Source of the DNA: Methylohalobius crimeensis 10Ki
GTDB lineage: Bacteria > Pseudomonadota > Gammaproteobacteria > Methylococcales > Methylothermaceae
Assembly: GCF_000421465.1 (NCBI RefSeq)
Contig: NZ_ATXB01000001.1
Location: 62,001-126,000 of the forward strand
Direction of reading: 5' to 3'
Length of the DNA: 64,000 nt
A program made the position numbers and the translations under genes. Of the stretch, positions 1 through 64,000 are shown in pieces. Below the pieces are notes generated by a model. It made no database searches. It worked only from the letters and a program-made list of their open reading frames with translations, and was not told where the DNA came from. Each line of letters opens with the position of its first letter. The stretch's first letter is position 1.

Positions 1-269
1 TCTGCTTCAACGCCGAGCCGGTCGGCAAAACGCGTGACCAAGGAATATTCCATTCCCGCGTGGCCTTTGGCCGCGGGGTAATAGGTCGTGGCGCCGGCAA
101 GGGTGAGCACGCGCAACTTGCCGGCCCGCTTGACTTGCGACAGGTGGGGAAGGGGTTGGGTTCGATCCCGCAGTAGCACGATTCCCGCCATCATTAGAGC
201 AATGAGGATGATGGCGCCGGCGCCGGCCATGACGCCGCGGTAGAGGAAAAGCCAGCCGTCGCCCTTCAT
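1..269 (-). CDS. mltF: Membrane-bound lytic murein transglycosylase F, N-terminal part (cut by window edge)
   Basis: The first 89 residues are visible. A short cytoplasmic start is followed by one hydrophobic segment (about residues 12-33) and then the beginning of a periplasmic solute-binding-like domain, with LRVLTLAGATTYYPA and a following GMEYSLVTRFADRLGV stretch. This is the usual order in MltF, where a SBP_bac_3-like regulatory domain precedes the SLT catalytic domain, which lies outside the window. Its ATG overlaps the aroE stop as ATGA, so it is the last visible gene of the hemB-membrane protein-aroE run. The identification rests on the N-terminus only. Confidence 0.75.
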   Translation of the reverse strand, partial: MKGDGWLFLYRGVMAGAGAIILIALMMAGIVLLRDRTQPLPHLSQVKRAGKLRVLTLAGATTYYPAAKGHAGMEYSLVTRFADRLGVEA

Positions 270-1102
270 TCGCCGCCGGTAGCCGTGGCGCGGCGCAAGC
301 GGCGGATAACCGGCGCTGTCCGGGGGCGCACGCCGCGCCAAACCAGGAATGCTTCCGCGGCCTGTTCCACCAGCATTCCCAAGCCGTCCACGCTGAGACG
401 GGCGCCATGATCGTGTCCCCAGCGCACGAACGCGGTCGGCTTGTCCGCGTACATCAGATCGTAGCAATCGCCGTCGGGGGCCAGCAGGTCGTCGGGCAAA
501 GGCGGCAGCTCGCCCTGCAATCCCGCCGCGGTGGCGTTCAGAACCAAATCGAATCGAAGTCCTTGCAGTCCGGGGAATCCCACCGCGCTGACCGGACCCA
601 AGGCGGCGAAGCGGGCGGCCAAGCTTTGTGCTCGGGAGACGGTGCGGTTGGCGATGACCAGGCACGCCGGTTTCCGTTCCAGGAGCGGCCGGAGAATACC
701 CCGGACCGCCCCTCCCGCCCCCAAGACCAAAAGCCGGCGGCCGCTTAGGTCGATGGCCAGATTCTCGGTCAAATCGCGCAGCAGGCCGATGCCGTCGGTA
801 TTGTCTCCGCATAATTTGTCGTCGCGCCAGACCAGGGTATTGACCGCTTCGCTTTGCCGGGCCCGGGAAGTCAACTCATCCGCCGCCTGGAAAGCCAATT
901 CCTTGAGCGGTACGGTGCAGTTCAATCCCTTGCCGCCGCCGGCGTGGAAGGTTCGGAGCGCCACTTCGAAGCATTCCGGCGGAACGTCTTGGGCGGTGTA
1001 GGCGATGTTTTCCCCGGTTTGTTGGACGAACAGGGTGTGGATCAGCGGCGATTTACTGTGGCCGATGGGGTGTCCGAAAACGGCGTAACGGTCAGGAAGC
1101 AT
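266..1102 (-). CDS. aroE: Shikimate dehydrogenase
   Basis: This is a 278-residue NADP-dependent enzyme that reduces 3-dehydroshikimate to shikimate in aromatic amino acid synthesis. The N-terminal substrate domain shows YAVFGHPIGHSKSP and the catalytic lysine region NCTVPLKE (most homologues have NVTVPFK). GDNTDGIGLL supplies the substrate aspartate. The Rossmann glycine loop VLGAGGAVRGI and the NRT motif that reads the NADP phosphate are present, and the DLMYADKPTAF block is near the C-terminus. Length is typical. The gene overlaps the upstream membrane protein gene by 11 bases and the downstream mltF by 4, so translational coupling is likely. Confidence 0.97.
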   Translation of the reverse strand: MLPDRYAVFGHPIGHSKSPLIHTLFVQQTGENIAYTAQDVPPECFEVALRTFHAGGGKGLNCTVPLKELAFQAADELTSRARQSEAVNTLVWRDDKLCGDNTDGIGLLRDLTENLAIDLSGRRLLVLGAGGAVRGILRPLLERKPACLVIANRTVSRAQSLAARFAALGPVSAVGFPGLQGLRFDLVLNATAAGLQGELPPLPDDLLAPDGDCYDLMYADKPTAFVRWGHDHGARLSVDGLGMLVEQAAEAFLVWRGVRPRTAPVIRRLRRATATGGE

Positions 1103-1706
1103 GGTGGATGTCTTGAGCAGACTGCTGGCGAATCGTACGCTTGCGCTTGCCCCAGTAGAGGGAAAAAAGGATGAATATGACCGCGATCAGGATCGCCAAG
1201 GGCAGGAATTGCTCCACATAAGCGATGAGCATGGCGGTGGTGCCCAAGAAAACCCCGATCAGGCTGAAGCGCCAGCCGATCCGAATTCCGTTGAGATAGG
1301 TGCCCAATGCGATCACCAGGAGAATATCCAGAACCGCGGTGACATCATCGACGATTTCCTTATGCCGAAGCACAAACACAGCGATCACGGCCAACAAAAC
1401 CCCGCCCCAATGCAAGGTCTCGAAACACAACAGCGTTTTGATCGAAACATCGCTCTCCCCCGCCCGGCGGGCTTGGGCACGGCTAGAGAGGACGGCGCCC
1501 AACCAAAAAATCGGAATCATGACGAGCCAGAAAAAATAGCCGCCTTGGGAGGAGTAGGCGCTGATTACGATTCCGGCAAGAGATAACAGGAGCAGAACGA
1601 TCAAGACCGATTCATCCAGCCAGACGGTCATTTTCCTCAAGGGAGGTTCCTGCGGCTCCTTGCTTTGAGAAGGTTCCAACGATTCATTCGATTTTTCGTC
1701 TTCCAT
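1092..1706 (-). CDS. Multi-pass membrane protein of unknown function
   Basis: This 204-residue protein starts with a charged, Glu/Ser/Pro-rich cytoplasmic tail (residues 1-28) and then has five or six hydrophobic segments (near 33-52, 54-74, 92-112, 124-140, 146-163 and 168-188). It ends in a basic tail with KRKRTIRQQ. I do not recognise a family or a catalytic motif. It sits 3 bases downstream of hemB and overlaps aroE by 11 bases, so it is co-transcribed with both. The context suggests a housekeeping membrane protein and does not reveal a specific role. Confidence 0.8.
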   Translation of the reverse strand: MEDEKSNESLEPSQSKEPQEPPLRKMTVWLDESVLIVLLLLSLAGIVISAYSSQGGYFFWLVMIPIFWLGAVLSSRAQARRAGESDVSIKTLLCFETLHWGGVLLAVIAVFVLRHKEIVDDVTAVLDILLVIALGTYLNGIRIGWRFSLIGVFLGTTAMLIAYVEQFLPLAILIAVIFILFSLYWGKRKRTIRQQSAQDIHHAS

Positions 1707-1709
1707 CGA

Positions 1710-2765
<1,056 letters not shown>

Positions 2766-2833
2766 TTATCCTGGCCACTAAAGGTATGATAAACAAAAAA
2801 AGAATCTTGGAATACTATATTAGGAGCAGTTAG

Positions 2834-4447
<1,614 letters not shown>

Positions 4448-4463
4448 TCATAGGGAAATTAGC

Positions 4464-5243
4464 GTGATGAAAGACCGTTCGAACCCGCCGCGGCACGGCT
4501 CCCCGGCCAAGTCTTCCGAAGCGCGGGACCGTTTGTTCGCCGCCCCTTTGTCCAAGATCGAGGCGTTTCGTTTCGACGCCCAAGTGGCGGCGGTCTTCGA
4601 CGACATGATCGACCGCTCGGTGCCGGGTTATCGCACCATCGTCGCCGCCATTGGATTGTTGGCGGGAGAAATCGCCCAGCCCGACGGTTATTGCTATGAT
4701 CTGGGTTGTTCTTTGGGAGCGGCCAGTTTTGCCATGGCCCATGAAATCACCGCGCCGGGCTGTCGAATCATCGCCGTGGACAATGCTTGGCCGATGCTGG
4801 TCCGGCTGCGGGAGCGGCTGCGAATACTCGCCGGTCCGACTCCGGTGCAACCGGTCTGTGCCGACTTGCGCCATGTCCCGATCCGCAACGCTTCGCTGGT
4901 GGTGTTGAATTTTACCCTCCAGTTCATCCCCCCGACCGAGCGCTTGGAATTGCTGCAGGCCGTCCATGAGGGGCTCCGCCCCGGCGGCGGCTTGATTTTA
5001 TCGGAGAAAATCGCTCTGGAAGATCCGCGTCAGCAGGCCATATTCACCGATCTCCATCATGCTTTTAAGCGTGCCCAGGGTTACAGCGAGTTGGAAATCA
5101 GCCAGAAGCGGGCCGCTCTGGAGAATGTGCTGATACCGGAGACCTTGGCCACTCATCGCGGCCGCCTGAAAGCGTCGGGTTTTTCCTCCAGCGAAGTCTG
5201 GTTCCAGTATTTCAATTTTGTCTCTCTGGTGGCTTTCAAGTGA
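4464..5243 (+). CDS. cmoA: Carboxy-S-adenosyl-L-methionine synthase
   Basis: This 259-residue SAM-dependent enzyme converts SAM and prephenate into carboxy-SAM, the donor CmoB uses to make cmo5U34 in tRNA. Family signatures are FRFDAQVAAVFDDMI followed by DRSVPGYRTIV, the glycine motif YDLGCSLGAASFAMA, and IIAVDNAWPML. Two ATGs in a row (4464, 4467) could start it. Its partner cmoB lies downstream, but a diguanylate cyclase gene is inserted between them. A weak hairpin with a T-run follows the stop. Confidence 0.95.
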   Translation: MMKDRSNPPRHGSPAKSSEARDRLFAAPLSKIEAFRFDAQVAAVFDDMIDRSVPGYRTIVAAIGLLAGEIAQPDGYCYDLGCSLGAASFAMAHEITAPGCRIIAVDNAWPMLVRLRERLRILAGPTPVQPVCADLRHVPIRNASLVVLNFTLQFIPPTERLELLQAVHEGLRPGGGLILSEKIALEDPRQQAIFTDLHHAFKRAQGYSELEISQKRAALENVLIPETLATHRGRLKASGFSSSEVWFQYFNFVSLVAFK

Positions 5244-5256
5244 CGGCACGGAGATG

Positions 5257-5282
5257 CGGCAGTGCGTTGCCGGTCATTTTTT
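5257..5282 (+). terminator. Possible weak intrinsic terminator after cmoA
   Basis: A short inverted repeat (CGGCA at 5257-5261 and TGCCG at 5268-5272) is followed within five bases by a run of six T. The stem is only 5 bp, so termination is probably partial. It would separate cmoA from the diguanylate cyclase transcript. Confidence 0.4.
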
Positions 5283-5362
5283 CGGGCAAGCTTGCCAATC
5301 GACGGGCTGCGGTACGTTTGATCAAGGATAGGGGGGACTCATAAATTAACCCAGTGGCCTAA

Positions 5363-6694
5363 TTGTTGACAGTGGCGGGATCGAAGAAGACATACAAATC
5401 CTTGACCGGCGCCTTTGGCGGCGTGGTGCTCGTCGGTTTTAGCATCCTGATCGTTTTGCACCTCATCAGCGATCGCCGGATCGTTCTCGGCGATGCGGAA
5501 GAGGAGGCCAAGATGGCGGCCCAATATGTGGCCCACGACATCGAGCGGCGACTTCACGGCATCGAACAGATGTTTTTCGGCATCGACGATTTGCTGGATA
5601 TCCTTCCTCATGCGGCGCCTTTCGACCCCACCGTCAGAGCCGTCCTCCAATCCCGCCGGCAGCGGGATGCCGGCTTCATGGACTTGCTGGTGGTCGATCC
5701 CCGGGGAGCGATCGTGCATTGGACCGGTCCGGGCAACCCCCCTTCCGTTCTGGACCGCTCGTACGTGACCGCCCATCTGGATAATCGCGCCGGCGATTGG
5801 TTTATCGGCCCGCCCCAGCTTTCCAAGGTGCATGATGGGGAGTGGTTTTTCGCGGTCAGCCGCGCGTTCCGTCATCCCGACGGGTCTCTCAAGCGTATTT
5901 TGGTGGCCATACTCGACCTCGGTTATCTGCAGGTGAATTATTCCCTCGATTCCGAGAAGAGCCGGGTGGGGTTGGCCTCGAAGCAAGGCGAGCGTTATCT
6001 CCCCGTTGGTCGGGTAAATGCGTCCCCGATCCAGGCTTGTGGCCTTCAGGGTTTTCGGGGTGAGTCGGCGCTGACCCCTTGGTATCGCGAAGCCGTCTGG
6101 ATAGGCGGCGTGTGGCTCGCCGCCACATTATGCTTGCTTTGGATGCTTCGATGCCTGTCCCGGCAGCAGGAGCGCCTGAACCATTTGGCCACTACCGATT
6201 CCCTCAGCGGCCTCAACAATCGCGGCCACTTCATGACCTGGGCGGAGGAGTCGCTGCAGCAGGCGCGGCGTTACGATCAACCGTTTACCGTCCTTGTTCT
6301 GGATATCGACAATTTCAAGCGGGTCAACGACGATCACGGGCACGCTTGCGGCGATGCGGCGATCCGGGCCGTCGCCGACATCTTGCGGCAAATTTGCCGC
6401 AAGACCGATCTTCTCGGTCGCCTGGGCGGGGAGGAATTCGGGGTGGTATTGACGCAAACCGCCTTGCCGGGCGCACGCGCCACCGCCCGGAAAGTGCTCA
6501 AGGAGGTGGCGGCAAAACCCATCGGGGAGTGCGGGACCATTTCCATTACCGCCAGCATCGGCGTCAGCAGCCGGCTGCCCGGCGATGCCTCCTTGGAGTG
6601 CTTGCTTTGGCGGGCCGATCAAGCCCTTTACAACGCCAAGCGGCGGGGTAAGAATCGGGTGGAGATCCTAACCGAAACGCTTCCGAATACATGA
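5363..6694 (+). CDS. Membrane-anchored diguanylate cyclase with periplasmic sensor
   Basis: This 443-residue protein has TM1 (about 17-36), a roughly 200-residue periplasmic sensor that looks Cache/PAS-like, TM2 (about 243-264) and a C-terminal GGDEF domain. The active-site motif is GGEEF (residues 355-359), with DIDNFKRVND upstream binding metal and substrate. An RxxD inhibitory site (RKTD, 346-349) lies exactly five residues before it, so product feedback is likely. It should make cyclic-di-GMP from two GTP. The start is uncertain: TTG at 5363 or GTG at 5372, neither with a good ribosome site. Its stop overlaps the cmoB start as ATGA, so it is in the cmo transcription unit. Confidence 0.9.
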   Translation: MLTVAGSKKTYKSLTGAFGGVVLVGFSILIVLHLISDRRIVLGDAEEEAKMAAQYVAHDIERRLHGIEQMFFGIDDLLDILPHAAPFDPTVRAVLQSRRQRDAGFMDLLVVDPRGAIVHWTGPGNPPSVLDRSYVTAHLDNRAGDWFIGPPQLSKVHDGEWFFAVSRAFRHPDGSLKRILVAILDLGYLQVNYSLDSEKSRVGLASKQGERYLPVGRVNASPIQACGLQGFRGESALTPWYREAVWIGGVWLAATLCLLWMLRCLSRQQERLNHLATTDSLSGLNNRGHFMTWAEESLQQARRYDQPFTVLVLDIDNFKRVNDDHGHACGDAAIRAVADILRQICRKTDLLGRLGGEEFGVVLTQTALPGARATARKVLKEVAAKPIGECGTISITASIGVSSRLPGDASLECLLWRADQALYNAKRRGKNRVEILTETLPNT

Positions 6695-7674
6695 CCATCC
6701 TTAACGATTACTATCGATCCTTATTGCACGCACCGCCCGACGCCTTGAAAAGCTTGGCCGAAGTATTGCCGGATCGCTTGGCGCGGGCCTTCGACCCTGC
6801 CAGGCACGGAGATCTACCGGCCTGGGAAAAATTGTTGGCCGAACTGCCGCGGCCGAAGGCTGGCGAAATCCGCTTGAACCGTCCGACGATCCGCATCGGC
6901 CAGCCGGAAGACTGCGCCGACCGAACCCGCGCCGAACTGGAGGCCACTCTTCGGGCCTTGCATCCGTGGCGCAAGGGGCCGTTCGATTTGTTCGGAATCT
7001 ACCTCGATACCGAATGGCGTTCGGATTTCAAGTGGACGCGGCTGATCCATGAAATCCAGCCGTTGACCGATCGCCTGGTCTTGGACGTGGGCGCCGGCAA
7101 CGGCTATCATTGCTGGCGGATGCGGGGCGCGGGCGCGGGCCGCGTGATCGGCATCGATCCCACCTTGCGCTACGTATTCCAATTTCTGGCGATCAAGCGC
7201 TTGGCGGGGGAATTCCCGGTGGATTTGTTGCCGCTGGCGTTGGAAGCGTTGCCTCCCCGCCTGCAAGCGTTCGATACGGTGTTCTCCATGGGGGTGCTGT
7301 ATCATCGCCGTTCGCCTTTCGACCATCTGTTCGCCCTGAAGGATTGTTTACGGCGGGGGGGCGAACTGGTGCTCGAGACCTTGGTGATCGAAGGCGAGGA
7401 AGGCGAGGTGCTGGTGCCGGCGGGGCGTTACGCCAAGATGCGCAACGTCTGGTTCATCCCCACTCCCCCCACCATGGAGGGTTGGCTCAAGCGGGCGGGT
7501 TTCGGGCGCATCCGCTGCATCGACGTCAGCCCCACCACCTTCGACGAGCAACGATCGACCGATTGGATGCGGTTCGAGTCCCTGCCCGACTTTCTCGACC
7601 GAAACGATCCCGCCTTGACCCTGGAAGGCTATCCCGCGCCGCGACGGGCGCTTTTTTTGGCGGAGAAACCATGA
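6691..7674 (+). CDS. cmoB: tRNA U34 carboxymethyltransferase
   Basis: This 327-residue enzyme transfers the carboxymethyl group of carboxy-SAM to 5-hydroxyuridine-34 of tRNAs that read NNU/NNG/NNA codons. Signatures are LHPWRKGPFDLFGIYLDTEW with RSDFKW following, VLDVGAGNGYHCWRM for the SAM site, GIDPT, and VFSMGVLYHRRSPFDHL. Length is normal. It is coupled by a 4-base overlap to the diguanylate cyclase upstream, and its own stop overlaps the ATG of a 48-codon remnant downstream. Confidence 0.96.
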   Translation: MTILNDYYRSLLHAPPDALKSLAEVLPDRLARAFDPARHGDLPAWEKLLAELPRPKAGEIRLNRPTIRIGQPEDCADRTRAELEATLRALHPWRKGPFDLFGIYLDTEWRSDFKWTRLIHEIQPLTDRLVLDVGAGNGYHCWRMRGAGAGRVIGIDPTLRYVFQFLAIKRLAGEFPVDLLPLALEALPPRLQAFDTVFSMGVLYHRRSPFDHLFALKDCLRRGGELVLETLVIEGEEGEVLVPAGRYAKMRNVWFIPTPPTMEGWLKRAGFGRIRCIDVSPTTFDEQRSTDWMRFESLPDFLDRNDPALTLEGYPAPRRALFLAEKP

Positions 7675-7817
7675 ACGACAACGTTTCCGTGCTTCCGAGG
7701 CGTCACCGGATTATCACCGACGAACGATTGGATCAATGCGCTTCCCAAGGATTGACCGCAAGCAAGCCCGGGAAATTAAAATCCCGCAGATTGCGGGTCA
7801 CCAACCGCAGTTCGTGA
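7671..7817 (+). pseudogene. Short open frame coupled to cmoB, probably the start of a truncated gene
   Basis: A 48-codon frame begins at an ATG that overlaps the cmoB stop (ATGA). Such coupling normally marks a real operon gene. The first 22 residues (MNDNVSVLPRRHRIITDERL and two more) look like an ordinary protein start. The rest lies antisense inside the VapC-like toxin gene and looks like noise. I infer that an operon gene was cut when the toxin-antitoxin pair arrived. I do not recognise the family. Confidence 0.35.
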
Positions 7818-8149
7818 TGTAATGCAGTGGCGGCCAGCAAACCGTCGATCGCCGGTAGCGTTCGACCGGCTTGGGCCATAAGGGTTCCCCAACGCTCGGC
7901 AACGGCGTGATCTACCGCGAGCAAGCGGCTCTCGAACCAGGCCGGGATTTCTTGTTCGAGCCAGAGCCGGAGGCGTTCTTTCTTCGCTTCCCGGGGCAGT
8001 TGCTCCACGCCTTTGCGTATTTCTCCCAGCGTGAGAACGCTCAGATGCAAGGCGGCATCCGGAACTTGTTCGAACCACGCCAGCACGGAAGGATCGGGTC
8101 GCGGTTTAACGACTTCACAGATGACGTTGGTATCCAAAAGATAGCTCAT
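7733..8149 (-). CDS. PIN-domain toxin, VapC/FitB-like
   Basis: This 138-residue protein with a PIN nuclease fold begins MSYLLDTNVICEVVKPRPD, which carries the first acidic residue (LDTN). It has LTLGEIRKGVEQL for the second acidic residue, AIDGLLAATALHH for the third, and the terminal TRNLRDFNFPGL. VapC toxins cleave tRNA or rRNA and are inhibited by the cognate antitoxin. It is encoded downstream of, and overlapping by four bases, a Phd/YefM-type antitoxin. It is convergent with the cmo operon and overlaps the truncated frame there. Confidence 0.9.
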   Translation of the reverse strand: MSYLLDTNVICEVVKPRPDPSVLAWFEQVPDAALHLSVLTLGEIRKGVEQLPREAKKERLRLWLEQEIPAWFESRLLAVDHAVAERWGTLMAQAGRTLPAIDGLLAATALHHELRLVTRNLRDFNFPGLLAVNPWEAH

Positions 8150-8403
8150 AATTCCACTTCCCGTGCCGGGCTAGAATCTCTTTCGATCTCCAAGGCGGTA
8201 TCTCTGAGGGGAGATTGACGCATGAATTGGAGAAAGGCGGGTTTTTTAGCGGTCAATTTTTCGTAATCTTCCCGGGATAGAATCACCGCGGCCGCTTTCC
8301 CCCGGATGGTAATTTCTTGAGGACCCTCGGAATCGGCATTTTTGATCAGCGAACTCAAACGCGCCTTGGCGGTTTGCAGTTGCCATTTGTGACGAATTTC
8401 CAT
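8146..8403 (-). CDS. Antitoxin of the Phd/YefM type
   Basis: This 85-residue protein has an N-terminal Phd/YefM-like DNA-binding segment, recognisable in QLQTAKARLSSLIKNADSEG, then PQEITIRGKAAAVILSREDY. The C-terminal third (residues 52-85) should wrap the PIN toxin. It is the first gene of the pair. A TTGACA-like -35 box lies upstream, at 8433-8438 on the minus strand, inside the tail of the preceding membrane protein gene. A direct repeat of CTAGTC lies nearby (8413-8426). These are the natural places for promoter and autoregulation. Confidence 0.88.
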   Translation of the reverse strand: MEIRHKWQLQTAKARLSSLIKNADSEGPQEITIRGKAAAVILSREDYEKLTAKKPAFLQFMRQSPLRDTALEIERDSSPAREVEL

Positions 8404-8421
8404 CTAATTCACCTAGTCAGT

Positions 8422-9555
8422 CTAGTCTGTTTTGTCAAGTGTAATATCGTCCTCCTTTCTCTGTCCACCGCGCTTTGCCCACCAGTCCGCCACCACCGCG
8501 CACTCCAGCCCGAAGGGCAAATAACCCGCGTAGCCCAAAATGGGCATTTCGAACAGCTTGAAACGCCCCACGTAAGGCACGCTGTAAACCCATTTGGGAT
8601 CGCTCCAGTAATTCCACAGTTCCCAGAAAAAACCGCAAATCAGTGCCGCCAGCATGGGCAGGACAATCACGTCCCATCTTCCCTGGCGCAACGGCTGAAA
8701 ATAACTTCGATTGTTCAATAGCACCTGAATCGCCACCAGCAAGATCAATGGCGCCATCCACAGAAGTGGGAAAAACCACTGCGGCCATCGCCCCACCCCG
8801 ATCAAGCCGAGGCAAGCCACGATCAGCCCGGCCCAGGCCCAGCGCCGAGGATGGCGCAGGCGTAAGGGAGGTAGCTTCTCGCCAGGTCCCCGAAAGGTGC
8901 GAAGCAGTGCCAAAGTGCTGATCACCGCCGGCAGCACGGTGGAGAACGGCAGCGTGGCGCGGAAAAAATAAGCCCAAGGGGTGAGATCTTCGCTTCCCAA
9001 ATAGTGCCAATTTTGCACGAAGCGGTTGAGATATTCGAAATACCACCAAAACAGCGCGCTCAGGGGAAACAGGCCGAGCAAAAAAAGCGGGCGCCGGCTG
9101 AGCAGGCTCCAGTCCGAACGCCATTGGCACAAAGCGTTGACCACGCCGATGTAGCCGAGCCATAGGAGGGTAAAGGTATCGTTCCGCCAGGCCCCCAGCC
9201 ACTCGGGTCGAGTCCAGGCCAGATACCAGGCGGTGATCAGCCAGGCCGACGCCGCCCAGCCCCACGGCGGGAAAGGTGAGCGCTTCAGCCGAACCTTACG
9301 GCACCGCCGCCATAGCCACCCGACCGCGCCGTAAAGCGGGATTTCCAGAAATACATACAGCCAAAACATCGGCCAGGAGAAAGCCGGAGCGATAGTCGCC
9401 ATCGGCTGAGGCGGAAACCGCAGATACTCGGCCGCCGGTTTCCCCGCCCACCCGACGCCCAGCAGCGGGAAAGCCAGCAACAAGGCGGTCAACAATAACA
9501 GGGTAAGGAATTTTGACATTTTTACATCGGGTTTAGGATTTTTGACTCCGTTCAC
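8422..9555 (-). CDS. Polytopic membrane protein of unknown function
   Basis: This 377-residue protein has about nine or ten hydrophobic segments and many Trp and Pro residues. A conserved-looking C-terminal block reads CGFFWELWNYWSDPKWVYSV, then PYVGRFKLFEMPILGYAGYL and PFGLEC, which suggests a structured active or binding site in the membrane. I do not know the family. The GTG at 9555 is preceded by GGAGG at about 10 bases. An internal ATG at 9519 would give a more signal-like N-terminus. Neighbours (toxin-antitoxin pair, pilin operon) do not explain it. Confidence 0.75.
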   Translation of the reverse strand: MNGVKNPKPDVKMSKFLTLLLLTALLLAFPLLGVGWAGKPAAEYLRFPPQPMATIAPAFSWPMFWLYVFLEIPLYGAVGWLWRRCRKVRLKRSPFPPWGWAASAWLITAWYLAWTRPEWLGAWRNDTFTLLWLGYIGVVNALCQWRSDWSLLSRRPLFLLGLFPLSALFWWYFEYLNRFVQNWHYLGSEDLTPWAYFFRATLPFSTVLPAVISTLALLRTFRGPGEKLPPLRLRHPRRWAWAGLIVACLGLIGVGRWPQWFFPLLWMAPLILLVAIQVLLNNRSYFQPLRQGRWDVIVLPMLAALICGFFWELWNYWSDPKWVYSVPYVGRFKLFEMPILGYAGYLPFGLECAVVADWWAKRGGQRKEDDITLDKTD

Positions 9556-9694
9556 GGTTGAGATGCCTCCTTGAGATTACCTTTTAAATACCGATCCAGA
9601 AAAGCGTTTTTGCCCGGCACATCTGGCGGAAAAATTCGACTAGGCTTTAAGGCGAACACTAACGGTCCGACTCAAAGAGCGCTCAAAGAATCCG

Positions 9695-10231
9695 ATGGCA
9701 AAACTCAGTGGTTTTACCCTCATCGAACTGATGGTCACGGTGGCCATGGCGGCCATCGTCTTGACCGTCGGGGTGCCCGGATTCCAGACGCTGGTTAAAA
9801 ACAACCGCATGACCACCGCCACCAACTCGTTGGTGGGCGCGATCAACCTGGCCCGGAGCGAGGCGATCAAGCGAGGTGTCCGGGTCACCGTCTGCAAAAG
9901 CGCCGATGGCGCCGCCTGTGCCACTACGGGCAATTGGGACCAGGGTTGGATGGTGTTTACCGATCCCGACAGCAATGCCAGCTACGACAGCGGCACCGAA
10001 ACGCTGCTTCGAGTCCGGGAGGCCGTCGCGGGAAATCTTTCCCTGACCGGCAACACCAATGTAGCCAATTATATTTCCTACGTGGCCAATGGCCGCAGTC
10101 TTTTGACGGGCGGCGGTTTTCAGAGCGGCACCATCACGGTTTGCGACGACCGCGGGGGAAACGTGGGTAAAAATATCGTGCTTTCGGATACCGGGCGCAT
10201 CCGGACGGAAACAGGGGTCAGTTGTCCATGA
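9695..10231 (+). CDS. fimT: Minor pseudopilin, FimT/GspH family
   Basis: This 178-residue type IV pilus minor pilin has a short leader, the prepilin peptidase site G6/F7 and the mature-residue-5 glutamate in GFTLIELM. A hydrophobic N-terminal helix is followed by the GspH/FimT block SLVGAINLARSEAIKRGVRV. The C-terminus NGRSLLTGGGFQSGTITVCD and the final SDTGRIR motif are typical. It opens the operon fimT-pilV-pilW-pilX-pilY1, whose products prime pilus assembly in the inner membrane. The next ATG overlaps its stop. Confidence 0.93.
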   Translation: MAKLSGFTLIELMVTVAMAAIVLTVGVPGFQTLVKNNRMTTATNSLVGAINLARSEAIKRGVRVTVCKSADGAACATTGNWDQGWMVFTDPDSNASYDSGTETLLRVREAVAGNLSLTGNTNVANYISYVANGRSLLTGGGFQSGTITVCDDRGGNVGKNIVLSDTGRIRTETGVSCP

Positions 10232-10758
10232 GGCGGGAAGCGGGCTTCACTCTCATCGAAATTCTGATTGCGGTGCTGGTCTTGGCCATCGGCCTTTTGG
10301 GCCTGGCCGGCCTTCAGACCACCGGTCTTCACAGCAACCACAGCGCCAATCTGCGCACTCAGGCCACCCTTCTGGCCTACGACATGATCGATCGGATACG
10401 CGCCAATCACGACGGCTATGAAGGCACGTTTTACAACAATCCCACCCCGACGGATCGCAGTTGCGTTTGGGACGGCAGTGCGCCGTCCGCGTGCACGCCG
10501 CAGCAAATGGCCGAACACGATATTTGGGAATGGAAGGACGCCATGGCGCAAGCGCTGCCGCAAGCCACGGGCGTGGTTTGCCTGGACAGCAGTCCCGACG
10601 ACGGCGGCGATGCCAACAGCAACGGTACGGTGGAAGCCAGCGAATACGCCTGCGACAACAGCGGCAATCGCTACGCCGTCAAGCTTTGGTGGGTGGACGA
10701 ATACGACGATTCCGGCAACCCGGTGATTAAACGCTTCGTGACGGTGTTTCAACCATGA
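10228..10758 (+). CDS. pilV: Type IV pilus minor pilin PilV
   Basis: The 176-residue prepilin is MRREAGFTLIEILIAVLVLA, with cleavage after G6, continuing into GLLGLAGLQTTGLHSNHSAN, a block common in PilV. The ATG at 10228 is preferred over a TTG two codons upstream, because it overlaps the fimT stop as ATGA. The C-terminal domain contains several cysteines and an Asp/Asn-rich loop. The minor pilins PilV, PilW, PilX and FimT form the tip complex with PilY1. Confidence 0.93.
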   Translation: MRREAGFTLIEILIAVLVLAIGLLGLAGLQTTGLHSNHSANLRTQATLLAYDMIDRIRANHDGYEGTFYNNPTPTDRSCVWDGSAPSACTPQQMAEHDIWEWKDAMAQALPQATGVVCLDSSPDDGGDANSNGTVEASEYACDNSGNRYAVKLWWVDEYDDSGNPVIKRFVTVFQP

Positions 10759-11774
10759 CAAGGAGCAAGCAAAGCGGCATTTCCCTGGTGGAGATCATGG
10801 TTTCGCTGGTAAGCGGACTGATTCTCACCGCCGGCGTGATTCAGATCTACGTAGCCAACAAGCAAACCTACCGAGTCAACGACGCTTCCGCACGGATTCA
10901 GGAAAACGTGCGCTTTGCCATGGAGCTTTTGGCGCGCGATCTGCGTATGGCGGGATATGACGGCTGTGCGGGTTCGGCCCGGATTCTGGTCAATACGCTC
11001 AACGACACATCCTCGTTTCTATACAACTACGGCAATGCGATTTACGGCTTCGAGGCCACCAGCGATTCCGCCTGGACGCCTACGGTGGACGCCAGCATCA
11101 CCAGTCCCTTGGGAGGGCGCGACATCGTGACCATTCGGGGTACGTTCGAGAGTGGCGTACCCATCACCGGGCAGCCCAGTAATTCCAATGACTGCAACAA
11201 TTCGAGTTCCTATACGGCGGATCTTAAAATTGCAGACACGTCTGGATTAGACGATGGGGATATCGTAATTGCCGGCGATTGTTCCAAGGCCTCTATTTTT
11301 CAAATTACCAATATCAATATAAATGACAACGTAGTACATAATACCGGGGCGGGTACTCCCGGCAACGCCACCAAGAACTTGGGCGCTTGTTACGCCGGCA
11401 AGGGCAGTCTGACCAAGATCACCACCCGTACTTTTTACATTCGGAATAACGCCGCCGGCGTTCCGGCTTTGTACCGCAAAGATGGTTCCGCTGACGCCGA
11501 GGAACTGGTGGCGGGAATCGAGGACATGCAGATTTTGTACGGGGTCGATTCCAACGGCGACGAATCGGCCAACCAATTCCTCCGCGCCAACGACGTGACG
11601 GATTGGAATAGAGTGACCAGCGCTCGAATCAGCTTATTGCTTCGATCCTCAGAAGACAATATTACCACCGATTCCCAGTCCTATAAATACAACGATTCCA
11701 CCACGACGCCCGCCGACCGGCGGCTGCGCCGAGTATTCACCACGACCATTAGCTTGCGTAACCGTTTGCCATGA
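10755..11774 (+). CDS. pilW: Type IV pilus assembly protein PilW
   Basis: This 339-residue minor pilin has the class III-like leader MTRSKQSGISLVEIMVSLVS, with processing after G8 and Glu at mature position 5. The PilW block IQENVRFAMELLARDLRMAG follows at about residues 46-65. The large beta-rich C-terminal domain includes the usual GIEDMQILYGVD segment and a final RLRRVFTTTISLRNR. It overlaps pilV and pilX by four bases each. Confidence 0.94.
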   Translation: MTRSKQSGISLVEIMVSLVSGLILTAGVIQIYVANKQTYRVNDASARIQENVRFAMELLARDLRMAGYDGCAGSARILVNTLNDTSSFLYNYGNAIYGFEATSDSAWTPTVDASITSPLGGRDIVTIRGTFESGVPITGQPSNSNDCNNSSSYTADLKIADTSGLDDGDIVIAGDCSKASIFQITNININDNVVHNTGAGTPGNATKNLGACYAGKGSLTKITTRTFYIRNNAAGVPALYRKDGSADAEELVAGIEDMQILYGVDSNGDESANQFLRANDVTDWNRVTSARISLLLRSSEDNITTDSQSYKYNDSTTTPADRRLRRVFTTTISLRNRLP

Positions 11775-12328
11775 AAAACACGCGGAAGATTGACCGGCGT
11801 TTTTCCTCGAATCAACGCGGCGCCGCCCTGGTGATCAGCCTGTTGATGCTCTTGGTGATGACCGTCATCGGCGTCGCCGCCATGCAGACCAATCTGCTGG
11901 AAGAAAAAATGGCGGGCAATTTCCGGGATGTGAATCTGGCCTTCCAGGCGGCGGAAGCGGCGCTCAGGGATGCGGAGACCGATATCACCGCGCCCTCTCG
12001 GGTATCCGGTCTCACCCATTTTACCTCCACTTGCACCAACGGGCTGTGCGATGCCACCGGCGGCTTTCCGGAAGAACAGGATAATGATCCCCCGCTCGAT
12101 CCCGTCTGGAAGGCTGCCGCCACGGAACCCAACGGCGTCACCTTGGGCACTTACACCAGTGCCGCCGCGCTCCCGCAGGTGGCCTGTCAGCCTCGGTATT
12201 GGATAGAAGGCCACCAAGCCCGGCCGGCGGGCAGCCCCTCCTGGAAAGTTCAGTACCGGATTACGGCGGTGGCCTGTGGTGGAAACGCCAATACCCGGGT
12301 TGTGCTGCAATCGGTTTATGCGCCTTAA
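11771..12328 (+). CDS. pilX: Type IV pilus assembly protein PilX
   Basis: This 185-residue protein has RGAALVISLLMLLVMTVIGV in its N-terminal membrane helix, the PilX hallmark. The helix lacks the glutamate at mature position 5, as in PilX/GspK-type pilins. The EEKMAGNFRDVNLAFQAAEA block follows. The periplasmic domain has scattered cysteines and ends with VVLQSVYAP. It is coupled to pilW, and pilY1 follows after 15 bases. Confidence 0.93.
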   Translation: MKNTRKIDRRFSSNQRGAALVISLLMLLVMTVIGVAAMQTNLLEEKMAGNFRDVNLAFQAAEAALRDAETDITAPSRVSGLTHFTSTCTNGLCDATGGFPEEQDNDPPLDPVWKAAATEPNGVTLGTYTSAAALPQVACQPRYWIEGHQARPAGSPSWKVQYRITAVACGGNANTRVVLQSVYAP

Positions 12329-12343
12329 TTACGGAGACGGGTC

Positions 12344-15300
12344 ATGAAAGGTAAAAATTGGTATCGAAGCCTACTTGGGCTCGGCGCTGTCGCAATCGGT
12401 GTGCCTGGACAGGCCACGCCGCTGGATTTGTCTCAAGCGCCCCTCTTCACCACCGCCTCCGCCAAAGCCAATGTGCTGGTCATCTTGGACAACTCCAATA
12501 GTATGGACGAGGCGACCAACGGTTCCGCGGTAGGAAGCGACAGTCCCCAAAGCAAGTCCGAAATCGCTCGCAAGGTGGTGCGCAGAAAGGACACTTCCCG
12601 ATCAGTGAATCCGGACGATCCTTCGGACCCCGAGGGGCTGATCGACCGCTATCTGGGAAAAATCAATCTGGGACTGATGGCCTATCAACAGTCGTCAATA
12701 AGTGCCAGGCATTTACACAACGCGCCTTATGATGCCAGTTTCGATTCGGCCAATTACGATCCCGCCTACACTGGCCCGAGGGATTCTGCAACTAAAAAAT
12801 TCCGCACGCCCAATGTTTCCAATCCCGGCCATTACGTCTATTACAATATCGCCTTGCCTTTCTACGCCAATTCCGATCTAGGCAGCGCTTATTGCTATTC
12901 CGGCACCGCCGATTTCGATAACGGCAGCGAATCGCATCCTTCGGGACCTTGGGACACCTACGATTGCTACCGTGACAAGACGAACGAAAACGACGATACC
13001 ACAGGGCTTTCCAATTACTTTAATTCCTTTACCTTTCAACCCACCGATAGCGATCTAGCGCAAAACATCCTCGATTTTGGAACTTTTTTGACCTGGGATC
13101 ATGTCGGGCCGACCTGGTTCGCCAATTCCTCGCCCGGACGGGGTTATCTTCATGTCCCAATCGACGACCTGGACGCCACGCAAGCAGGCAAGCTGGACGA
13201 TAAGCTCGCCCCTTCCCAGTTTTCCACCAACGCGCCCACCGATCCCAGCTTTCCGCTGCAAAACGCGGGGCTGACTCCCATCGAAGGCACCTTGCTGACA
13301 GCGAAGGATTATTTCGACGGCAATCTGTCCCAGTCTGATGAAGGCGGTCCCCAGTCTGCCCCGCCCAATTCCTGCGACAAGAATTTCGTGGCCTTGTTGA
13401 CCGACGGTCTCCCCTCGACGGACAAAGACGGCAACGCGGTCAACGATCCGGCGGTGGCCATTTCAGACGCGGCCAGCGCGGCCTCTTCTCTTTTGTCGAG
13501 CGATGTTGAAACCTATGTGATCGGGTTCGCCCTGCCTTTCGGCACCGATCCTTCGACTCTTGATACGATCGCTTCGGCGGGTGGCACCAGCGCGGCTTTC
13601 CTGGCCGATGATCCGACCGCCCTGCATACCGCCTTCGATGCCATTTTCACGGATATCCTGGACAAGGTGGGATCGGCGGCCTCGGCGGCAACGAATTCCA
13701 CCTCGCTGATTTCAGGCAGTATCGTTTACCAGGCCCGGTTCAACAGCGCCGATTGGAGCGGGCAATTGCTTTCACTCGACATCGACCTTCTTGGAAACAT
13801 CAGCAATACGTCCAACTGGGATGCGGGCGATGTGATCAACACACAATCGGCTTCCAGTCGGCAAATTATTACCTTCAGCCGTGACAGCAGCGACGGCATG
13901 CCCTTTCAATGGTCGGACATTTCCGCTTTGACGGATACGACCCAGGCGGATTTTCTGAATCAGGACGCCTTCGGAAACCCCGACAGTTTGGGCAGCGATC
14001 GGGTCGATTTTTTGCGCGGCGTCGATGTCTCCGGATTCCGAAGCCGAAGCAGCAACCTAGGCGACATTGTCCACTCGACGCCTTTCTTCGTGGGAGCGCC
14101 GAAAGCCGGATTCGTGGATTCCAGTTATGCTTCCTTCGCCTCTACTCATGCTTCACGCGATTCCATTATTTACGTGGGTGCCAACGACGGCATGTTGCAC
14201 GGCTTCGATGCGGCCACCGGCGAGGAGAAAATCGCCTATGTGCCCGGTCCCGTTTACGAGCATTTGAGCGATCTGACCCATCCCAATTACGGGAATTCGT
14301 CGCTCTCCCCTTCCGTGCCCCACCGCTATTACGTGGACGGTTCGCCCATGGTGGCCGACGCCAAGATTTCCGGCAATTGGAAAACAGTGCTGGCAGGGGG
14401 ACTCAACGGCGGAGGTCAGGGGTATTACGCCCTGGACGTCACCGACCCTTCAACTTTCACCGAAAGCAATGCGGCCAGCCTGGTATTGTGGGAATTCACC
14501 GACGAGGATGATCCCGACCTTGGTTATACCTATAATCAGCCCACCTTGAGTTTCCTCACCCGCCAATCCGCCCAGATTACCAAAATGAACAACGGCAAGT
14601 GGGCGCTGATTGTCGGGAACGGCTACAACAATAGCGTATCCGACGGTCATGCCTCGACCAACGGCCACGCCGTTCTATTCATCCTGTTCCTGGAAGGCGG
14701 AATGGACGGCGATTGGACCGATACCGGCGATTACATCAAGATCGACACCGGCGAGGGATCGACGGCCACGCCCAACGGGTTGGCCACCCCCATGCCGGTC
14801 GATGTGGACGGGGACGGCGACGTCGACATCGTTTATGCCGGCGATCTCGAGGGCAATCTGTGGAAGTTCAGTTTAACCGATGAAGATGAGGCGACTGTGG
14901 ACGATCCAACCAACTGGACCGTGGATCTTTTATTTACCGCCGAGGACGGCAGCAATAATCCTCAACCCATCACCACCGCTCCCATGGTGGTTCCCCATCC
15001 CCAAGGGGGTTACATGGTAGGTTTCGGCACCGGGAAATACTTGGAGCACGCCGATCTGTCCACGACTGATACCCACACCTTGTACGGCATTTGGGACAGC
15101 GAACCGATGGCAGGTGTGGATACCGTCGGCGGGCGCAACAAATTGGTGGAACAAACAGTGTTGGGCGAAGTGACCGTATCCGGCGAATCCTATCGGGTGA
15201 CATCCGACAATACCGTGAGCTACGAACGGGCTTCGAACGGGTCGGCGAGCAATACGAGCGACCGGGGCTGGTATATGGACCTGCCCACTACCGGCGAGCG

Positions 15301-15706
15301 GGTGGCCTTCAACCCCATCGCGCGTGATCGGCGCTTCGTCTACGTCACTCTCATTCCGGATTCTTCTGATCCTTGCGCGGCGGGCGGCAGCGGCTGGATC
15401 ATGGAGCTGGATTATCTGGACGGCTCCAGATTGTCGGTACCGCCTTTCGATATCACCGGGGATAAGAAAATCACCGATGCCGACAAAGTCGACTTCGATA
15501 CCGACGACGACGGTTCAAATGAAACCGTGCCGCCCAGCGGCAAGAAACCGGACATCGGGATACCCACGACCCCCACCGTGGTGGACAAGGACCGCGAAAG
15601 CGAGGTGAAAGTGATCAGCGGCAGCAGCGGGTCGGTGGATACCTTGATGGAGGGAAAATCGGTCAAAACCGGCCGGCTCTCGTGGCGGCAAATCATCGGG
15701 GATTGA
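12344..15706 (+). CDS. pilY1: Type IV pilus tip adhesin PilY1
   Basis: This is a 1120-residue secreted protein. After a signal peptide (to about residue 24) comes a von Willebrand A domain with a perfect MIDAS DxSxS (D49, S51, S53 in VILDNSNSM) and LLTDGLPST. The C-terminal half is a PilY1 beta-propeller with IIYVGANDGMLHGFDAATGE, YYALDVTDPSTF and MVGFGTGKYLE. The calcium loop MPVDVDGDGDVDIVYAGD has the DxDxDxxxD pattern that controls twitching motility in known PilY1 proteins. A second acidic loop, DITGDKKITDADKVDFDTDD, lies near the C-terminus. It acts at the pilus tip and in adhesion or mechanosensing. Confidence 0.95.
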   Translation: MKGKNWYRSLLGLGAVAIGVPGQATPLDLSQAPLFTTASAKANVLVILDNSNSMDEATNGSAVGSDSPQSKSEIARKVVRRKDTSRSVNPDDPSDPEGLIDRYLGKINLGLMAYQQSSISARHLHNAPYDASFDSANYDPAYTGPRDSATKKFRTPNVSNPGHYVYYNIALPFYANSDLGSAYCYSGTADFDNGSESHPSGPWDTYDCYRDKTNENDDTTGLSNYFNSFTFQPTDSDLAQNILDFGTFLTWDHVGPTWFANSSPGRGYLHVPIDDLDATQAGKLDDKLAPSQFSTNAPTDPSFPLQNAGLTPIEGTLLTAKDYFDGNLSQSDEGGPQSAPPNSCDKNFVALLTDGLPSTDKDGNAVNDPAVAISDAASAASSLLSSDVETYVIGFALPFGTDPSTLDTIASAGGTSAAFLADDPTALHTAFDAIFTDILDKVGSAASAATNSTSLISGSIVYQARFNSADWSGQLLSLDIDLLGNISNTSNWDAGDVINTQSASSRQIITFSRDSSDGMPFQWSDISALTDTTQADFLNQDAFGNPDSLGSDRVDFLRGVDVSGFRSRSSNLGDIVHSTPFFVGAPKAGFVDSSYASFASTHASRDSIIYVGANDGMLHGFDAATGEEKIAYVPGPVYEHLSDLTHPNYGNSSLSPSVPHRYYVDGSPMVADAKISGNWKTVLAGGLNGGGQGYYALDVTDPSTFTESNAASLVLWEFTDEDDPDLGYTYNQPTLSFLTRQSAQITKMNNGKWALIVGNGYNNSVSDGHASTNGHAVLFILFLEGGMDGDWTDTGDYIKIDTGEGSTATPNGLATPMPVDVDGDGDVDIVYAGDLEGNLWKFSLTDEDEATVDDPTNWTVDLLFTAEDGSNNPQPITTAPMVVPHPQGGYMVGFGTGKYLEHADLSTTDTHTLYGIWDSEPMAGVDTVGGRNKLVEQTVLGEVTVSGESYRVTSDNTVSYERASNGSASNTSDRGWYMDLPTTGERVAFNPIARDRRFVYVTLIPDSSDPCAAGGSGWIMELDYLDGSRLSVPPFDITGDKKITDADKVDFDTDDDGSNETVPPSGKKPDIGIPTTPTVVDKDRESEVKVISGSSGSVDTLMEGKSVKTGRLSWRQIIGD

Positions 15707-15721
15707 GACTTTATCAGGAGC

Positions 15722-15952
15722 ATGACGATGCGTACATTGAATATTCTGCTGCTTTTGTTAGGGCTGCTATGCTCTTTGTCGGCCCCTGCCATGACAACCG
15801 TATTTTCGGGATCACCGCCCGCCGAGTCCAGTACCGGGAAGGCTTCCCAAACGAGTGGGCGGTCCGATGAGGAGGCTCCAAAACAAGCTAAGACAGATGA
15901 AAACCCCCAGTCAGAGCGAGACACCGATGCAAACAAATCATCCGGTGAATAA
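15722..15952 (+). CDS. Small exported protein inside the pilin operon
   Basis: This 76-residue frame begins after a CAGGAG ribosome site. It has a clear signal peptide (hydrophobic residues 7-20, cleavage near SAPA/M) and a low-complexity, charged, Ser/Glu/Lys-rich tail with no motif. It lies between pilY1 (15-base gap) and pilE, and overlaps the pilE start. Some pilY1 operons carry a small pilZ-like or lipoprotein gene here, but this one has neither a lipobox nor recognisable homology. Its function is unknown. Confidence 0.6.
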   Translation: MTMRTLNILLLLLGLLCSLSAPAMTTVFSGSPPAESSTGKASQTSGRSDEEAPKQAKTDENPQSERDTDANKSSGE

Positions 15953-16364
15953 ACAGGGCTTCACCCTCATCGAACTGATGATTGCCACGGCGATCGTCGC
16001 CATCCTGGCGGCGATCGCCTACCCCAGCTACGTGGAGCATGTGCGCAAGAGCCGGCGCTCGGACGCCCAGGCGGCGCTCATGGAAACCGCTCAGCTGCTC
16101 GAGCGTTGCTATACCGAGTACAACGCCTACAGCGATACCGACTGCGCGGCGGTGACCAGCGGCCCCGCGCTGGCCAACACCAACTCTTCGGGCGGTTATT
16201 ACACCCTTTCCGCGCTCACCCTGACGACCACCGTCTTCACTCTCCAGGCCGCTCCCCAGGATGCCCAAGCCGACGATAAATGCGGCAAGCTCACCTACAC
16301 CCACATCGGCGTGAAAGACGTCGTCGATGCCGACACCGGCGTGACCGCGGACGATTGTTGGTGA
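15927..16364 (+). CDS. pilE: Type IV pilin-like protein PilE
   Basis: This prepilin has cleavage after G11 (NKQG/FTLIELMIATAIVAIL) and Glu at mature position 5. The PilE block AYPSYVEHVRKSRRSDAQAA is present, and the C-terminal disulfide loop ends ADDCW. I take the ATG at 15927, which gives an 11-residue leader. In-frame ATGs at 15897 and 15855 would give longer leaders and are not excluded. It is the last gene of the minor pilin operon and probably a minor subunit rather than the major pilin. Confidence 0.9.
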   Translation: MQTNHPVNKQGFTLIELMIATAIVAILAAIAYPSYVEHVRKSRRSDAQAALMETAQLLERCYTEYNAYSDTDCAAVTSGPALANTNSSGGYYTLSALTLTTTVFTLQAAPQDAQADDKCGKLTYTHIGVKDVVDADTGVTADDCW

Positions 16365-16381
16365 TTCTTCTTACATAGCAA

Positions 16382-16461
16382 GTAGCCCGCATGGCGTTTC
16401 GCGGAATGGGAGCATCCGTGCTTCGATCACCCCGGATTCCGCTGCGCTTCATCCGGGCTAC
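16382..16461. repeat. Long palindromic REP-like repeat
   Basis: It begins GTAGCCCG and ends CGGGCTAC. The right arm reads CCCGGATTCCGCTGCGCTTC then ATCCGGGCTAC, and the left arm is a diverged inverse of it. This GTAGCCCGGATG-type palindrome is dispersed in many proteobacterial genomes. A half copy occurs at 17827-17857. Its right edge abuts a truncated antitoxin-like gene. Confidence 0.8.
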
Positions 16462-16475
16462 GCCGGCTACGAAGC

Positions 16476-16655
16476 CCACCGAAAAGGCACCTATTTCTCG
16501 ACCCGGACGTGGCGCGGGTATTCAAGGATTCTGCCTCAGTCACCCAAGCGCTGTGGTTGCTGCTTAATCTCGCGAAGAGCAAGTGCTTTCCGAGTAAGCG
16601 AACCAACAAGGCGCTCAACGCGATAAAGGGCAGGTGGGATGCCGCCGAGCAATAA
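16476..16655 (+). pseudogene. C-terminal remnant of a small antitoxin-like protein
   Basis: An open frame without a start codon encodes LFLDPDVARVFKDSASVTQA followed by LWLLLNLAK and ends at TAA 16653-16655. The pattern L-D-P-D-V-A-x-V-F-x-D-S-x-S-V-x-x-A-L is, from memory, the conserved end of short antitoxin-type proteins that precede or follow RelE/BrnT-like toxins. The N-terminal half is absent, replaced by the palindromic repeat just upstream. I see no partner toxin. Confidence 0.55.
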
Positions 16656-16776
16656 GCAAGTAGCGGGCTTCTTGCTATCGCTTGATCGGCCGGTATGCTA
16701 TATCCTCGAAATTCATCCAGAAGGTCAATGTCATCATGTATGATAGGGTCATGATGGTCGTCACTTGATCGAGTCC

Positions 16777-17061
16777 ATGCGTTTGACCCAAAGGCAGATT
16801 CAAATCATCGTTCAGAGCGTGCGCCGCCATTTGGGCGCGACCGCGCGCATGTGGCTGTTCGGTTCGCGGCTGGACGACCAAAAGCGGGGAGGGGACGTGG
16901 ACATTTATGTGGAAGCCCCTCCCCATCCGCTTATGCAAGAACTGCGCTTAAAGCTGGAACTCGAGGCAAGCTTAGACATGCCCGTCGACCTGACCGTCCG
17001 CGAGCCGGGCGCTCAGGCTCCCATCGCGCGGATTGCGAAGACGGGGGGAGTGGTATTGTGA
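16777..17061 (+). CDS. mntA: Minimal nucleotidyltransferase, MntA-like antitoxin
   Basis: This 94-residue protein is the minimal nucleotidyltransferase of MNT/HEPN pairs. The core reads MWLFGSRLDDQKRGGDVDIY, with the GSxxxxxxxGGDVD active site, and PVDLTV supplies the third acidic residue. MntA-type proteins AMPylate the HEPN toxin partner and neutralise it. The ATG at 16777 (MRLTQRQIQI) matches the usual family start, and a TTG four codons upstream is the alternative. The stop overlaps a GTG that begins the partner reading (17058). Confidence 0.88.
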   Translation: MRLTQRQIQIIVQSVRRHLGATARMWLFGSRLDDQKRGGDVDIYVEAPPHPLMQELRLKLELEASLDMPVDLTVREPGAQAPIARIAKTGGVVL

Positions 17062-17103
17062 ACGAACATCTCGAGCTATTCCCTTGAGCAAATCGTACCT
17101 CTC

Positions 17104-17484
17104 ATGCCGATCCGGAATTGGGACAAGCTCACCCCAAGGCAGCACGAAAGCCTGGCAGCTTTTCGCGTACGCTTCAGCGAATTTCAGGAACATCTCAGCA
17201 AGCTCCTGCGCGCCATTGCCATTGAAGAAGAACAAAAGGTCGATCCCTATACCGCGGTACTGCTGTACATGGAAAAGTTGCGCATCATCGAGTCCGCCGA
17301 ACGGTGGAAGGAGATACGCGAGCTACGCAACGCCGTCAACCACGAATACGAAGAAAATCCCGCAAGACTCGCCGAATTTTTCTTAGAATTGACCCGCGCG
17401 GTGCCGGAATTATTCGCTTGGCACGATGCTGTCATCCAGTTCTGCCACGAGAATTACTTCGTGAAACCACTCCCGTCGCCTTAG
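17104..17484 (+). CDS. hepT: HEPN-domain toxin (HepT-like) with a frameshifted 5' end
   Basis: This alpha-helical HEPN ribonuclease-like protein has the catalytic R-x4-H motif in RELRNAVNHEYEE (Arg, Asn, His). In HepT/MntA systems it is the toxin. The frame extends upstream without stop through LEQIVPL before the ATG at 17104. A GTG at 17058, overlapping the mntA stop, opens MNEHLELFP, which ends at TGA 17085-17087 one frame off. Full-length protein therefore needs a +1 shift at CCT TGA, or translation from the ATG alone, which gives 126 residues. A miniature inverted-repeat element starts 6 bases after the stop. Confidence 0.82.
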   Translation: MPIRNWDKLTPRQHESLAAFRVRFSEFQEHLSKLLRAIAIEEEQKVDPYTAVLLYMEKLRIIESAERWKEIRELRNAVNHEYEENPARLAEFFLELTRAVPELFAWHDAVIQFCHENYFVKPLPSP

Positions 17485-17489
17485 CTTAG

Positions 17490-17793
17490 AGTCTGTTTCA
17501 AAACTCGTGTGAGGGTCGGAGTAATCGCGAATGCCATTATCCCCCTTGTATGTTTTGTCTTGCTGGAGAGGCGTGTCGCAAAAGCTCCTCTCCCGCTGGC
17601 GGGAGAGGGGCGGGGTGAGGGTGGTCAAATAAAAAAGTCTTTCATTTCAATTAGATCCACCCTCATCCTAACCTTCTCCCGCCAGCGGGAGAAGGGACAC
17701 TTCTTGAGTCATTCTCGGACGGAGAGGAAATTAAGGGGGGACGTCATGCCTCATAGGCTTGCTTGTACGGTATATCGAGTTTTGAAACAGACT
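17490..17793. mobile_element. Miniature inverted-repeat element, copy 1
   Basis: The 18-base terminal repeats are perfect: AGTCTGTTTCAAAACTCG at 17490-17507 and its inverse at 17776-17793. TTAG at 17486-17489 and 17795-17798 could be a target duplication. The inside holds two hairpins built on CTCCCGCTGGCGGGAG and no credible gene. A second copy in inverted orientation lies at 54444-54696. The size, lack of coding capacity and terminal repeats fit a MITE mobilised in trans. Confidence 0.75.
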
Positions 17794-17807
17794 GTTAGGA
17801 AAGCCAG

Positions 17808-17948
17808 TCATTCGTGCGCCGGTCGTCCCGGATTCCGGTGCGCTTCATCCGGGCTACGCCGGCTAACATGTTTCACATTCCAGCCGGCTTCGCGAAGCAC
17901 CGCTGCCGCGGATCGTGGAACCCCTTGATCCAGAAGGATCCGATTCAT
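17808..17948 (-). pseudogene. DUF5615-type PIN-like toxin, truncated by a repeat
   Basis: Its ATG overlaps the stop of the DUF433 antitoxin (ATGA). The 27 intact residues, MNRILLDQGVPRSAAVLREA then GWNVKHV, match the start of DUF5615 proteins, PIN-like nucleases paired with DUF433. The frame then runs straight into the palindromic repeat and stops after 46 codons. Only the first quarter of the toxin remains, so it must be inactive. Confidence 0.65.
17827..17857. repeat. Half copy of the REP-like palindrome
   Basis: CCCGGATTCCGGTGCGCTTC followed by ATCCGGGCTAC repeats the right arm of the element at 16382-16461 with one change. It lies exactly where the DUF5615 toxin reading is cut. Confidence 0.75.
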
Positions 17949-18172
17949 GCCGCTTCCAAGGGCAAAACCTCATCGGCCAGGTTGAGCGCCGCAAACTCCA
18001 GCGCCTGACGAATGTCCTCATCCTCCAGTTCAGGATATTCCACTCTGAGTTCCTCACGATTCGGATACAGGGCAACCGCCTCGACGACGCGCCGCACCGT
18101 AAATCGCATACCCCGTATGCAAGGCTGCCCATTCATGATTTCGGGGTTTACCGTGATTCGATCCAGTTTCAT
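17945..18172 (-). CDS. DUF433 antitoxin
   Basis: This 75-residue protein is typical of DUF433: it contains ITVNPEIMNGQPCIRGMRFT and VRRVVEAVALYPNREELRVE, then an acidic tail DEDIRQALEFAALNLADE. These proteins bind DNA through a winged helix-like fold and counteract DUF5615 PIN-like toxins. The gene looks intact, but its toxin, which starts at 17948, is truncated, so it is an orphan antitoxin. A GAGAGA ribosome site precedes the ATG. Confidence 0.85.
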   Translation of the reverse strand: MKLDRITVNPEIMNGQPCIRGMRFTVRRVVEAVALYPNREELRVEYPELEDEDIRQALEFAALNLADEVLPLEAA

Positions 18173-18268
18173 TAGTGATCTCTCTTGTGATCGGCAAGCA
18201 GCTATTTGACACCCTGCCCTTATATCAGGGTTCCGATGGTCCGAGCAAATCCGCAAACAGCTCCCAGC

Positions 18269-18353
18269 CCGTAGATTGGGGTGACGAAGGAACCCCAACG
18301 TAACCCCCGCCGCCATTAAATGTTGGGGGTCGTGCCTCACTCCAACCTTACGG
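18269..18353. repeat. Long imperfect hairpin repeat of the GTAGGTTGGGGTGA type
   Basis: The left arm begins CCGTAGATTGGGGTGACGAA and the right arm ends CTCACTCCAACCTTACGG, with AACCCCAACG and TGTTGGGGGT as inner arms. It could fold into a stem of about 30 bp. Similar palindromes are scattered in many proteobacterial genomes. It separates the DUF433 gene from a truncated vapB and lies about 20 bases from the truncation. Confidence 0.7.
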
Positions 18354-18374
18354 GCTTCATAGACCCGATCCTTC

Positions 18375-18524
18375 GTGATTGACTGCCTGGAACAGGCGCT
18401 GCTTCCAACCCGTCTGACTGGCAGCGAGCAGATTGCGCGTGCCCGGCAATTGCGAAGCGGCTTGAAACCAGGCGACTTCAAGGCGGATGAGATTTCCCGG
18501 GCGATTGACCAGGGACGTCCATGA
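18375..18524 (+). pseudogene. VapB-type antitoxin, C-terminal remnant
   Basis: A 49-codon frame encodes DCLEQALLPTRLTGSEQIAR then ARQLRSGLKPGDFKADEISR, and its TGA overlaps the ATG of the vapC remnant. The N-terminal DNA-binding ribbon-helix-helix half is missing. The GTG at 18375 is only the first possible start codon after the truncation. Confidence 0.6.
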
Positions 18525-18679
18525 TTGTGGTGGATACCAACGTCATTGCCTATTTCTACCTGCCGACCGAGTACACGCCCCTGGCCGAAAAACTGTTGAT
18601 GCAATAACCTGTTTGGGCGGCCCCAGCGCTTTGGCGAAGCGAATTTCGAAATGTGCTGGCTCTGTACTTGCGCAAGTAG
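18521..18679 (+). pseudogene. VapC-type PIN toxin, broken by a stop codon and truncated
   Basis: The start MIVVDTNVIAYFYLPTEYTP is a normal PIN N-terminus with the first catalytic Asp. The frame hits TAA at 18605-18607, then continues in the same frame with PVWAAPALWRSEFRNVLALY, a standard VapC block with the second acidic residue. It ends at 18679, where Uma2-like sequence on the other strand begins. About half of the protein is gone. Confidence 0.65.
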
Positions 18680-18793
18680 CATTTCCTGATGCCGGCGCGC
18701 CGGCGCCATGGCGTAGGCCACCCCGTCGATCAGTTCGTAGCGGGTCTCCTCCGGCCATTGCAGGTAAGCCTTGTAAGTGTGGCGTTCAGTCAT
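18661..18793 (-). pseudogene. Uma2/DUF820-family nuclease, N-terminal remnant
   Basis: MTERHTYKAYLQWPEETRYE then LIDGVAYAMAPARRHQEMLL matches the start of Uma2-family restriction endonuclease-like proteins (E-L-I-D-G and M-A-P-A...H-Q motifs). The match ends near residue 45, where the sequence passes into the vapC remnant. The C-terminal catalytic part is absent. Confidence 0.6.
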
Positions 18794-18870
18794 ACGTCTT
18801 TTGAGTTGGATTTTATCGAACCCCGTCATTGGGTGCATCGTCCGTTGCCGGATGCGCTATCAATCCTGAA

Positions 18871-20151
18871 TTATCCCAACATCAATAAAACCGAGCCGCC
18901 GATCAGAAGCTGCGGCACGAACACGCCCAAGACGTATTGGCCCATCGCGCGGCCGCCGATTACCGCCGCCAGCACTCCTTTCACCAGAGTATTGACCACT
19001 GCCGCGAGCAAAATCCCCAGGGCGGCGGTCTTGAGCATGCCAGGGCCGGAGGCCATTTGCGCCAGGGTCAAGGTGATGGCGTCCACGTCGGAAATCCCCG
19101 AGGCGGCCGCGGTCAGATAGATCCCCACGCTTCCCAGCCAAGCTTTAAGGACCTTCGTCAACCAGAGAATCAAGGCCAACAAAGCCCCGAATCGCAAAGC
19201 GGTGCCGAATTCGAATGGATTGGACAGATTCAGGACCGGGCCGGCGCCCTGGGCCGCTTCGCCGCGTACCAGCCACCAGGCTGCGACATAACCCACGCCG
19301 GCGGTGACGAGCAACGGCCAGAGCAGTAGTTTCGCCAAGGGGGAGTAAAGAAATCCCGTAATCACCAGCACCCGGGGAAACATGGTGGTGGAGGCGATAA
19401 TCACGCCGGCGGCGAGAAGCTTATGCCCTTCCCGGTTCTTTTTGGCCAGGCGGGATAAATTCAGGGCGACCGCGGTGGAGGAGGCGAGCCCGCCGAACAG
19501 GCCGGTCAACAGGATGCCGCGGCGGGGACCGATGATGCGGACGGCGAAGTAGCCCACGAAGGAAATTGCCGAGATCAGCACCACCATCCACCAGATTTTA
19601 TAGGGGTTGAAGGCGTCCCAGGGGTCGTAGGTATGGTCGGGCAGAATCGGCAGGATCACCACCGAAATCAGAAGTAGTTTGAAGACGGCGTACATCTCCT
19701 CGGGGGCCAGTCGGTATACCCAGCCGTGAAGGACTGGCTTGAGTCCCAGAAGAATCGCCATGATGACCGCGGCGGTGGCGGCCAGTTGCACGTAGGGGGT
19801 CATGGCCAGGGCTCCCAGGACGAAGGTCACGAAGGCCGCCACCCCGGTGGTGATGCTGTAATTGCCAGTTTTTTGCGCTTCCACGAAGGCGGCCGACGAT
19901 AGGATCAACGCCAGCCCGCCGAACCCCAAGACCACCGTCCAGGTATCCAGCGCTTGAGCCAGAAGAAAGCTCAAGGCCCCCAGCAGACTGATTAGGCTGA
20001 AGGTCCGGATGCCGGCGATGCGGCCGCCGGTTTCCACTTCCCGCTTCGACCAGCCCCGCTCCAGGCCGATCAAGAGCCCCAGCGCCAGGGCGATGGCCAG
20101 GTTGCGGAACAACAGAGGATAGATTTCTAAAGACAGGTCGGACGATTCCAT
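18871..20151 (-). CDS. MgtC/SapB-family integral membrane protein with DUF4010 domain
   Basis: This 426-residue protein has about 11-12 transmembrane segments. The N-terminal MgtC/SapB-like domain carries FRNLAIALALGLLIGLERGW and GRIAGIRTFSLISLLGAL. The C-terminal DUF4010 domain carries SAISFVGYFAVRIIGPRRGI, TGLFGGLASSTAVALNLSRL and AAASGISDVDAITLTLAQMA. The role of the family is unclear; transport or membrane stress functions have been proposed. The ATG at 20151 is chosen because sequence before it is not protein-like. The gene is divergent from the Lon-like protease gene across 124 bases. Confidence 0.9.
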   Translation of the reverse strand: MESSDLSLEIYPLLFRNLAIALALGLLIGLERGWSKREVETGGRIAGIRTFSLISLLGALSFLLAQALDTWTVVLGFGGLALILSSAAFVEAQKTGNYSITTGVAAFVTFVLGALAMTPYVQLAATAAVIMAILLGLKPVLHGWVYRLAPEEMYAVFKLLLISVVILPILPDHTYDPWDAFNPYKIWWMVVLISAISFVGYFAVRIIGPRRGILLTGLFGGLASSTAVALNLSRLAKKNREGHKLLAAGVIIASTTMFPRVLVITGFLYSPLAKLLLWPLLVTAGVGYVAAWWLVRGEAAQGAGPVLNLSNPFEFGTALRFGALLALILWLTKVLKAWLGSVGIYLTAAASGISDVDAITLTLAQMASGPGMLKTAALGILLAAVVNTLVKGVLAAVIGGRAMGQYVLGVFVPQLLIGGSVLLMLG

Positions 20152-20275
20152 CGTTGCAGCATAGCGCCAGCGGTCGCCGCGGGCAAACAATTGCCTGTAT
20201 CCGAAAGAGAGACGGCCGCGGCATCCGTCCCCCGCCAAGCGGGTGATACAATGAAAATAAACCTTGGGGGACGCC

Positions 20276-22693
20276 ATGACCAAAACCCTTGCGCCGCTCT
20301 CGCCCGATCGCTTGTATGTTACCTGCGATCCCGCCGACTTCCCTTTCAAAACCACGGCGGAACTGCCCGACGTGCCGCTGGTGTTCGATCAACAGCGGGC
20401 GATGGAGGCTTTGCGGCTGGGAATCGGTATGAGCGATTCCGGCTTCAACGTCTTCGTTCTGGGGCCCACCGGCATCGGGAAGCTGACCGCCGTACAGGAC
20501 GTGGTCAGTGCCCATGCCCGCGATAGACCGGTGCCCGCCGATTGGTGCTACATGCATAATTTCCAGGATCCGGTCAAGCCCAAGGCGCTGAAATTGCCTG
20601 CCGGGCGCGGCCTCAAGCTGAGCCGCGACATGGATCACTTGATCGAGGAGTTGCGTACCGCGATTCCGGCCGCCTTCGAGGGGGAAGGGTATCGCACCCG
20701 GGTGGAGGAGCTGGAACAGGAGGCCAAGCACCGTGAGGCCGAAGCCATTGAATCGCTCCGCCAAAAGGCCCGCGAACGGGATGTGGCGCTTTTGGAGACC
20801 CCTACCGGCTTCGCCTTCGCGCCGCTCACCCACGATAAACAGGTGATGAGCCCGGAGGTGTTCCATCAACTGCCCCCCGAGACGCAAAAACGCATCGAAG
20901 AGACGGTGGAAGACCTCCAGCAGCGATTGCAAAAGCTGCTGCGTCAATTTCCCCGCTGGCGCAAGGAGGCGCGGGAGAAGCTACGCCGGCTCAACCGGGA
21001 AATCGCCCAATATGCCATCGGCCCCTTGATCGAGGAAGTGAAGCAGCATCACGCGGATCTGGAGGCCGTGCCGGCTCATTTGGAAGCGATCGAGCAGGAT
21101 ATCGTCGACCATGTGGACGATTTTCTCTCCCAGCCGGCGTCTCCCATCCCCCTCCCCTTCATGGCATCCAAGGCGGAGGAGCGGATCAAGCATTATCGGA
21201 TCAATCTGCTGGTGGACCACAGCGATCACGACGGCGCGCCGGTGGTTCACGAGGAACTGCCCAACCACGCCAACTTGATCGGTCGCGTCGATTACCACGC
21301 CTTTATGGGCACCTTGATGACCGACTTCGGCATGATCAAGCCGGGCGCCCTGCATAAGGCCAACGGCGGTTATCTGATTCTCGACGCGCGCAAGGTACTG
21401 CTGCAACCGCACGCTTGGGATACCCTGAAACGCACTCTGCAGGCCGGGGAAATCAAGATCGAGTCCCTGGAAAAAACCCTCAGCTTGATGAGCACCGTGA
21501 CCCTGGAGCCCGAGCCCATCCCTCTCGACGTGCGCGTGGTTCTGACCGGCGACCGGCTGCTGTATTACCTGCTCAACGCCCTCGATCCGGAATTTCAGGA
21601 CCTGTTCAAGATTCCCGCCGACTTCGAGGAGGACCTGCCCCGCGGCCCCGAGACCCATCAGCTTTACGCGCGGGTCCTGGCCACCTTGGCGCGCAAGGAA
21701 AATCTCCTGCCGCTGGACCGCGACGCGGTGATCCGGTTGGTGGAACAGGGCGCGCGCGAGCTGGAGGACGCCTTCAAGGTTACTACCCATCTCAGGACCT
21801 TCACCGATCTGATCCGGGAAGCCGATTACCGCGCCCGGAAGGCCAGCCGCGAGGTGGTGACCCGCGCCGATATTCAAGCCGTCATCGACGCTCGCATCTA
21901 CCGTGGCGACCGATTGTACAGCCGAGCCAAGGAAATGATCGAGCGCGGCGTTCTGCTGATCGACACCCAGGGCCGGCGGGTGGGGCAGCTCAACGGCCTG
22001 GCGGTGACTTCCCCGGGGGATTTCAGCTTCGGCCGGCCGACGCGGATCACCGCCACCACCCGTCTGGGCGACGGCAAGGTGATCGATATCGAGCGGGAGG
22101 CCGAGCTTGGCGGATCGATCCACTCCAAGGGGATGATGATTCTGTCCAATTTCCTGGCCTCCCGTTACGCCCGGGTTCAGCCGTTGTCCATGGCCGCCAG
22201 CGTGGTGTTCGAGCAATCCTACGGTCCGGTGGAAGGCGACAGCGCTTCCCTGGCGGAATTGTGCGCTCTGCTCTCTTCTCTGGCGGATCTGCCTCTGGGT
22301 CAGCATCTGGCGGTCACCGGATCGGTTAACCAATTGGGACAGGTTCAGCCGATCGGCGGCGTCAACGAGAAGATCGAAGGGTTTTTCGATGTTTGCCAGC
22401 GAAAGGGACTGACCGGCGACCAAGGGGTGATCGTTCCCGTCGCCAACGTTCAGAACCTGATGCTGCACCGGGACGTGGTGGCCGCCGCCGAGGAGGACAA
22501 GTTTCACGTCTACGCCGTGGAAACCGTGGACGAGGCGCTGGAATTGCTGCTCGACACGCCCGCCGGCGAACGCGGCGAGGATGGAGACTTCCCCGCCGAT
22601 ACTATCAACGGGCGAGTGGAGCGGCAACTGCGCCATTTTGCCGAATTGAGACGCCGTTTCGGCGGCCGCGACCAGGAGGACAAGGCGTCATGA
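20276..22693 (+). CDS. Lon-family ATP-dependent protease with inserted coiled-coil AAA domain
   Basis: This 805-residue protein is of the AAA_32/Lon-like group, not classical LonA: there is no N-terminal LON substrate domain. Residues 1-220 hold a P-loop (VLGPTGIGKLTAV) interrupted by a long coiled-coil segment (about 120-260). A second ATPase half follows with FGMIKPGALHKANGGYLILD and VVLTGDRLLYYLLNALDPEF. The C-terminal protease domain has Ser656 in EGDSASLAEL and Lys699 in GGVNEKIEGF, 43 residues apart as in E. coli Lon. It should degrade unfolded or regulatory proteins. The next gene overlaps by four bases. Confidence 0.92.
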   Translation: MTKTLAPLSPDRLYVTCDPADFPFKTTAELPDVPLVFDQQRAMEALRLGIGMSDSGFNVFVLGPTGIGKLTAVQDVVSAHARDRPVPADWCYMHNFQDPVKPKALKLPAGRGLKLSRDMDHLIEELRTAIPAAFEGEGYRTRVEELEQEAKHREAEAIESLRQKARERDVALLETPTGFAFAPLTHDKQVMSPEVFHQLPPETQKRIEETVEDLQQRLQKLLRQFPRWRKEAREKLRRLNREIAQYAIGPLIEEVKQHHADLEAVPAHLEAIEQDIVDHVDDFLSQPASPIPLPFMASKAEERIKHYRINLLVDHSDHDGAPVVHEELPNHANLIGRVDYHAFMGTLMTDFGMIKPGALHKANGGYLILDARKVLLQPHAWDTLKRTLQAGEIKIESLEKTLSLMSTVTLEPEPIPLDVRVVLTGDRLLYYLLNALDPEFQDLFKIPADFEEDLPRGPETHQLYARVLATLARKENLLPLDRDAVIRLVEQGARELEDAFKVTTHLRTFTDLIREADYRARKASREVVTRADIQAVIDARIYRGDRLYSRAKEMIERGVLLIDTQGRRVGQLNGLAVTSPGDFSFGRPTRITATTRLGDGKVIDIEREAELGGSIHSKGMMILSNFLASRYARVQPLSMAASVVFEQSYGPVEGDSASLAELCALLSSLADLPLGQHLAVTGSVNQLGQVQPIGGVNEKIEGFFDVCQRKGLTGDQGVIVPVANVQNLMLHRDVVAAAEEDKFHVYAVETVDEALELLLDTPAGERGEDGDFPADTINGRVERQLRHFAELRRRFGGRDQEDKAS

Positions 22694-23370
22694 GCGCTCC
22701 TCCCGGCGTGCTGGTGGCCCTCGATTCCCTGTTTCTCCGCCGTCCGGCCTTGGAGTTGGGCGCCCGGATGGCCCTGCAGGAAGGCCGGCGGTTGACCATT
22801 CTGGTAGTGGAAAATCCGGAACTGCGCCAGGCCGCCGAACTCCCTTTCATGCGGGAAATCGACGGACTTTCCGGCGCCCTGCAGCCGTTTCAGCCGGACC
22901 GCCTGGAAGCGTTTCTCCAGCAGCGGGTCACCCAAATCCGGCGCTGGCTGGTGGAGATCGAAACCCGGCTGTCCTTGCCCGGCGGGTTGGAAATCCGCCG
23001 CGGCCGCTATCTGGAGACGGCACTGGCCGCGGTGGGGCAGAACGATCTGCTGATCTGTGGCGCGTATCGCGAATGGCTGTCGGTCCGCCGCTCGCCCGTT
23101 TGGGTATGGTACGACGGCTCGCCCGCGGCCGAGCGGGCCCTGGCGACGGGGCGCGAACTGGCCCGGAGAGAGCGTTGCCGTCTTTGCCTGGGGGGGAAGG
23201 GCGGTGCGCAAATTGCCGCTCCAGCCGAAGGCGAGTGGGTGACCGCCGATCCCGAATGCTTCCTGGATCTGCTCCAGCGCCAGGGGTGCACGGCGGTGGT
23301 CTGTTCCCGCACCGATCCCTTGTCCCAAATATTGCCGGAACGGGCGCGTTGCCCGGTGATTTTGGTTTAG
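22690..23370 (+). CDS. UspA-like cytosolic protein coupled to the Lon-like protease
   Basis: This 226-residue protein begins SAPPGVLVALDSLFLRRPAL, followed by ELGARMALQEGRRLTILVVE, the beta-alpha-beta start of a universal stress protein domain. A second, weaker half has VWVWYDGSPAAERALATGRE. It ends RARCPVILV, as tandem Usp proteins end. No clear ATP-binding G-x2-G-x9-G motif is visible, so nucleotide binding is doubtful. Its ATG overlaps the stop of the protease gene, so the two are co-translated and may act together in a stress response. Confidence 0.7.
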   Translation: MSAPPGVLVALDSLFLRRPALELGARMALQEGRRLTILVVENPELRQAAELPFMREIDGLSGALQPFQPDRLEAFLQQRVTQIRRWLVEIETRLSLPGGLEIRRGRYLETALAAVGQNDLLICGAYREWLSVRRSPVWVWYDGSPAAERALATGRELARRERCRLCLGGKGGAQIAAPAEGEWVTADPECFLDLLQRQGCTAVVCSRTDPLSQILPERARCPVILV

Positions 23371-23379
23371 GCAAAGAAC

Positions 23380-23883
23380 CTAGGTGAGTGGGACTTTGCA
23401 TCCGTCTTCGGAGCATTCTTCCCCTTGCGCGCGCGGCAAGAGTTCTCCGATTCTAAGCCCCATCTCCAGGTCGGTGGGGCGGCCGAAGAGGTTGGCCACC
23501 ACCTCCCCTTCCGGATCGATCAGAATCCAGGTGGGCGTTCCCCGGCAGCCGTAGGCGCGCATCGTTCGGGGTATCGAGCCCTCGGGGTCGGGCCGGTCGA
23601 TGGCGATGGGCAGGGTGTAGCGAAATTCGGAGACGAAGACGCGGAGCGCTTCGGGAGTCATGACATCGTGATGCTCGAACACCGAGTGGATCGCGGCCAC
23701 CTGAATCCTTGGATCCTCCTTGAATGCTTCATGGAGCTTCTGCGCTTGGGGCATGCCGTGAACCACGCACCCCGGGCAAAGCATTTGGAAGAAGTGGAGC
23801 GCCACCACCTTTCCCCGGAGAAACGAGAGTTCATGAGGACCGCCGTTGAGCCAAGTGTCGATTTGGAATTCGGATGCTTGCAT
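23380..23883 (-). CDS. Thioredoxin-fold redoxin with CPGC active site
   Basis: This 167-residue cytosolic protein without a signal peptide has VVALHFFQMLCPGCVVHGMP carrying a C-x-x-C pair, and the cis-proline loop RGTPTWILIDPEGEVVANLF. It resembles the TlpA/peroxiredoxin-like redoxins of about 165 residues. A second cysteine pair sits at the end (ECSEDGCKVP). It probably reduces a disulfide or peroxide. It is convergent with the Lon-Usp operon, with the stops 9 bases apart. Confidence 0.82.
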   Translation of the reverse strand: MQASEFQIDTWLNGGPHELSFLRGKVVALHFFQMLCPGCVVHGMPQAQKLHEAFKEDPRIQVAAIHSVFEHHDVMTPEALRVFVSEFRYTLPIAIDRPDPEGSIPRTMRAYGCRGTPTWILIDPEGEVVANLFGRPTDLEMGLRIGELLPRAQGEECSEDGCKVPLT

Positions 23884-23999
23884 TTGGGGTAGCCGGAAAT
23901 AAAGTTTTTAGTCAACACTATTGAACACCAGATCCGGGAAGTTCGGCAAGCGCTGTCAAAGAGGCCGACGTTGGGAGCGGTGCTTGTGATCGCCGAATC

Positions 24000-24458
24000 C
24001 TACGGCTTCTCGGCGGCGCGGCGCAAGGTACGGGCCAGGCGCTGTAAGCTGTCCTGAATCTGAGGATCGGGGCTGGCGTCCGCCGCGCGTTCCAGTTGCG
24101 ACACGGCGTCGGGTCCGGGTTTCGTCACCGGACGGGGCGCTTTTTCCTGTCCCTCGGAGGCCAGCAAAACGCGAACCTGAATCCGGGTGACCGGCACCAG
24201 TTCATTCACCCCCGGCAGCAATTGTACTTGGTAAAAGCGCAACCGGGACGCCCAAGCCGCGTTTTCCGCATACAGCATCAATTGCCCGTCGGCGCGCAAT
24301 ACGCATGCCGGGCAGTGGTTGCCGATGGAATCGGGCAGGGAGCGCCGGATCTTCTCGAGCAAACGTTCGTGCAATCGCGCCCGCGCCAAAAGCGCGGCCA
24401 GATTGCGGTCCCGTTTCACGGTTTCGGATACCGGCTTGGGGGAGTTAGGGATGGTCAC
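24000..24458 (-). CDS. dciA: DciA (DUF721) replicative helicase loader-type protein
   Basis: This 152-residue protein has the DUF721 domain in its first 100 residues: RARLHERLLEKIRRSLPDSI, then HCPACVLRADGQLMLYAENA and AWASRLRFYQVQLL. DciA proteins interact with the replicative helicase DnaB in bacteria lacking DnaC. The gene lies divergently upstream of secA, a frequent arrangement. The start is a GTG preceded by GGAG. The C-terminal third is Pro/Ala-rich and probably disordered. Confidence 0.88.
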   Translation of the reverse strand: MTIPNSPKPVSETVKRDRNLAALLARARLHERLLEKIRRSLPDSIGNHCPACVLRADGQLMLYAENAAWASRLRFYQVQLLPGVNELVPVTRIQVRVLLASEGQEKAPRPVTKPGPDAVSQLERAADASPDPQIQDSLQRLARTLRRAAEKP

Positions 24459-24499
24459 GTCTCCAGCAAAACTTTCTAATGGGGTGGATGCTTAGCAGA

Positions 24500-24570
24500 G
24501 CTTGTTTACAAATCCGAAAAGGCGGGTATCGGGCGAATGGCCGATACCCCATCACCATTTGTAAACAAGC
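24500..24570. repeat. Nested inverted repeat in the dciA-secA gap
   Basis: Perfect 14-base outer arms (GCTTGTTTACAAAT at 24500-24513 and its inverse at 24557-24570) enclose inner arms GGGTATCGG (24524-24532) and CCGATACCC (24541-24549). It is the main feature of the 308-base gap between dciA and secA. It could be a small repeat element, or an RNA structure in either leader. A TTGACA at 24611-24616 lies between it and secA. Confidence 0.65.
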
Positions 24571-24766
24571 GCTCATGAACATTGGGTGGTTGCTCGCGTC
24601 AAAAAAGCATTGACAAGGGGCGGTTTTGGAATCGTACCGCCAGGATTCAAAAAAATCCGTTGCGGCGTTTTCGAACCCACCGCCTCCTGCGGTAAAATGG
24701 ATCGAATTTGAGATATCTTCTTCCCCGCTCGGGTATGGGGTCATCAATTTTGAAATTGGAACGTTA

Positions 24767-27537
<2,771 letters not shown>

Positions 27538-27538
<1 letters not shown>

Positions 27539-28752
27539 TGGCGGTCGGCCCTGCTTGTTTTCCGGAAGCCATGGCGGTGGCGGGAATGCGCCTGGGAACC
27601 GCCCGTGCCGGCCTCCGCCCCGCCGCCGGGGACGATCTGGCGCTGATCGAGTTGTGTCCGGAAGCCCGGATAGCGGCGGTCTTCACCCGCAACGCCTTCT
27701 GCGCCGCACCGGTGAGGGTCGCCCGCGAGCATTTGATCGAGAATCCCCGTTGGCTGCTCATCAACGCCGGCAACGCCAATGCGGGCACCGGCGATCGGGG
27801 CATGGCCGATGCACGCGCTTCCTGCGCCGCCCTCGCCCGTTTGACCGGCGGTCGAACGGATCAAGTGCTGCCTTTTTCCACCGGCGTCATCGGCGAGCCC
27901 TTGCCGGTGGACAAACTCACCGCCGCCCTGCCTGAAGCGCTGCAAAATCTGCATGAGGCGGGTTGGGCGTCGGCTGCCCGCGCCATCATGACCACCGACA
28001 CCCGGCCCAAGGGTGCGACGGTTCGCGTTCCTGTCGGCGGCACCGAGATAACGCTTTCCGGGATCGCCAAGGGTTCCGGCATGATCGCGCCCAATATGGC
28101 CACCATGCTGGCCTTCGTCGGCACCGATGCGGCCATCGAACCGAGCGCGCTACGATTCGCCTTGGCCCAAGTGGTGGGCCCCACCTTCAATGCCGTCTCG
28201 GTGGACGGCGATACTTCCACCAACGACGCCTGCGTGTTGATGGCCACCGGCCGCGCGGAAAACCCTGTCCTGGACCGGGACCACCCGGACTTTCCCGCTT
28301 TTCTCGACGGCTTGGAGCGGGTCTGCGCCGAACTGGCCGAAGCCATCGTGCGCGACGGCGAAGGGGCCACCAAGCTGATTCGCATCGAGGTCTTGGAGGC
28401 GGCGACCGTGGACGAGGCCCGCCGGGTCGGATTTACGGTGGCCCATTCCCCCCTGGTGAAGACCGCCTTTTTCGCCTCCGATCCCAACTGGGGCCGGATT
28501 CTGGCGGCGGTGGGGCGCGCCGGTTGCGAAGGATTGGCGATCGATCAGGTTAAAATCTGGTTGGACGAAGTCTGCATCGTTGCCGACGGAAGGCGTGCCT
28601 CCACCTATACCGAGGCGCAGGGGCAAACGGTCATGGCGCGCGAGGAGATCGCCGTGCGCATCCAATTGGGCCGGGGAACCGCTTCCGCCCTAGTGTTGAC
28701 CTGCGATCTGTCCCACGAGTACGTCCGCATCAATGCGGAATACCGCACCTGA
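27538..28752 (+). CDS. argJ: Bifunctional ornithine acetyltransferase / N-acetylglutamate synthase
   Basis: This 404-residue enzyme recycles the acetyl group between N-acetylornithine and glutamate in arginine synthesis. It is made as one chain and cleaves itself before Thr189 within KGSGMIAPNMATMLAFVGTD, leaving alpha and beta subunits. NAGNANAGTGDRGMADA and SVDGDTSTNDACVLMATG mark the active site. The C-terminus DLSHEYVRINAEYRT is canonical. Its ATG shares a base with the secA stop. The next gene starts 20 bases before its end. Confidence 0.96.
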
Positions 28753-29713
28753 TTCATTGCATATCGCCGTGGGCGTCATTCGCGACGCCGAGGGTGGCGT
28801 TCTGCTTTCCCGCCGTCGTGAAGACGCCCATCAGGGCGGTTTGTGGGAGTTTCCGGGAGGCAAGTGCGAACCGGGCGAGCCGGTTGCCGAAGCCTTGGCG
28901 AGAGAACTGGGCGAAGAATTGGGTATCCGAGTGACCGCTGCCCGGCCTTTGATCCAAATCCGGCATGCCTATCCGGATCGACGGGTGGTTTTGCACGTGT
29001 TCGAGGTGACCCGTTTTGAAGGCGAACCGATTGGACGTGAGAACCAGACCCTGGTGTGGGCGGCACCGATAGCGCTGGATCGCTATGCGTTTCCGGCCGC
29101 CAACGGACCGATTTTGACCGCCCTCCGCTTGCCGCCTTTTTATCCCGTCCTCGAAAGCACCGCGACGGACGCTCGGACCGGCGATGACCAATCGACCTAC
29201 CGGCGGCGCTTTCACGCCTTGCTCGATCGGGGCGAGCGCTTGATTTACTGGCGCGCTCGAAATCTTTCTCCGGCGGTCTATCGGCGCTTGGCGAAGGAGT
29301 TCAGCCAGGCCATGGGGGCGAAGGGTGGCTGTCTCATGATCCGCGCCGATTCCGAGGAATTCGCTGAATCAGCCGAGCTATGCCCCCGTGCCGGACTCCA
29401 TTTGAGCGGCCGTCAACTGCATACCCTGTCGACCCGGCCCGCCGGCTGGCGCTGGGTGGGAGCCGCCTGTCACAGCCTCGCCGATTTGCGGCAGGCCCAA
29501 GCCTTGGGGTTGGATTTCGCCGTCTTGTCTCCCATTTCGATCACCGCCACCCACCCGAGAGCCACCCCCTTGGGATGGGAAGCCGCCCGGCGCTGGCTCG
29601 GCCAGATCAATCTGCCGGTCTATTTGATGGGCGGCCTTGAGCGCTCGGATCTCGACCGGGCCCGCCTTTGCGGCGCCCGGGGCGTCGCCGGCATCCGCCT
29701 GTTTCTCGACTGA
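28733..29713 (+). CDS. Nudix hydrolase fused to a ThiE-like domain
   Basis: This 326-residue fusion has an N-terminal MutT-type Nudix domain with the full box GGKCEPGEPVAEALARELGE ending ELGI, and the mutator-specific start HIAVGVIRDAEGGVLLSRR. The C-terminal half (from about 160) resembles thiamine phosphate synthase: GLHLSGRQLHTL, GAACHSLADLRQAQALGLDF, LSPISITATHP and MGGLERSDLDRARLCGARGV. This fusion is common next to argJ/secA in gammaproteobacteria. The Nudix half should hydrolyse 8-oxo-dGTP. The other half may have no thiamine role. Confidence 0.92.
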   Translation: MRNTAPDSLHIAVGVIRDAEGGVLLSRRREDAHQGGLWEFPGGKCEPGEPVAEALARELGEELGIRVTAARPLIQIRHAYPDRRVVLHVFEVTRFEGEPIGRENQTLVWAAPIALDRYAFPAANGPILTALRLPPFYPVLESTATDARTGDDQSTYRRRFHALLDRGERLIYWRARNLSPAVYRRLAKEFSQAMGAKGGCLMIRADSEEFAESAELCPRAGLHLSGRQLHTLSTRPAGWRWVGAACHSLADLRQAQALGLDFAVLSPISITATHPRATPLGWEAARRWLGQINLPVYLMGGLERSDLDRARLCGARGVAGIRLFLD

Positions 29714-29762
29714 ACGGATTTCTACTACTATTAGAGGAGCGCGGAATGATAATAGGCATGAA

Positions 29763-31115
29763 ATGGGGTTACTCAGGTATTTTTTTCGCTCACAGGCGGA
29801 CCGGTCGCGTAAACGGCAGGAGGTAGCGGCAAAGCCAGCCTTCGAGCGCGCTTCCTCAATCGACTCCGATTCCGCGCCGATGCTTCCCGAGCAGTTGAGG
29901 AAGCTCATTCCATGCAATCATCTCAATGGGTCCGAACTTAGCTTGTTGCTGCCCGCTTGTCGCAGCCATCGCTATCCGCCGGGTACGCTGTTATTTCAGC
30001 AAGGTCCGAGCGACGGCACCGCTTTTTACTTGTTGGACGGAGAAGTAATGCTGGTGCGTGGTGAGCAGATCCGGGCGGTTTCTTCCGGATCGAAGATGGC
30101 CCAATATCCGCTGGCCTGCGGGAGTCATTACGAAACCACGGCCACCGCCAAAACCGACGTGACTCTGCTGTCCCTGCCGGAATCGGCCATGCTTACCGCC
30201 TTGGAGAATAAGCGCGCCAAGTCCATCGATGCCGCCGGTTTAAGCGTCGATTTCGCGCAATTGCCGGACATTTTACGCCAGAGCGAGGTGTTTTATACCT
30301 TCTGGCGCACTTATCGGGAAAACTCCTTGACCCTGCCGACGCTGCCGCAGGCGGCCATCCGCCTGCGCGCGGCGATGCAAAAAGAGATCGGCGCGGATGA
30401 AGGCGCCCGGATCATTCAAACCGATCCCATCGTCACCGCCCGCTTGATTGAAATCGCCAATAGTCCGCTTTACTCGGGCGTAACCCCCGTAGCCACCTGT
30501 CAGCAGGCGATTGCGCGTATCGGTCTCAATGCCGCCCGACAGTTGGTTACCGCATTGACCGTGGGGCGCTTGTTCCAGTGTCGGCAAAAGAAGGTCCAGC
30601 GCCAAATTCAAAGCATCTGGCGGAACAGTGTGCGGGTTTCATGCTTGAGCTATGTATTGGGGCGCCATATTGGCGGCGTGGACCCGGAGCAGGCTTTGCT
30701 CGCCGGTTTGATGTCCCATGTGGGTGCGTTGCCGTTCTTGTACTTTGCCGCGGATTTCCCCGCCGATTCGCTTTCGGAAAACATGTTGCAGGCCGGGGTA
30801 CGGGCGGTTCGGGGAGGCTTGGGGATTCAGATGCTGAAAGCTTGGGGGTTCCCCGAAGAGATGTGCGGTATTCCCGCTTTTTGCGACGATTGGTTTTATC
30901 ATGCCCCCGGGCCGACCCGCTTGACCGATATCGTGATTCTGGCCCACTGGCATGCCCGTCTGGGGCGGAGAAAAACCGGGGAGCTGCCTCCCATCGAGGT
31001 CTTGCCGGCTTTTCAGAAACTGGATATGCGGCAAATTTCTCCGGAATTCTCACTGAATCTATTGCATAATGCTCAACAGCAAATCGAGCAAGTCCGAATG
31101 TTCTTCGATTACTGA
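29763..31115 (+). CDS. Cyclic-nucleotide-binding-like / HDOD domain regulator (first of two)
   Basis: This 450-residue protein has a CAP-like effector domain (about 55-160: PPGTLLFQQGPSDGTAFYLL and DGEVMLVRG), then an HDOD domain (about 195-400) with LPTLPQAAIRLRAAMQ, IIQTDPIVTARLIEIANSPL and LLAGLMSHVGALPFLYFA. HDOD proteins are output modules of signalling cascades without HD catalysis. The ATG at 29763 follows AGG by 6 bases. A paralogue of the same architecture starts 6 bases after its stop, so the pair arose by tandem duplication and is co-transcribed. Confidence 0.85.
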   Translation: MGLLRYFFRSQADRSRKRQEVAAKPAFERASSIDSDSAPMLPEQLRKLIPCNHLNGSELSLLLPACRSHRYPPGTLLFQQGPSDGTAFYLLDGEVMLVRGEQIRAVSSGSKMAQYPLACGSHYETTATAKTDVTLLSLPESAMLTALENKRAKSIDAAGLSVDFAQLPDILRQSEVFYTFWRTYRENSLTLPTLPQAAIRLRAAMQKEIGADEGARIIQTDPIVTARLIEIANSPLYSGVTPVATCQQAIARIGLNAARQLVTALTVGRLFQCRQKKVQRQIQSIWRNSVRVSCLSYVLGRHIGGVDPEQALLAGLMSHVGALPFLYFAADFPADSLSENMLQAGVRAVRGGLGIQMLKAWGFPEEMCGIPAFCDDWFYHAPGPTRLTDIVILAHWHARLGRRKTGELPPIEVLPAFQKLDMRQISPEFSLNLLHNAQQQIEQVRMFFDY

Positions 31116-31121
31116 AGTTTT

Positions 31122-32435
31122 ATGTTGGAACGACTATTAGGAAAACGGGGCGGTTCGAGCACCGGCCAGGGCCGCAAACCGTCGGGAAAATTTCCGCCGC
31201 GTCCGATTACGGTTACCGAACTTCAGCAGTTGATTCCTTTGCGCAGTCTGAGCGAGGAGGAGTTGAACGCGTTCGCCTTGACCCAGCGGACCGAGACCTA
31301 TGCGCCCGGATCGGTCCTGTTCGAGCGCGGCGAAACCGAGGCGCATGTCTTCTATCTTCTGAGAGGGACGGTGACGATGAGGCTCAATGATGAGCAAAGT
31401 TACGAGGTCGCCGCCGGCACCGCCAAAGCCAGGTTCCCCCTTTCTTCCGGGGAGGCCCACAATACCACCGCGATCGCCCGGACCGACGTGGAGGTGATTC
31501 GGGTCTTGGCCAAGGTCATGCGGAAAAATTTGAAGGATCAGATGGAAGATGACCGGTTGCTGGATCCAAACCGTTGGCGGGCGCCCAAGCAACTCCGTAA
31601 TAGCCAGTTGTTCCAGGCATTTTGCCAAAATTTCCTCAACGAGGAATTGACGCTGCCTACCTTGCCCGATATCGCCCTGGCGCTACGCCGGGCCATCGAA
31701 AAGGAGGATATCGGCGTGGCCGAGGCGGCCAAAATCGTCCAGGCCGACGCTTCCATCGCCGCCAATTTGATGCATATTGCCAACAGTCCCTTGTATCTCG
31801 CCGCGAACCCGGCCCGCACATGCCTGGAAGCGATCAACCGCCTCGGTCTCAGGGCGACGTGCAATCTTACCCTTTCCCTGTGCATGCGCAATGTCTTTAA
31901 ATCCAAAGATGCGTTTTTATGTCAAAAAATGCGCGATTCTTGGCAGGAAGGGCTCCATGTTGCCGCCTTGGCTTACGTCCTGGCCAAGGATAATCACTGG
32001 CACGATCCCGAGGAAGCTTTCCTGGCGGGACTGATCTGCAATATCGGCATCATTCCTTTTTTGACCTTCGCCGACGGCTTTCCCCAGTCCTATTATCAAA
32101 AGGAGGAAGTCGACGCCGCCCTTCCGGTCATTCGCGGCCCTATCGGATACTATATCCTGCAAAAATGGGGTTTTCCGGATGAGTTGGTGGAGATTCCGAG
32201 AAGAGCCGATGTCTGGCATTACGATGACGATCCCGAATTGTCCCTGGGGGATATCGTGATGTTGTCCAGGCTGCACCGCTACATGGAAACCTCCCGCATG
32301 AACGAAGTTCCGCCGATCAACTCCATTCCCGCTTGCAACAAGCTGCGCAACGGCAGCTTGTCGCCTGAATATTCCCTACAAGTGCTTTGCGACGCCCGCA
32401 CCCAGGTACAAGAAATTCTGAGAATTCTGCGCTAA
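31122..32435 (+). CDS. Cyclic-nucleotide-binding-like / HDOD domain regulator (second of two)
   Basis: This 437-residue paralogue of the preceding gene has a CAP-like domain with YAPGSVLFERGETEAHVFYL and LRGTVTMRLND, and an HDOD domain with LTLPTLPDIALALRRAIEKE, IVQADASIAANLMHIANSPL and AFLAGLICNIGIIPFLTFAD. The two have diverged strongly outside these blocks, so they probably receive different signals. No residues specific for cAMP phosphate binding (R-T-A/S-x-x) are obvious in either. It converges with the lytic transglycosylase gene, overlapping by 4 bases. Confidence 0.85.
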   Translation: MLERLLGKRGGSSTGQGRKPSGKFPPRPITVTELQQLIPLRSLSEEELNAFALTQRTETYAPGSVLFERGETEAHVFYLLRGTVTMRLNDEQSYEVAAGTAKARFPLSSGEAHNTTAIARTDVEVIRVLAKVMRKNLKDQMEDDRLLDPNRWRAPKQLRNSQLFQAFCQNFLNEELTLPTLPDIALALRRAIEKEDIGVAEAAKIVQADASIAANLMHIANSPLYLAANPARTCLEAINRLGLRATCNLTLSLCMRNVFKSKDAFLCQKMRDSWQEGLHVAALAYVLAKDNHWHDPEEAFLAGLICNIGIIPFLTFADGFPQSYYQKEEVDAALPVIRGPIGYYILQKWGFPDELVEIPRRADVWHYDDDPELSLGDIVMLSRLHRYMETSRMNEVPPINSIPACNKLRNGSLSPEYSLQVLCDARTQVQEILRILR

Positions 32436-33214
32436 AGGGCGGTCCGGGGAACGGGATGGGTGGTATGGGGATAGGCGGCGACGATCTTGCTCACGTAACG
32501 ACGGGTTTCCCGATAGGGCGGGATTCCCCGGTAACGCTTAACGGCGTTTTCCCCGGCGTTATAGGCCGCCAGCGCCAAGCGTACGTTTCCGTCGAAACGG
32601 CGTAGCAACCAGCGCAGGTAAAGCACCCCCCCGATCATGTTTTCCACCGGATGCAGGCGGTTGACGTGGAACCGCCGGGCAGTGGCGGGCATGAGTTGCA
32701 TCAAGCCATAGGCCATCGAAGGCGACATGGCGGAAGGATTGAAATTCGATTCGGCTTTGATCACCGCCAAGACCAGGCGAGGGTCCACGCCCAATTCATT
32801 CCCCAACAGCTTGGCCCAGGTGGCCACTCTTTCTTTGCTCATGCGTTTGGGGTCGCGGGTGACCGGACAATCGGCATCGCGGCGGGGCGATACGTCGCGG
32901 AAACGCTTGGCCATCCGCCAGGAATAAGGGTCTCCTTGAAGGGCGGCGCGTCGGAACCAGCCCATGGCGACTTCCAGGTTGCGCGGCATCCCGCGGCCGT
33001 TGAAGTACATCCAACCCAGGTGATGCATGGCGATGGGGTCGTTCAAAGCCGCCGCCAGGCAGTACAGGCGAAACGCGTCCGCATATTCCTTTTCGTGTTC
33101 ATGCTGGAGAGCGGCCTGACGCAATTTGGGCGCGGACAGGGAATATTGCTTGGCTTCTGCGGCCGCGAGACATATGAAAAGCACTAATCCAGTGATCCAT
33201 TTTATCCGCACCAT
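32432..33214 (-). CDS. Sel1-like repeat lytic transglycosylase
   Basis: This 260-residue exported protein has a signal peptide (residues 1-21, ending AEA), one or two Sel1-type repeats (AMHHLGWMYFNGRGMPRNLE, then AMGWFRRAALQGD) and a C-terminal SLT domain. Catalytic Glu155 is in VIKAESNFNP. GLMQLMPATARRF, MIGGVLYLRWLL and LALAAYNAGENAVKRY complete the family-1 signature. It cleaves peptidoglycan glycan strands in the periplasm. Such Sel1-SLT proteins often serve envelope machines, but no partner is adjacent here. Confidence 0.92.
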   Translation of the reverse strand: MVRIKWITGLVLFICLAAAEAKQYSLSAPKLRQAALQHEHEKEYADAFRLYCLAAALNDPIAMHHLGWMYFNGRGMPRNLEVAMGWFRRAALQGDPYSWRMAKRFRDVSPRRDADCPVTRDPKRMSKERVATWAKLLGNELGVDPRLVLAVIKAESNFNPSAMSPSMAYGLMQLMPATARRFHVNRLHPVENMIGGVLYLRWLLRRFDGNVRLALAAYNAGENAVKRYRGIPPYRETRRYVSKIVAAYPHTTHPVPRTAL

Positions 33215-33413
33215 GACTGCATCCTCTTGGTTCGGTTTGCTTTGAATACATCCAACGCAATTTTCGAACCAACCCTTGATTTTCCTGGCTTTGGCGAATA
33301 TTACGCCAGAAAATGTAAAAAAATCTGACAGTTGTTATGGCGGAGATTAAACAGCCTCTTATAGGCGGGCAAAAGGGGACGGTTCTGCATTGGATTGGCC
33401 ACTGGAATGGCGG

Positions 33414-34028
33414 TCAGGCAAGCAGGTTTTGCAGAAGTTCGCCCAACGTTTCCTGTTGCCTGTCCAAACGCAGGCGGTCGGCAATCAAAATGCTTTTGAG
33501 TTGACCTAAGGCTTGCTCGAAATGGTCGTTCACGACCAAGTAATCGTATTCGGCGTAGTGGGATATTTCGGCGCGGGCGTCGCGCATGCGCCGGGCGATG
33601 ATGTCTGGTCTGTCCTGGCCGCGTCCGCGCAGCCGTTCTTCCAAAATGTCCCGGGCCGGGGGGAGAATAAAGACGGAACGGCTGTCGGGCAGCTTTTCCC
33701 GCACCTGGCGCGCGCCCTGCCAGTCGATTTCCAATATGACGTCCAGGCTCCGCGCCAGATTTTCCTGAACCTGAGCGCGAGCGGTGCCGTAATAATTATC
33801 GAAGACCCGTGCGTATTCCAGGAAGGCGTCCTCGGCGAGCATGGTTTCAAATTGCTCCCGGGTGACGAAGCAATAATCCTTGCCGTCCACCTCACCGGGT
33901 CGCATGGACCGGGTGGTGTACGAGACGGAAATCACCACATTCTCCAATTCTTCCCGCAATTGTTTCAACAAGCTGGTCTTACCGGCGCCCGACGGGGCGG
34001 AAACGATGAAAAGCGTGCCTTTAGCCAT
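33414..34028 (-). CDS. gmk: Guanylate kinase
   Basis: This 204-residue enzyme phosphorylates GMP to GDP. The P-loop is FIVSAPSGAGKTSLLKQL. The GMP site contains SYTTRSMRPGEVDGKDYCFV, and ILEIDWQGARQVR and FILPPARDILEERLRGRGQD follow. In many bacteria it lies directly downstream of yicC. Here the two are separated by a 6.9 kb insertion with the Mks/Wadjet operon. A roughly 200-base noncoding gap lies on each side. Confidence 0.97.
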   Translation of the reverse strand: MAKGTLFIVSAPSGAGKTSLLKQLREELENVVISVSYTTRSMRPGEVDGKDYCFVTREQFETMLAEDAFLEYARVFDNYYGTARAQVQENLARSLDVILEIDWQGARQVREKLPDSRSVFILPPARDILEERLRGRGQDRPDIIARRMRDARAEISHYAEYDYLVVNDHFEQALGQLKSILIADRLRLDRQQETLGELLQNLLA

Positions 34029-34236
34029 GGTTATTCGGTTTGTTGGATTGGGTTATCGAGTGAAAAAAATTTTATTAAAGCAATTTCCTCGGTCAGCGGT
34101 CCATGCCGTTCGATAAAGTGACACGATTTTACCCCGTGGGATGTTGGACGGTGGGAGCGAGATGACGCTGACGGTTGCTACAAAATAACGTTGGATTTGC
34201 CCTGACTCGTTGGCAAAGATGCCCCGGCTTGATGGG

Positions 34237-35127
34237 TTAGGTCGTGTCCACCCATACCGCCTCTTGCTCCAGCGCCATCCCAAGGGATTGCATCGTCCGG
34301 ATCAGTTCAAGCACTTCCGGTTCCAGCACAAGCTCGGTCAGGCGGCGTTGCGCTGCCTGAAATTCTCTTGCCGTACCTTGCCACAGCTCCGCGTTGCCGT
34401 AACGGCGCAAACGGGATTCCCACGCGGGCATGAGCCAGAGCTGAACGGCGTCGCCCAGCCGTTCCTTGATGCGCGCATAGTTGAGCAGGCCCACCCCATC
34501 GTAGTCGGGAAAGAACCGGACTCTGGCGGCACGGGGCCGTGCCGCCAGCCATTCGATCAATCCCTTGCGCAGTTGACCGCCATAGTAAGCCACACTGGCG
34601 TGCATTCGATCGGGCAGCCAGTCGAGCCGGTCGAACAGCGCCTGATTTTCGACTAGCCAGAGCGTTCCGGCCGTATGCCAGCCACTGTCTTTTCGCATGT
34701 CGTTGTCGATGGCCAGAACGGCAGCGCCTTGCCGGACGGTGGCCAGGTCCAGGTCTAGTCGATGACCGGCGCCATCGCGCCATTGAACCGGGCCGGCCGC
34801 TTTCAGCAGCAGGTAGTGAAGGTCGTGACTGTGGAGGGATCTCTTGCTGAAGCGAGCGCGGGCGATGTTGCCGGCGCGCTTGGGTAGATCGGCATCCAAC
34901 TCGTCCGCGTCGATGGGGGTCAGGTCGCGCCAATGGCGCTCGACCACGGCCGGTTGCACGATGCGGTAGAATACGCCGCGGCCGCGGGGCTGGATCTGCA
35001 CGCTGCCGGTCTGACGGGCGAACGCATCCAGCGCCTTGCGTTGGGCGCTGCTGAGTTGCGAGCCGGCCAGCCGATCGTCTTGGGCCCGACACAGCTTGCC
35101 CAGCGCGGCCCGCAGAGCGCGGCTCAT
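34237..35127 (-). CDS. mksG: Wadjet nuclease subunit MksG/JetD (TOPRIM-like)
   Basis: This 296-residue protein is the DNA-cleaving subunit of the MksBEFG/JetABCD plasmid-restricting condensin. The C-terminal half has a topoisomerase VI-like TOPRIM fold: LWLVENQALFDRLDW carries the conserved Glu160, and RVRFFPDYDGVGLLNYARIK carries Asp208 and Asp210. The N-terminal part is basic and arginine-rich and probably binds DNA or MksB. The ATG at 35127 overlaps the mksB stop, and a longer in-frame start at 35214 would lie inside mksB. It is the last gene of the operon. Confidence 0.88.
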   Translation of the reverse strand: MSRALRAALGKLCRAQDDRLAGSQLSSAQRKALDAFARQTGSVQIQPRGRGVFYRIVQPAVVERHWRDLTPIDADELDADLPKRAGNIARARFSKRSLHSHDLHYLLLKAAGPVQWRDGAGHRLDLDLATVRQGAAVLAIDNDMRKDSGWHTAGTLWLVENQALFDRLDWLPDRMHASVAYYGGQLRKGLIEWLAARPRAARVRFFPDYDGVGLLNYARIKERLGDAVQLWLMPAWESRLRRYGNAELWQGTAREFQAAQRRLTELVLEPEVLELIRTMQSLGMALEQEAVWVDTT

Positions 35128-37889
35128 GGATTTGCCTCGCTCAATGACTCGAGTACCTGCCAGCTCTGACGGCTGATATGGTTTTTGCCGTTGTGATGCT
35201 GGATCGGCACGCAATAGCGAACGGTGGTGAGGGGCGCCGGCGAGGCGAAGATCAGGGCGAAACCGAATTCGTGGGCGGTTTCGATCAGATGGGTCTGGTT
35301 GCGGGCGTCTAGCGCCAGGGCTTCGTCCAGATAGCAGACGGCGCGAACCTGATGCCGCTGATCCTGCATCAGGTGGAGCATCGCCAATCCGGTCACCAGT
35401 TTGGCCATCAGCACCGTGCCGTTGGAGGCGGCGCTGTCGATGTCCTGAAAAGCGTCCGCCGGCTGGTCGAGCTTGCCCACCACGAATTCCAGCCGGAATA
35501 GGTCGGCGACCTTCAATCCCTGGCGCGCATTCCCCTCGTCGATCAGGATCTGCTTGGCCCGATCCAGCTGCTTGTCGTCGAGGACGCTGGCCTGGTTGAA
35601 CAGCTCGAAGCTTTCGCCGGTCTCCACTTGTGCGGCGGTGTCGATCAGGGTGTTGATGGCCGTCACCAGGTGGGTTTCGTCTTGCGGTTCGATTTTGAAG
35701 GTTTTCAGATCCGACAGCTGGCGGTGGCCGATCAGACGGTTGAATTCGCGCATTTTACTTTTGAACGAGAGCAGGCCGTCGCGCAGCTCCCGGAGGCTGG
35801 CGGTCACGTTGACCACGGCGCTGCGCGCCTTCTTCTCCAGCGCCTCTCTCTCCCGGGGCAGTTGCCGGCTGAAGTCGATGATGGCTTTCAGCTCCCGGTC
35901 GGGGCTGTCGCTGTATTGGTACTTGGTCAGGCCGCCGGAATGCAGCTCGCGCAGGTCCGTCCGCAGGGAGTGATCCAGGTCCTGCAGACGGCGGCAGTCG
36001 CGCTGGTAGGTTTGCAGCTTGTCGGCCAGCCGATCCAGCGCCCAGCCGGTTTCTTCCAGCCAGGGGTGATGGTCCAATCGATCCAGATAACCGAAGATCT
36101 CGCTGCTGTCGCCGCGCTGAGTTCGGGCGCGTTCGATGGTCTGGTGCTGATTTCGCAGATTCGCCTGATCCTGCCTGACCCGATCCAGGCGGTCTTGAAG
36201 CTGTTTGGCCGTTTCCTCCGATTGTTTCAGTGCCTGCTCGACTTCATCGAGTTGTTGTTGCAGCTGTGTTTGCCGGTTCCGCCGCTCGGGCGCTTCGTCG
36301 AGCAGCTGTTGCAGCCGGTCATAGTCGGCCAGATCCTGTTCCCGCTGACGTTTTTCCTGTTCCAGTTGGTGCTTCTTGTGCTGCGCATCCGCCAACCGCT
36401 CGGCGGCCTGCAACTGTTCCGCCAACGCCTGCAACTGTTGCCGCGTATCGGTCAGTTGTTCGTCCAATTCCGCTTCGGTCAGCTGTCGGTGCTGCGGACT
36501 CAATGAGGCCAATGTCAGGGACAGGCCGGGCAGTTGCAGCCGGTTCCGATCCGACTGCGCCAGCATCTGCCGCAGCGGCTCGATGTCCAGGGAGAAGGTC
36601 TCCGGCGCCAGCGTCATCACCGGCGGGCTCAATACCCGGTTCAACCGGTCGAGTTGATCCGCCGACAAAGATTCGCCGAGACGGCGATAGAGGTTGTCAT
36701 TCAGGTGCTCGCGCTGTTGTTCCAGCTGCGCCAGCTCGCGTTGCCGGGTTTGTTGATCGCGGCGAATGGCCGACACCGGCCGCCCGCTGATCTGGCCCAG
36801 GAGTGTGGTCTGCCGATCCAGCTGTCGCTCGCACTCCGCCAGCCGATTCTCCAGCTCCTCGCGTTCGTGGACCAAGGCAAACCGGCGGGACAGCGCTTCC
36901 ATTTTCTCATCTTCTTCCCCCAGGGTTTTGCGTTGCTGGGTCAGCTCGAACCGCTCGGTCGTCAATTCCCGGTCGCGCGCGGTCTGCCGGCGCTGCGCTT
37001 CTCGCAGCTCCCTTTCCTGATCGGCCAGGGATTGCTGCCGGCTGTCATAGTGGCTTTGCCAGGCGGCCAGACCCTGATCGACCCGCGGCCGCCAGTCGAT
37101 CAGTTTGCCGCGCAGTTTCAAGCGTTCCTCGTAGTCCCGCGCCATTGCCTCGATGCGTTCGAGCTGATCGACCGCCGCCCGATACTGGTCGCGCTCGGCG
37201 TTGACCTCGGCAAACGCCTTGTCCCATTCTTGTTTGAAATCGATATTGGCGTCCGGCAGGTCGCGCTTGAAGATCTGCAGCAGATAGGCCTTCACATCGG
37301 TCGAGCTGAGCTTGTCGAGCCGCAGGGTGCGGGTCAGCACCTGCTGGAAGGCCTGCGCGTCCGAGGCGTGTTCCAGCTTGAACACGGTAAAGTCCGGCTC
37401 GTTGCCGCTGCGGGTTCTGCGGCCGCCGTAGATCAGGTCGCGGAATTCCGTCGGATTGTATTTGAACACCAGCCGCTCCCGCCGGGCGAGATGGTTGACC
37501 AGCTGCGGTTGAGGTGCCAAGGAGCCGTCCTTTTGCCGATAATCCTCCACCACCAGCGGGCCCTTGTAGGCGAAGTATTCATATTCATGACTGACGCCTT
37601 TGCCGACGCAGCCCAGCACCGCCGTGCCGATCTGGGGCAGGCTCACCTCCAGCAGGATATAGGCGCTGTTGCCGGGAAAGTAGAAGCGGCGGGTCTTGTC
37701 GAAATCGTGGGCGCCGAAATCCATGCGCCGCCGGTCGATGATCAGCAGAAACTGAAGCGCGTTGATCAGGCTGGTCTTGCCCGTGTTGTTGGGCGCGATC
37801 AGGGAAACCGAGTCATCCAAGGGCAATTCGGCCCGCTGATAGCCGGCGCTGCCGAGCAGCACCAGGCGCTGAAAGCCATGTTGAATCAT
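35124..37889 (-). CDS. mksB: SMC-like condensin ATPase MksB/JetC
   Basis: This is a 921-residue SMC/MukB-type ATPase. Walker A is SLIAPNNTGKTSLINALQFL (A32-T39) near the N-terminus. A long coiled coil rich in Gln, Glu, Arg and Leu spans about residues 235-700 with a hinge-like break. The C-terminal head carries Walker B VRAVCYLDEALALDARNQTH and the FALIFASPAP segment. It is shorter than MukB (about 1480) and in the range of MksB. It should load on DNA, extrude loops on small circular DNA and license MksG cleavage. It overlaps both neighbours by four bases. Confidence 0.9.
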   Translation of the reverse strand: MIQHGFQRLVLLGSAGYQRAELPLDDSVSLIAPNNTGKTSLINALQFLLIIDRRRMDFGAHDFDKTRRFYFPGNSAYILLEVSLPQIGTAVLGCVGKGVSHEYEYFAYKGPLVVEDYRQKDGSLAPQPQLVNHLARRERLVFKYNPTEFRDLIYGGRRTRSGNEPDFTVFKLEHASDAQAFQQVLTRTLRLDKLSSTDVKAYLLQIFKRDLPDANIDFKQEWDKAFAEVNAERDQYRAAVDQLERIEAMARDYEERLKLRGKLIDWRPRVDQGLAAWQSHYDSRQQSLADQERELREAQRRQTARDRELTTERFELTQQRKTLGEEDEKMEALSRRFALVHEREELENRLAECERQLDRQTTLLGQISGRPVSAIRRDQQTRQRELAQLEQQREHLNDNLYRRLGESLSADQLDRLNRVLSPPVMTLAPETFSLDIEPLRQMLAQSDRNRLQLPGLSLTLASLSPQHRQLTEAELDEQLTDTRQQLQALAEQLQAAERLADAQHKKHQLEQEKRQREQDLADYDRLQQLLDEAPERRNRQTQLQQQLDEVEQALKQSEETAKQLQDRLDRVRQDQANLRNQHQTIERARTQRGDSSEIFGYLDRLDHHPWLEETGWALDRLADKLQTYQRDCRRLQDLDHSLRTDLRELHSGGLTKYQYSDSPDRELKAIIDFSRQLPREREALEKKARSAVVNVTASLRELRDGLLSFKSKMREFNRLIGHRQLSDLKTFKIEPQDETHLVTAINTLIDTAAQVETGESFELFNQASVLDDKQLDRAKQILIDEGNARQGLKVADLFRLEFVVGKLDQPADAFQDIDSAASNGTVLMAKLVTGLAMLHLMQDQRHQVRAVCYLDEALALDARNQTHLIETAHEFGFALIFASPAPLTTVRYCVPIQHHNGKNHISRQSWQVLESLSEANP

Positions 37890-38491
37890 CGCATATCCTC
37901 GCTTGCGGTCGGCTCGTCCCGATCAAGCTCATCCTCGGCTGCCGCCGGTTCATCCGACGCCTCGCGGCTCTCGGCGGCCAGCGCCTCGAAATGATCGAGG
38001 TAGCGGCACACCGCCGGCAACAGCTGCCAATGGCCGCCGGCTTCCCGCGCAAACCCGAAGCGCGCGGCGGTCTCCAGCAGGCTCGCCAAGCCCTCGGTAT
38101 CCAGCCCCTCGGCGGTCAGCAGCTCCTGATGTTGTTCATGCACGGTGTTCAGCAGCGACCGATCGATCGCCCAGTCGCCGAAGCGCAGCAAGGGCTTGCC
38201 GGCATCCGCCTGGGTATCGAAGATCACCATGAAGAGCAGCGCCAGCTGGCGGGAGGTCTTGTTGACGTTACCGCTGGCTTCCTCGGTATGAAACCAGGCA
38301 AATCCGCGTCCATCCAGTCGCAGATCGTAACCGAGCGCGCCGAAGAGCGCGCGGTAAGCCGCCTCTTCGCGTTCCAGCTCGGCCCACAGCATGGGATCGG
38401 AGAGCCGGTTGATGTGTTTGCCGTTGCCCAATTCCCTGAACAGCGTCGCCAGGTGAGTGAGCCGGTCCAGCGCCAGCGGGGTATCCGTCAT
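37886..38491 (-). CDS. mksE: Condensin subunit MksE/JetB (DUF4194-like)
   Basis: This 201-residue winged-helix KITE-type subunit is equivalent to MukE. Recognisable blocks are FRELGNGKHINRLSDPMLWA, then YRALFGALGYDLRLDGRGFA and TSRQLALLFMVIFD. The tail (about 170-201) is acidic and disordered. It bridges MksF and MksB. The ATG at 38491 overlaps the mksF stop; the in-frame sequence before it is not protein-like. Position and size between the F and B subunits support the call more than any single motif. Confidence 0.85.
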   Translation of the reverse strand: MTDTPLALDRLTHLATLFRELGNGKHINRLSDPMLWAELEREEAAYRALFGALGYDLRLDGRGFAWFHTEEASGNVNKTSRQLALLFMVIFDTQADAGKPLLRFGDWAIDRSLLNTVHEQHQELLTAEGLDTEGLASLLETAARFGFAREAGGHWQLLPAVCRYLDHFEALAAESREASDEPAAAEDELDRDEPTASEDMR

Positions 38492-39762
38492 GAAGCGGCA
38501 TCCTCGGGTAACGGTTGCAACTGATGGGGATGATAGTGTACCCGCAGTGCCTTCAGATCGGTGGTGGTGGTCTGCGGTTGCAATTGTGCTTGCCACCGTG
38601 GCTCGCGCACCAGATCGTGATAGAGGCGCAGCACGACGGCATCGGGCAGGGTCGGATACCGCTGCTGCAGCCAGGTCATCAGATTGTGCACCGGCAGTGC
38701 GGCCTGAAGCGCTTCGCGCAGTTCGGTCTCATCGATCCAGGCGCTCAAATCGGCCGGATCGGCCGGTAATTCCTCCGGGAAGGCCTCTGGTCGAGGCGTA
38801 TAATCCCGGGCTTCGGCCATCAGGGTGCGGATCTCGTCCCCCAAATGAATGCGGCTGCGGCGCTCCCGTTGCCACAATGGCAGCTTGCTTTGCGCGCCGT
38901 GGCGTCGCAATCCGCGGGCCAGCCCCTGTTTGCGCACCCGACCCAGCAGATGGCTGATGGATGCCGACAGCTGATTATGTTGCCGTGCCTCTTCCCGCAA
39001 CGGCAACAGCGTATCGGCGCATTGCTGGGCGACGACCCGCCCCAGGCGGCGCAGCTCCTTGGCCTGATAGGCCACCTGCCGCAGTTGCAGGCGGTGGGTG
39101 TAGAGCGCTCCGCGAACCGACAGGACTTCCGTGGCCGCATCCAGCGCCTGCTCGGCCGCGACCAGATAGGGATAGAAGGTGCCGTCGGAGCCGCTGTCCA
39201 TCATCTCGTTCATCGGTTCGACATACTGATCGTAGGCTTCCAGCACGGCTTGATAGCGCCGGTCGATGGGCATGGCGGCGTCGCCGGCCTTGGCGTTTTC
39301 CGCCAGTTCCAGGATGGCATGGCGGTCCTGATCCAGCTGCTGACCGATCTGGCGGAACAGTTCGGAAAGGCGCCCCGCTCCGCGGCGCATCAGATCGGAA
39401 TCGTTCCGATGCAATCCTTCGCGGAGCTGCTCTGTCGCCTGCCGAATCGCCTCGACCCGGGCCTTGAGCACCGACGACAGCCCCAGCTCGTGCTCGCGGG
39501 TCAGTCCGCGGACAAATTCCAGCACCAGGGGGTTAAGCTGCAGGTGGGAGGTGCGACTCAGAAGCTGCAGCAAATCCGCGTTGCAGAGGGAGCGCAGGGC
39601 GGCGGCGTGGTCTTCCGGCCCGGCCCGGGGCTGATGCTTGGCGATCACCGCCAGCACCTGGCGCTCTTCGAAGGCGGGCATATCCCGCGATGCACGCGCC
39701 AGGTCTTCGATGATCTCCCAATGTCTATGCAGTTGGGCGACGAGGCTTTTCGGGGTGGCCAT
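38488..39762 (-). CDS. mksF: Kleisin-like condensin subunit MksF/JetA
   Basis: This 424-residue, mostly helical protein starts with a winged-helix-like segment (AQLHRHWEIIEDLARASRDM) followed by VLEFVRGLTREHELGLSSVL and RVEAIRQATEQLREGL. The helical middle contains DRRYQAVLEAYDQYVEPMNE then MMDSGSDGTFYP. The C-terminal winged helix (about 340-424) would close the MksB ring. It resembles MukF-type kleisins of Mks systems rather than the DUF3375 JetA form, as far as I can judge by eye. It is the first gene of the operon. Its ribosome site is weak, so the upstream promoter needs mapping. Confidence 0.82.
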   Translation of the reverse strand: MATPKSLVAQLHRHWEIIEDLARASRDMPAFEERQVLAVIAKHQPRAGPEDHAAALRSLCNADLLQLLSRTSHLQLNPLVLEFVRGLTREHELGLSSVLKARVEAIRQATEQLREGLHRNDSDLMRRGAGRLSELFRQIGQQLDQDRHAILELAENAKAGDAAMPIDRRYQAVLEAYDQYVEPMNEMMDSGSDGTFYPYLVAAEQALDAATEVLSVRGALYTHRLQLRQVAYQAKELRRLGRVVAQQCADTLLPLREEARQHNQLSASISHLLGRVRKQGLARGLRRHGAQSKLPLWQRERRSRIHLGDEIRTLMAEARDYTPRPEAFPEELPADPADLSAWIDETELREALQAALPVHNLMTWLQQRYPTLPDAVVLRLYHDLVREPRWQAQLQPQTTTTDLKALRVHYHPHQLQPLPEDAAS

Positions 39763-40046
39763 AAAATGCTTTAACTTCTCTGACGAGGTTTTCCTTTTAC
39801 AGGTTATTTTGCCATATCATCGGGACTGTCCCTCTGCTGAGGCGGGATTAGTAGGGAAGCCGTAGGAATCGTTATCCCCCCGCTGGCGGGGAGGGAGGAG
39901 CGAGGGTGTGGTCAAAGAAAGATTTGATTCCCCCTCATCCTAGCCTTCTCCCCCAAGGGGAGAAGGGACTATGCCGATGGTGAACAGTTGTTTCCGTCCT
40001 GGTGTGAGCGGGAATCGGAAGCCTCCTCTTGCGATTGCCGTGCTGC
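39763..40046. other. Gene-free leader of the mks operon
   Basis: These 284 bases hold no credible gene. They contain the promoter region of mksF, which reads toward lower coordinates, and one repeat of the miniature-element core at 39875-39970. I see no clear -35/-10 pair by eye. Confidence 0.5.
39875..39970. repeat. Core-only relative of the miniature element
   Basis: CCCCCGCTGGCGGGG, a GAGGGTGTGGTCAAAGAAAG stretch, then CCCTCATCCTAGCCTTCTCC and a second hairpin ending GGGAGAAGGGA follow the same order as the inside of the element at 17490-17793. The AGTCTGTTTCAAAAC ends are missing. It lies just upstream of mksF and downstream of the MIT-domain relic. Confidence 0.55.
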
Positions 40047-40270
40047 CTAAGCCTGCTTGATAAACGTTACCTCGAAGGCCTTGCCGGAGCGAAACTGCTG
40101 CAGCCGATTGGCAAAAGCAAAGGCCTCGTCGTTCATCTCGTAGTGTTGGAATATATCCAGGCCTTTGTCCAGCGATATCCTCCAGCCGTGGTCCGTTACG
40201 ATATGACGGGCGTGAATGGTGCCGGTTTCGTCAAACTCCCAAGTGAAGTCGACATGAATCGTGCCGGGTT
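40047..40270 (-). pseudogene. C-terminal remnant of a MIT_C/phospholipase D-like domain protein
   Basis: About 70 codons remain without a start: FTWEFDETGTIHARHIVTDH, then GWRISLDKGLDIFQHYEMND and AFAFANRLQQ, ending KAFEVTFIKQA. From memory this is the conserved end of proteins with a MIT C-terminal (phospholipase D-like) domain that occur in phage-defence loci. It is joined in a different frame to the start of a RecQ-like helicase at about 40267-40270, so the genes between were deleted. Confidence 0.55.
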
Positions 40271-40401
40271 CGCTGAACTACCAGTAGCTTTTTGCGCTGG
40301 CTTACCAAAGCATCAATGGCTTCCCATTGGCCACTACGGAAGCTTGCGGTTGCGTTTCCCACCGCAGTACGCAGCAACGCTTCAGCATCGGTTCTGTTCA
40401 T
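40267..40401 (-). pseudogene. N-terminal remnant of a RecQ-like DNA helicase
   Basis: A 45-codon fragment begins at an ATG and encodes ASFRSGQWEAIDALVSQRKK followed by LLVVQRT, the Q-motif and the start of the helicase up to just before its Walker A loop. The next bases belong to the MIT-domain relic. The reading is lost, so no helicase can be made. Confidence 0.6.
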
Positions 40402-40436
40402 AGGTCATTCTTATTACCATTGGATAGCCGCATCGC

Positions 40437-40760
40437 TTAAATGCCAGCAGACGGACGCCATGCGGCCCGGCCTAAACATTGTGCCGACAGCACACGGAAA
40501 TACGTGCGCCACTCATTGCGCAGCCGGGACAGGATAATCAGGCTGTCGATGGGCATGGCGGTGCCAGTCTGTTCCTCGCGCTCGACGATCATGCGCAGGA
40601 ATTCGGCGTCCGCGTCCGCCGCGCTCATGCGCACGGATACCTTGTGAGCGGACGACCTGGAATAGTCCGGGGCGGTACGTCCGTAGCGGAGCATGCCCTC
40701 GAAGATTCGGTCGATGCCCCGGCCCGTGCGTTCGGCCAAGCTGGATTGCCGCTGAACAAA
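40437..40760 (-). pseudogene. C-terminal remnant of an AlbA_2/ATP-binding DNA-binding protein
   Basis: The fragment contains LAERTGRGIDRIFEGMLRYG, then RTAPDYSRSSAHKVSVRMSA and FLRMIVEREEQTGTAMPIDS followed by LIILSRLRNE. This is the ATP-binding C-terminal region of RecG-like/AlbA_2 transcriptional regulator-type proteins, which are frequent in defence islands. The N-terminal AlbA_2 domain is missing and the sequence after LRNE looks like noise before the stop. Confidence 0.5.
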
Positions 40761-40804
40761 GTCCGGTCCTTGATCACGGCAAGCAGGCGCTTCTGCCTGT
40801 GACC

Positions 40805-40913
40805 GGGTTTTGCTGTACTTTTTCGTCGATGCGCTCCTGCAGGATGTCCAGTTGGCCTTTGAGCTGCTGAATGCGATCACAGTCAAATTCAGTAAAATTC
40901 TTTCTTTAAAGTG
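40805..40913 (-). pseudogene. Unidentified coding-like fragment with heptad pattern
   Basis: One minus-strand frame gives NFTEFDCDRIQQLKGQLDIL then QERIDEKVQQN. Its composition is protein-like and its spacing resembles a coiled coil, but there is no start and it ends in stops. I cannot name a family. It lies between yicC and the AlbA relic and is probably another piece of the decayed island. Confidence 0.25.
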
Positions 40914-40944
40914 CTATAAGAACGCGACAAAACGCCATAGAACA

Positions 40945-41811
40945 TCATTCTATATTCTGCACCTGCTCGCGCATTTGCTCGATCAAGACCTTGATTTCGA
41001 TCGCGTACTGGGTCAATGCGGTGGAAGCCGACTTGGCGGCCAGGGTATTGGCCTCGCGGTTCATTTCCTGACATAGAAAGTCCAGGTGCCGGCCGATGGG
41101 GTGATCCTGAGTCAGGAGGCGGTCCGCTTCCTCCAGATGGGTGTCGAGCCGGTCCAGTTCTTCGGTCACATCCCATTTCTGAGCCAGGTAGACCAGCTCC
41201 TGTTCGAGCCGGTCGAAATCCGGGGTCTGCCCCAGTTCCCGGATTTTCCCCAGCAGTTTTTCCCGCAACTGGGGAAGCGCCTGCGGCAGGGCCTGACGGG
41301 CTTGGGTCACTTGCCGGTGTATTTCTTCGCAGCGCTGGCGGAGAAATTGCGCCAGTTGGACGCCTTCCCTTTGGCGCATCGTCAACAGTTTTTCCAAGGC
41401 CGCCTCGAGGCTTTCCAGGGCGGCGGCCTCTACCGTTTCCCGATCCATGCCCGCTTCCTGCAAGACGCCGGGCCAGCGTGCCACTTCCAGGGGAGATACC
41501 GGTGCCGAAGCTCCCAGCAAGGGTTCGATTTCCGAAAGCGCCCGGACCACCGCTTCGGCGACCGGCCGGTTGAGTTCGAAGGCGAACGAAGCATCCGTGG
41601 ACGGTCCCAACTTCAAGGCGCATTCCACTTTACCCCGGTTGAGACGGCCGCCGATCCGTTTCCGGATCTCGGGCTCTAAGAAGCGCAGATTGTCCGGCAG
41701 GCGGAGGATCAAATCCAAATAGCGGGAGTTGAGCGAGCGGATCTCCCAGCGAACAGTGTAGTGTGGTGTCCGGCCTTCGTGCTCGGAGAAGGCGGTCATG
41801 CTGTAGACCAT
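40945..41811 (-). CDS. yicC: YicC/YloC-family endoribonuclease
   Basis: This 288-residue protein begins MVYSMTAFSEHEGR and has WEIRSLNSRYLDLILRLPDN, FLEPEIRKRIGGRLNRGKVE and the C-terminal DHPIGRHLDFLCQEMNREAN followed by TLAAKSASTAL. The last block holds the acidic and His residues thought to form the active site. YicC proteins are RNases linked to sRNA (RyhB) decay. The start at 41811 aligns with the E. coli start; the next ATG at 41799 is possible. It is divergent from the kinase gene by 66 bases. Confidence 0.94.
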   Translation of the reverse strand: MVYSMTAFSEHEGRTPHYTVRWEIRSLNSRYLDLILRLPDNLRFLEPEIRKRIGGRLNRGKVECALKLGPSTDASFAFELNRPVAEAVVRALSEIEPLLGASAPVSPLEVARWPGVLQEAGMDRETVEAAALESLEAALEKLLTMRQREGVQLAQFLRQRCEEIHRQVTQARQALPQALPQLREKLLGKIRELGQTPDFDRLEQELVYLAQKWDVTEELDRLDTHLEEADRLLTQDHPIGRHLDFLCQEMNREANTLAAKSASTALTQYAIEIKVLIEQMREQVQNIE

Positions 41812-41877
41812 GAGGCGAAACCGACTATGATTAAACTTGCAGCATAGTAAGCGCAAACCCGTGAGGATGAAACCCCG

Positions 41878-42798
41878 ATGTTGAAGGCCCCCTCGTCCAC
41901 CGATGCCCAGGACCAAGCATTCGTCCATCTGCCCTTGGGGACGGTGATCGATCATTATGTCATCGAACGGCCGTTGGCCGACGGCGGCTTCAGTGCCGTC
42001 TATCTGGCCCGCCATCTCGTCGATCAGACCCAAGTGGCGATCAAGGAATACCTGCCGCGCAAGCTCGCCTATCGGAACTGGGAGGGGCAGGTGGTGCCCC
42101 ACAGCGAGGACACCCGCTCCCTGTTTCTCCGTGGTCGGCGCCTGTTCGTGGAAGAAGCCCGCATGTTGGCCACCCTCAAACACCCCAATATCGTCGAAGT
42201 GACCAGCTTCTTCCACGCCAACGATACGGTCTATATGGTCATGACCTACGATTACGGCAAAAGCCTGGGTTGGTATATGAAGCGTCAGCCCAAGCGTCTC
42301 GACGGTGTTTTTTTTCTGGCAGTCATAGGCAAGTTGCTGCAGGCGCTGGCTGCCATTCACCGCCACGGTTTTTTGCATCTGGATCTGAAGCCGGAAAATA
42401 TCCTTATCCGTCCCGGTAACGATCCGCTTCTGTTGGATTTCGGGGCGGCCCAACCCTACCCCAAAAGCAAGGACAATTGGAAACGTCCCGGCAAGATTCG
42501 GACGCCGGGGTTTTCACCGCCGGAGCAATACCGCTCCAATTGGCCCCTCGGCCCCTGGAGCGACTTGTACGGTTTGGGCGCGACACTCCGAACGTGCCTG
42601 GACCGCCGTCCCCCACCCATGGTCACCGATCGCCTCGAACGAGACACGCTCAAGCCCGCCCGGCGTCTGTATCGAAACCAATACCCCGGGGGGTTGCTGG
42701 AGGCGATCGACCGGGCCATGCAACTGGACCCTGCAAACCGACCCCAATCGGTGGCAGAATTCGAGTCCTTGCTAACCGATAAGGGAACCGTGTCATGA
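41878..42798 (+). CDS. Hanks-type serine/threonine protein kinase (non-RD)
   Basis: This 306-residue cytosolic kinase has a glycine loop LADGGFSAVYLARH, the ATP lysine K56 in VAIKEYLP, a catalytic loop HLDLKPENIL (His167, Asp169, Lys171, Asn174) and DFGAAQ (187-189). The arginine of the usual HRD is a leucine, so it is a non-RD kinase and may not need activation-loop phosphorylation. There is no transmembrane segment or sensor; the C-terminal lobe ends with RAMQLDPANRPQSVAEFESL. Its stop overlaps the start of an MCE-domain lipoprotein gene (ATGA). Confidence 0.92.
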   Translation: MLKAPSSTDAQDQAFVHLPLGTVIDHYVIERPLADGGFSAVYLARHLVDQTQVAIKEYLPRKLAYRNWEGQVVPHSEDTRSLFLRGRRLFVEEARMLATLKHPNIVEVTSFFHANDTVYMVMTYDYGKSLGWYMKRQPKRLDGVFFLAVIGKLLQALAAIHRHGFLHLDLKPENILIRPGNDPLLLDFGAAQPYPKSKDNWKRPGKIRTPGFSPPEQYRSNWPLGPWSDLYGLGATLRTCLDRRPPPMVTDRLERDTLKPARRLYRNQYPGGLLEAIDRAMQLDPANRPQSVAEFESLLTDKGTVS

Positions 42799-43442
42799 AA
42801 GCGCTTGCTTGGATCGTGTGCTTGGCTTCTGTTTTGATGGGCTGTCAAAGCCGGGATCTGAATTTTTTCATTCGTTTTCAGGAGGTGGATGGCCTCGAAG
42901 CCGGAGACCGGGTCTACCTGGCCGGCCGGGAAGTGGGGCAAGTGGAAACCATTCAGCCGGTGGAGGACGGCAGTCTGTGGGTGGCGGTGCAGATTCGCGC
43001 CCCCCACGGATCGAAGGTGACCGGCGGTTCGCGCTACACCATCGAACCCGATCCCGTCCGGCCGCGGCGCCAAAGCATTTGGATCGCCCCCAATCCGGAG
43101 GGCGAGCCGATCAAGGAGGGGGCGGTGGTCGAAGGGAGCGAACCCATGGCGGAATTGTTCGGCCCCATCCTCCGGGGATTCGGCGAGAGTATGGAAGCCT
43201 TGCAGAAGGAATTCCAAGGCTTGTCGAGAGAGTTGGAGAAGATTCCCCAATCGCCCGAATTCCAGAACCTCCAGCGGCGCTTGGAGAACCTGATGGAAGA
43301 AATGCGCGAGGCGGAAAAGAAGATGGAGCGGGATGTCCTTCCCCGTCTGAAAGAGGAAATGGAGCGCTTGCGCGAGGAGATGGAAAAATCCCGCCCCGAG
43401 AAAAAACCGGCGCCTTCCGAGCGGGAGCCCATCGACTTATGA
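42795..43442 (+). CDS. MCE/MlaD-domain lipoprotein with C-terminal coiled coil
   Basis: This 215-residue lipoprotein has signal peptide and lipobox VLMGC with Cys17. An MCE domain (about 22-110) follows: IRFQEVDGLEAGDRVYLAGR and EVGQVETIQPVEDG. A long charged coiled coil (about 120-200) then runs with many Glu, Lys and Met. MCE proteins form hexameric lipid-transport tunnels or bridges. PqiB and LetB are membrane-anchored, and MlaD has one TM, so a lipidated MCE protein with no permease nearby is unusual. It is co-translated with the kinase. Confidence 0.85.
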   Translation: MKALAWIVCLASVLMGCQSRDLNFFIRFQEVDGLEAGDRVYLAGREVGQVETIQPVEDGSLWVAVQIRAPHGSKVTGGSRYTIEPDPVRPRRQSIWIAPNPEGEPIKEGAVVEGSEPMAELFGPILRGFGESMEALQKEFQGLSRELEKIPQSPEFQNLQRRLENLMEEMREAEKKMERDVLPRLKEEMERLREEMEKSRPEKKPAPSEREPIDL

Positions 43443-43443
43443 G

Positions 43444-43884
43444 TCAGGGCTGCAGGACGAAAAGCGCCTCGATCGTCAGCCAGCCCAGCAGAATGACGGC
43501 GAAGATGAGATTCATCAACAGCCGTACCGGAATGCCCGGCGGCGTTTCCTCGGTGTAGGGGACGAAGTAATCGGCGCCGCCCAATAATTTCTCGCAGGCC
43601 AGGATGCGCCGGCATTTGAGTTCGTAGAAGGCTTGGGTGCGCCGGTCCAATATCCAGAAGAGCAGGGTCATCAAAATCCCGAACACCGACACATAAGCGT
43701 GGTAGGGATGGAGCTCGGTGATGGCGAAGGTGGCCGCGCCGATCACCGCGTTGATGGCGACGAAGATGGCGAAGCGTTTGTAGCGGAGTTCGATGTAGGC
43801 GCGGGCGTTGATGCACGCCTGGCGGTAGAACTCCAATAAAACGTCGATGTCGACTTTGTCCAAATGATGCTGATGAACACTCAT
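43444..43884 (-). CDS. Small integral membrane protein of unknown function
   Basis: This 146-residue protein has a charged N-terminal helix (KVDIDVLLEFYRQACINARA), two adjacent TM segments (about 43-59 and 66-84), a conserved-looking cytoplasmic stretch LDRRTQAFYELKCRRILACE and a final TM (about 121-140). The layout resembles RipA-like membrane proteins, but that is a weak guess. It ends one base from the lipoprotein gene stop (convergent). The acyl hydroxylase gene lies 46 bases upstream of its start on the same strand and probably shares its transcript. Confidence 0.75.
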   Translation of the reverse strand: MSVHQHHLDKVDIDVLLEFYRQACINARAYIELRYKRFAIFVAINAVIGAATFAITELHPYHAYVSVFGILMTLLFWILDRRTQAFYELKCRRILACEKLLGGADYFVPYTEETPPGIPVRLLMNLIFAVILLGWLTIEALFVLQP

Positions 43885-43930
43885 GGCTATCCTCGGTTTT
43901 TGTTTTTCTCAGATTCCATGGGATGGCATT

Positions 43931-44800
43931 CTAGCGCTTTTGCCGCGGCGGAGACCACACGCGGCGGTTGATGACATAACCGTCGACCGGTTCGGCGAAC
44001 GGAAACGCCAACAGGCCCGGCAGCCAAGCCACCTGTTTGGGACGATGATAACCGTGCAGACCGATGGTCATTCCTTCGTGTCCCGCGCGGGGTTGGGCGC
44101 GGTAAGTCCCCAGCAGGCGGTCCCACCAGGGTAGGTTGAAGCCGAAGTTGCTGTTGGTTTCGTCTTCTTCCACCGAATGATGGACCCGGTGCATGTCCGG
44201 GGTCACCACCAGCCAGCGCAGAACCCGGTCCAACCCGAGAGGCAGTCGGATGTTGCCGTGATTGAACAGGGCGGTGGCGTTGAGGAGTACCTCGAAAATC
44301 ACCACCGCCACCACCGGCACGCCCAGCACCACGATGGCGGAAAACTTGATCAGCAAGGACAGAAGGATTTCCAGGGGATGGAAACGGAGACCGGTGGTGA
44401 CGTCGAAATCCACGTCGGCGTGATGCACCCGGTGCAGTCGCCAAAACGCCGGAACGGCGTGCATCATCACGTGCTGAAGATAAACGACCAAATCCAGCGC
44501 CATGACCGACCCGATCACCGCCCAGACGAACGGGGGCCGATAGTGATGCAACAATCCCCAGCCGTGCTCGGCGGCAAACGCCGCCACGCCCACCGCGGCG
44601 GCGGGGAACAAGAGGCGGACCAATAAACTGTTGAGCGCCACCAACACAAGATTGTTCAGCCAGCGCACGGTTTTCGAGAGAATCAGCCGTCGCCGCGGGG
44701 TGATCCTCTCCCATCCGGCCATGATGGCGAGGACGCCGAGGGTGCATCCCAAGCGAATGATCACTTCGTGGCTCAAGATCCAGTCGTTCCAATCGGGCAT
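43931..44800 (-). CDS. Fatty acid hydroxylase / sterol desaturase superfamily enzyme
   Basis: This 289-residue di-iron membrane enzyme has the three histidine clusters VVYLQHVMMHAVPAFW (H110, H114), RLHRVHHADVDFDVTTGLRF (H123, H126, H127) and TPDMHRVHHSVEEDETNSNF (H204, H207, H208). NFGFNLPWWDRLLGTYRAQP is a further family block. About five TM helices hold the metal ligands on the cytosolic side. It oxidises a lipid tail or carotenoid-like substrate; the substrate cannot be read from the sequence. Confidence 0.92.
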   Translation of the reverse strand: MPDWNDWILSHEVIIRLGCTLGVLAIMAGWERITPRRRLILSKTVRWLNNLVLVALNSLLVRLLFPAAAVGVAAFAAEHGWGLLHHYRPPFVWAVIGSVMALDLVVYLQHVMMHAVPAFWRLHRVHHADVDFDVTTGLRFHPLEILLSLLIKFSAIVVLGVPVVAVVIFEVLLNATALFNHGNIRLPLGLDRVLRWLVVTPDMHRVHHSVEEDETNSNFGFNLPWWDRLLGTYRAQPRAGHEGMTIGLHGYHRPKQVAWLPGLLAFPFAEPVDGYVINRRVWSPPRQKR

Positions 44801-44860
44801 CGAATGCCTCCCCTCCTATATCATGTCATCATTCAGGGCACAGGTGAGTATTTGCAGAGG

Positions 44861-44943
44861 GAAGCCGGAGAGCGCCCTGCGGGACCGTGCGCAGAGTACA
44901 TGGAGGTATTTACAGCGTGTCCCGTAGGGCGCTCTTCGGCTTC
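44861..44943. repeat. Long inverted repeat between two divergent genes
   Basis: 25-base arms (44861-44885 and 44919-44943) pair with two mismatches: GAAGCCGGAGAGCGCCCTGC against the inverse of GCGCTCTTCGGCTTC with its upstream GTCCCGTAGG. The loop is 33 bases, and each arm is preceded by a GTATTTxCAG. It lies in the 219-base gap upstream of both neighbours, so it is not a terminator for either. Confidence 0.65.
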
Positions 44944-45019
44944 CAAGGAGCGTTTGGGATAACCCAATGCCCACCTGTTGCCGCGTTTGTAATAGGTATC
45001 ATACTCGAGGAGGAAAACC

Positions 45020-45880
45020 ATGGCTGAGACAAAATCGTCCATCGCATGGCTCGGCACCGGCTTGATGGGCCGGCCGATGGCCGAACGCCTGCTGGCGGAA
45101 GGGTATCATCCCGTCAAGGTTTGGAACCGCACGCCGTCCAAAGCCGAGGCGTTGCGGGAAAAGGGCGCCCAAGCGTGTGCCACGCCCGGAGACGCCGCAG
45201 CCGATAGCGAAATCGTCTTTACCATGCTCAGCGATTTCGCCGCCACCGAAGCGGCTCTGCAAGAGATCGACCCGGCCGGTAAGGTCCTCGTGCAGATGGC
45301 CACCGTCGGCCCCGAGGAAAGCCGGCAATTGGCGGATCGGGTGAACCGCGCCGGCGGCGCTTATTTGGAAGCGCCGGTGCTCGGCAGCATTCCCGAAGCC
45401 AAGGCCGGCAAGCTGATCATCATGGCCGGCGGTTCGGAAAACGTCTTTGTTAAAGTCCGGCCGCTCCTAACCTGTCTGGGATCGGAGCCGCGCCTGATCG
45501 GCGAGACGGGAAAAGCCGCGGCCTGCAAGCTGGCGTTGAATCAACTCATCGCTTCCCTCACCGCGGCGTTCGCCACCAGCCTGGCCTACGTGGAGGCACA
45601 CGGCGCCCCGGTGGATACCTTCATGGATATTCTGAAGCAAAGCGCGCTCTATGCCCCCACCTTCGACAAGAAACTGCCGCGGATGGCGGCGCACGATTAC
45701 CGCAATCCCAACTTCCCCACCGAGCATTTGATCAAAGACATCGATTTGTTTGTCCAAGGCGCCGGGGCGATCGATACGCAAGTGCTTGAAAAACTGCGCC
45801 GGTTGTATCAGAGCGCCCTGGAAGGTCACGAACGCGAGGATTACTCGTGCGTGTTCGAGGCGGTTCTGGAAAAGAGATAA
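45020..45880 (+). CDS. Beta-hydroxyacid dehydrogenase family reductase
   Basis: This 286-residue NAD(P)-dependent enzyme has a Rossmann loop WLGTGLMGRPMAERLL (residues 12-17) with NRTPSKAEAL at the second strand, suggesting NADPH. The substrate motif is EAPVLGSIPEAKAG, and the catalytic Lys170 is in KAAACKLALNQL. The distal FPTEHLIKDIDLF signature is present. It resembles glyoxylate/succinic semialdehyde reductases and 3-hydroxyisobutyrate dehydrogenases; the exact substrate is uncertain. GAGGAGG lies upstream at a good distance. Confidence 0.92.
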   Translation: MAETKSSIAWLGTGLMGRPMAERLLAEGYHPVKVWNRTPSKAEALREKGAQACATPGDAAADSEIVFTMLSDFAATEAALQEIDPAGKVLVQMATVGPEESRQLADRVNRAGGAYLEAPVLGSIPEAKAGKLIIMAGGSENVFVKVRPLLTCLGSEPRLIGETGKAAACKLALNQLIASLTAAFATSLAYVEAHGAPVDTFMDILKQSALYAPTFDKKLPRMAAHDYRNPNFPTEHLIKDIDLFVQGAGAIDTQVLEKLRRLYQSALEGHEREDYSCVFEAVLEKR

Positions 45881-45905
45881 TCGGGATCCTTGGGCCGCGC
45901 ACCGG

Positions 45906-46106
45906 GTCATCGAGTCAGAGGAAGTATCTCCAGGGGTGGTATTAGATTACAATGCTGAAAATCAGGTCGTCGGTGTAGAAATTCTAAACCTATCCAAACG
46001 GGTCCCTCGCCCGGAATTGAATAAATTAGTTTTCGAACCATGCCAGATAGGATGGCGAGTTAAATCCTTAAATGGCTCAGCCAAGCTGTATTGCGGTACG
46101 TCGTGA
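45906..46106 (+). pseudogene. DUF2283 protein, C-terminal remnant
   Basis: The frame has no start of its own and encodes VIESEEVSPGVVLDYNAENQ then VVGVEILNLSKRVP, the standard second half of DUF2283 proteins, which are antitoxin-like partners of DUF4258 toxins. The N-terminal beta strands and the partner gene are missing. The tail after LVFE is also not family-like. Confidence 0.6.
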
Positions 46107-46128
46107 TCGCTAGCAGAAACATCTGCTT

Positions 46129-46623
46129 TTACCAGTATTTCTTCCTCGCCAAGCGCTCCGGCAGCCAGATAAACAAAGGCGAGACCGCCAGCGCTAGTAA
46201 CAACCATAATGTCGAATGATATTCGCCGATAGGGTCATAGAAAAATCCTATCCAGGCGCCTAAAGCGAGTAAGAAATAATAAGGGCCCGTGATGAAGCAA
46301 TGCAGGCGCCGGCACCGAGCGGCGTTAATGAGGCAGGCCAGGCCCATTACGGCGAACGCAGCGCCGGCCAACCATAGCAAGCTCCTGTTCCAGGAAACCG
46401 CTATCAGCGCACCGCCGGCGACCAACGCCGGCAACCCCCACAGGATCAGCGCCCGCCACGTGCCGCCAGGACTATCGCAGCGGGCCAGATCTTTGCTTGT
46501 GCCCTCTTTAACGTGAAGGTCGCACAGCGACGCCTTGATCTCCCTCTCCCTTTGGGAGAGGGCCGGGGTGAGGGAACGGCCATGGCGTGAACGACGTTCA
46601 TGGACCGAGGTGGTGCGGACCAT
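46129..46623 (-). CDS. Small membrane protein downstream of merA
   Basis: The C-terminal part of this 164-residue frame is a membrane protein with four TM segments and NAARCRRLHCFITGPYYFLL, a Cys/His motif I associate with a conserved family often found beside metal or mercury genes. The first 32 residues include SLTPALSQRERE, the translation of a dispersed hairpin repeat (46541-46575), so the original start may have been lost. The ATG lies 5 bases after the merA stop, which suits an operon tail gene. The function is unknown. Confidence 0.6.
   Translation of the reverse strand: MVRTTSVHERRSRHGRSLTPALSQREREIKASLCDLHVKEGTSKDLARCDSPGGTWRALILWGLPALVAGGALIAVSWNRSLLWLAGAAFAVMGLACLINAARCRRLHCFITGPYYFLLALGAWIGFFYDPIGEYHSTLWLLLALAVSPLFIWLPERLARKKYW
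46541..46575. repeat. Dispersed hairpin repeat inside the merA-downstream frame
   Basis: CCCTCTCCCTTTGGGAGAGGG (46542-46562) is a palindrome followed by CCGGGGTGAGGG. This sequence type is scattered widely through proteobacterial genomes and here is read through as protein. Confidence 0.6.
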
Positions 46624-46628
46624 GGTCG

Positions 46629-48798
<2,170 letters not shown>

Positions 48799-48811
48799 GA
48801 CATACTCCTGA

Positions 48812-49031
48812 TCAGTAGAACAAAGGAAGCACATAGGGAAAACCGAACGCGACCAGCACCAGGCCGGACGCGAGCCAGAAGAGGAACTGGTAGGTGCCGC
48901 GCACCCTGGGGTTGGCGCAGACATCACCCGGTCGGCAGGACCCCCGCCGGCTGGAAGATGTGCCGCCCGGCCAGAATCATGGCCACCAGCGCCACGCCGC
49001 CGGGGGATGACTCTCGGGAGGGTGTCGCCAT
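48812..49031 (-). pseudogene. merT: Mercuric transport protein MerT, deleted and frameshifted
   Basis: A normal start (GGAGG, then MATPSRESSPGGVALVAMIL) jumps directly to AGRHIFQPAG, so about 45-50 residues with TM1, TM2 and the Cys-Cys pair are missing. After FQPAG one extra base near 48935 shifts the frame; in the other frame DVCANPRVRGTYQFLFWLAS continues as MerT and ends YVLPLFY at TGA 48812-48814. Actual translation stops at the TGA at 48924. The gene cannot make a working MerT. Confidence 0.8.
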
Positions 49032-49066
49032 CAAATCCTCCTTTCCAAAGCCGAATGGACGGAGTA

Positions 49067-49097
49067 AGCTTATTTCCGTAGTCGAGTACGGAGTCAA
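49067..49097 (-). promoter_or_regulatory. MerR-controlled mer promoter
   Basis: On the minus strand, -35 TTGACT (49097-49092) and -10 TAAGCT (49072-49067) are separated by 19 bases, the overlong spacer typical of MerR promoters. Between them lies the dyad CCGTACTCGACTACGG (49076-49091). It closely resembles the Tn501/Tn21 PmerT. Bound MerR with Hg(II) untwists it to allow transcription of merTPFA. Confidence 0.92.
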
Positions 49098-49102
49098 GCG
49101 GC

Positions 49103-49564
49103 GTGGGGAATCATTCGAACACACTGACCATCGGCGCCCTCGCCCAAGTTGCCGGCGTCAACGTGGAGACCATCCGGTTTTACCAGCGCAAAGGGCTGAT
49201 GCCGGTGCCGGCAAGGCCCTGCGGCGGCATTCGCCGCTACAGCGAGGCGGATGCGGCCCGGCTCGGGTTTGTTAAATCGGCCCAGCGGTTGGGATTCAGC
49301 CTGGACGAGGTCGCCGAGCTGCTGTCCCTGGAGGACGGGGAGCATTGCGACGAGATCCGCCGGCTGGCGGAGCGTAAACTCGCCGACGTGCGCGGGAAGC
49401 TGACGGATTTGAAGCGCATGGAGCAGACCCTGGCGGACTTGGCGCACGCCTGCCGGACGCGCCAGAAAAATGTTTCCTGCCCGCTGACAACCTCGCTGCG
49501 GATCGGTGCGGGGGCGCAAAACACCCAGAGGAAGTCTTATGCCCAAGGAGACGATAAACCTTGA
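49103..49564 (+). CDS. merR: Mercury-responsive regulator MerR
   Basis: This 153-residue MerR-family activator/repressor has the helix-turn-helix [26 protein letters not shown] region. The three mercury ligands fall at Cys82, Cys117 and Cys126, the same numbers as in Tn501 MerR. It is divergent from the merTPFA operon and shares the operator. The start is GTG. The end is odd: after CPLTT the last 22 residues differ from typical MerR and overlap the maeB start by 26 bases, so the original 3' end was probably lost at a junction. Confidence 0.93.
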
Positions 49565-51806
49565 TGCCCTGGCGTATCACCGCCTGCCGACGCCGGGGAA
49601 AATCAGCGTCCGCTCCACCAAACCGTGTCTGACCCAGCGCGATCTGGCGCTGGCCTATTCCCCGGGGGTGGCCGCTCCCTGCCTGGAGATTGCCCGCGAT
49701 CCCGGACTCGCCGGCGAATATACCGCCCGCTCGAATCTGGTCGGCGTCATCAGCAACGGTTCGGCCGTGCTCGGTCTCGGCAACATCGGCGCGCTGGCCA
49801 GCAAGCCGGTCATGGAAGGCAAGGGGGTGCTGTTCAAACGCTTTGCCGATATCGATGTGTTCGACATTGAAATCGATGAGGCCGATCCGATGCGGTTGGT
49901 GGAAACGATCGCCCGCCTGGAACCCACCTTCGGCGGCATCAATCTCGAGGATATCCGGGCGCCCGAGTGCTTCATCGTGGAGCGGGAACTCAGGCGGCGG
50001 GTCCACATTCCGGTGCTCCACGACGACCAGCACGGCACCGCCGTGATCACCGCGGCCGGCCTGATCAACGCCCTCCATCTGCAGCGGAAAAATCTCGCCG
50101 ACTGCACGATCGTCTGCCTGGGGGCGGGCGCGGCAGGCTTTGCCTGTATGAAGCTGCTCGAGGAGTTGGGCGCCCCGCGCGACCACATCCTCTTCCTGGA
50201 TACCCAAGGCGTCATCCACCGGCACCGGGACGAGGCGTTGCCTGAACATAAGGCCTATTTCGCCACCGACCGGCCGGAGCGCACCCTGGAGGAGGCCATG
50301 CGCGGCGCCGACGTCTTCATCGGTCTCTCCCGGGGGAATGTGGTGACTCCCGCCATGCTCCAATCCATGGCCGAGCGGCCCGTCGTGTTCGCCCTGGCCA
50401 ATCCCGAGCCGGAAATCGCCTATGACCTGGCCATGCAGACCCGCAACGATTTGATCATGGCCACGGGCCGCTCCGATCACCCCAACCAGGTCAACAACGT
50501 CCTGGGGTTTCCTTTCCTCTTCCGGGGGGCGCTGGATGCCGGGGCAACCGCCTTCAACGAGGCGATGAAGCTGGCCGCCGTCCATGCGCTGGCCGAGCTC
50601 GCCCGCGAAGACGTTCCCGATTCGGTGCTGAAAGCTTACGGCAAGAAGAAGCTCCGTTTCGGGCCGGCGTATATTCTTCCCAAACCTTTCGATCCCCGCC
50701 TGATCGAAGTGGTGCCCGCAGCGGTCGCCGAGGCGGCGACCGACAGCGGGGTGGCGCGCAGACCGATCCGGGATCTGAAGGCCTACCGCCAGCAACTGGC
50801 CGGCCGCATCGATCAAGCGCGCGTTTTCATGCGCCTGATACAGGAAAAGGCGCGCCGCAATCCGATCCGCCTGGTGCTTGCCGAGGGAGAGGACGAAACG
50901 GTGCTTCGCGCCGCCATCGAGATGCGGGAGACGGAGATCGCCATGCCCATTGTGATCGGCCGCATCGATCGGGTAAAAACCCTCTGCGCGGAGGCCGGGC
51001 TCGATCCGGGGGCCATGGAAGTGGTCGACCCCACCCTCGAGAATCGGCGGTTCACCGAGCTTGCCGAGGCCTACTATGCCGACCGGCAAAGGCACGGCGT
51101 GCTGCGCAACGATGCGTTCAAGGCCTTGCGGCAGGATTCTCATACCCTGGGGGCGATGATGGTCAGACAGGGGATTGCCGACGGCATGCTTTCCGGCCGC
51201 ACCGAGCACTATCCCAATGTGCTGCGTCCGGTGCTCAGGGTGCTCGGCCGGGATGCTTCCGGCAATCGCCACCATGTCTACGGCATGTATATCATGGTGA
51301 TGGAGCATCGTTCCTATTTTCTGGCCGATTGTACCGTCAATGTGGAGATGACCGCCGAAGAGTTGGCGGAATTGGCCAGGCTTTCCGCGGAGACGGCCGA
51401 TTCGCTGGGATTCGAACCCAAGGTGGCGATGCTTTCCTTCTCCAATTTCGGCAGCGTCGAACTGGGGGAAACGCGGAAAGTGGCCGAGGCCACCCGAATC
51501 CTGCACCGGCGGTGGCCGGATCTGACGGTGGACGGGGAGATGCAGGCCGATACCGCCGTCAACGCCGAGATCCTCGCGAACTATCCCTTCAGCAAACTGA
51601 AAGCGCCAGCCAACGTGCTGATTTTCCCGACCATGCAGGCGGGCAACATCAGCTACAAGCTGCTGCGCGAGTTGGGCGGCGGCCGGGCGATCGGACCGAT
51701 TCTCTTGGGTCTGCCGCATCAAGTGCATGTGCTCCAGACCGGGGCCGGTGTGGACGACATTGTCAACATGGCGGCCATCGCCGCCGCCAGAGCGGCCGAC
51801 CGCTAA
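49539..51806 (+). CDS. maeB: NADP-dependent malic enzyme with phosphotransacetylase-like domain
   Basis: This 755-residue MaeB-type enzyme decarboxylates malate to pyruvate. The N-terminal malic domain has [37 protein letters not shown] and [19 protein letters not shown]. The NADP domain has [16 protein letters not shown]. From about residue 425 it is similar to phosphotransacetylase ([20 protein letters not shown] and [14 protein letters not shown]), which in this family regulates rather than catalyses. The ATG at 49539 follows AGAGGAAG. It is a chromosomal core gene next to the mer block. Confidence 0.97.
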
Positions 51807-52216
51807 TAAGAAAAGGGGCCGTTGATAGACTTCATGATGAAGATCGATCCAAGGTATACGGAACCACGACGAAAGGGTGCTGCGCCGGGTTGAAATCCCT
51901 TGGTATTGCGGGTGACCAGCTTGAGGCGGTGATGGAGGGCAACAGCGGCTTGTAAAGCATCGGGAAGTTTCCAGCGCAGCTGACGGCGAAGACTAGCCGC
52001 CAAGTCCGCCTCGTCCTTGGTCACCGGATAATGCGGGATTCTGTCGAGCAGTGCTTTCGCCAGCGTTTCCCGCTCCAAGCTAAAACCGGTCAGTACTTCG
52101 GCGCGGGTAATGACAGAAATGGCAATTTCCCGAGCATTTTCCTTCAGATACCGGGTTGCCGCTTCAACACCATTGAAATGGTCGATGAGGATCACCGAAT
52201 CCAGCAAATAGGTCAT
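51803..52216 (-). CDS. vapC: VapC-type PIN toxin with frameshifted C-terminus
   Basis: A PIN toxin begins MTYLLDSVILIDHFNGVEAA with the first acidic residue; SVITRAEVLTGF and KLPDALQAAVALHH carry the others. The catalytic core is complete. At a GGG run (51897-51899) the frame leaves the family: it reads NTKGFQPGAAPFRRG and ends late, inside the maeB end. Removing one G gives NTKDFNPAQHPFVVVPYTLD, the usual VapC ending. Either a one-base insertion or a sequence error is present. The antitoxin overlaps by four bases upstream. Confidence 0.85.
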   Translation of the reverse strand: MTYLLDSVILIDHFNGVEAATRYLKENAREIAISVITRAEVLTGFSLERETLAKALLDRIPHYPVTKDEADLAASLRRQLRWKLPDALQAAVALHHRLKLVTRNTKGFQPGAAPFRRGSVYLGSIFIMKSINGPFSY

Positions 52217-52458
52217 CGGTCCGCTTCCCATTCGCTGCGAATTCGGATTTGGTAGTCGAGCCCGTCCTTTTCGGACCAAATGCCGCGCGTTTTTTCGAGA
52301 AGTTCCTCAAACCCGGGCTGCGGTGGTTGTTCGGTTTGACGTCGATAGAGCTGCAACGCACGGCGGACGATTTCGGTCATCGGAACGTGCTCTGTCTCAG
52401 CCTGCCGCGTCAGCCAGGCTTTTTCGGTTTCGCTAAGGCTAATGATGGTTCTTGGCAT
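52213..52458 (-). CDS. Ribbon-helix-helix antitoxin of the VapB type
   Basis: This 81-residue protein has an N-terminal ribbon-helix-helix: MPRTIISLSETEKAWLTRQA, then VPMTEIVRRALQLYRRQ. The C-terminal tail EELLEKTRGIWSEKDGLDYQ followed by IRIRSEWEADR is typical of antitoxins that bind PIN toxins. It precedes the vapC gene with a four-base overlap. A repeated ATGATATCA/TGATATCA lies 10-40 bases upstream of the ATG (about 52470-52500), a likely operator. Confidence 0.85.
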   Translation of the reverse strand: MPRTIISLSETEKAWLTRQAETEHVPMTEIVRRALQLYRRQTEQPPQPGFEELLEKTRGIWSEKDGLDYQIRIRSEWEADR

Positions 52459-52621
52459 GGCCCAAGGTCATGATATCAACCAGGAATCATGATATCACGC
52501 TAATCGTGCCTGTTCGATGGGTTGCGGAAATGGAGCGACGACCCATCGGTACCTTGCCCACTTCGCGCTGATGGGGAAGGGGGCTCGCTCGCCGTCTGCT
52601 CAAGGCCGGAGTCGGCGACAT

Positions 52622-52915
52622 TCAATGTTTCCTCACATCCGCTGCGGTGGTCTCGGCAAACTTTTCTCCCCACTTGATCGACGATCCGGAAGACAGGCGT
52701 ATCCATTGAAAGTGCAGCTGTTCGAACACCCTCCGCCAATCACGTAGCTCTTCGCCGCACTCCGATTCCAGCAGCATCCTCAGGTGTTGTTCCACCTTCC
52801 TGGCCAGAATCGGACAGGGCCTGAGGCTGTAACAGGTCATCAGATGGCTGATGACTGAAACCAGGGTAAGAAAATCCGGTTGGTTTTGATGGGAATTGTC
52901 TTGATAGTCACTCAT
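52622..52915 (-). CDS. Small protein of unknown function
   Basis: This 97-residue, probably helical cytosolic protein contains TLVSVISHLMTCYSLRPCPI then LARKVEQHLRMLLESECGEE and RDWRRVFEQLHFQW. It has three cysteines and no signal peptide or known motif. Codon pattern and composition look genuine. It is isolated, with a 163-base gap to the antitoxin gene and about 400 bases to the multicopper oxidase gene. I cannot assign a role. Confidence 0.6.
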   Translation of the reverse strand: MSDYQDNSHQNQPDFLTLVSVISHLMTCYSLRPCPILARKVEQHLRMLLESECGEELRDWRRVFEQLHFQWIRLSSGSSIKWGEKFAETTAADVRKH

Positions 52916-53314
52916 GCTCGCCTCCCTAGGTTTATTAAAATGCCGGCATCAGATTCCGGTTAGTTTCCTTGTATCCTTGCCGTTCTGCTTCATTGGTAAC
53001 CAATCTAAATACTCCGCCGACGAAGGCGGCCAGGCTTGTTTTGGGAAGCAGCTGAAACGGTTTGCCGCTTCGGAGGGAAAAACTTCCGGTTTGTGGTTGT
53101 CGGCGCCACCCGCCTGGGGGATTCAGTCATTGGAATACCTCTTCTTAATCTTTGAAGATAAATGATAATCATTATCCTTCAACTTAACAAGTCGGGGCCG
53201 TATATTGGAAATACCGGGTCCGACATTCGTGATTATAGGAAAAGGCTGTGTCTAGACTAATCAAATACCAATAAGTATAATGAGAAACGTTCGTATTTAA
53301 GAGAGGTTTGCGGG
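52916..53314. other. Gene-free leader upstream of the multicopper oxidase
   Basis: These 399 bases show no convincing gene. Positions 53157-53176 hold a Fur box. The first half (52940-53110) is GC-rich with several small inverted repeats but no riboswitch I recognise. The last 130 bases before the GTG are AT-rich and should contain the promoter. Confidence 0.5.
53157..53176 (+). promoter_or_regulatory. Fur box upstream of the multicopper oxidase
   Basis: GATAAATGATAATCATTATC contains ATGATAATCATTATC, which matches 15 of 15 positions of the right part of the classical Fur consensus, with one extra A in the left part. It lies about 140 bases before the oxidase start. This indicates repression by iron-loaded Fur. 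Confidence 0.75.
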
Positions 53315-54442
53315 GTGATCACAAGGTGGCTCGATCGGGTCGGAAAACGCTTGATCGTAATTTGTTTATCTTTGCTGGCCGGATGTGCCCTCCAAGGAGG
53401 AAGGACTCCGGCGTCGGCGGTGCGAACTTATTACATCGCCGCCGAAGAAGCGGCATGGGACTATGCCCCTTCTTATCCTCGTAACCGGCTTACCGGCAAG
53501 CCGTTCACCGAGGAGCAAAAGATTTTTGTGGCCGGAGACGGCAAGCAATTTATCGGGCGACGCTATCTCAAGGCGCGCTATGTGGCTTATGCCGACGCCA
53601 CCTTTTCCCGGCGCGCGAAAAGAGCGGAGGCATGGACCCATCTGGGCATCCTTGGGCCGCCGATTCAGGCCGAAGTGGGGGAAACCATCCGAGTCGTATT
53701 TAAAAACAAGACCGATCATCCCGTCTCCCTCCATCCCCACGGGGTGCTCTATACTAAGGAAAACGAGGGCACCCCTTATGCGGATGGCACCCAAGGTCAG
53801 GCCAAGGGCGACGATCGAGTGCCGTCGGGAGCGAGGTGGGTATACACATGGCAAGTACCTCAGAGGGCGGGTCCCGGGCCGGGCGATCCCGACAGCATCG
53901 CCTGGCTGTATCACTCCCACAACCAGACGACGGCGGAGACCAATGCCGGGTTGATCGGCCCCATCCTGATTTACCGCCGCGGCACATTAGGACCCGACGG
54001 CAAAGCCCTTGGGATAGATAGGGAGTTCGTGGCGCTGTTCAAGGTATTCGACGAGAACGCCAGCTTTCTGGCCGGGAAAAATATCCGCACTTACGCGCCT
54101 CAAGCCGACCCGGCGAAAGAAGATTTTCAGGAAAGCAATCTGATGCACACCATCAACGGTTATCTTTACGGCGATCTGCCGGGGCTGACCATGCGAGTTG
54201 GCGACAAGGTGCGCTGGCATTTATTAGGTTTGGGCAATGAAGTCGATCTGCATACCCCCCACTGGCACGGCCATACGGTAATCGACGGCGCCGGCAGACG
54301 ATTGGATGTGGTCAACCTCCTCCCCGCCACCCAGCTCAACGTGGAGATGCCCGCCGACAACCCCGGCACGTGGATGTTCCACTGCCACGTCAACGATCAT
54401 TTTGAGGCGGGAATGGCCGCCGTTTACCGGGTGATCCCCTGA
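53315..54442 (+). CDS. Ceruloplasmin-like two-domain multicopper oxidase lipoprotein
   Basis: This 375-residue lipoprotein has lipobox LLAGC with Cys24. It has the start VRTYYIAAEEAAWDYAPSYP, as in ceruloplasmin/hephaestin domains. The copper ligands are complete: HPHG (H140, H142), YHSH (H200, H202), HTPHWHGH (H313, H316, H318, H320) and FHCHVNDHFEAGM (H356, Cys357, H358, H362, M367). Two cupredoxin domains imply a trimeric oxidase. With the Fur box and the nearby FTR1 permease, a ferroxidase role in iron uptake is the best inference. The start is GTG after GAGAGG. Confidence 0.88.
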   Translation: MITRWLDRVGKRLIVICLSLLAGCALQGGRTPASAVRTYYIAAEEAAWDYAPSYPRNRLTGKPFTEEQKIFVAGDGKQFIGRRYLKARYVAYADATFSRRAKRAEAWTHLGILGPPIQAEVGETIRVVFKNKTDHPVSLHPHGVLYTKENEGTPYADGTQGQAKGDDRVPSGARWVYTWQVPQRAGPGPGDPDSIAWLYHSHNQTTAETNAGLIGPILIYRRGTLGPDGKALGIDREFVALFKVFDENASFLAGKNIRTYAPQADPAKEDFQESNLMHTINGYLYGDLPGLTMRVGDKVRWHLLGLGNEVDLHTPHWHGHTVIDGAGRRLDVVNLLPATQLNVEMPADNPGTWMFHCHVNDHFEAGMAAVYRVIP

Positions 54443-54443
54443 C

Positions 54444-54696
54444 AGTCTGTTTCAAAACCCGATATACCGTATAAGCCTGCGAGGCACGACATCACCTTAA
54501 TTTCCTCTCCGTCTGGGAATGACTCAAGTAGAGTCCCTTCTCCCTCCAGGATGGAGAAGGTTAGGAAGAGGGTGGATCTAATTGAAGTGAAGGGTATTAT
54601 TGATTTAAACCACCCTCACCCCATCCCTCCCGCCAGCGGGAGATCAAGGCATGCGCGATTACCCTGAACCGCAAACCACGAGTTTTGAAACGGACT
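54444..54696. mobile_element. Miniature inverted-repeat element, copy 2
   Basis: Terminal repeats AGTCTGTTTCAAAACCCG (54444-54461) and, inverted, AGTCCGTTTCAAAACTCG (54679-54696) match copy 1 at 17490-17793 with one or two changes each. Next to the left end, GATATACCGTA matches the inner sequence of the right end of copy 1, so the copies are in opposite orientation. It fills exactly the space between the stop of the oxidase gene and the stop of the FTR1 gene. No obvious target duplication is seen. Confidence 0.75.
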
Positions 54697-55521
54697 TTAA
54701 GAGACTTGCTGGAGACGGCGTCCCGGTTCGCGGCCGATCCACTTCATTCCCGCCCCGATCAGCGCCATTGTGGCCAGATAAAAAGCCACTTGAATAGCGG
54801 TGGGCCGGGCCTGATAACCGATCAGAATATGCAACAGTTGACCGATCACGGATTTTTCGGAAAGGATATCGCCGGTATTCCACAAGGGGGCTTGACTGGG
54901 CAGTAGACCCGCCTGACTCAGGTAGCCTGCGGCAGATGCGGCAAGACCGGCGGCTAGTAAAAGAATGATCCACCCGGTCACTCGGAACAGCCACTTGACC
55001 GGGATACGCACCAGCCCCAAGTAGAGCAAGCTCCCCACTGCCACTCCGCCGGCTGCGCCCAGTAGACCGCCGCTCAACATCTCCACCGGCGAGCTGTCTC
55101 CCGCGGCGACGCCGTACATGAACAAGACGACTTCGGAACCTTCTCGCATGACGGCCAGCCCGGCGGTAATCGTCAGATAGCCGAGGGGCAACGATCCGCC
55201 ACTGATTTGCGCCCCCACCTCTTTGAGGTGAGCAACAATCTTTTTGGAATGCTGGGACATCCAGATGTTATGCCATGCCAGCATCGTTACCGCCGTCAGG
55301 AGAACGGTGGCGTTAAACAATTCCTGACCTACCCCCTGGAATGCCCCTGCGATCTCCCCGGCAAACAAGGCCACCCCGAAAGCGGCACCCAAGCCCAATA
55401 GGACGCCGGTGCCGACCCAAACATTTCGGCTACGCACGCCAGCGGTGGCGGCCATGAGAATGGAGACAATCAGGGCCGCCTCCAGGACTTCTCGAAAGAC
55501 GATGACAGCGGTACCCAGCAT
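54697..55521 (-). CDS. FTR1-family high-affinity iron permease
   Basis: This 274-residue permease has seven TM segments and the two iron-channel motifs R-E-x-x-E: FREVLEAALIV (R10, E11, E14) and VMREGSEVVLF (R126, E127, E130). FTR1/EfeU permeases take up iron, usually coupled to an oxidation step. In this cluster the multicopper oxidase on the other strand and the cupredoxin encoded just upstream are the likely partners. It is 21 bases downstream of the cupredoxin gene, so the two share a transcript. Confidence 0.93.
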   Translation of the reverse strand: MLGTAVIVFREVLEAALIVSILMAATAGVRSRNVWVGTGVLLGLGAAFGVALFAGEIAGAFQGVGQELFNATVLLTAVTMLAWHNIWMSQHSKKIVAHLKEVGAQISGGSLPLGYLTITAGLAVMREGSEVVLFMYGVAAGDSSPVEMLSGGLLGAAGGVAVGSLLYLGLVRIPVKWLFRVTGWIILLLAAGLAASAAGYLSQAGLLPSQAPLWNTGDILSEKSVIGQLLHILIGYQARPTAIQVAFYLATMALIGAGMKWIGREPGRRLQQVS

Positions 55522-55542
55522 GGATATAGGACCTCTTGGCTA

Positions 55543-55863
55543 TTACTCGACGATCAGCTTGCCTTTCGCAGTGTCTCGGTGAAACTCACCGATAAATTCA
55601 TACTCTCCCGGTTCGAGCGGGCCGACAAACACCGCCGCCTTGCTCTTGCCGGGGATTATCTTCTCCACGTCAAAGTTCTCTCCTTCAAACTCCTCGACAG
55701 TCGGATCGAGATTATTGACCATAAGCTTTACTCTTTCTCCGGCGGGGATGGTCAATGTGGTAGGGTCAAATCGATGATCTTTGATATTCACCTCATAGGT
55801 GGAAGCCATGGCCAAAAAAGGAATGGCAATCCCCAATGTCACCGCTGCAAACATTTTACCCAT
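55543..55863 (-). CDS. Periplasmic cupredoxin-like protein of the FTR1 system
   Basis: This 106-residue protein has a signal peptide (residues 1-20, MFAAVTLGIAIPFLAMA) and one cupredoxin-fold domain: YEVNIKDHRFDPTTLTIPAG, then VNNLDPTVEEFEGENFDVEK and EPGEYEFIGEFHRDTAKGKL. It resembles the EfeO N-terminal cupredoxin. It lacks the Cys of blue copper sites, so it more likely binds iron or copper without electron-transfer chemistry. It is encoded between the bacterioferritin remnant and ftr1 on the same strand. Confidence 0.88.
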   Translation of the reverse strand: MGKMFAAVTLGIAIPFLAMASTYEVNIKDHRFDPTTLTIPAGERVKLMVNNLDPTVEEFEGENFDVEKIIPGKSKAAVFVGPLEPGEYEFIGEFHRDTAKGKLIVE

Positions 55864-55874
55864 CGCTCACCTTT

Positions 55875-56241
55875 TTAAATGATATTCGTTTTCAATTTCA
55901 TTATTGTAATTTTCCCTAAAATAAGATACAAATTTTGTTTCAGCGACGTCACCACCTTCAATTCCAGCTCCAGATCGTTCTCCAGCATCTCCGCAACCTC
56001 TTTTCCAACCTTCAGCGGTGCTCGCCGGGAAAGGTCGGGTGCGCCTTCCAGGAACAAGATGCGCCGAATCAAGCGATCGGCGTGCCGCGTTTCATCGGTC
56101 ATCTCATGATCGACCCGCTCATACAGCCTGTGGAAGCCCCAATCGCGATACATGCGTGAATGGATGAAACTGATCCATCGCCGTCAGTTCACCCGCCAAT
56201 AATTCATTCAGACGCTCAATAACCTTGTCATTCCCCTTCAT
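55875..56241 (-). pseudogene. bfr: Bacterioferritin, frameshifted and lacking its C-terminus
   Basis: The start [20 protein letters not shown] then AMDQF follows a good GGGAGG site and is bacterioferritin. At 56167-56172 the frame breaks; two added bases would restore the usual Q-Y-F-I-H-S-R. The next part, [39 protein letters not shown] and so on, is in another frame. The fourth helix is replaced by an unrelated tail ending MKLKTNII, so the protein is about 40 residues short even without the frameshift. No ferritin cage should form. Confidence 0.8.
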
Positions 56242-56347
56242 CATGTGCCTCCCTGTTTCAAATTTGGACCGCGAAGCGTTGATTGCCTTTCCTGGCCATG
56301 CCGACCGATTTCGATTCGGTCCTCGCTGCTCATATTTCCATACTGAT

Positions 56348-56360
56348 TGTATGACATACA
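56348..56360. promoter_or_regulatory. Perfect palindrome in the bfr / outer-membrane-protein divergent gap
   Basis: TGTATG-A-CATACA is a perfect 6+1+6 palindrome, followed by TTGACA at 56362-56367. It lies in the 291-base divergent gap and could be a repressor site, for instance for a copper-type regulator. No regulator gene is adjacent and this is inference only. Confidence 0.35.
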
Positions 56361-56532
56361 TTTGACAAAGTCGAAAACACCCAAAATCCGCACCAACCAA
56401 CCGAATTTCCCTCCGTTGGCGCCATGCCTTCGCTCTTTGTGGGAAGATATCAAAAGCCTTGAAAGGGGGGGGGTTAAAACTTGCCAATGTGGCCTAGATT
56501 TTTGCTTAATGATTTTAAAAAATGGAGAAATC

Positions 56533-57552
56533 ATGTCCGTAAAATCGTTTTCCATCTTCATTGGTGCCGCCGCCGGGGCTATATCCCTGCCCGTTTTCGC
56601 CACCCATACCAGCGCCTTGGCGCTGGGTGCCGGCACTTTGTCCGCACCGATCAATACCGAGACTGCGATTCCCATTCCTCAAGGCCACTTCGCCGGCGGA
56701 GTGCGGACAGAATTCGTTAAATTTAACACCCTCTCGGCAAGTCAATTGCTGGAAGAAGAGGCGGATGAAAGCGTGGATTCGCTCTTGGACAATTCCCTGC
56801 TTTTTGCCTATGGCTTGACCGAAAATCTCACCCTGGGAGTTCGCCTTCCTTTCTACAGGCGATTTGAAAATATCCGCGAAGGGGAAGAGGAAGGCGTCGT
56901 CAATTTGGGGGACTCGGACGGCATCGGAGATTTAATCGCTTTTAGCCAGTACCGTTTCCTGCACCTCCCTCGGTACAATGTCCACGCCGGTCTGATCCTA
57001 GGGCTTAAAACCCCCAGCGGAATGACCGACCGGCGTAGCCGGGAAGGGGAGAGACTCGAGGCCGAGCTGCAACCGGGTTCCGGTTCGTGGGACGGCATTT
57101 TTGGTCTCTCCTACACCCAAAACTTCGCCGCTTTCGACCAACGCTTAGAGGACTTTACCTTCAACGCCAGCGCGGTCTATACCGTGGTCACCGAAGGCAG
57201 TCAGGAGACGGATTTGGGCGATAACTTCAGCTATAATGCTTCTCTATCCTATCGGTTGCCCCTAGGCGGGCTTGATAGAAGGGAAGAGTATTTCTTTCGC
57301 GGTACCGGCGGGGTGGGCATGGATTTAATCTTGGAATTCAACGGCCGGTGGTTGGATAATACCCGCATCAGCGGTCGCAACAAAGACAGCTCGGGCGGTC
57401 TCCAAGGCTACCTGTCGCCCGGCGCCCGCCTTCTGTTGGGCCGGCATACCAACGTAGGCGTCTCCTTCGGAATTCCGGTCGTGGATGACCTCAACGGAAC
57501 CCAAGACAACCTCGATTATCGATTGGTGGGAACGCTCAACTTTTTCTTTTAG
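56533..57552 (+). CDS. Outer membrane beta-barrel protein of unknown substrate
   Basis: This 339-residue exported protein has a signal peptide (residues 1-24, ending VFA) and many alternating amphipathic strands: LTENLTLGVRLPFYRRFENI, YNVHAGLILGLKTPSG, FNASAVYTVVTEG. The C-terminus LVGTLNFFF ends in phenylalanine, the barrel assembly signal. GGAG precedes the ATG at 56533. It looks like a transporter or porin-like barrel of 12-14 strands. It opens a tight four-gene run with a BNR lipoprotein, a TlpA-like thioredoxin and a NirK-like gene. Confidence 0.8.
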   Translation: MSVKSFSIFIGAAAGAISLPVFATHTSALALGAGTLSAPINTETAIPIPQGHFAGGVRTEFVKFNTLSASQLLEEEADESVDSLLDNSLLFAYGLTENLTLGVRLPFYRRFENIREGEEEGVVNLGDSDGIGDLIAFSQYRFLHLPRYNVHAGLILGLKTPSGMTDRRSREGERLEAELQPGSGSWDGIFGLSYTQNFAAFDQRLEDFTFNASAVYTVVTEGSQETDLGDNFSYNASLSYRLPLGGLDRREEYFFRGTGGVGMDLILEFNGRWLDNTRISGRNKDSSGGLQGYLSPGARLLLGRHTNVGVSFGIPVVDDLNGTQDNLDYRLVGTLNFFF

Positions 57553-57554
57553 CC

Positions 57555-58697
57555 ATGTGGAACCATTGGTTGATCGGAGGATTACTCGCGCTATGTCTCG
57601 CCTCTTGCGCGCCGCGTTTTGACTCGAAGCCAATCGCCGCGGAACAGGGATTGGTGGTCTCAACCGCTTTTGCCCCCGATGGGCGGCTATGGCGGGTGAT
57701 CGCCGGACATAACCACGTTTATGTGGATCATTCCGAGGACAAAGGCCAAAACTTCAGCAACCCCGTCCCCATCAACCCGGAACCTCGGGCGATCCGCGCC
57801 ACTTCGGAAGACCGGCCGGCCATCGCTATCGATGAATCCGGACGGATCATGGTGATCTATGCCGTCGCCGGCTCTTCAATTCCGTGGATCGTGTATTACA
57901 GCACCTCCCGTGACGGCGGTCGGCATTTTTCACCTCCGCAGCGTATCGTCCCCCACGCCCGCGTTAAGACGTACCAGGCCAAGCTGGGGGCGGCCGAGAA
58001 TACCTTCTACCTTTTTTGGCACCAGGGAAAAGCCGCTTCCCAAACCGGTTCTTCCTTGCACGGGGCGGTGTTATCCGATCTCTCATCCCCGCCCCAAGGT
58101 CGCATTGTCGCCGACCGCCAGTGCGAATGTTGCCGCATCGCCCTGGCGTTCGATTCCGCCCGGCGTCCGGTGCTCATGACCCGATTCGTCTATCCGGGCG
58201 TGATCCGCGACCATGGTTTGATTTTTCCCTCAGAGCCCGAAAGCCCCGTTATCCGTCGGGTCAGCTTCGACGAGTGGCACCTGGAGGCCTGTCCCGAACA
58301 CGGCCCGGCGCTCGCCATCGGTCCCCGAGATCGCGTGCACATGGTTTGGTTCACCCAGGGCCGCAATCGGCAGGGTTTGTTTTACACCCGGAGCGACGAT
58401 CGTGGCAAAGCGGTTTCCGATCCCCTGCCGATCGGAAATCCCGGGGCGCTGGCCGGTCACCCCGACCTCCTCGCCCGGGGGCGACAAGTGGTGCTGGTCT
58501 GGCAGGAATTCGACGGTCGCCGGACCCGGGTGAAAATGATCCGTTCCCGGGACCGGGGACGGACCTGGTCGACTGCCCGGGTTCTGACCGCCAGTCAAGA
58601 AGCTGCCGATTATCCGTTTTTACTGGCCTGGAAAGATAAAATCTATCTATCCTGGAATACAGAGGCCGATTATCGGCTAATTCCGATTTCCGAGTGA
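57555..58697 (+). CDS. BNR/sialidase-fold lipoprotein with a Cys-x-Cys-Cys motif
   Basis: This 380-residue lipoprotein has lipobox CLASC with Cys18. It is a six-bladed propeller-like protein with Asp-box motifs STSRDGGRHFSPPQ, YTRSDDRGKAVSDP and IRSRDRGRTWSTAR. The unusual block IVADRQCECCRIALAFDSA puts three cysteines in a loop, which could bind copper or heme. No sialidase catalytic residues are evident. Only two bases separate it from the barrel gene and four from the thioredoxin gene, so all act in one envelope pathway. The function is unknown. Confidence 0.8.
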   Translation: MWNHWLIGGLLALCLASCAPRFDSKPIAAEQGLVVSTAFAPDGRLWRVIAGHNHVYVDHSEDKGQNFSNPVPINPEPRAIRATSEDRPAIAIDESGRIMVIYAVAGSSIPWIVYYSTSRDGGRHFSPPQRIVPHARVKTYQAKLGAAENTFYLFWHQGKAASQTGSSLHGAVLSDLSSPPQGRIVADRQCECCRIALAFDSARRPVLMTRFVYPGVIRDHGLIFPSEPESPVIRRVSFDEWHLEACPEHGPALAIGPRDRVHMVWFTQGRNRQGLFYTRSDDRGKAVSDPLPIGNPGALAGHPDLLARGRQVVLVWQEFDGRRTRVKMIRSRDRGRTWSTARVLTASQEAADYPFLLAWKDKIYLSWNTEADYRLIPISE

Positions 58698-58701
58698 TCT
58701 C

Positions 58702-59262
58702 ATGTTGCTGCGTCTTTTTGTTGTTGTCCTGCTTCTGACCGGGTTGCCGCCGGTTTGCGCAAACGCCCCCCGCTTGTTTTCAGCCGGGAGCATGGAAGAA
58801 ATCCGCGACCGGCATAGAGCGCCGTTTCTGCTGATATTATGGTCGCTGGACTGCCCGCCCTGCCGGAGAGAGCTCAAGTTATTGGGGGAAACCCTCCAGG
58901 CGAATCCCAAACTCGATTTGGTGCTGATCGCCACCGATGGCGAGACGAGGGCCGAGGAGGCGGAACAACTCCTTGCCCGTTACGACTTGGACCAGACCGA
59001 AAGCTGGATTTTCAGAACGGCCAATGACATGCGACTGCGCTATGAGATCGATCCCGGTTGGTACGGGGAGCTTCCCCGAAGTTATTTTTACCTGCCCGAC
59101 GGAAAAAGGGTCGGATACAGCGGGCCGCTCAAGCCGAAACAGATCGAGGCCTGGCTGAGAACTTTGTCGCAAAGTTCAGAATGGATTTCAGTGCCGCGTC
59201 TTGTGTATGCTAAAGCTGTTCGAGTCGAGCAAAAACAAGCAAAATGCTTAGGAAACCGATAG
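58702..59262 (+). CDS. TlpA-like periplasmic thioredoxin
   Basis: This 186-residue exported protein has a signal peptide (1-20). A thioredoxin fold follows with LLILWSLDCPPCRRELKLLG as the C-x-x-C site, TDGETRAEEAEQL, and the cis-Pro loop GELPRSYFYLPDGKRV. Such proteins keep metal-binding cysteines reduced for metal insertion. Next to the Cys-x-Cys-Cys lipoprotein and a copper enzyme gene, that role is likely. The 3' end overlaps the NirK-like gene by 19 bases. Confidence 0.88.
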   Translation: MLLRLFVVVLLLTGLPPVCANAPRLFSAGSMEEIRDRHRAPFLLILWSLDCPPCRRELKLLGETLQANPKLDLVLIATDGETRAEEAEQLLARYDLDQTESWIFRTANDMRLRYEIDPGWYGELPRSYFYLPDGKRVGYSGPLKPKQIEAWLRTLSQSSEWISVPRLVYAKAVRVEQKQAKCLGNR

Positions 59263-60400
59263 TTGGGTCGATCATGGGGGGCATTTTTTCTGGAGCGACG
59301 GCGGTTGCCGCACCCGAGGTGGAACATGATCCGGCTGCTTCCTCGCATCCCTTGGAAACCATCGGCTTCGGCCCGTCGGGCCAAGCCCATGGACATGAAG
59401 TTCTCCATCCTGAAAACTTCAAACAAGTCGCCGATATCAGCCGCAAACCGGGAGATGTTCCACCGCCGGTCAAGCGCCCTGAACCAAAGACCATTCAGAT
59501 AAAGCTTACCGCCAGGGAGGTGATCGCCGAAATCGCTCCCGGCATCCGCTATCCCTATTGGACCTTCAACGACCGCGTCCCCTGTTGCGGGTCCGGGTAG
59601 GCGACACCGTCGAGCTGAGCCTGTTCAACGACTCCACCAGCACCCACGAACATGACATCGATCTCCATGCAGTGACCGGTCCCGGCGGTGGGGCGCCACT
59701 TACCCGAGCCAAACCGGGGGAGACCAAGCGCTTCAAGTTCAAGGCGTTAAAGCCCGGTTTGTATATTTACCATTGCGCGGCGGGTGACCCGCCGGTGCAT
59801 ATCGCCAACGGAATGTACGGCCTGATTCTGGTGGAACGCAAAGGAGGGCTGCCTGAAGTGGATCGTGAATTTTATTTGGTCCAGGGAGAGCTTTATACGC
59901 AAGGGCCGATGGGGGCAAAGGGGTTTCAGTCTTTCTCTAGAATCAAGATGCTGGAAGAAAAACCCGATTACGTCGTCTTCAACGGCAGGACGGGAGCGCT
60001 GGTCGATCATCCTTTAACCGCCGAGGTAGGCGAGACGATCCGCCTGTTCGTGGGCAATGCCGGCGTAACCAAGGTTTCCTCCCTCCATCTCATCGGGGAA
60101 ATTTTCGACCGTGTCTGGCCGGAAGCCTCCACCACCCGGCCTCTCGAGAATATACAGACCACCCTCATCCCGGCGGGCGGCGCGGCGATGATCGAATTCA
60201 AGGTGGAAGTCCCCGGAAGCTATACCCTGGTCGATCACGCCCTGGCGCGGATGGATCGGGGCGCATGGGGGTCGCTGAAAGTGACGGGTTCCGCCAAGAA
60301 GAACATCTATTCCGGTCGGTCGACTTCGAGTGAAGTGCTGGAAAAGAAACGGGCTTCAGGCGGAATTCAGTTAATCCGAACTCCTCCATCTGGACGCTAG
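59244..60400 (+). pseudogene. nirK: AniA-type copper nitrite reductase, split by a frameshift
   Basis: Two frames together cover a whole CuNIR. The first (59244-59600) ends YPYWTFNDRVPCCGSG; the second, entered at about 59580, continues LLRVRVGDTVELSLFN. All ligands are present: THEHDIDLHAVTGPGGGA, the Cys and His of YIYHCAAGDPPVHIANGMYG, SSLHLIGEIFDRVW and the type 2 His in VDHALARMDRGAWG. Restoring the frame needs one more base, or seven, which would also restore the family Pro-Gly-x. It reduces nitrite to NO when intact. The lesion may be real or an assembly error. Confidence 0.8.
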
Positions 60401-60669
60401 TCAGCCCGAGCTCCAAGAAAGATGACGCCCATCCCGGTGATTGCCATCGCGGCGCCCACGATATCGGTTGTGCATAGCGGTTGATCGTCCACCAGCCATA
60501 GCCACAGCGTGGCGGTGGCGACGTAGACACCGCCATAGGCCGCATACGTCCTGCCGGCCGCGGTTGGATGCAGGGTTAGCAGCCAAGCGAACAGGCCAAG
60601 ACTGATCGCCGCCGGCACGAGCAGCCAGCTCGATCCGGGAGCGCGGTCGAAAATCGACGCCGAGCTCAA
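60397..60669 (-). pseudogene. YnfA/UPF0060 membrane protein, 5'-truncated
   Basis: From [20 protein letters not shown] through [20 protein letters not shown] to the end it is a good YnfA family match with three TM helices. The first helix (about 35 residues, including the family's C-E-I-x-G) is missing and replaced by [11 protein letters not shown] from a TTG at 60669. It overlaps the NirK-like stop and meets a truncated Tat-signal frame head to head three bases away. Confidence 0.7.
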
Positions 60670-60672
60670 AGG

Positions 60673-60873
60673 ATGGGCCAGTCAGGCGTCTCGCGCCGCG
60701 AGTTCCTCAAGGAGAGCGTGGCGGCAGCCGCATCACTACTGATGGCGAATGCGTGGTCGCCGTCGAAGGCAACCGCGATAACCCGGTTAACCGGAGACTT
60801 TCTGCACCATAGGTTTTGGAACCGCCGGCGATTGATCCCCTTTAAGTATTCCACTATGCTAGCATTTGCCTAA
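60673..60873 (+). pseudogene. Truncated start of a Tat-exported protein
   Basis: The 66-codon frame begins [20 protein letters not shown], followed by SLLMANA, a textbook twin-arginine signal peptide (S-R-R-E-F-L-K). After about residue 35 the sequence becomes basic and featureless and ends at the start of the next gene. It is most likely the beginning of a Tat substrate, such as a multicopper oxidase, whose body was deleted. A short genuine Tat peptide is less likely. Confidence 0.5.
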
Positions 60874-61298
60874 TGCTTGATCATTCATCCTTTCGCCGCA
60901 TTGTCATCGTCCTCCTGGTCCTGGCGGGGTTGGGAGCGCCGCTGCGCACGGTGTTCGCCTGTCAGCTCATGGATGGCAGAAAACAATATGTATGCTGCTG
61001 CCATGAGGAGGGGCATTGCAAGCACGGAGGCGGCTGTCCCCATCGAAAGCCCGAGGGCCCAACCGGTTGCTGCGATGTTGCCCATGAGATCGCGGACGAT
61101 GGCCTGGCCTCGGCGCCGGCTGACCATGTTTTTCAGGTGCTGCTTCTGGAAGCGCCCCGGCCGCCGCCGGCAGCGCCCACCCCTTCGATCGCTCTTCTGC
61201 AGCCCCCTCCGCTCCCCAACCCTCGATGGCGAGCCGATCCACCGGCGTGGTGCGCCGGATCCCGCACCTATCTCGTTACCCAACGCTTTCGCATTTAA
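60873..61298 (+). CDS. Cys/His-rich exported protein of a metal efflux operon
   Basis: This 141-residue protein has a signal peptide (hydrophobic 9-26, ending VFA) and a metal-binding cluster YVCCCHEEGHCKHGGGCPHR with a further GCCDVAH. The C-terminal part is Pro-rich (PRPPPAAPTPS). Proteins like this precede CusCBA/CzcCBA-type efflux genes in several proteobacteria and may deliver Cu(I) or Zn(II). The start codon shares a base with the stop of the Tat fragment. The efflux genes follow after a 151-base gap that holds a long hairpin. Confidence 0.72.
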   Translation: MLDHSSFRRIVIVLLVLAGLGAPLRTVFACQLMDGRKQYVCCCHEEGHCKHGGGCPHRKPEGPTGCCDVAHEIADDGLASAPADHVFQVLLLEAPRPPPAAPTPSIALLQPPPLPNPRWRADPPAWCAGSRTYLVTQRFRI

Positions 61299-61325
61299 AG
61301 CCTATTCCAAAAGGCATATCGCTTT

Positions 61326-61365
61326 GGTGAGGGGATGGTGTTCGGGGAACGCCATCCCCCTCACC
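61326..61365 (+). repeat. Long hairpin between the Cys-rich gene and the efflux operon
   Basis: GGTGAGGGGATGGTGTTC and GAACGCCATCCCCCTCACC are almost perfect inverses with a 3-base loop (one bulge, one wobble). There is no T-run, so it is not a standard terminator. It could be an RNA structure that dampens or controls read-through into the efflux genes. Confidence 0.6.
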
Positions 61366-61449
61366 TCCAGGAAACTTTCCAATTTTGGGATAGATTGTTA
61401 TATGCGACGCATCATCTACGGTGGTCTGTGTCGATAACGGAGGCGTGAC

Positions 61450-62763
61450 ATGGTTTCCCTCACTCGCAACCTGCTAAGGCAGGCGGTTTCGATTCTGATT
61501 CTATGGCATGTGCTGGCGTTGCCTGCGCGGGGGACAAGTGACAAGCTTTTTGACGGCCGAAATTCCGTCACCGCCGAGGCGCTCAGTCGCCTGGCCTTGA
61601 CCCGCAATCCAGGGGTCAAGGCGCGGGAGGCGGCAGCCCAAGCGGCGCAATTTCGGGTCGCCCCCGCCGGAGCACTGGACGACCCGACCCTAAACTATGC
61701 CTTCGCCCCCGCGACCGCCGACAGCCGCCGCAAGTTTCAGCAGGTGGTCGAGCTCAGCCAGCCTCTGCCGTGGCCGGGCAAACTCGGGTTGCGGCAAGTG
61801 GCGGCGCGCCGGCGGGCGGCGGCGGCGATTCAGGACACCGGCGAGTGGCGCCTCGAGGTGGGCGCGGCGGCGAAATCCCTGTTCAGCGAATGGGCCTACG
61901 TGCACCGGGCGCTGGCGATTAATAGGGTGCACCGCCGCCTGTTGGAGGATCTTCGCCACATCGCCGAGACCCGCTACGCCGCGGGTCTCGCCGGCCAGCA
62001 GGACGCTCTCCAGGCCGAGGTGGCGCGGACCCGCCTGGCGACCGCTGCGTTAACCCTGGAGCGCCGCCGCAAGGAAACCCGGGCGCGCATCAATGCCCTC
62101 TTGAACCGACCGTCACAGGCCAAGGTACCGCCGCCGGCGCCTCTGCCCGGACCGGTCTCCCCGCCCCGGCTGGCCGCGCTGCAACGGATCGCCGTCCAGA
62201 CGCATCCCGCCCTCGCTCGGCTGCGCGCGCAGGTAGCCGAGGCCGAGGCGCAAAAGGACCTGGCGCGGAAGGATTTCTATCCCGATTTCCGCGTGAAGGC
62301 CGCTTACAACAATCTTTGGGAGGATACCGACAAACGCTGGACGGTGGGGTTCGGGATCAACCTGCCGCTTAACTACGGCGGCAAACGCTCCGCCGCGCTC
62401 GATGCCGCGCGCGCCGAACTGCAGCAGCGGCGCTGGCAACTTACCGAGCGCGAGGCGCAGCTTTTGGGCGAGATCGAGGCGGCTCGGTCGGGGGTCCAGG
62501 AAACCGAAGCGATCATCGGCGCATACCGGCGCCGATTGCTGCCACTCGCCCGCGACAGCCTGGCCGCCGCCCGCGCCGATTACCGCGCCGGGGCGGGCCC
62601 CTTCATCAACGTGATCGACGCCGAGCGCGAACGATTGCGTACCGAGGACGGCTTGGCGCGGGTACGCGCCGATTATCTGCGCCGCTTGGCGGAACTTGAA
62701 CGCCGGGTGGGCGCCCCGATGGCGGATGCCTTTGAGGCATCCAACTTCGAGGCCAAGCCATGA
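61450..62763 (+). CDS. Outer membrane factor of a CusC/CzcC-type metal efflux system
   Basis: This 437-residue TolC-family protein has a signal peptide (to about residue 27). Two OEP repeats follow: LALTRNPGVKAREAAAQAAQ, FQQVVELSQPLPWPGKLGLR, then AVQTHPALARLRAQVAEAEA and VGFGINLPLNYGGKRSAALD. The long coiled-coil helices between form the periplasmic tunnel. No lipobox is evident. It couples to the adaptor gene by ATGA. Together with the Cys/His-rich protein this indicates copper/silver or zinc/cobalt/cadmium export. Confidence 0.9.
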   Translation: MVSLTRNLLRQAVSILILWHVLALPARGTSDKLFDGRNSVTAEALSRLALTRNPGVKAREAAAQAAQFRVAPAGALDDPTLNYAFAPATADSRRKFQQVVELSQPLPWPGKLGLRQVAARRRAAAAIQDTGEWRLEVGAAAKSLFSEWAYVHRALAINRVHRRLLEDLRHIAETRYAAGLAGQQDALQAEVARTRLATAALTLERRRKETRARINALLNRPSQAKVPPPAPLPGPVSPPRLAALQRIAVQTHPALARLRAQVAEAEAQKDLARKDFYPDFRVKAAYNNLWEDTDKRWTVGFGINLPLNYGGKRSAALDAARAELQQRRWQLTEREAQLLGEIEAARSGVQETEAIIGAYRRRLLPLARDSLAAARADYRAGAGPFINVIDAERERLRTEDGLARVRADYLRRLAELERRVGAPMADAFEASNFEAKP

Positions 62764-64000
62764 TCCGCTCATTCGTATGGGGTCTTGCAGGGATGGCGCT
62801 GCTGGCGCTCGGCATCTTGATCGGTTTGCATTATCAGTCGCCCGGCGCACCTCCCGTCAAGCCTCCGGAAACGACCGGCTTGCGACCGCAATACCGCTCG
62901 GGTCCTTTCAGGATCGGCATCGAGGGGATCCCCGCCACGCCTCGGGTGGGTGCCAACCGGCTGTGGATCGTCCTTAAGGACGAGGCCGGCGATCCCGTCG
63001 GCGGCGCCGCCTTAGAAGCCGTCGCCGAGATGCCCGCCATGGGCGCGATGCCGGCGATGCAGGCGCCGGCGGAGATGCGGGAAATCCGGTCGGGGTTGTA
63101 CGAAGGCACGTTCGATCTTTCCATGGAAGGCAGTTGGCCTCTCACCCTGCGCATAAAGAAATCCGGACTGGGCGGGACCCGCCTGACCCTGGACATGGCG
63201 ACCGGTCGCCGGGGTCTGCAGCTTTCGTCGGGGGCGACGCCCCTGCAGCCGGAAACCGCCACCGCTCCGGAACCAGCCCCGCCCGGCACGGTGACCCTGG
63301 ACCCGAGCCGCCGCCAGCTCATCGGAGTAAAGATCGGCGAGGCCCGGGTGACGGACATGCGGCGCGTCATCCGCGCCGTGGGCCGGGTGACCTATGATGA
63401 GACCTTGCTTGCCGACGTCACCCTCAAGTTCGACGCCTGGATCGGCGAGCTGTACGTCGACTACGTGGGCGCGACGGTGAAAAAGGGCCGGCCCCTGTTC
63501 ACCGTCTACGGTCCGGAGCTGCTCGCCGCCCAGCAGGAATACCTGGAGCTCAAGCGCCGCGCCCGGCGCAGCGATGCGGCCGGCGCTCTGTTGGCGGCGG
63601 CGCGCAAGCGGCTGTCGCTGTGGGACATGCAGGCGAGGGAGATCGCGGCCCTGGAACGCCGCGGAGTGCCCTACGACTATGTACCCATCCACGCGCCCAG
63701 AAGCGGTACCGTGGTGACCAGGCACATCGTCGAAGGCACCGCCCAAAAGGCCGGCACGACTCTGATGCGCATCGCCGATCTGTCGCGGGTGTGGGTGGAG
63801 GCCAACGTGTACGAGTCCGAGTTGCCGCTGGTGCAACCGGGCATGTCGGCCACGGTGCGCTTGCCTTATCTTCCCGGGCAAAGCTTTGAAGGGGCGGTGG
63901 ATTACGTCTATCCCTACCTCGAAGGCCAAAGCCGCACCGGGCGAATCCGGATCGTGCTCGCCAACCCCGACGGCGTGCTCAAGCCGGACATGTACGCCGA
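62760..64000 (+). CDS. CusB/CzcB-type membrane fusion protein with N-terminal YtkA-like domain (cut by window end)
   Basis: At least 413 residues are visible without stop. After one N-terminal TM anchor (about 5-24) comes a beta-rich domain like YtkA/FixH (RSGPFRIGIEGIPATPRVGA, KDEAGDPVGGAALEAVAEMP) with a Met-rich stretch AEMPAMGAMPAMQAPAEM. The adaptor proper then begins: GVKIGEARVTDMRRVIRAVG, AWIGELYVDYVGATVKKGRP, LFTVYGPELLAAQQEYLELK and IHAPRSGTVVTRHIVEGTAQ. Both features fit the Cu/Ag branch. The RND pump gene should follow beyond the window. Confidence 0.9.
   Translation, partial: MIRSFVWGLAGMALLALGILIGLHYQSPGAPPVKPPETTGLRPQYRSGPFRIGIEGIPATPRVGANRLWIVLKDEAGDPVGGAALEAVAEMPAMGAMPAMQAPAEMREIRSGLYEGTFDLSMEGSWPLTLRIKKSGLGGTRLTLDMATGRRGLQLSSGATPLQPETATAPEPAPPGTVTLDPSRRQLIGVKIGEARVTDMRRVIRAVGRVTYDETLLADVTLKFDAWIGELYVDYVGATVKKGRPLFTVYGPELLAAQQEYLELKRRARRSDAAGALLAAARKRLSLWDMQAREIAALERRGVPYDYVPIHAPRSGTVVTRHIVEGTAQKAGTTLMRIADLSRVWVEANVYESELPLVQPGMSATVRLPYLPGQSFEGAVDYVYPYLEGQSRTGRIRIVLANPDGVLKPDMYA

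Follow-up and report, generated by a model that had tools for sequence, protein, structure and literature searches.

The mks operon and its subunits

The window, a 64,000-nucleotide stretch of the Methylohalobius crimeensis 10Ki genome, carries four intact minus-strand genes in the order mksF-mksE-mksB-mksG at 34237-39762, each adjoining pair overlapping by 4 bases. They lie between yicC and gmk in the following arrangement:

40945-41811, minus strand: yicC, left neighbour; YicC-like_N 1.7e-41 and YicC-like_C 3.4e-40 in Pfam
39763-40944, no strand: decayed spacer of 1.2 kb from operon to yicC, part of the insert, with gene remnants and a dispersed repeat
38488-39762, minus strand: mksF, 424-aa kleisin, MukF-like; NF040857 7.7e-32
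37886-38491, minus strand: mksE, 201-aa KITE subunit; PF21980 (MksE) 8.8e-34, NF040858 9e-28
35124-37889, minus strand: mksB, 921-aa SMC ATPase; NF040859 7e-107 over residues 3-905
34237-35127, minus strand: mksG, 296-aa TOPRIM nuclease with an N-terminal winged helix; PF23947 (DUF7281) 2.8e-8
34029-34236, no strand: gap of 208 nt from the mksG stop to the gmk start, the other edge of the insert
33414-34028, minus strand: gmk, right neighbour; 21 of 25 relatives have a best match of 54-77% identity

The right neighbour we take to be gmk from the look of its sequence and from its place beside yicC in relatives. For mksE we use the ATG start, which gives the 4-base overlaps with mksF and mksB; the ORF list gives a longer GTG frame. 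MksB denotes the SMC subunit here, following the papers, while NCBIfam uses the reverse; its names look swapped, the 926-aa SMC model NF040859 being called condensinMksF and the 412-aa kleisin model NF040857 condensinMksB. The family matches of all four subunits are far above chance level. A first-pass annotation of this DNA had proposed a complete MksFEBG operon, and the full frames, the 4-base overlaps and the family matches for kleisin, KITE, SMC and nuclease bear it out, including those at 38488-39762 and 34237-35127, on which the proposal had been staked.

The same annotation had described an intact Walker A and Walker B in the 921-residue SMC, and both are seen in the window and conserved in an alignment of 75 MksB sequences. 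The motifs read APNNTGKT (Walker A), AASNGT (signature) and CYLDEA (Walker B); the signature is AASNGT in 74 of the aligned sequences and AASTGT in the remaining one, and, counting from the six commonest variants listed, APNNxGKT occurs in at least 74 rows and CYLDEA in at least 62.

The kleisin had been suspected not to be a DUF3375 protein, and rightly so: its sole Pfam match is a spectrin model (0.029, below cut-off). An AlphaFold model of MksF, built with 45 relatives, has a pLDDT of 81 and a pTM of 0.46. Compared with solved folds, its top eight matches are all MukF chains (Z 12.3-14.2, with large rmsd), followed by the next unrelated entry at Z 11.5; the type II JetA 9qe0 scores Z 10.3 with an rmsd of 29 and E. 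coli JetA Z 8.7. By sequence, the PDB holds no credible match for any subunit, MksE having been searched as a single sequence only.

The MksG nuclease

MksG matches DUF7281 (PF23947) with 34 bits, over the gathering cut-off of 27, and a literature search for DUF7281 found no paper. The first-pass annotation had picked out Glu160, Asp208 and Asp210 as intact; these are joined by Glu287 and Glu289, and all five are kept in 65 of 65 MksG rows (the window plus 64 of the 73 loci with mksG, restricted to frames of 280-330 aa). We infer that these acidic residues are the catalytic ones by comparison with C. glutamicum MksG, for which E236, D279, E349 and E351 are described (PMC10123090); order and rough spacing resemble those seen here, and it is on these that the mapping is based.

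The AlphaFold model of MksG, built with 57 relatives, has a pLDDT of 93. Its first VIA-align match is C. glutamicum MksG (8b7f, Z 13.1, 159 residues, rmsd 3.0) and its fourth is P. aeruginosa JetD (7til, Z 12.0, 163 residues, rmsd 3.4), with topoisomerase VI A also among the top matches (Z 12.6). The matches span residues of about 100-295; over the whole model the TM-score is a modest 0.32-0.43. At the N-terminus, residues 1-79 resemble winged helices (Z about 6-7), which may be no more than a common arrangement.

An insertion between yicC and gmk

In the window, 6.9 kb separates yicC from gmk. Among nine congeners, gmk was found in eight, and in all eight yicC stands directly before it, the aligned parts of the two genes being only 6-12 nt apart, stop codon included; a match to MksB was found in 0/9. 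Thus, the operon is an insertion at a site that is empty in 8/8 congeners with gmk, as the first-pass annotation had supposed, and it is not fixed at this place in relatives, the outcome by which that annotation would have stood corrected. A search of 60 relatives for MksB gave a full-length protein in one (G021, 61%) and weak N-terminal matches in two; the Mks copy of G021 sits elsewhere, since yicC adjoins gmk there on another contig.

The insert begins at the 3' end of yicC, a known mobile-element target as described in PMC8409611. Site-specific integration was considered and set aside: no integrase was seen in the three minus-strand spacer frames and, among the 20 families listed of at least 60, no direct repeat joins the two edges (the yicC 3' end included). 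A tRNA site was likewise dismissed, as the window contains no tRNA. The spacer holds the remnant of a HATPase_c_4 protein at 40437-40886 (0.0034, 17.8 bits, below cut-off), that of a MIT_C domain at about 40056-40262 (7.4e-15) and, at 39920-39975, one copy of a roughly 50-base dispersed repeat that recurs at 23 further places in the genome, one of them in the window near 17650. In one relative (L089), a reading frame encoding BrxL and MIT_C domains lies upstream of mksF, and it is the only neighbour in the relatives that matches the spacer (54% over 69 aa). A resemblance of one spacer fragment to RecQ, suggested by a motif, was dropped when Pfam gave no match. Elsewhere in the window, at 29637-32435, lie two adjoining look-alike ORFs, the second of which Pfam identifies as a cyclic-nucleotide-binding and HDOD protein.

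Could the operon itself be decaying and inactive? The gene remnants in the 1.2-kb upstream spacer would fit, as would the consensus scan, which found nothing resembling a promoter upstream of mksF on the minus strand; the four full-length frames, the retained overlaps and the intact catalytic motifs, however, make this very improbable.

Relatives, neighbours and movement

One scan of 84,980 species genomes gave 77 loci related to the operon. In 73 of these mksG lies directly downstream of mksB, that is, in 73/73 where the contig runs past mksB; in L131, L143, L145 and L150 the contig ends within the length of mksB or just past it. Only the start of mksG precedes the contig end in L079 and L127, and mksG is in two pieces in L082 and L139. 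MksB is encoded in a single frame of at least 880 aa in 70 of the 77 loci; it is shorter or interrupted in L082, L139, L140, L143 and L147, cut by the contig end in L131, and was not obtained from L150. Judging by record titles, alpha-, beta- and gammaproteobacteria are among the hosts, as are Acidithiobacillus and two Verrucomicrobia MAGs, whose short contigs make mis-binning possible. Two near relatives (59% and 55%) and four distant ones are plasmid-borne, on plasmids that include one of 156 kb in Halioglobus and one of 190 kb in Polaromonas. E. coli gave no DNA match to 37000-39762. Carriage by phages was also considered and rejected: MksB has no match in phages, and none of 45 pattern-matching stretches in IMG/VR encodes a relative.

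The site between yicC and gmk is used elsewhere, too. Among 60 loci with at least 3 kb of upstream sequence, yicC lies upstream of mksF in four (L074, L075, L077, L139), and in each of these the contig also carries gmk, some 5 to 17 kb past mksG, so that the interval also holds the operon in Saccharospirillum and Oceanisphaera. As three of the four loci belong to one genus, this amounts to two lineages beside the window. The interval additionally holds type I restriction genes, Abi_2 and a PIN-like gene in S. impatiens (L218), a Schlafen-group helicase in Saccharospirillum sp. M30B14 and HipA in Oceanisphaera.

At other sites, the neighbourhood is in part shared. In L108, the operon is accompanied by GmrSD_N, AlbA_2 and HipA; its GmrSD_N gene is common to 13 of 56 loci with at least 4.5 kb upstream (L091, L093, L094, L096, L097, L100, L103, L105-L108, L125, L133), and its downstream gene, an AAA ATPase, to 14 loci. 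Ten of the 13 share both, and they span several proteobacterial classes. When loci from different hosts are paired (10 loci), the main aligned pieces are 8-15 kb long, surround the operon and are 93-96% identical in DNA; their MksB proteins are 91.5-98% identical. About half of the downstream 9 kb is found on Raoultella, Aeromonas and Klebsiella plasmids, where there is no near match to the operon. To judge by these sequences, the operon moves between classes.

Some of these neighbours, restriction and Abi_2, are of anti-phage types, and a Wadjet system in Clostridium is described as hindering conjugation (PMC12287153). The operon could thus be an anti-phage or more general anti-mobile-DNA system, whose main target would be phage or conjugating DNA rather than small plasmids. 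The studied relatives, however, are described as acting on plasmids (PMC10586767, PMC10123090), and we regard this alternative as unlikely.

A different role is suggested by the core subunits, which are nearest to the P. aeruginosa-type MksBEF, described as a chromosome organiser (PMC7485682): the operon would encode a second chromosomal condensin as in P. aeruginosa, and MksG would trim or repair DNA rather than destroy invaders. Against this stand the absence of MksB from 9/9 congeners and the empty site in 8/8, the presence of a separate Smc gene in the same genome, and the linkage to MksG in 73/73 loci where it would be visible. Moreover, seven of the 77 loci are from Pseudomonas or Stutzerimonas, and in five of these the genome holds a core-type MksB over the cut-off besides. 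A role as a second chromosomal condensin is therefore quite improbable.

Phylogeny of the SMC subunit

A quick tree of 82 SMC-head rows, in which 38 of the 70 loci with mksB of at least 880 aa together with L029, L030 and L052 served as the relatives, unites the window with these 41 in one branch (SH-aLRT 100). This branch nests in a Pseudomonas-type branch of 55 rows (SH-aLRT 98), which also takes in core MksBEF, nuclease-bearing plasmid copies and an MksFEB beside tamA-tamB that has no mksG (L207). Wadjet I stands apart, as do a DUF3584 type and a group in which the genes are ordered differently. Types II and III are missing from the trees because searches with PADLOC JetC2 and JetC3 (200 genomes each) gave nothing beyond partial matches of low score, the best at 29 and 32 bits. 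A more careful full-length tree of 37 rows, with 17 of the 41 relatives plus L230 and L231, recovers the window branch (100/100) and the core branch (100/99), and the deep order within the Pseudomonas-type branch is not resolved in it.

A further Mks group (L187-L194, L205, L206) has an SMC of about 960-1010 aa, with a KITE-like gene after the SMC gene in six of the ten loci; in L187, L190 and L191 a weak nuclease-like match stands first, and at 1e-4 PADLOC matches neither the SMC nor the kleisin-sized protein of L187. DUF7281 nucleases also occur near an SMC of about 1230 aa (L199, L208-L213), which is of the DUF3584 type by Pfam in L199, where it has no PADLOC Jet match at 1e-4, and by tree and layout in L208-L213. 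A core-branch mksE-mksB pair in G705 (L232) has no detected kleisin or MksG and a gene with an SNase domain downstream.

The origin of the P. aeruginosa MksBEF from a JetABCD-like defence system through nuclease loss has been suggested (PMC10586767), and the nuclease-bearing relatives allow this published proposal to be tested. Across 200 bootstrap trees, the nuclease-bearing in-group rows formed one clade in 0% and the nuclease-free rows in 8%; the former as one clade were weakly rejected (p-AU 0.037, for a group named after seeing a tree), the latter were not (p-AU 0.127). The trees lean to nuclease loss in the condensin lineages, a tendency that depends on a long outgroup and long branches. 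Sixteen of 398 sampled genomes pass the core SMC cut-off, and 0/16 gave a DUF7281 match, a search that a distant nuclease could escape; two of them (L214, L215) have no mksG-like frame around the operon. It is quite possible, though we put it forward tentatively, that the branch is a living form of a plasmid-cutting ancestor of Pseudomonas MksBEF, which would have lost its DUF7281 nuclease on domestication; copies with the nuclease would have continued to spread among distant bacteria, in some cases entering genomes that already hold the domesticated form. Where one genome has both forms, defence and chromosome roles can be compared within one cell.

Proposed function in plasmid defence

We propose that the operon probably encodes a defence complex, an MksBEFG of the Pseudomonas-type branch gained by horizontal transfer, that would extrude and cut small circles. 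This proposal draws on the conservation of the ATPase motifs and of the five acidic MksG residues (65/65), on the family and fold matches, the constant linkage to mksG, the patchy occurrence, the empty site and the genome's own Smc gene, and on the neighbours in relatives, which include restriction, Abi_2, PIN, a Schlafen-group helicase, HipA, GmrSD_N and AlbA_2. The five relatives with a shorter or interrupted mksB count against it. From homology and context, the role would very probably be plasmid defence, most likely by extrusion and cutting of small circular plasmids as in Wadjet.

How might such a complex work? Extrusion, size sensing and cutting are here modelled on Wadjet type I. Dimers of MksB would load on DNA and extrude loops using ATP, with the MukF-like kleisin as a bridge and MksE bound to them. 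On a small closed circle, extrusion would run to completion and then stall, and the stall would allow a dimer of MksG to engage the DNA and cut it; the long DNA of the chromosome would be spared. Size sensing and activation rest on analogy, since no solved structure matches the subunits credibly by sequence. The trigger may also differ from that of type I, as MksB is about 200 residues shorter than JetC and MksG about 90-110 residues shorter than two JetD1 models. Finally, the plasmids on which relatives sit, such as those of 156 kb (Halioglobus) and 190 kb (Polaromonas), must escape cutting.

Comparison with Wadjet types and Mks condensins

The first-pass annotation had called the operon Wadjet, a label that holds in the broad sense, as an operon of SMC, kleisin and KITE with a MksG/JetD-like TOPRIM nuclease, in which the SMC ATPase and TOPRIM residues are intact. 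As to the types, PADLOC and Pfam place the operon in none of I-III. The annotation had also looked to Jet and Mks models for a placement, and these gave a divided answer, with matches to MksE and NF040857-NF040859 and only weak ones to the PADLOC Jet models. For the kleisin, neither Pfam nor PADLOC gave a match to a DUF3375-type JetA up to 0.1. The DUF4194-type JetB model PF13835 scored 0.015 (15.4 bits against a cut-off of 32.7), and MksB matched JetC1 in PADLOC at 4.5e-7 (26.5 bits, best stretch 433-722). The type I models themselves work, as a type I control SMC (L151) scores E=0 against the same library. MksG matches PADLOC JetD1 at 5.2e-7 over residues 130-292 only, the TOPRIM half, and has no JetD_C or DUF3322 match in Pfam; the JetD_C match of one relative (L030) reaches 20.4 bits against a cut-off of 22. 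With type I as the library's only control, the type II models gave JetB2 6e-4, JetC2 3e-4, JetD2 1e-4 (the best, 1.1e-4) and no JetA2, and the type III models JetC3 0.019 and JetD3 0.0043. A core MksB from Pseudomonadaceae (L034) has no PADLOC Jet match at 1e-4 either. The operon in the window stays below the equivalog cut-offs of NF040857-NF040859 (110/750, 97/400 and 358/1900 bits).

On this sequence evidence, the operon is best placed as an MksBEFG of a branch close to the Pseudomonas-type MksBEF that PADLOC does not recognise. It marks a subtype that this tool misses and whose nuclease is a domain of unknown function in Pfam. As a subtype it is useful, and it may be an evolutionary link, but the system is of a known kind. 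MksBEF was reportedly named in a 2011 paper, and the mksFEBG operons of P. aeruginosa PA14 and P. putida we take to be type I systems. These two are described in PMC10123090. In the literature on MksG, MksBEF and the Wadjet types, no such subtype is named in the titles and abstract openings among the matches listed; the presence of MksG across the Wadjet group is mapped in PMC7617805, whose data set may already list the branch.

Among known systems, the P. aeruginosa-type MksBEF is nearest to the core of the operon, with the same SMC, KITE and kleisin families across most of their length and a place in one supported branch of the SMC tree. However, the operon scores far under the equivalog cut-offs and carries MksG, whereas the P. 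aeruginosa complex is nuclease-free. With Wadjet type I JetABCD and C. glutamicum MksBEFG, it has in common the kleisin-KITE-SMC-nuclease order, the TOPRIM fold of MksG and a partial JetD1 match, but its SMC has 921 aa against JetC1 model lengths of 1093-1215, its MksG is shorter, at 296 aa, than two JetD1 models of 387 and 409 aa, and its kleisin lacks DUF3375. Types II and III have the same four kinds of subunit, and the type II kleisin 9qe0 is among the fold matches, with weak matches in sequence. E. coli MukBEF, finally, has in MukF the fold nearest to MksF, but it is described as having no nuclease (PMC7617805), whereas the operon in the window carries MksG.
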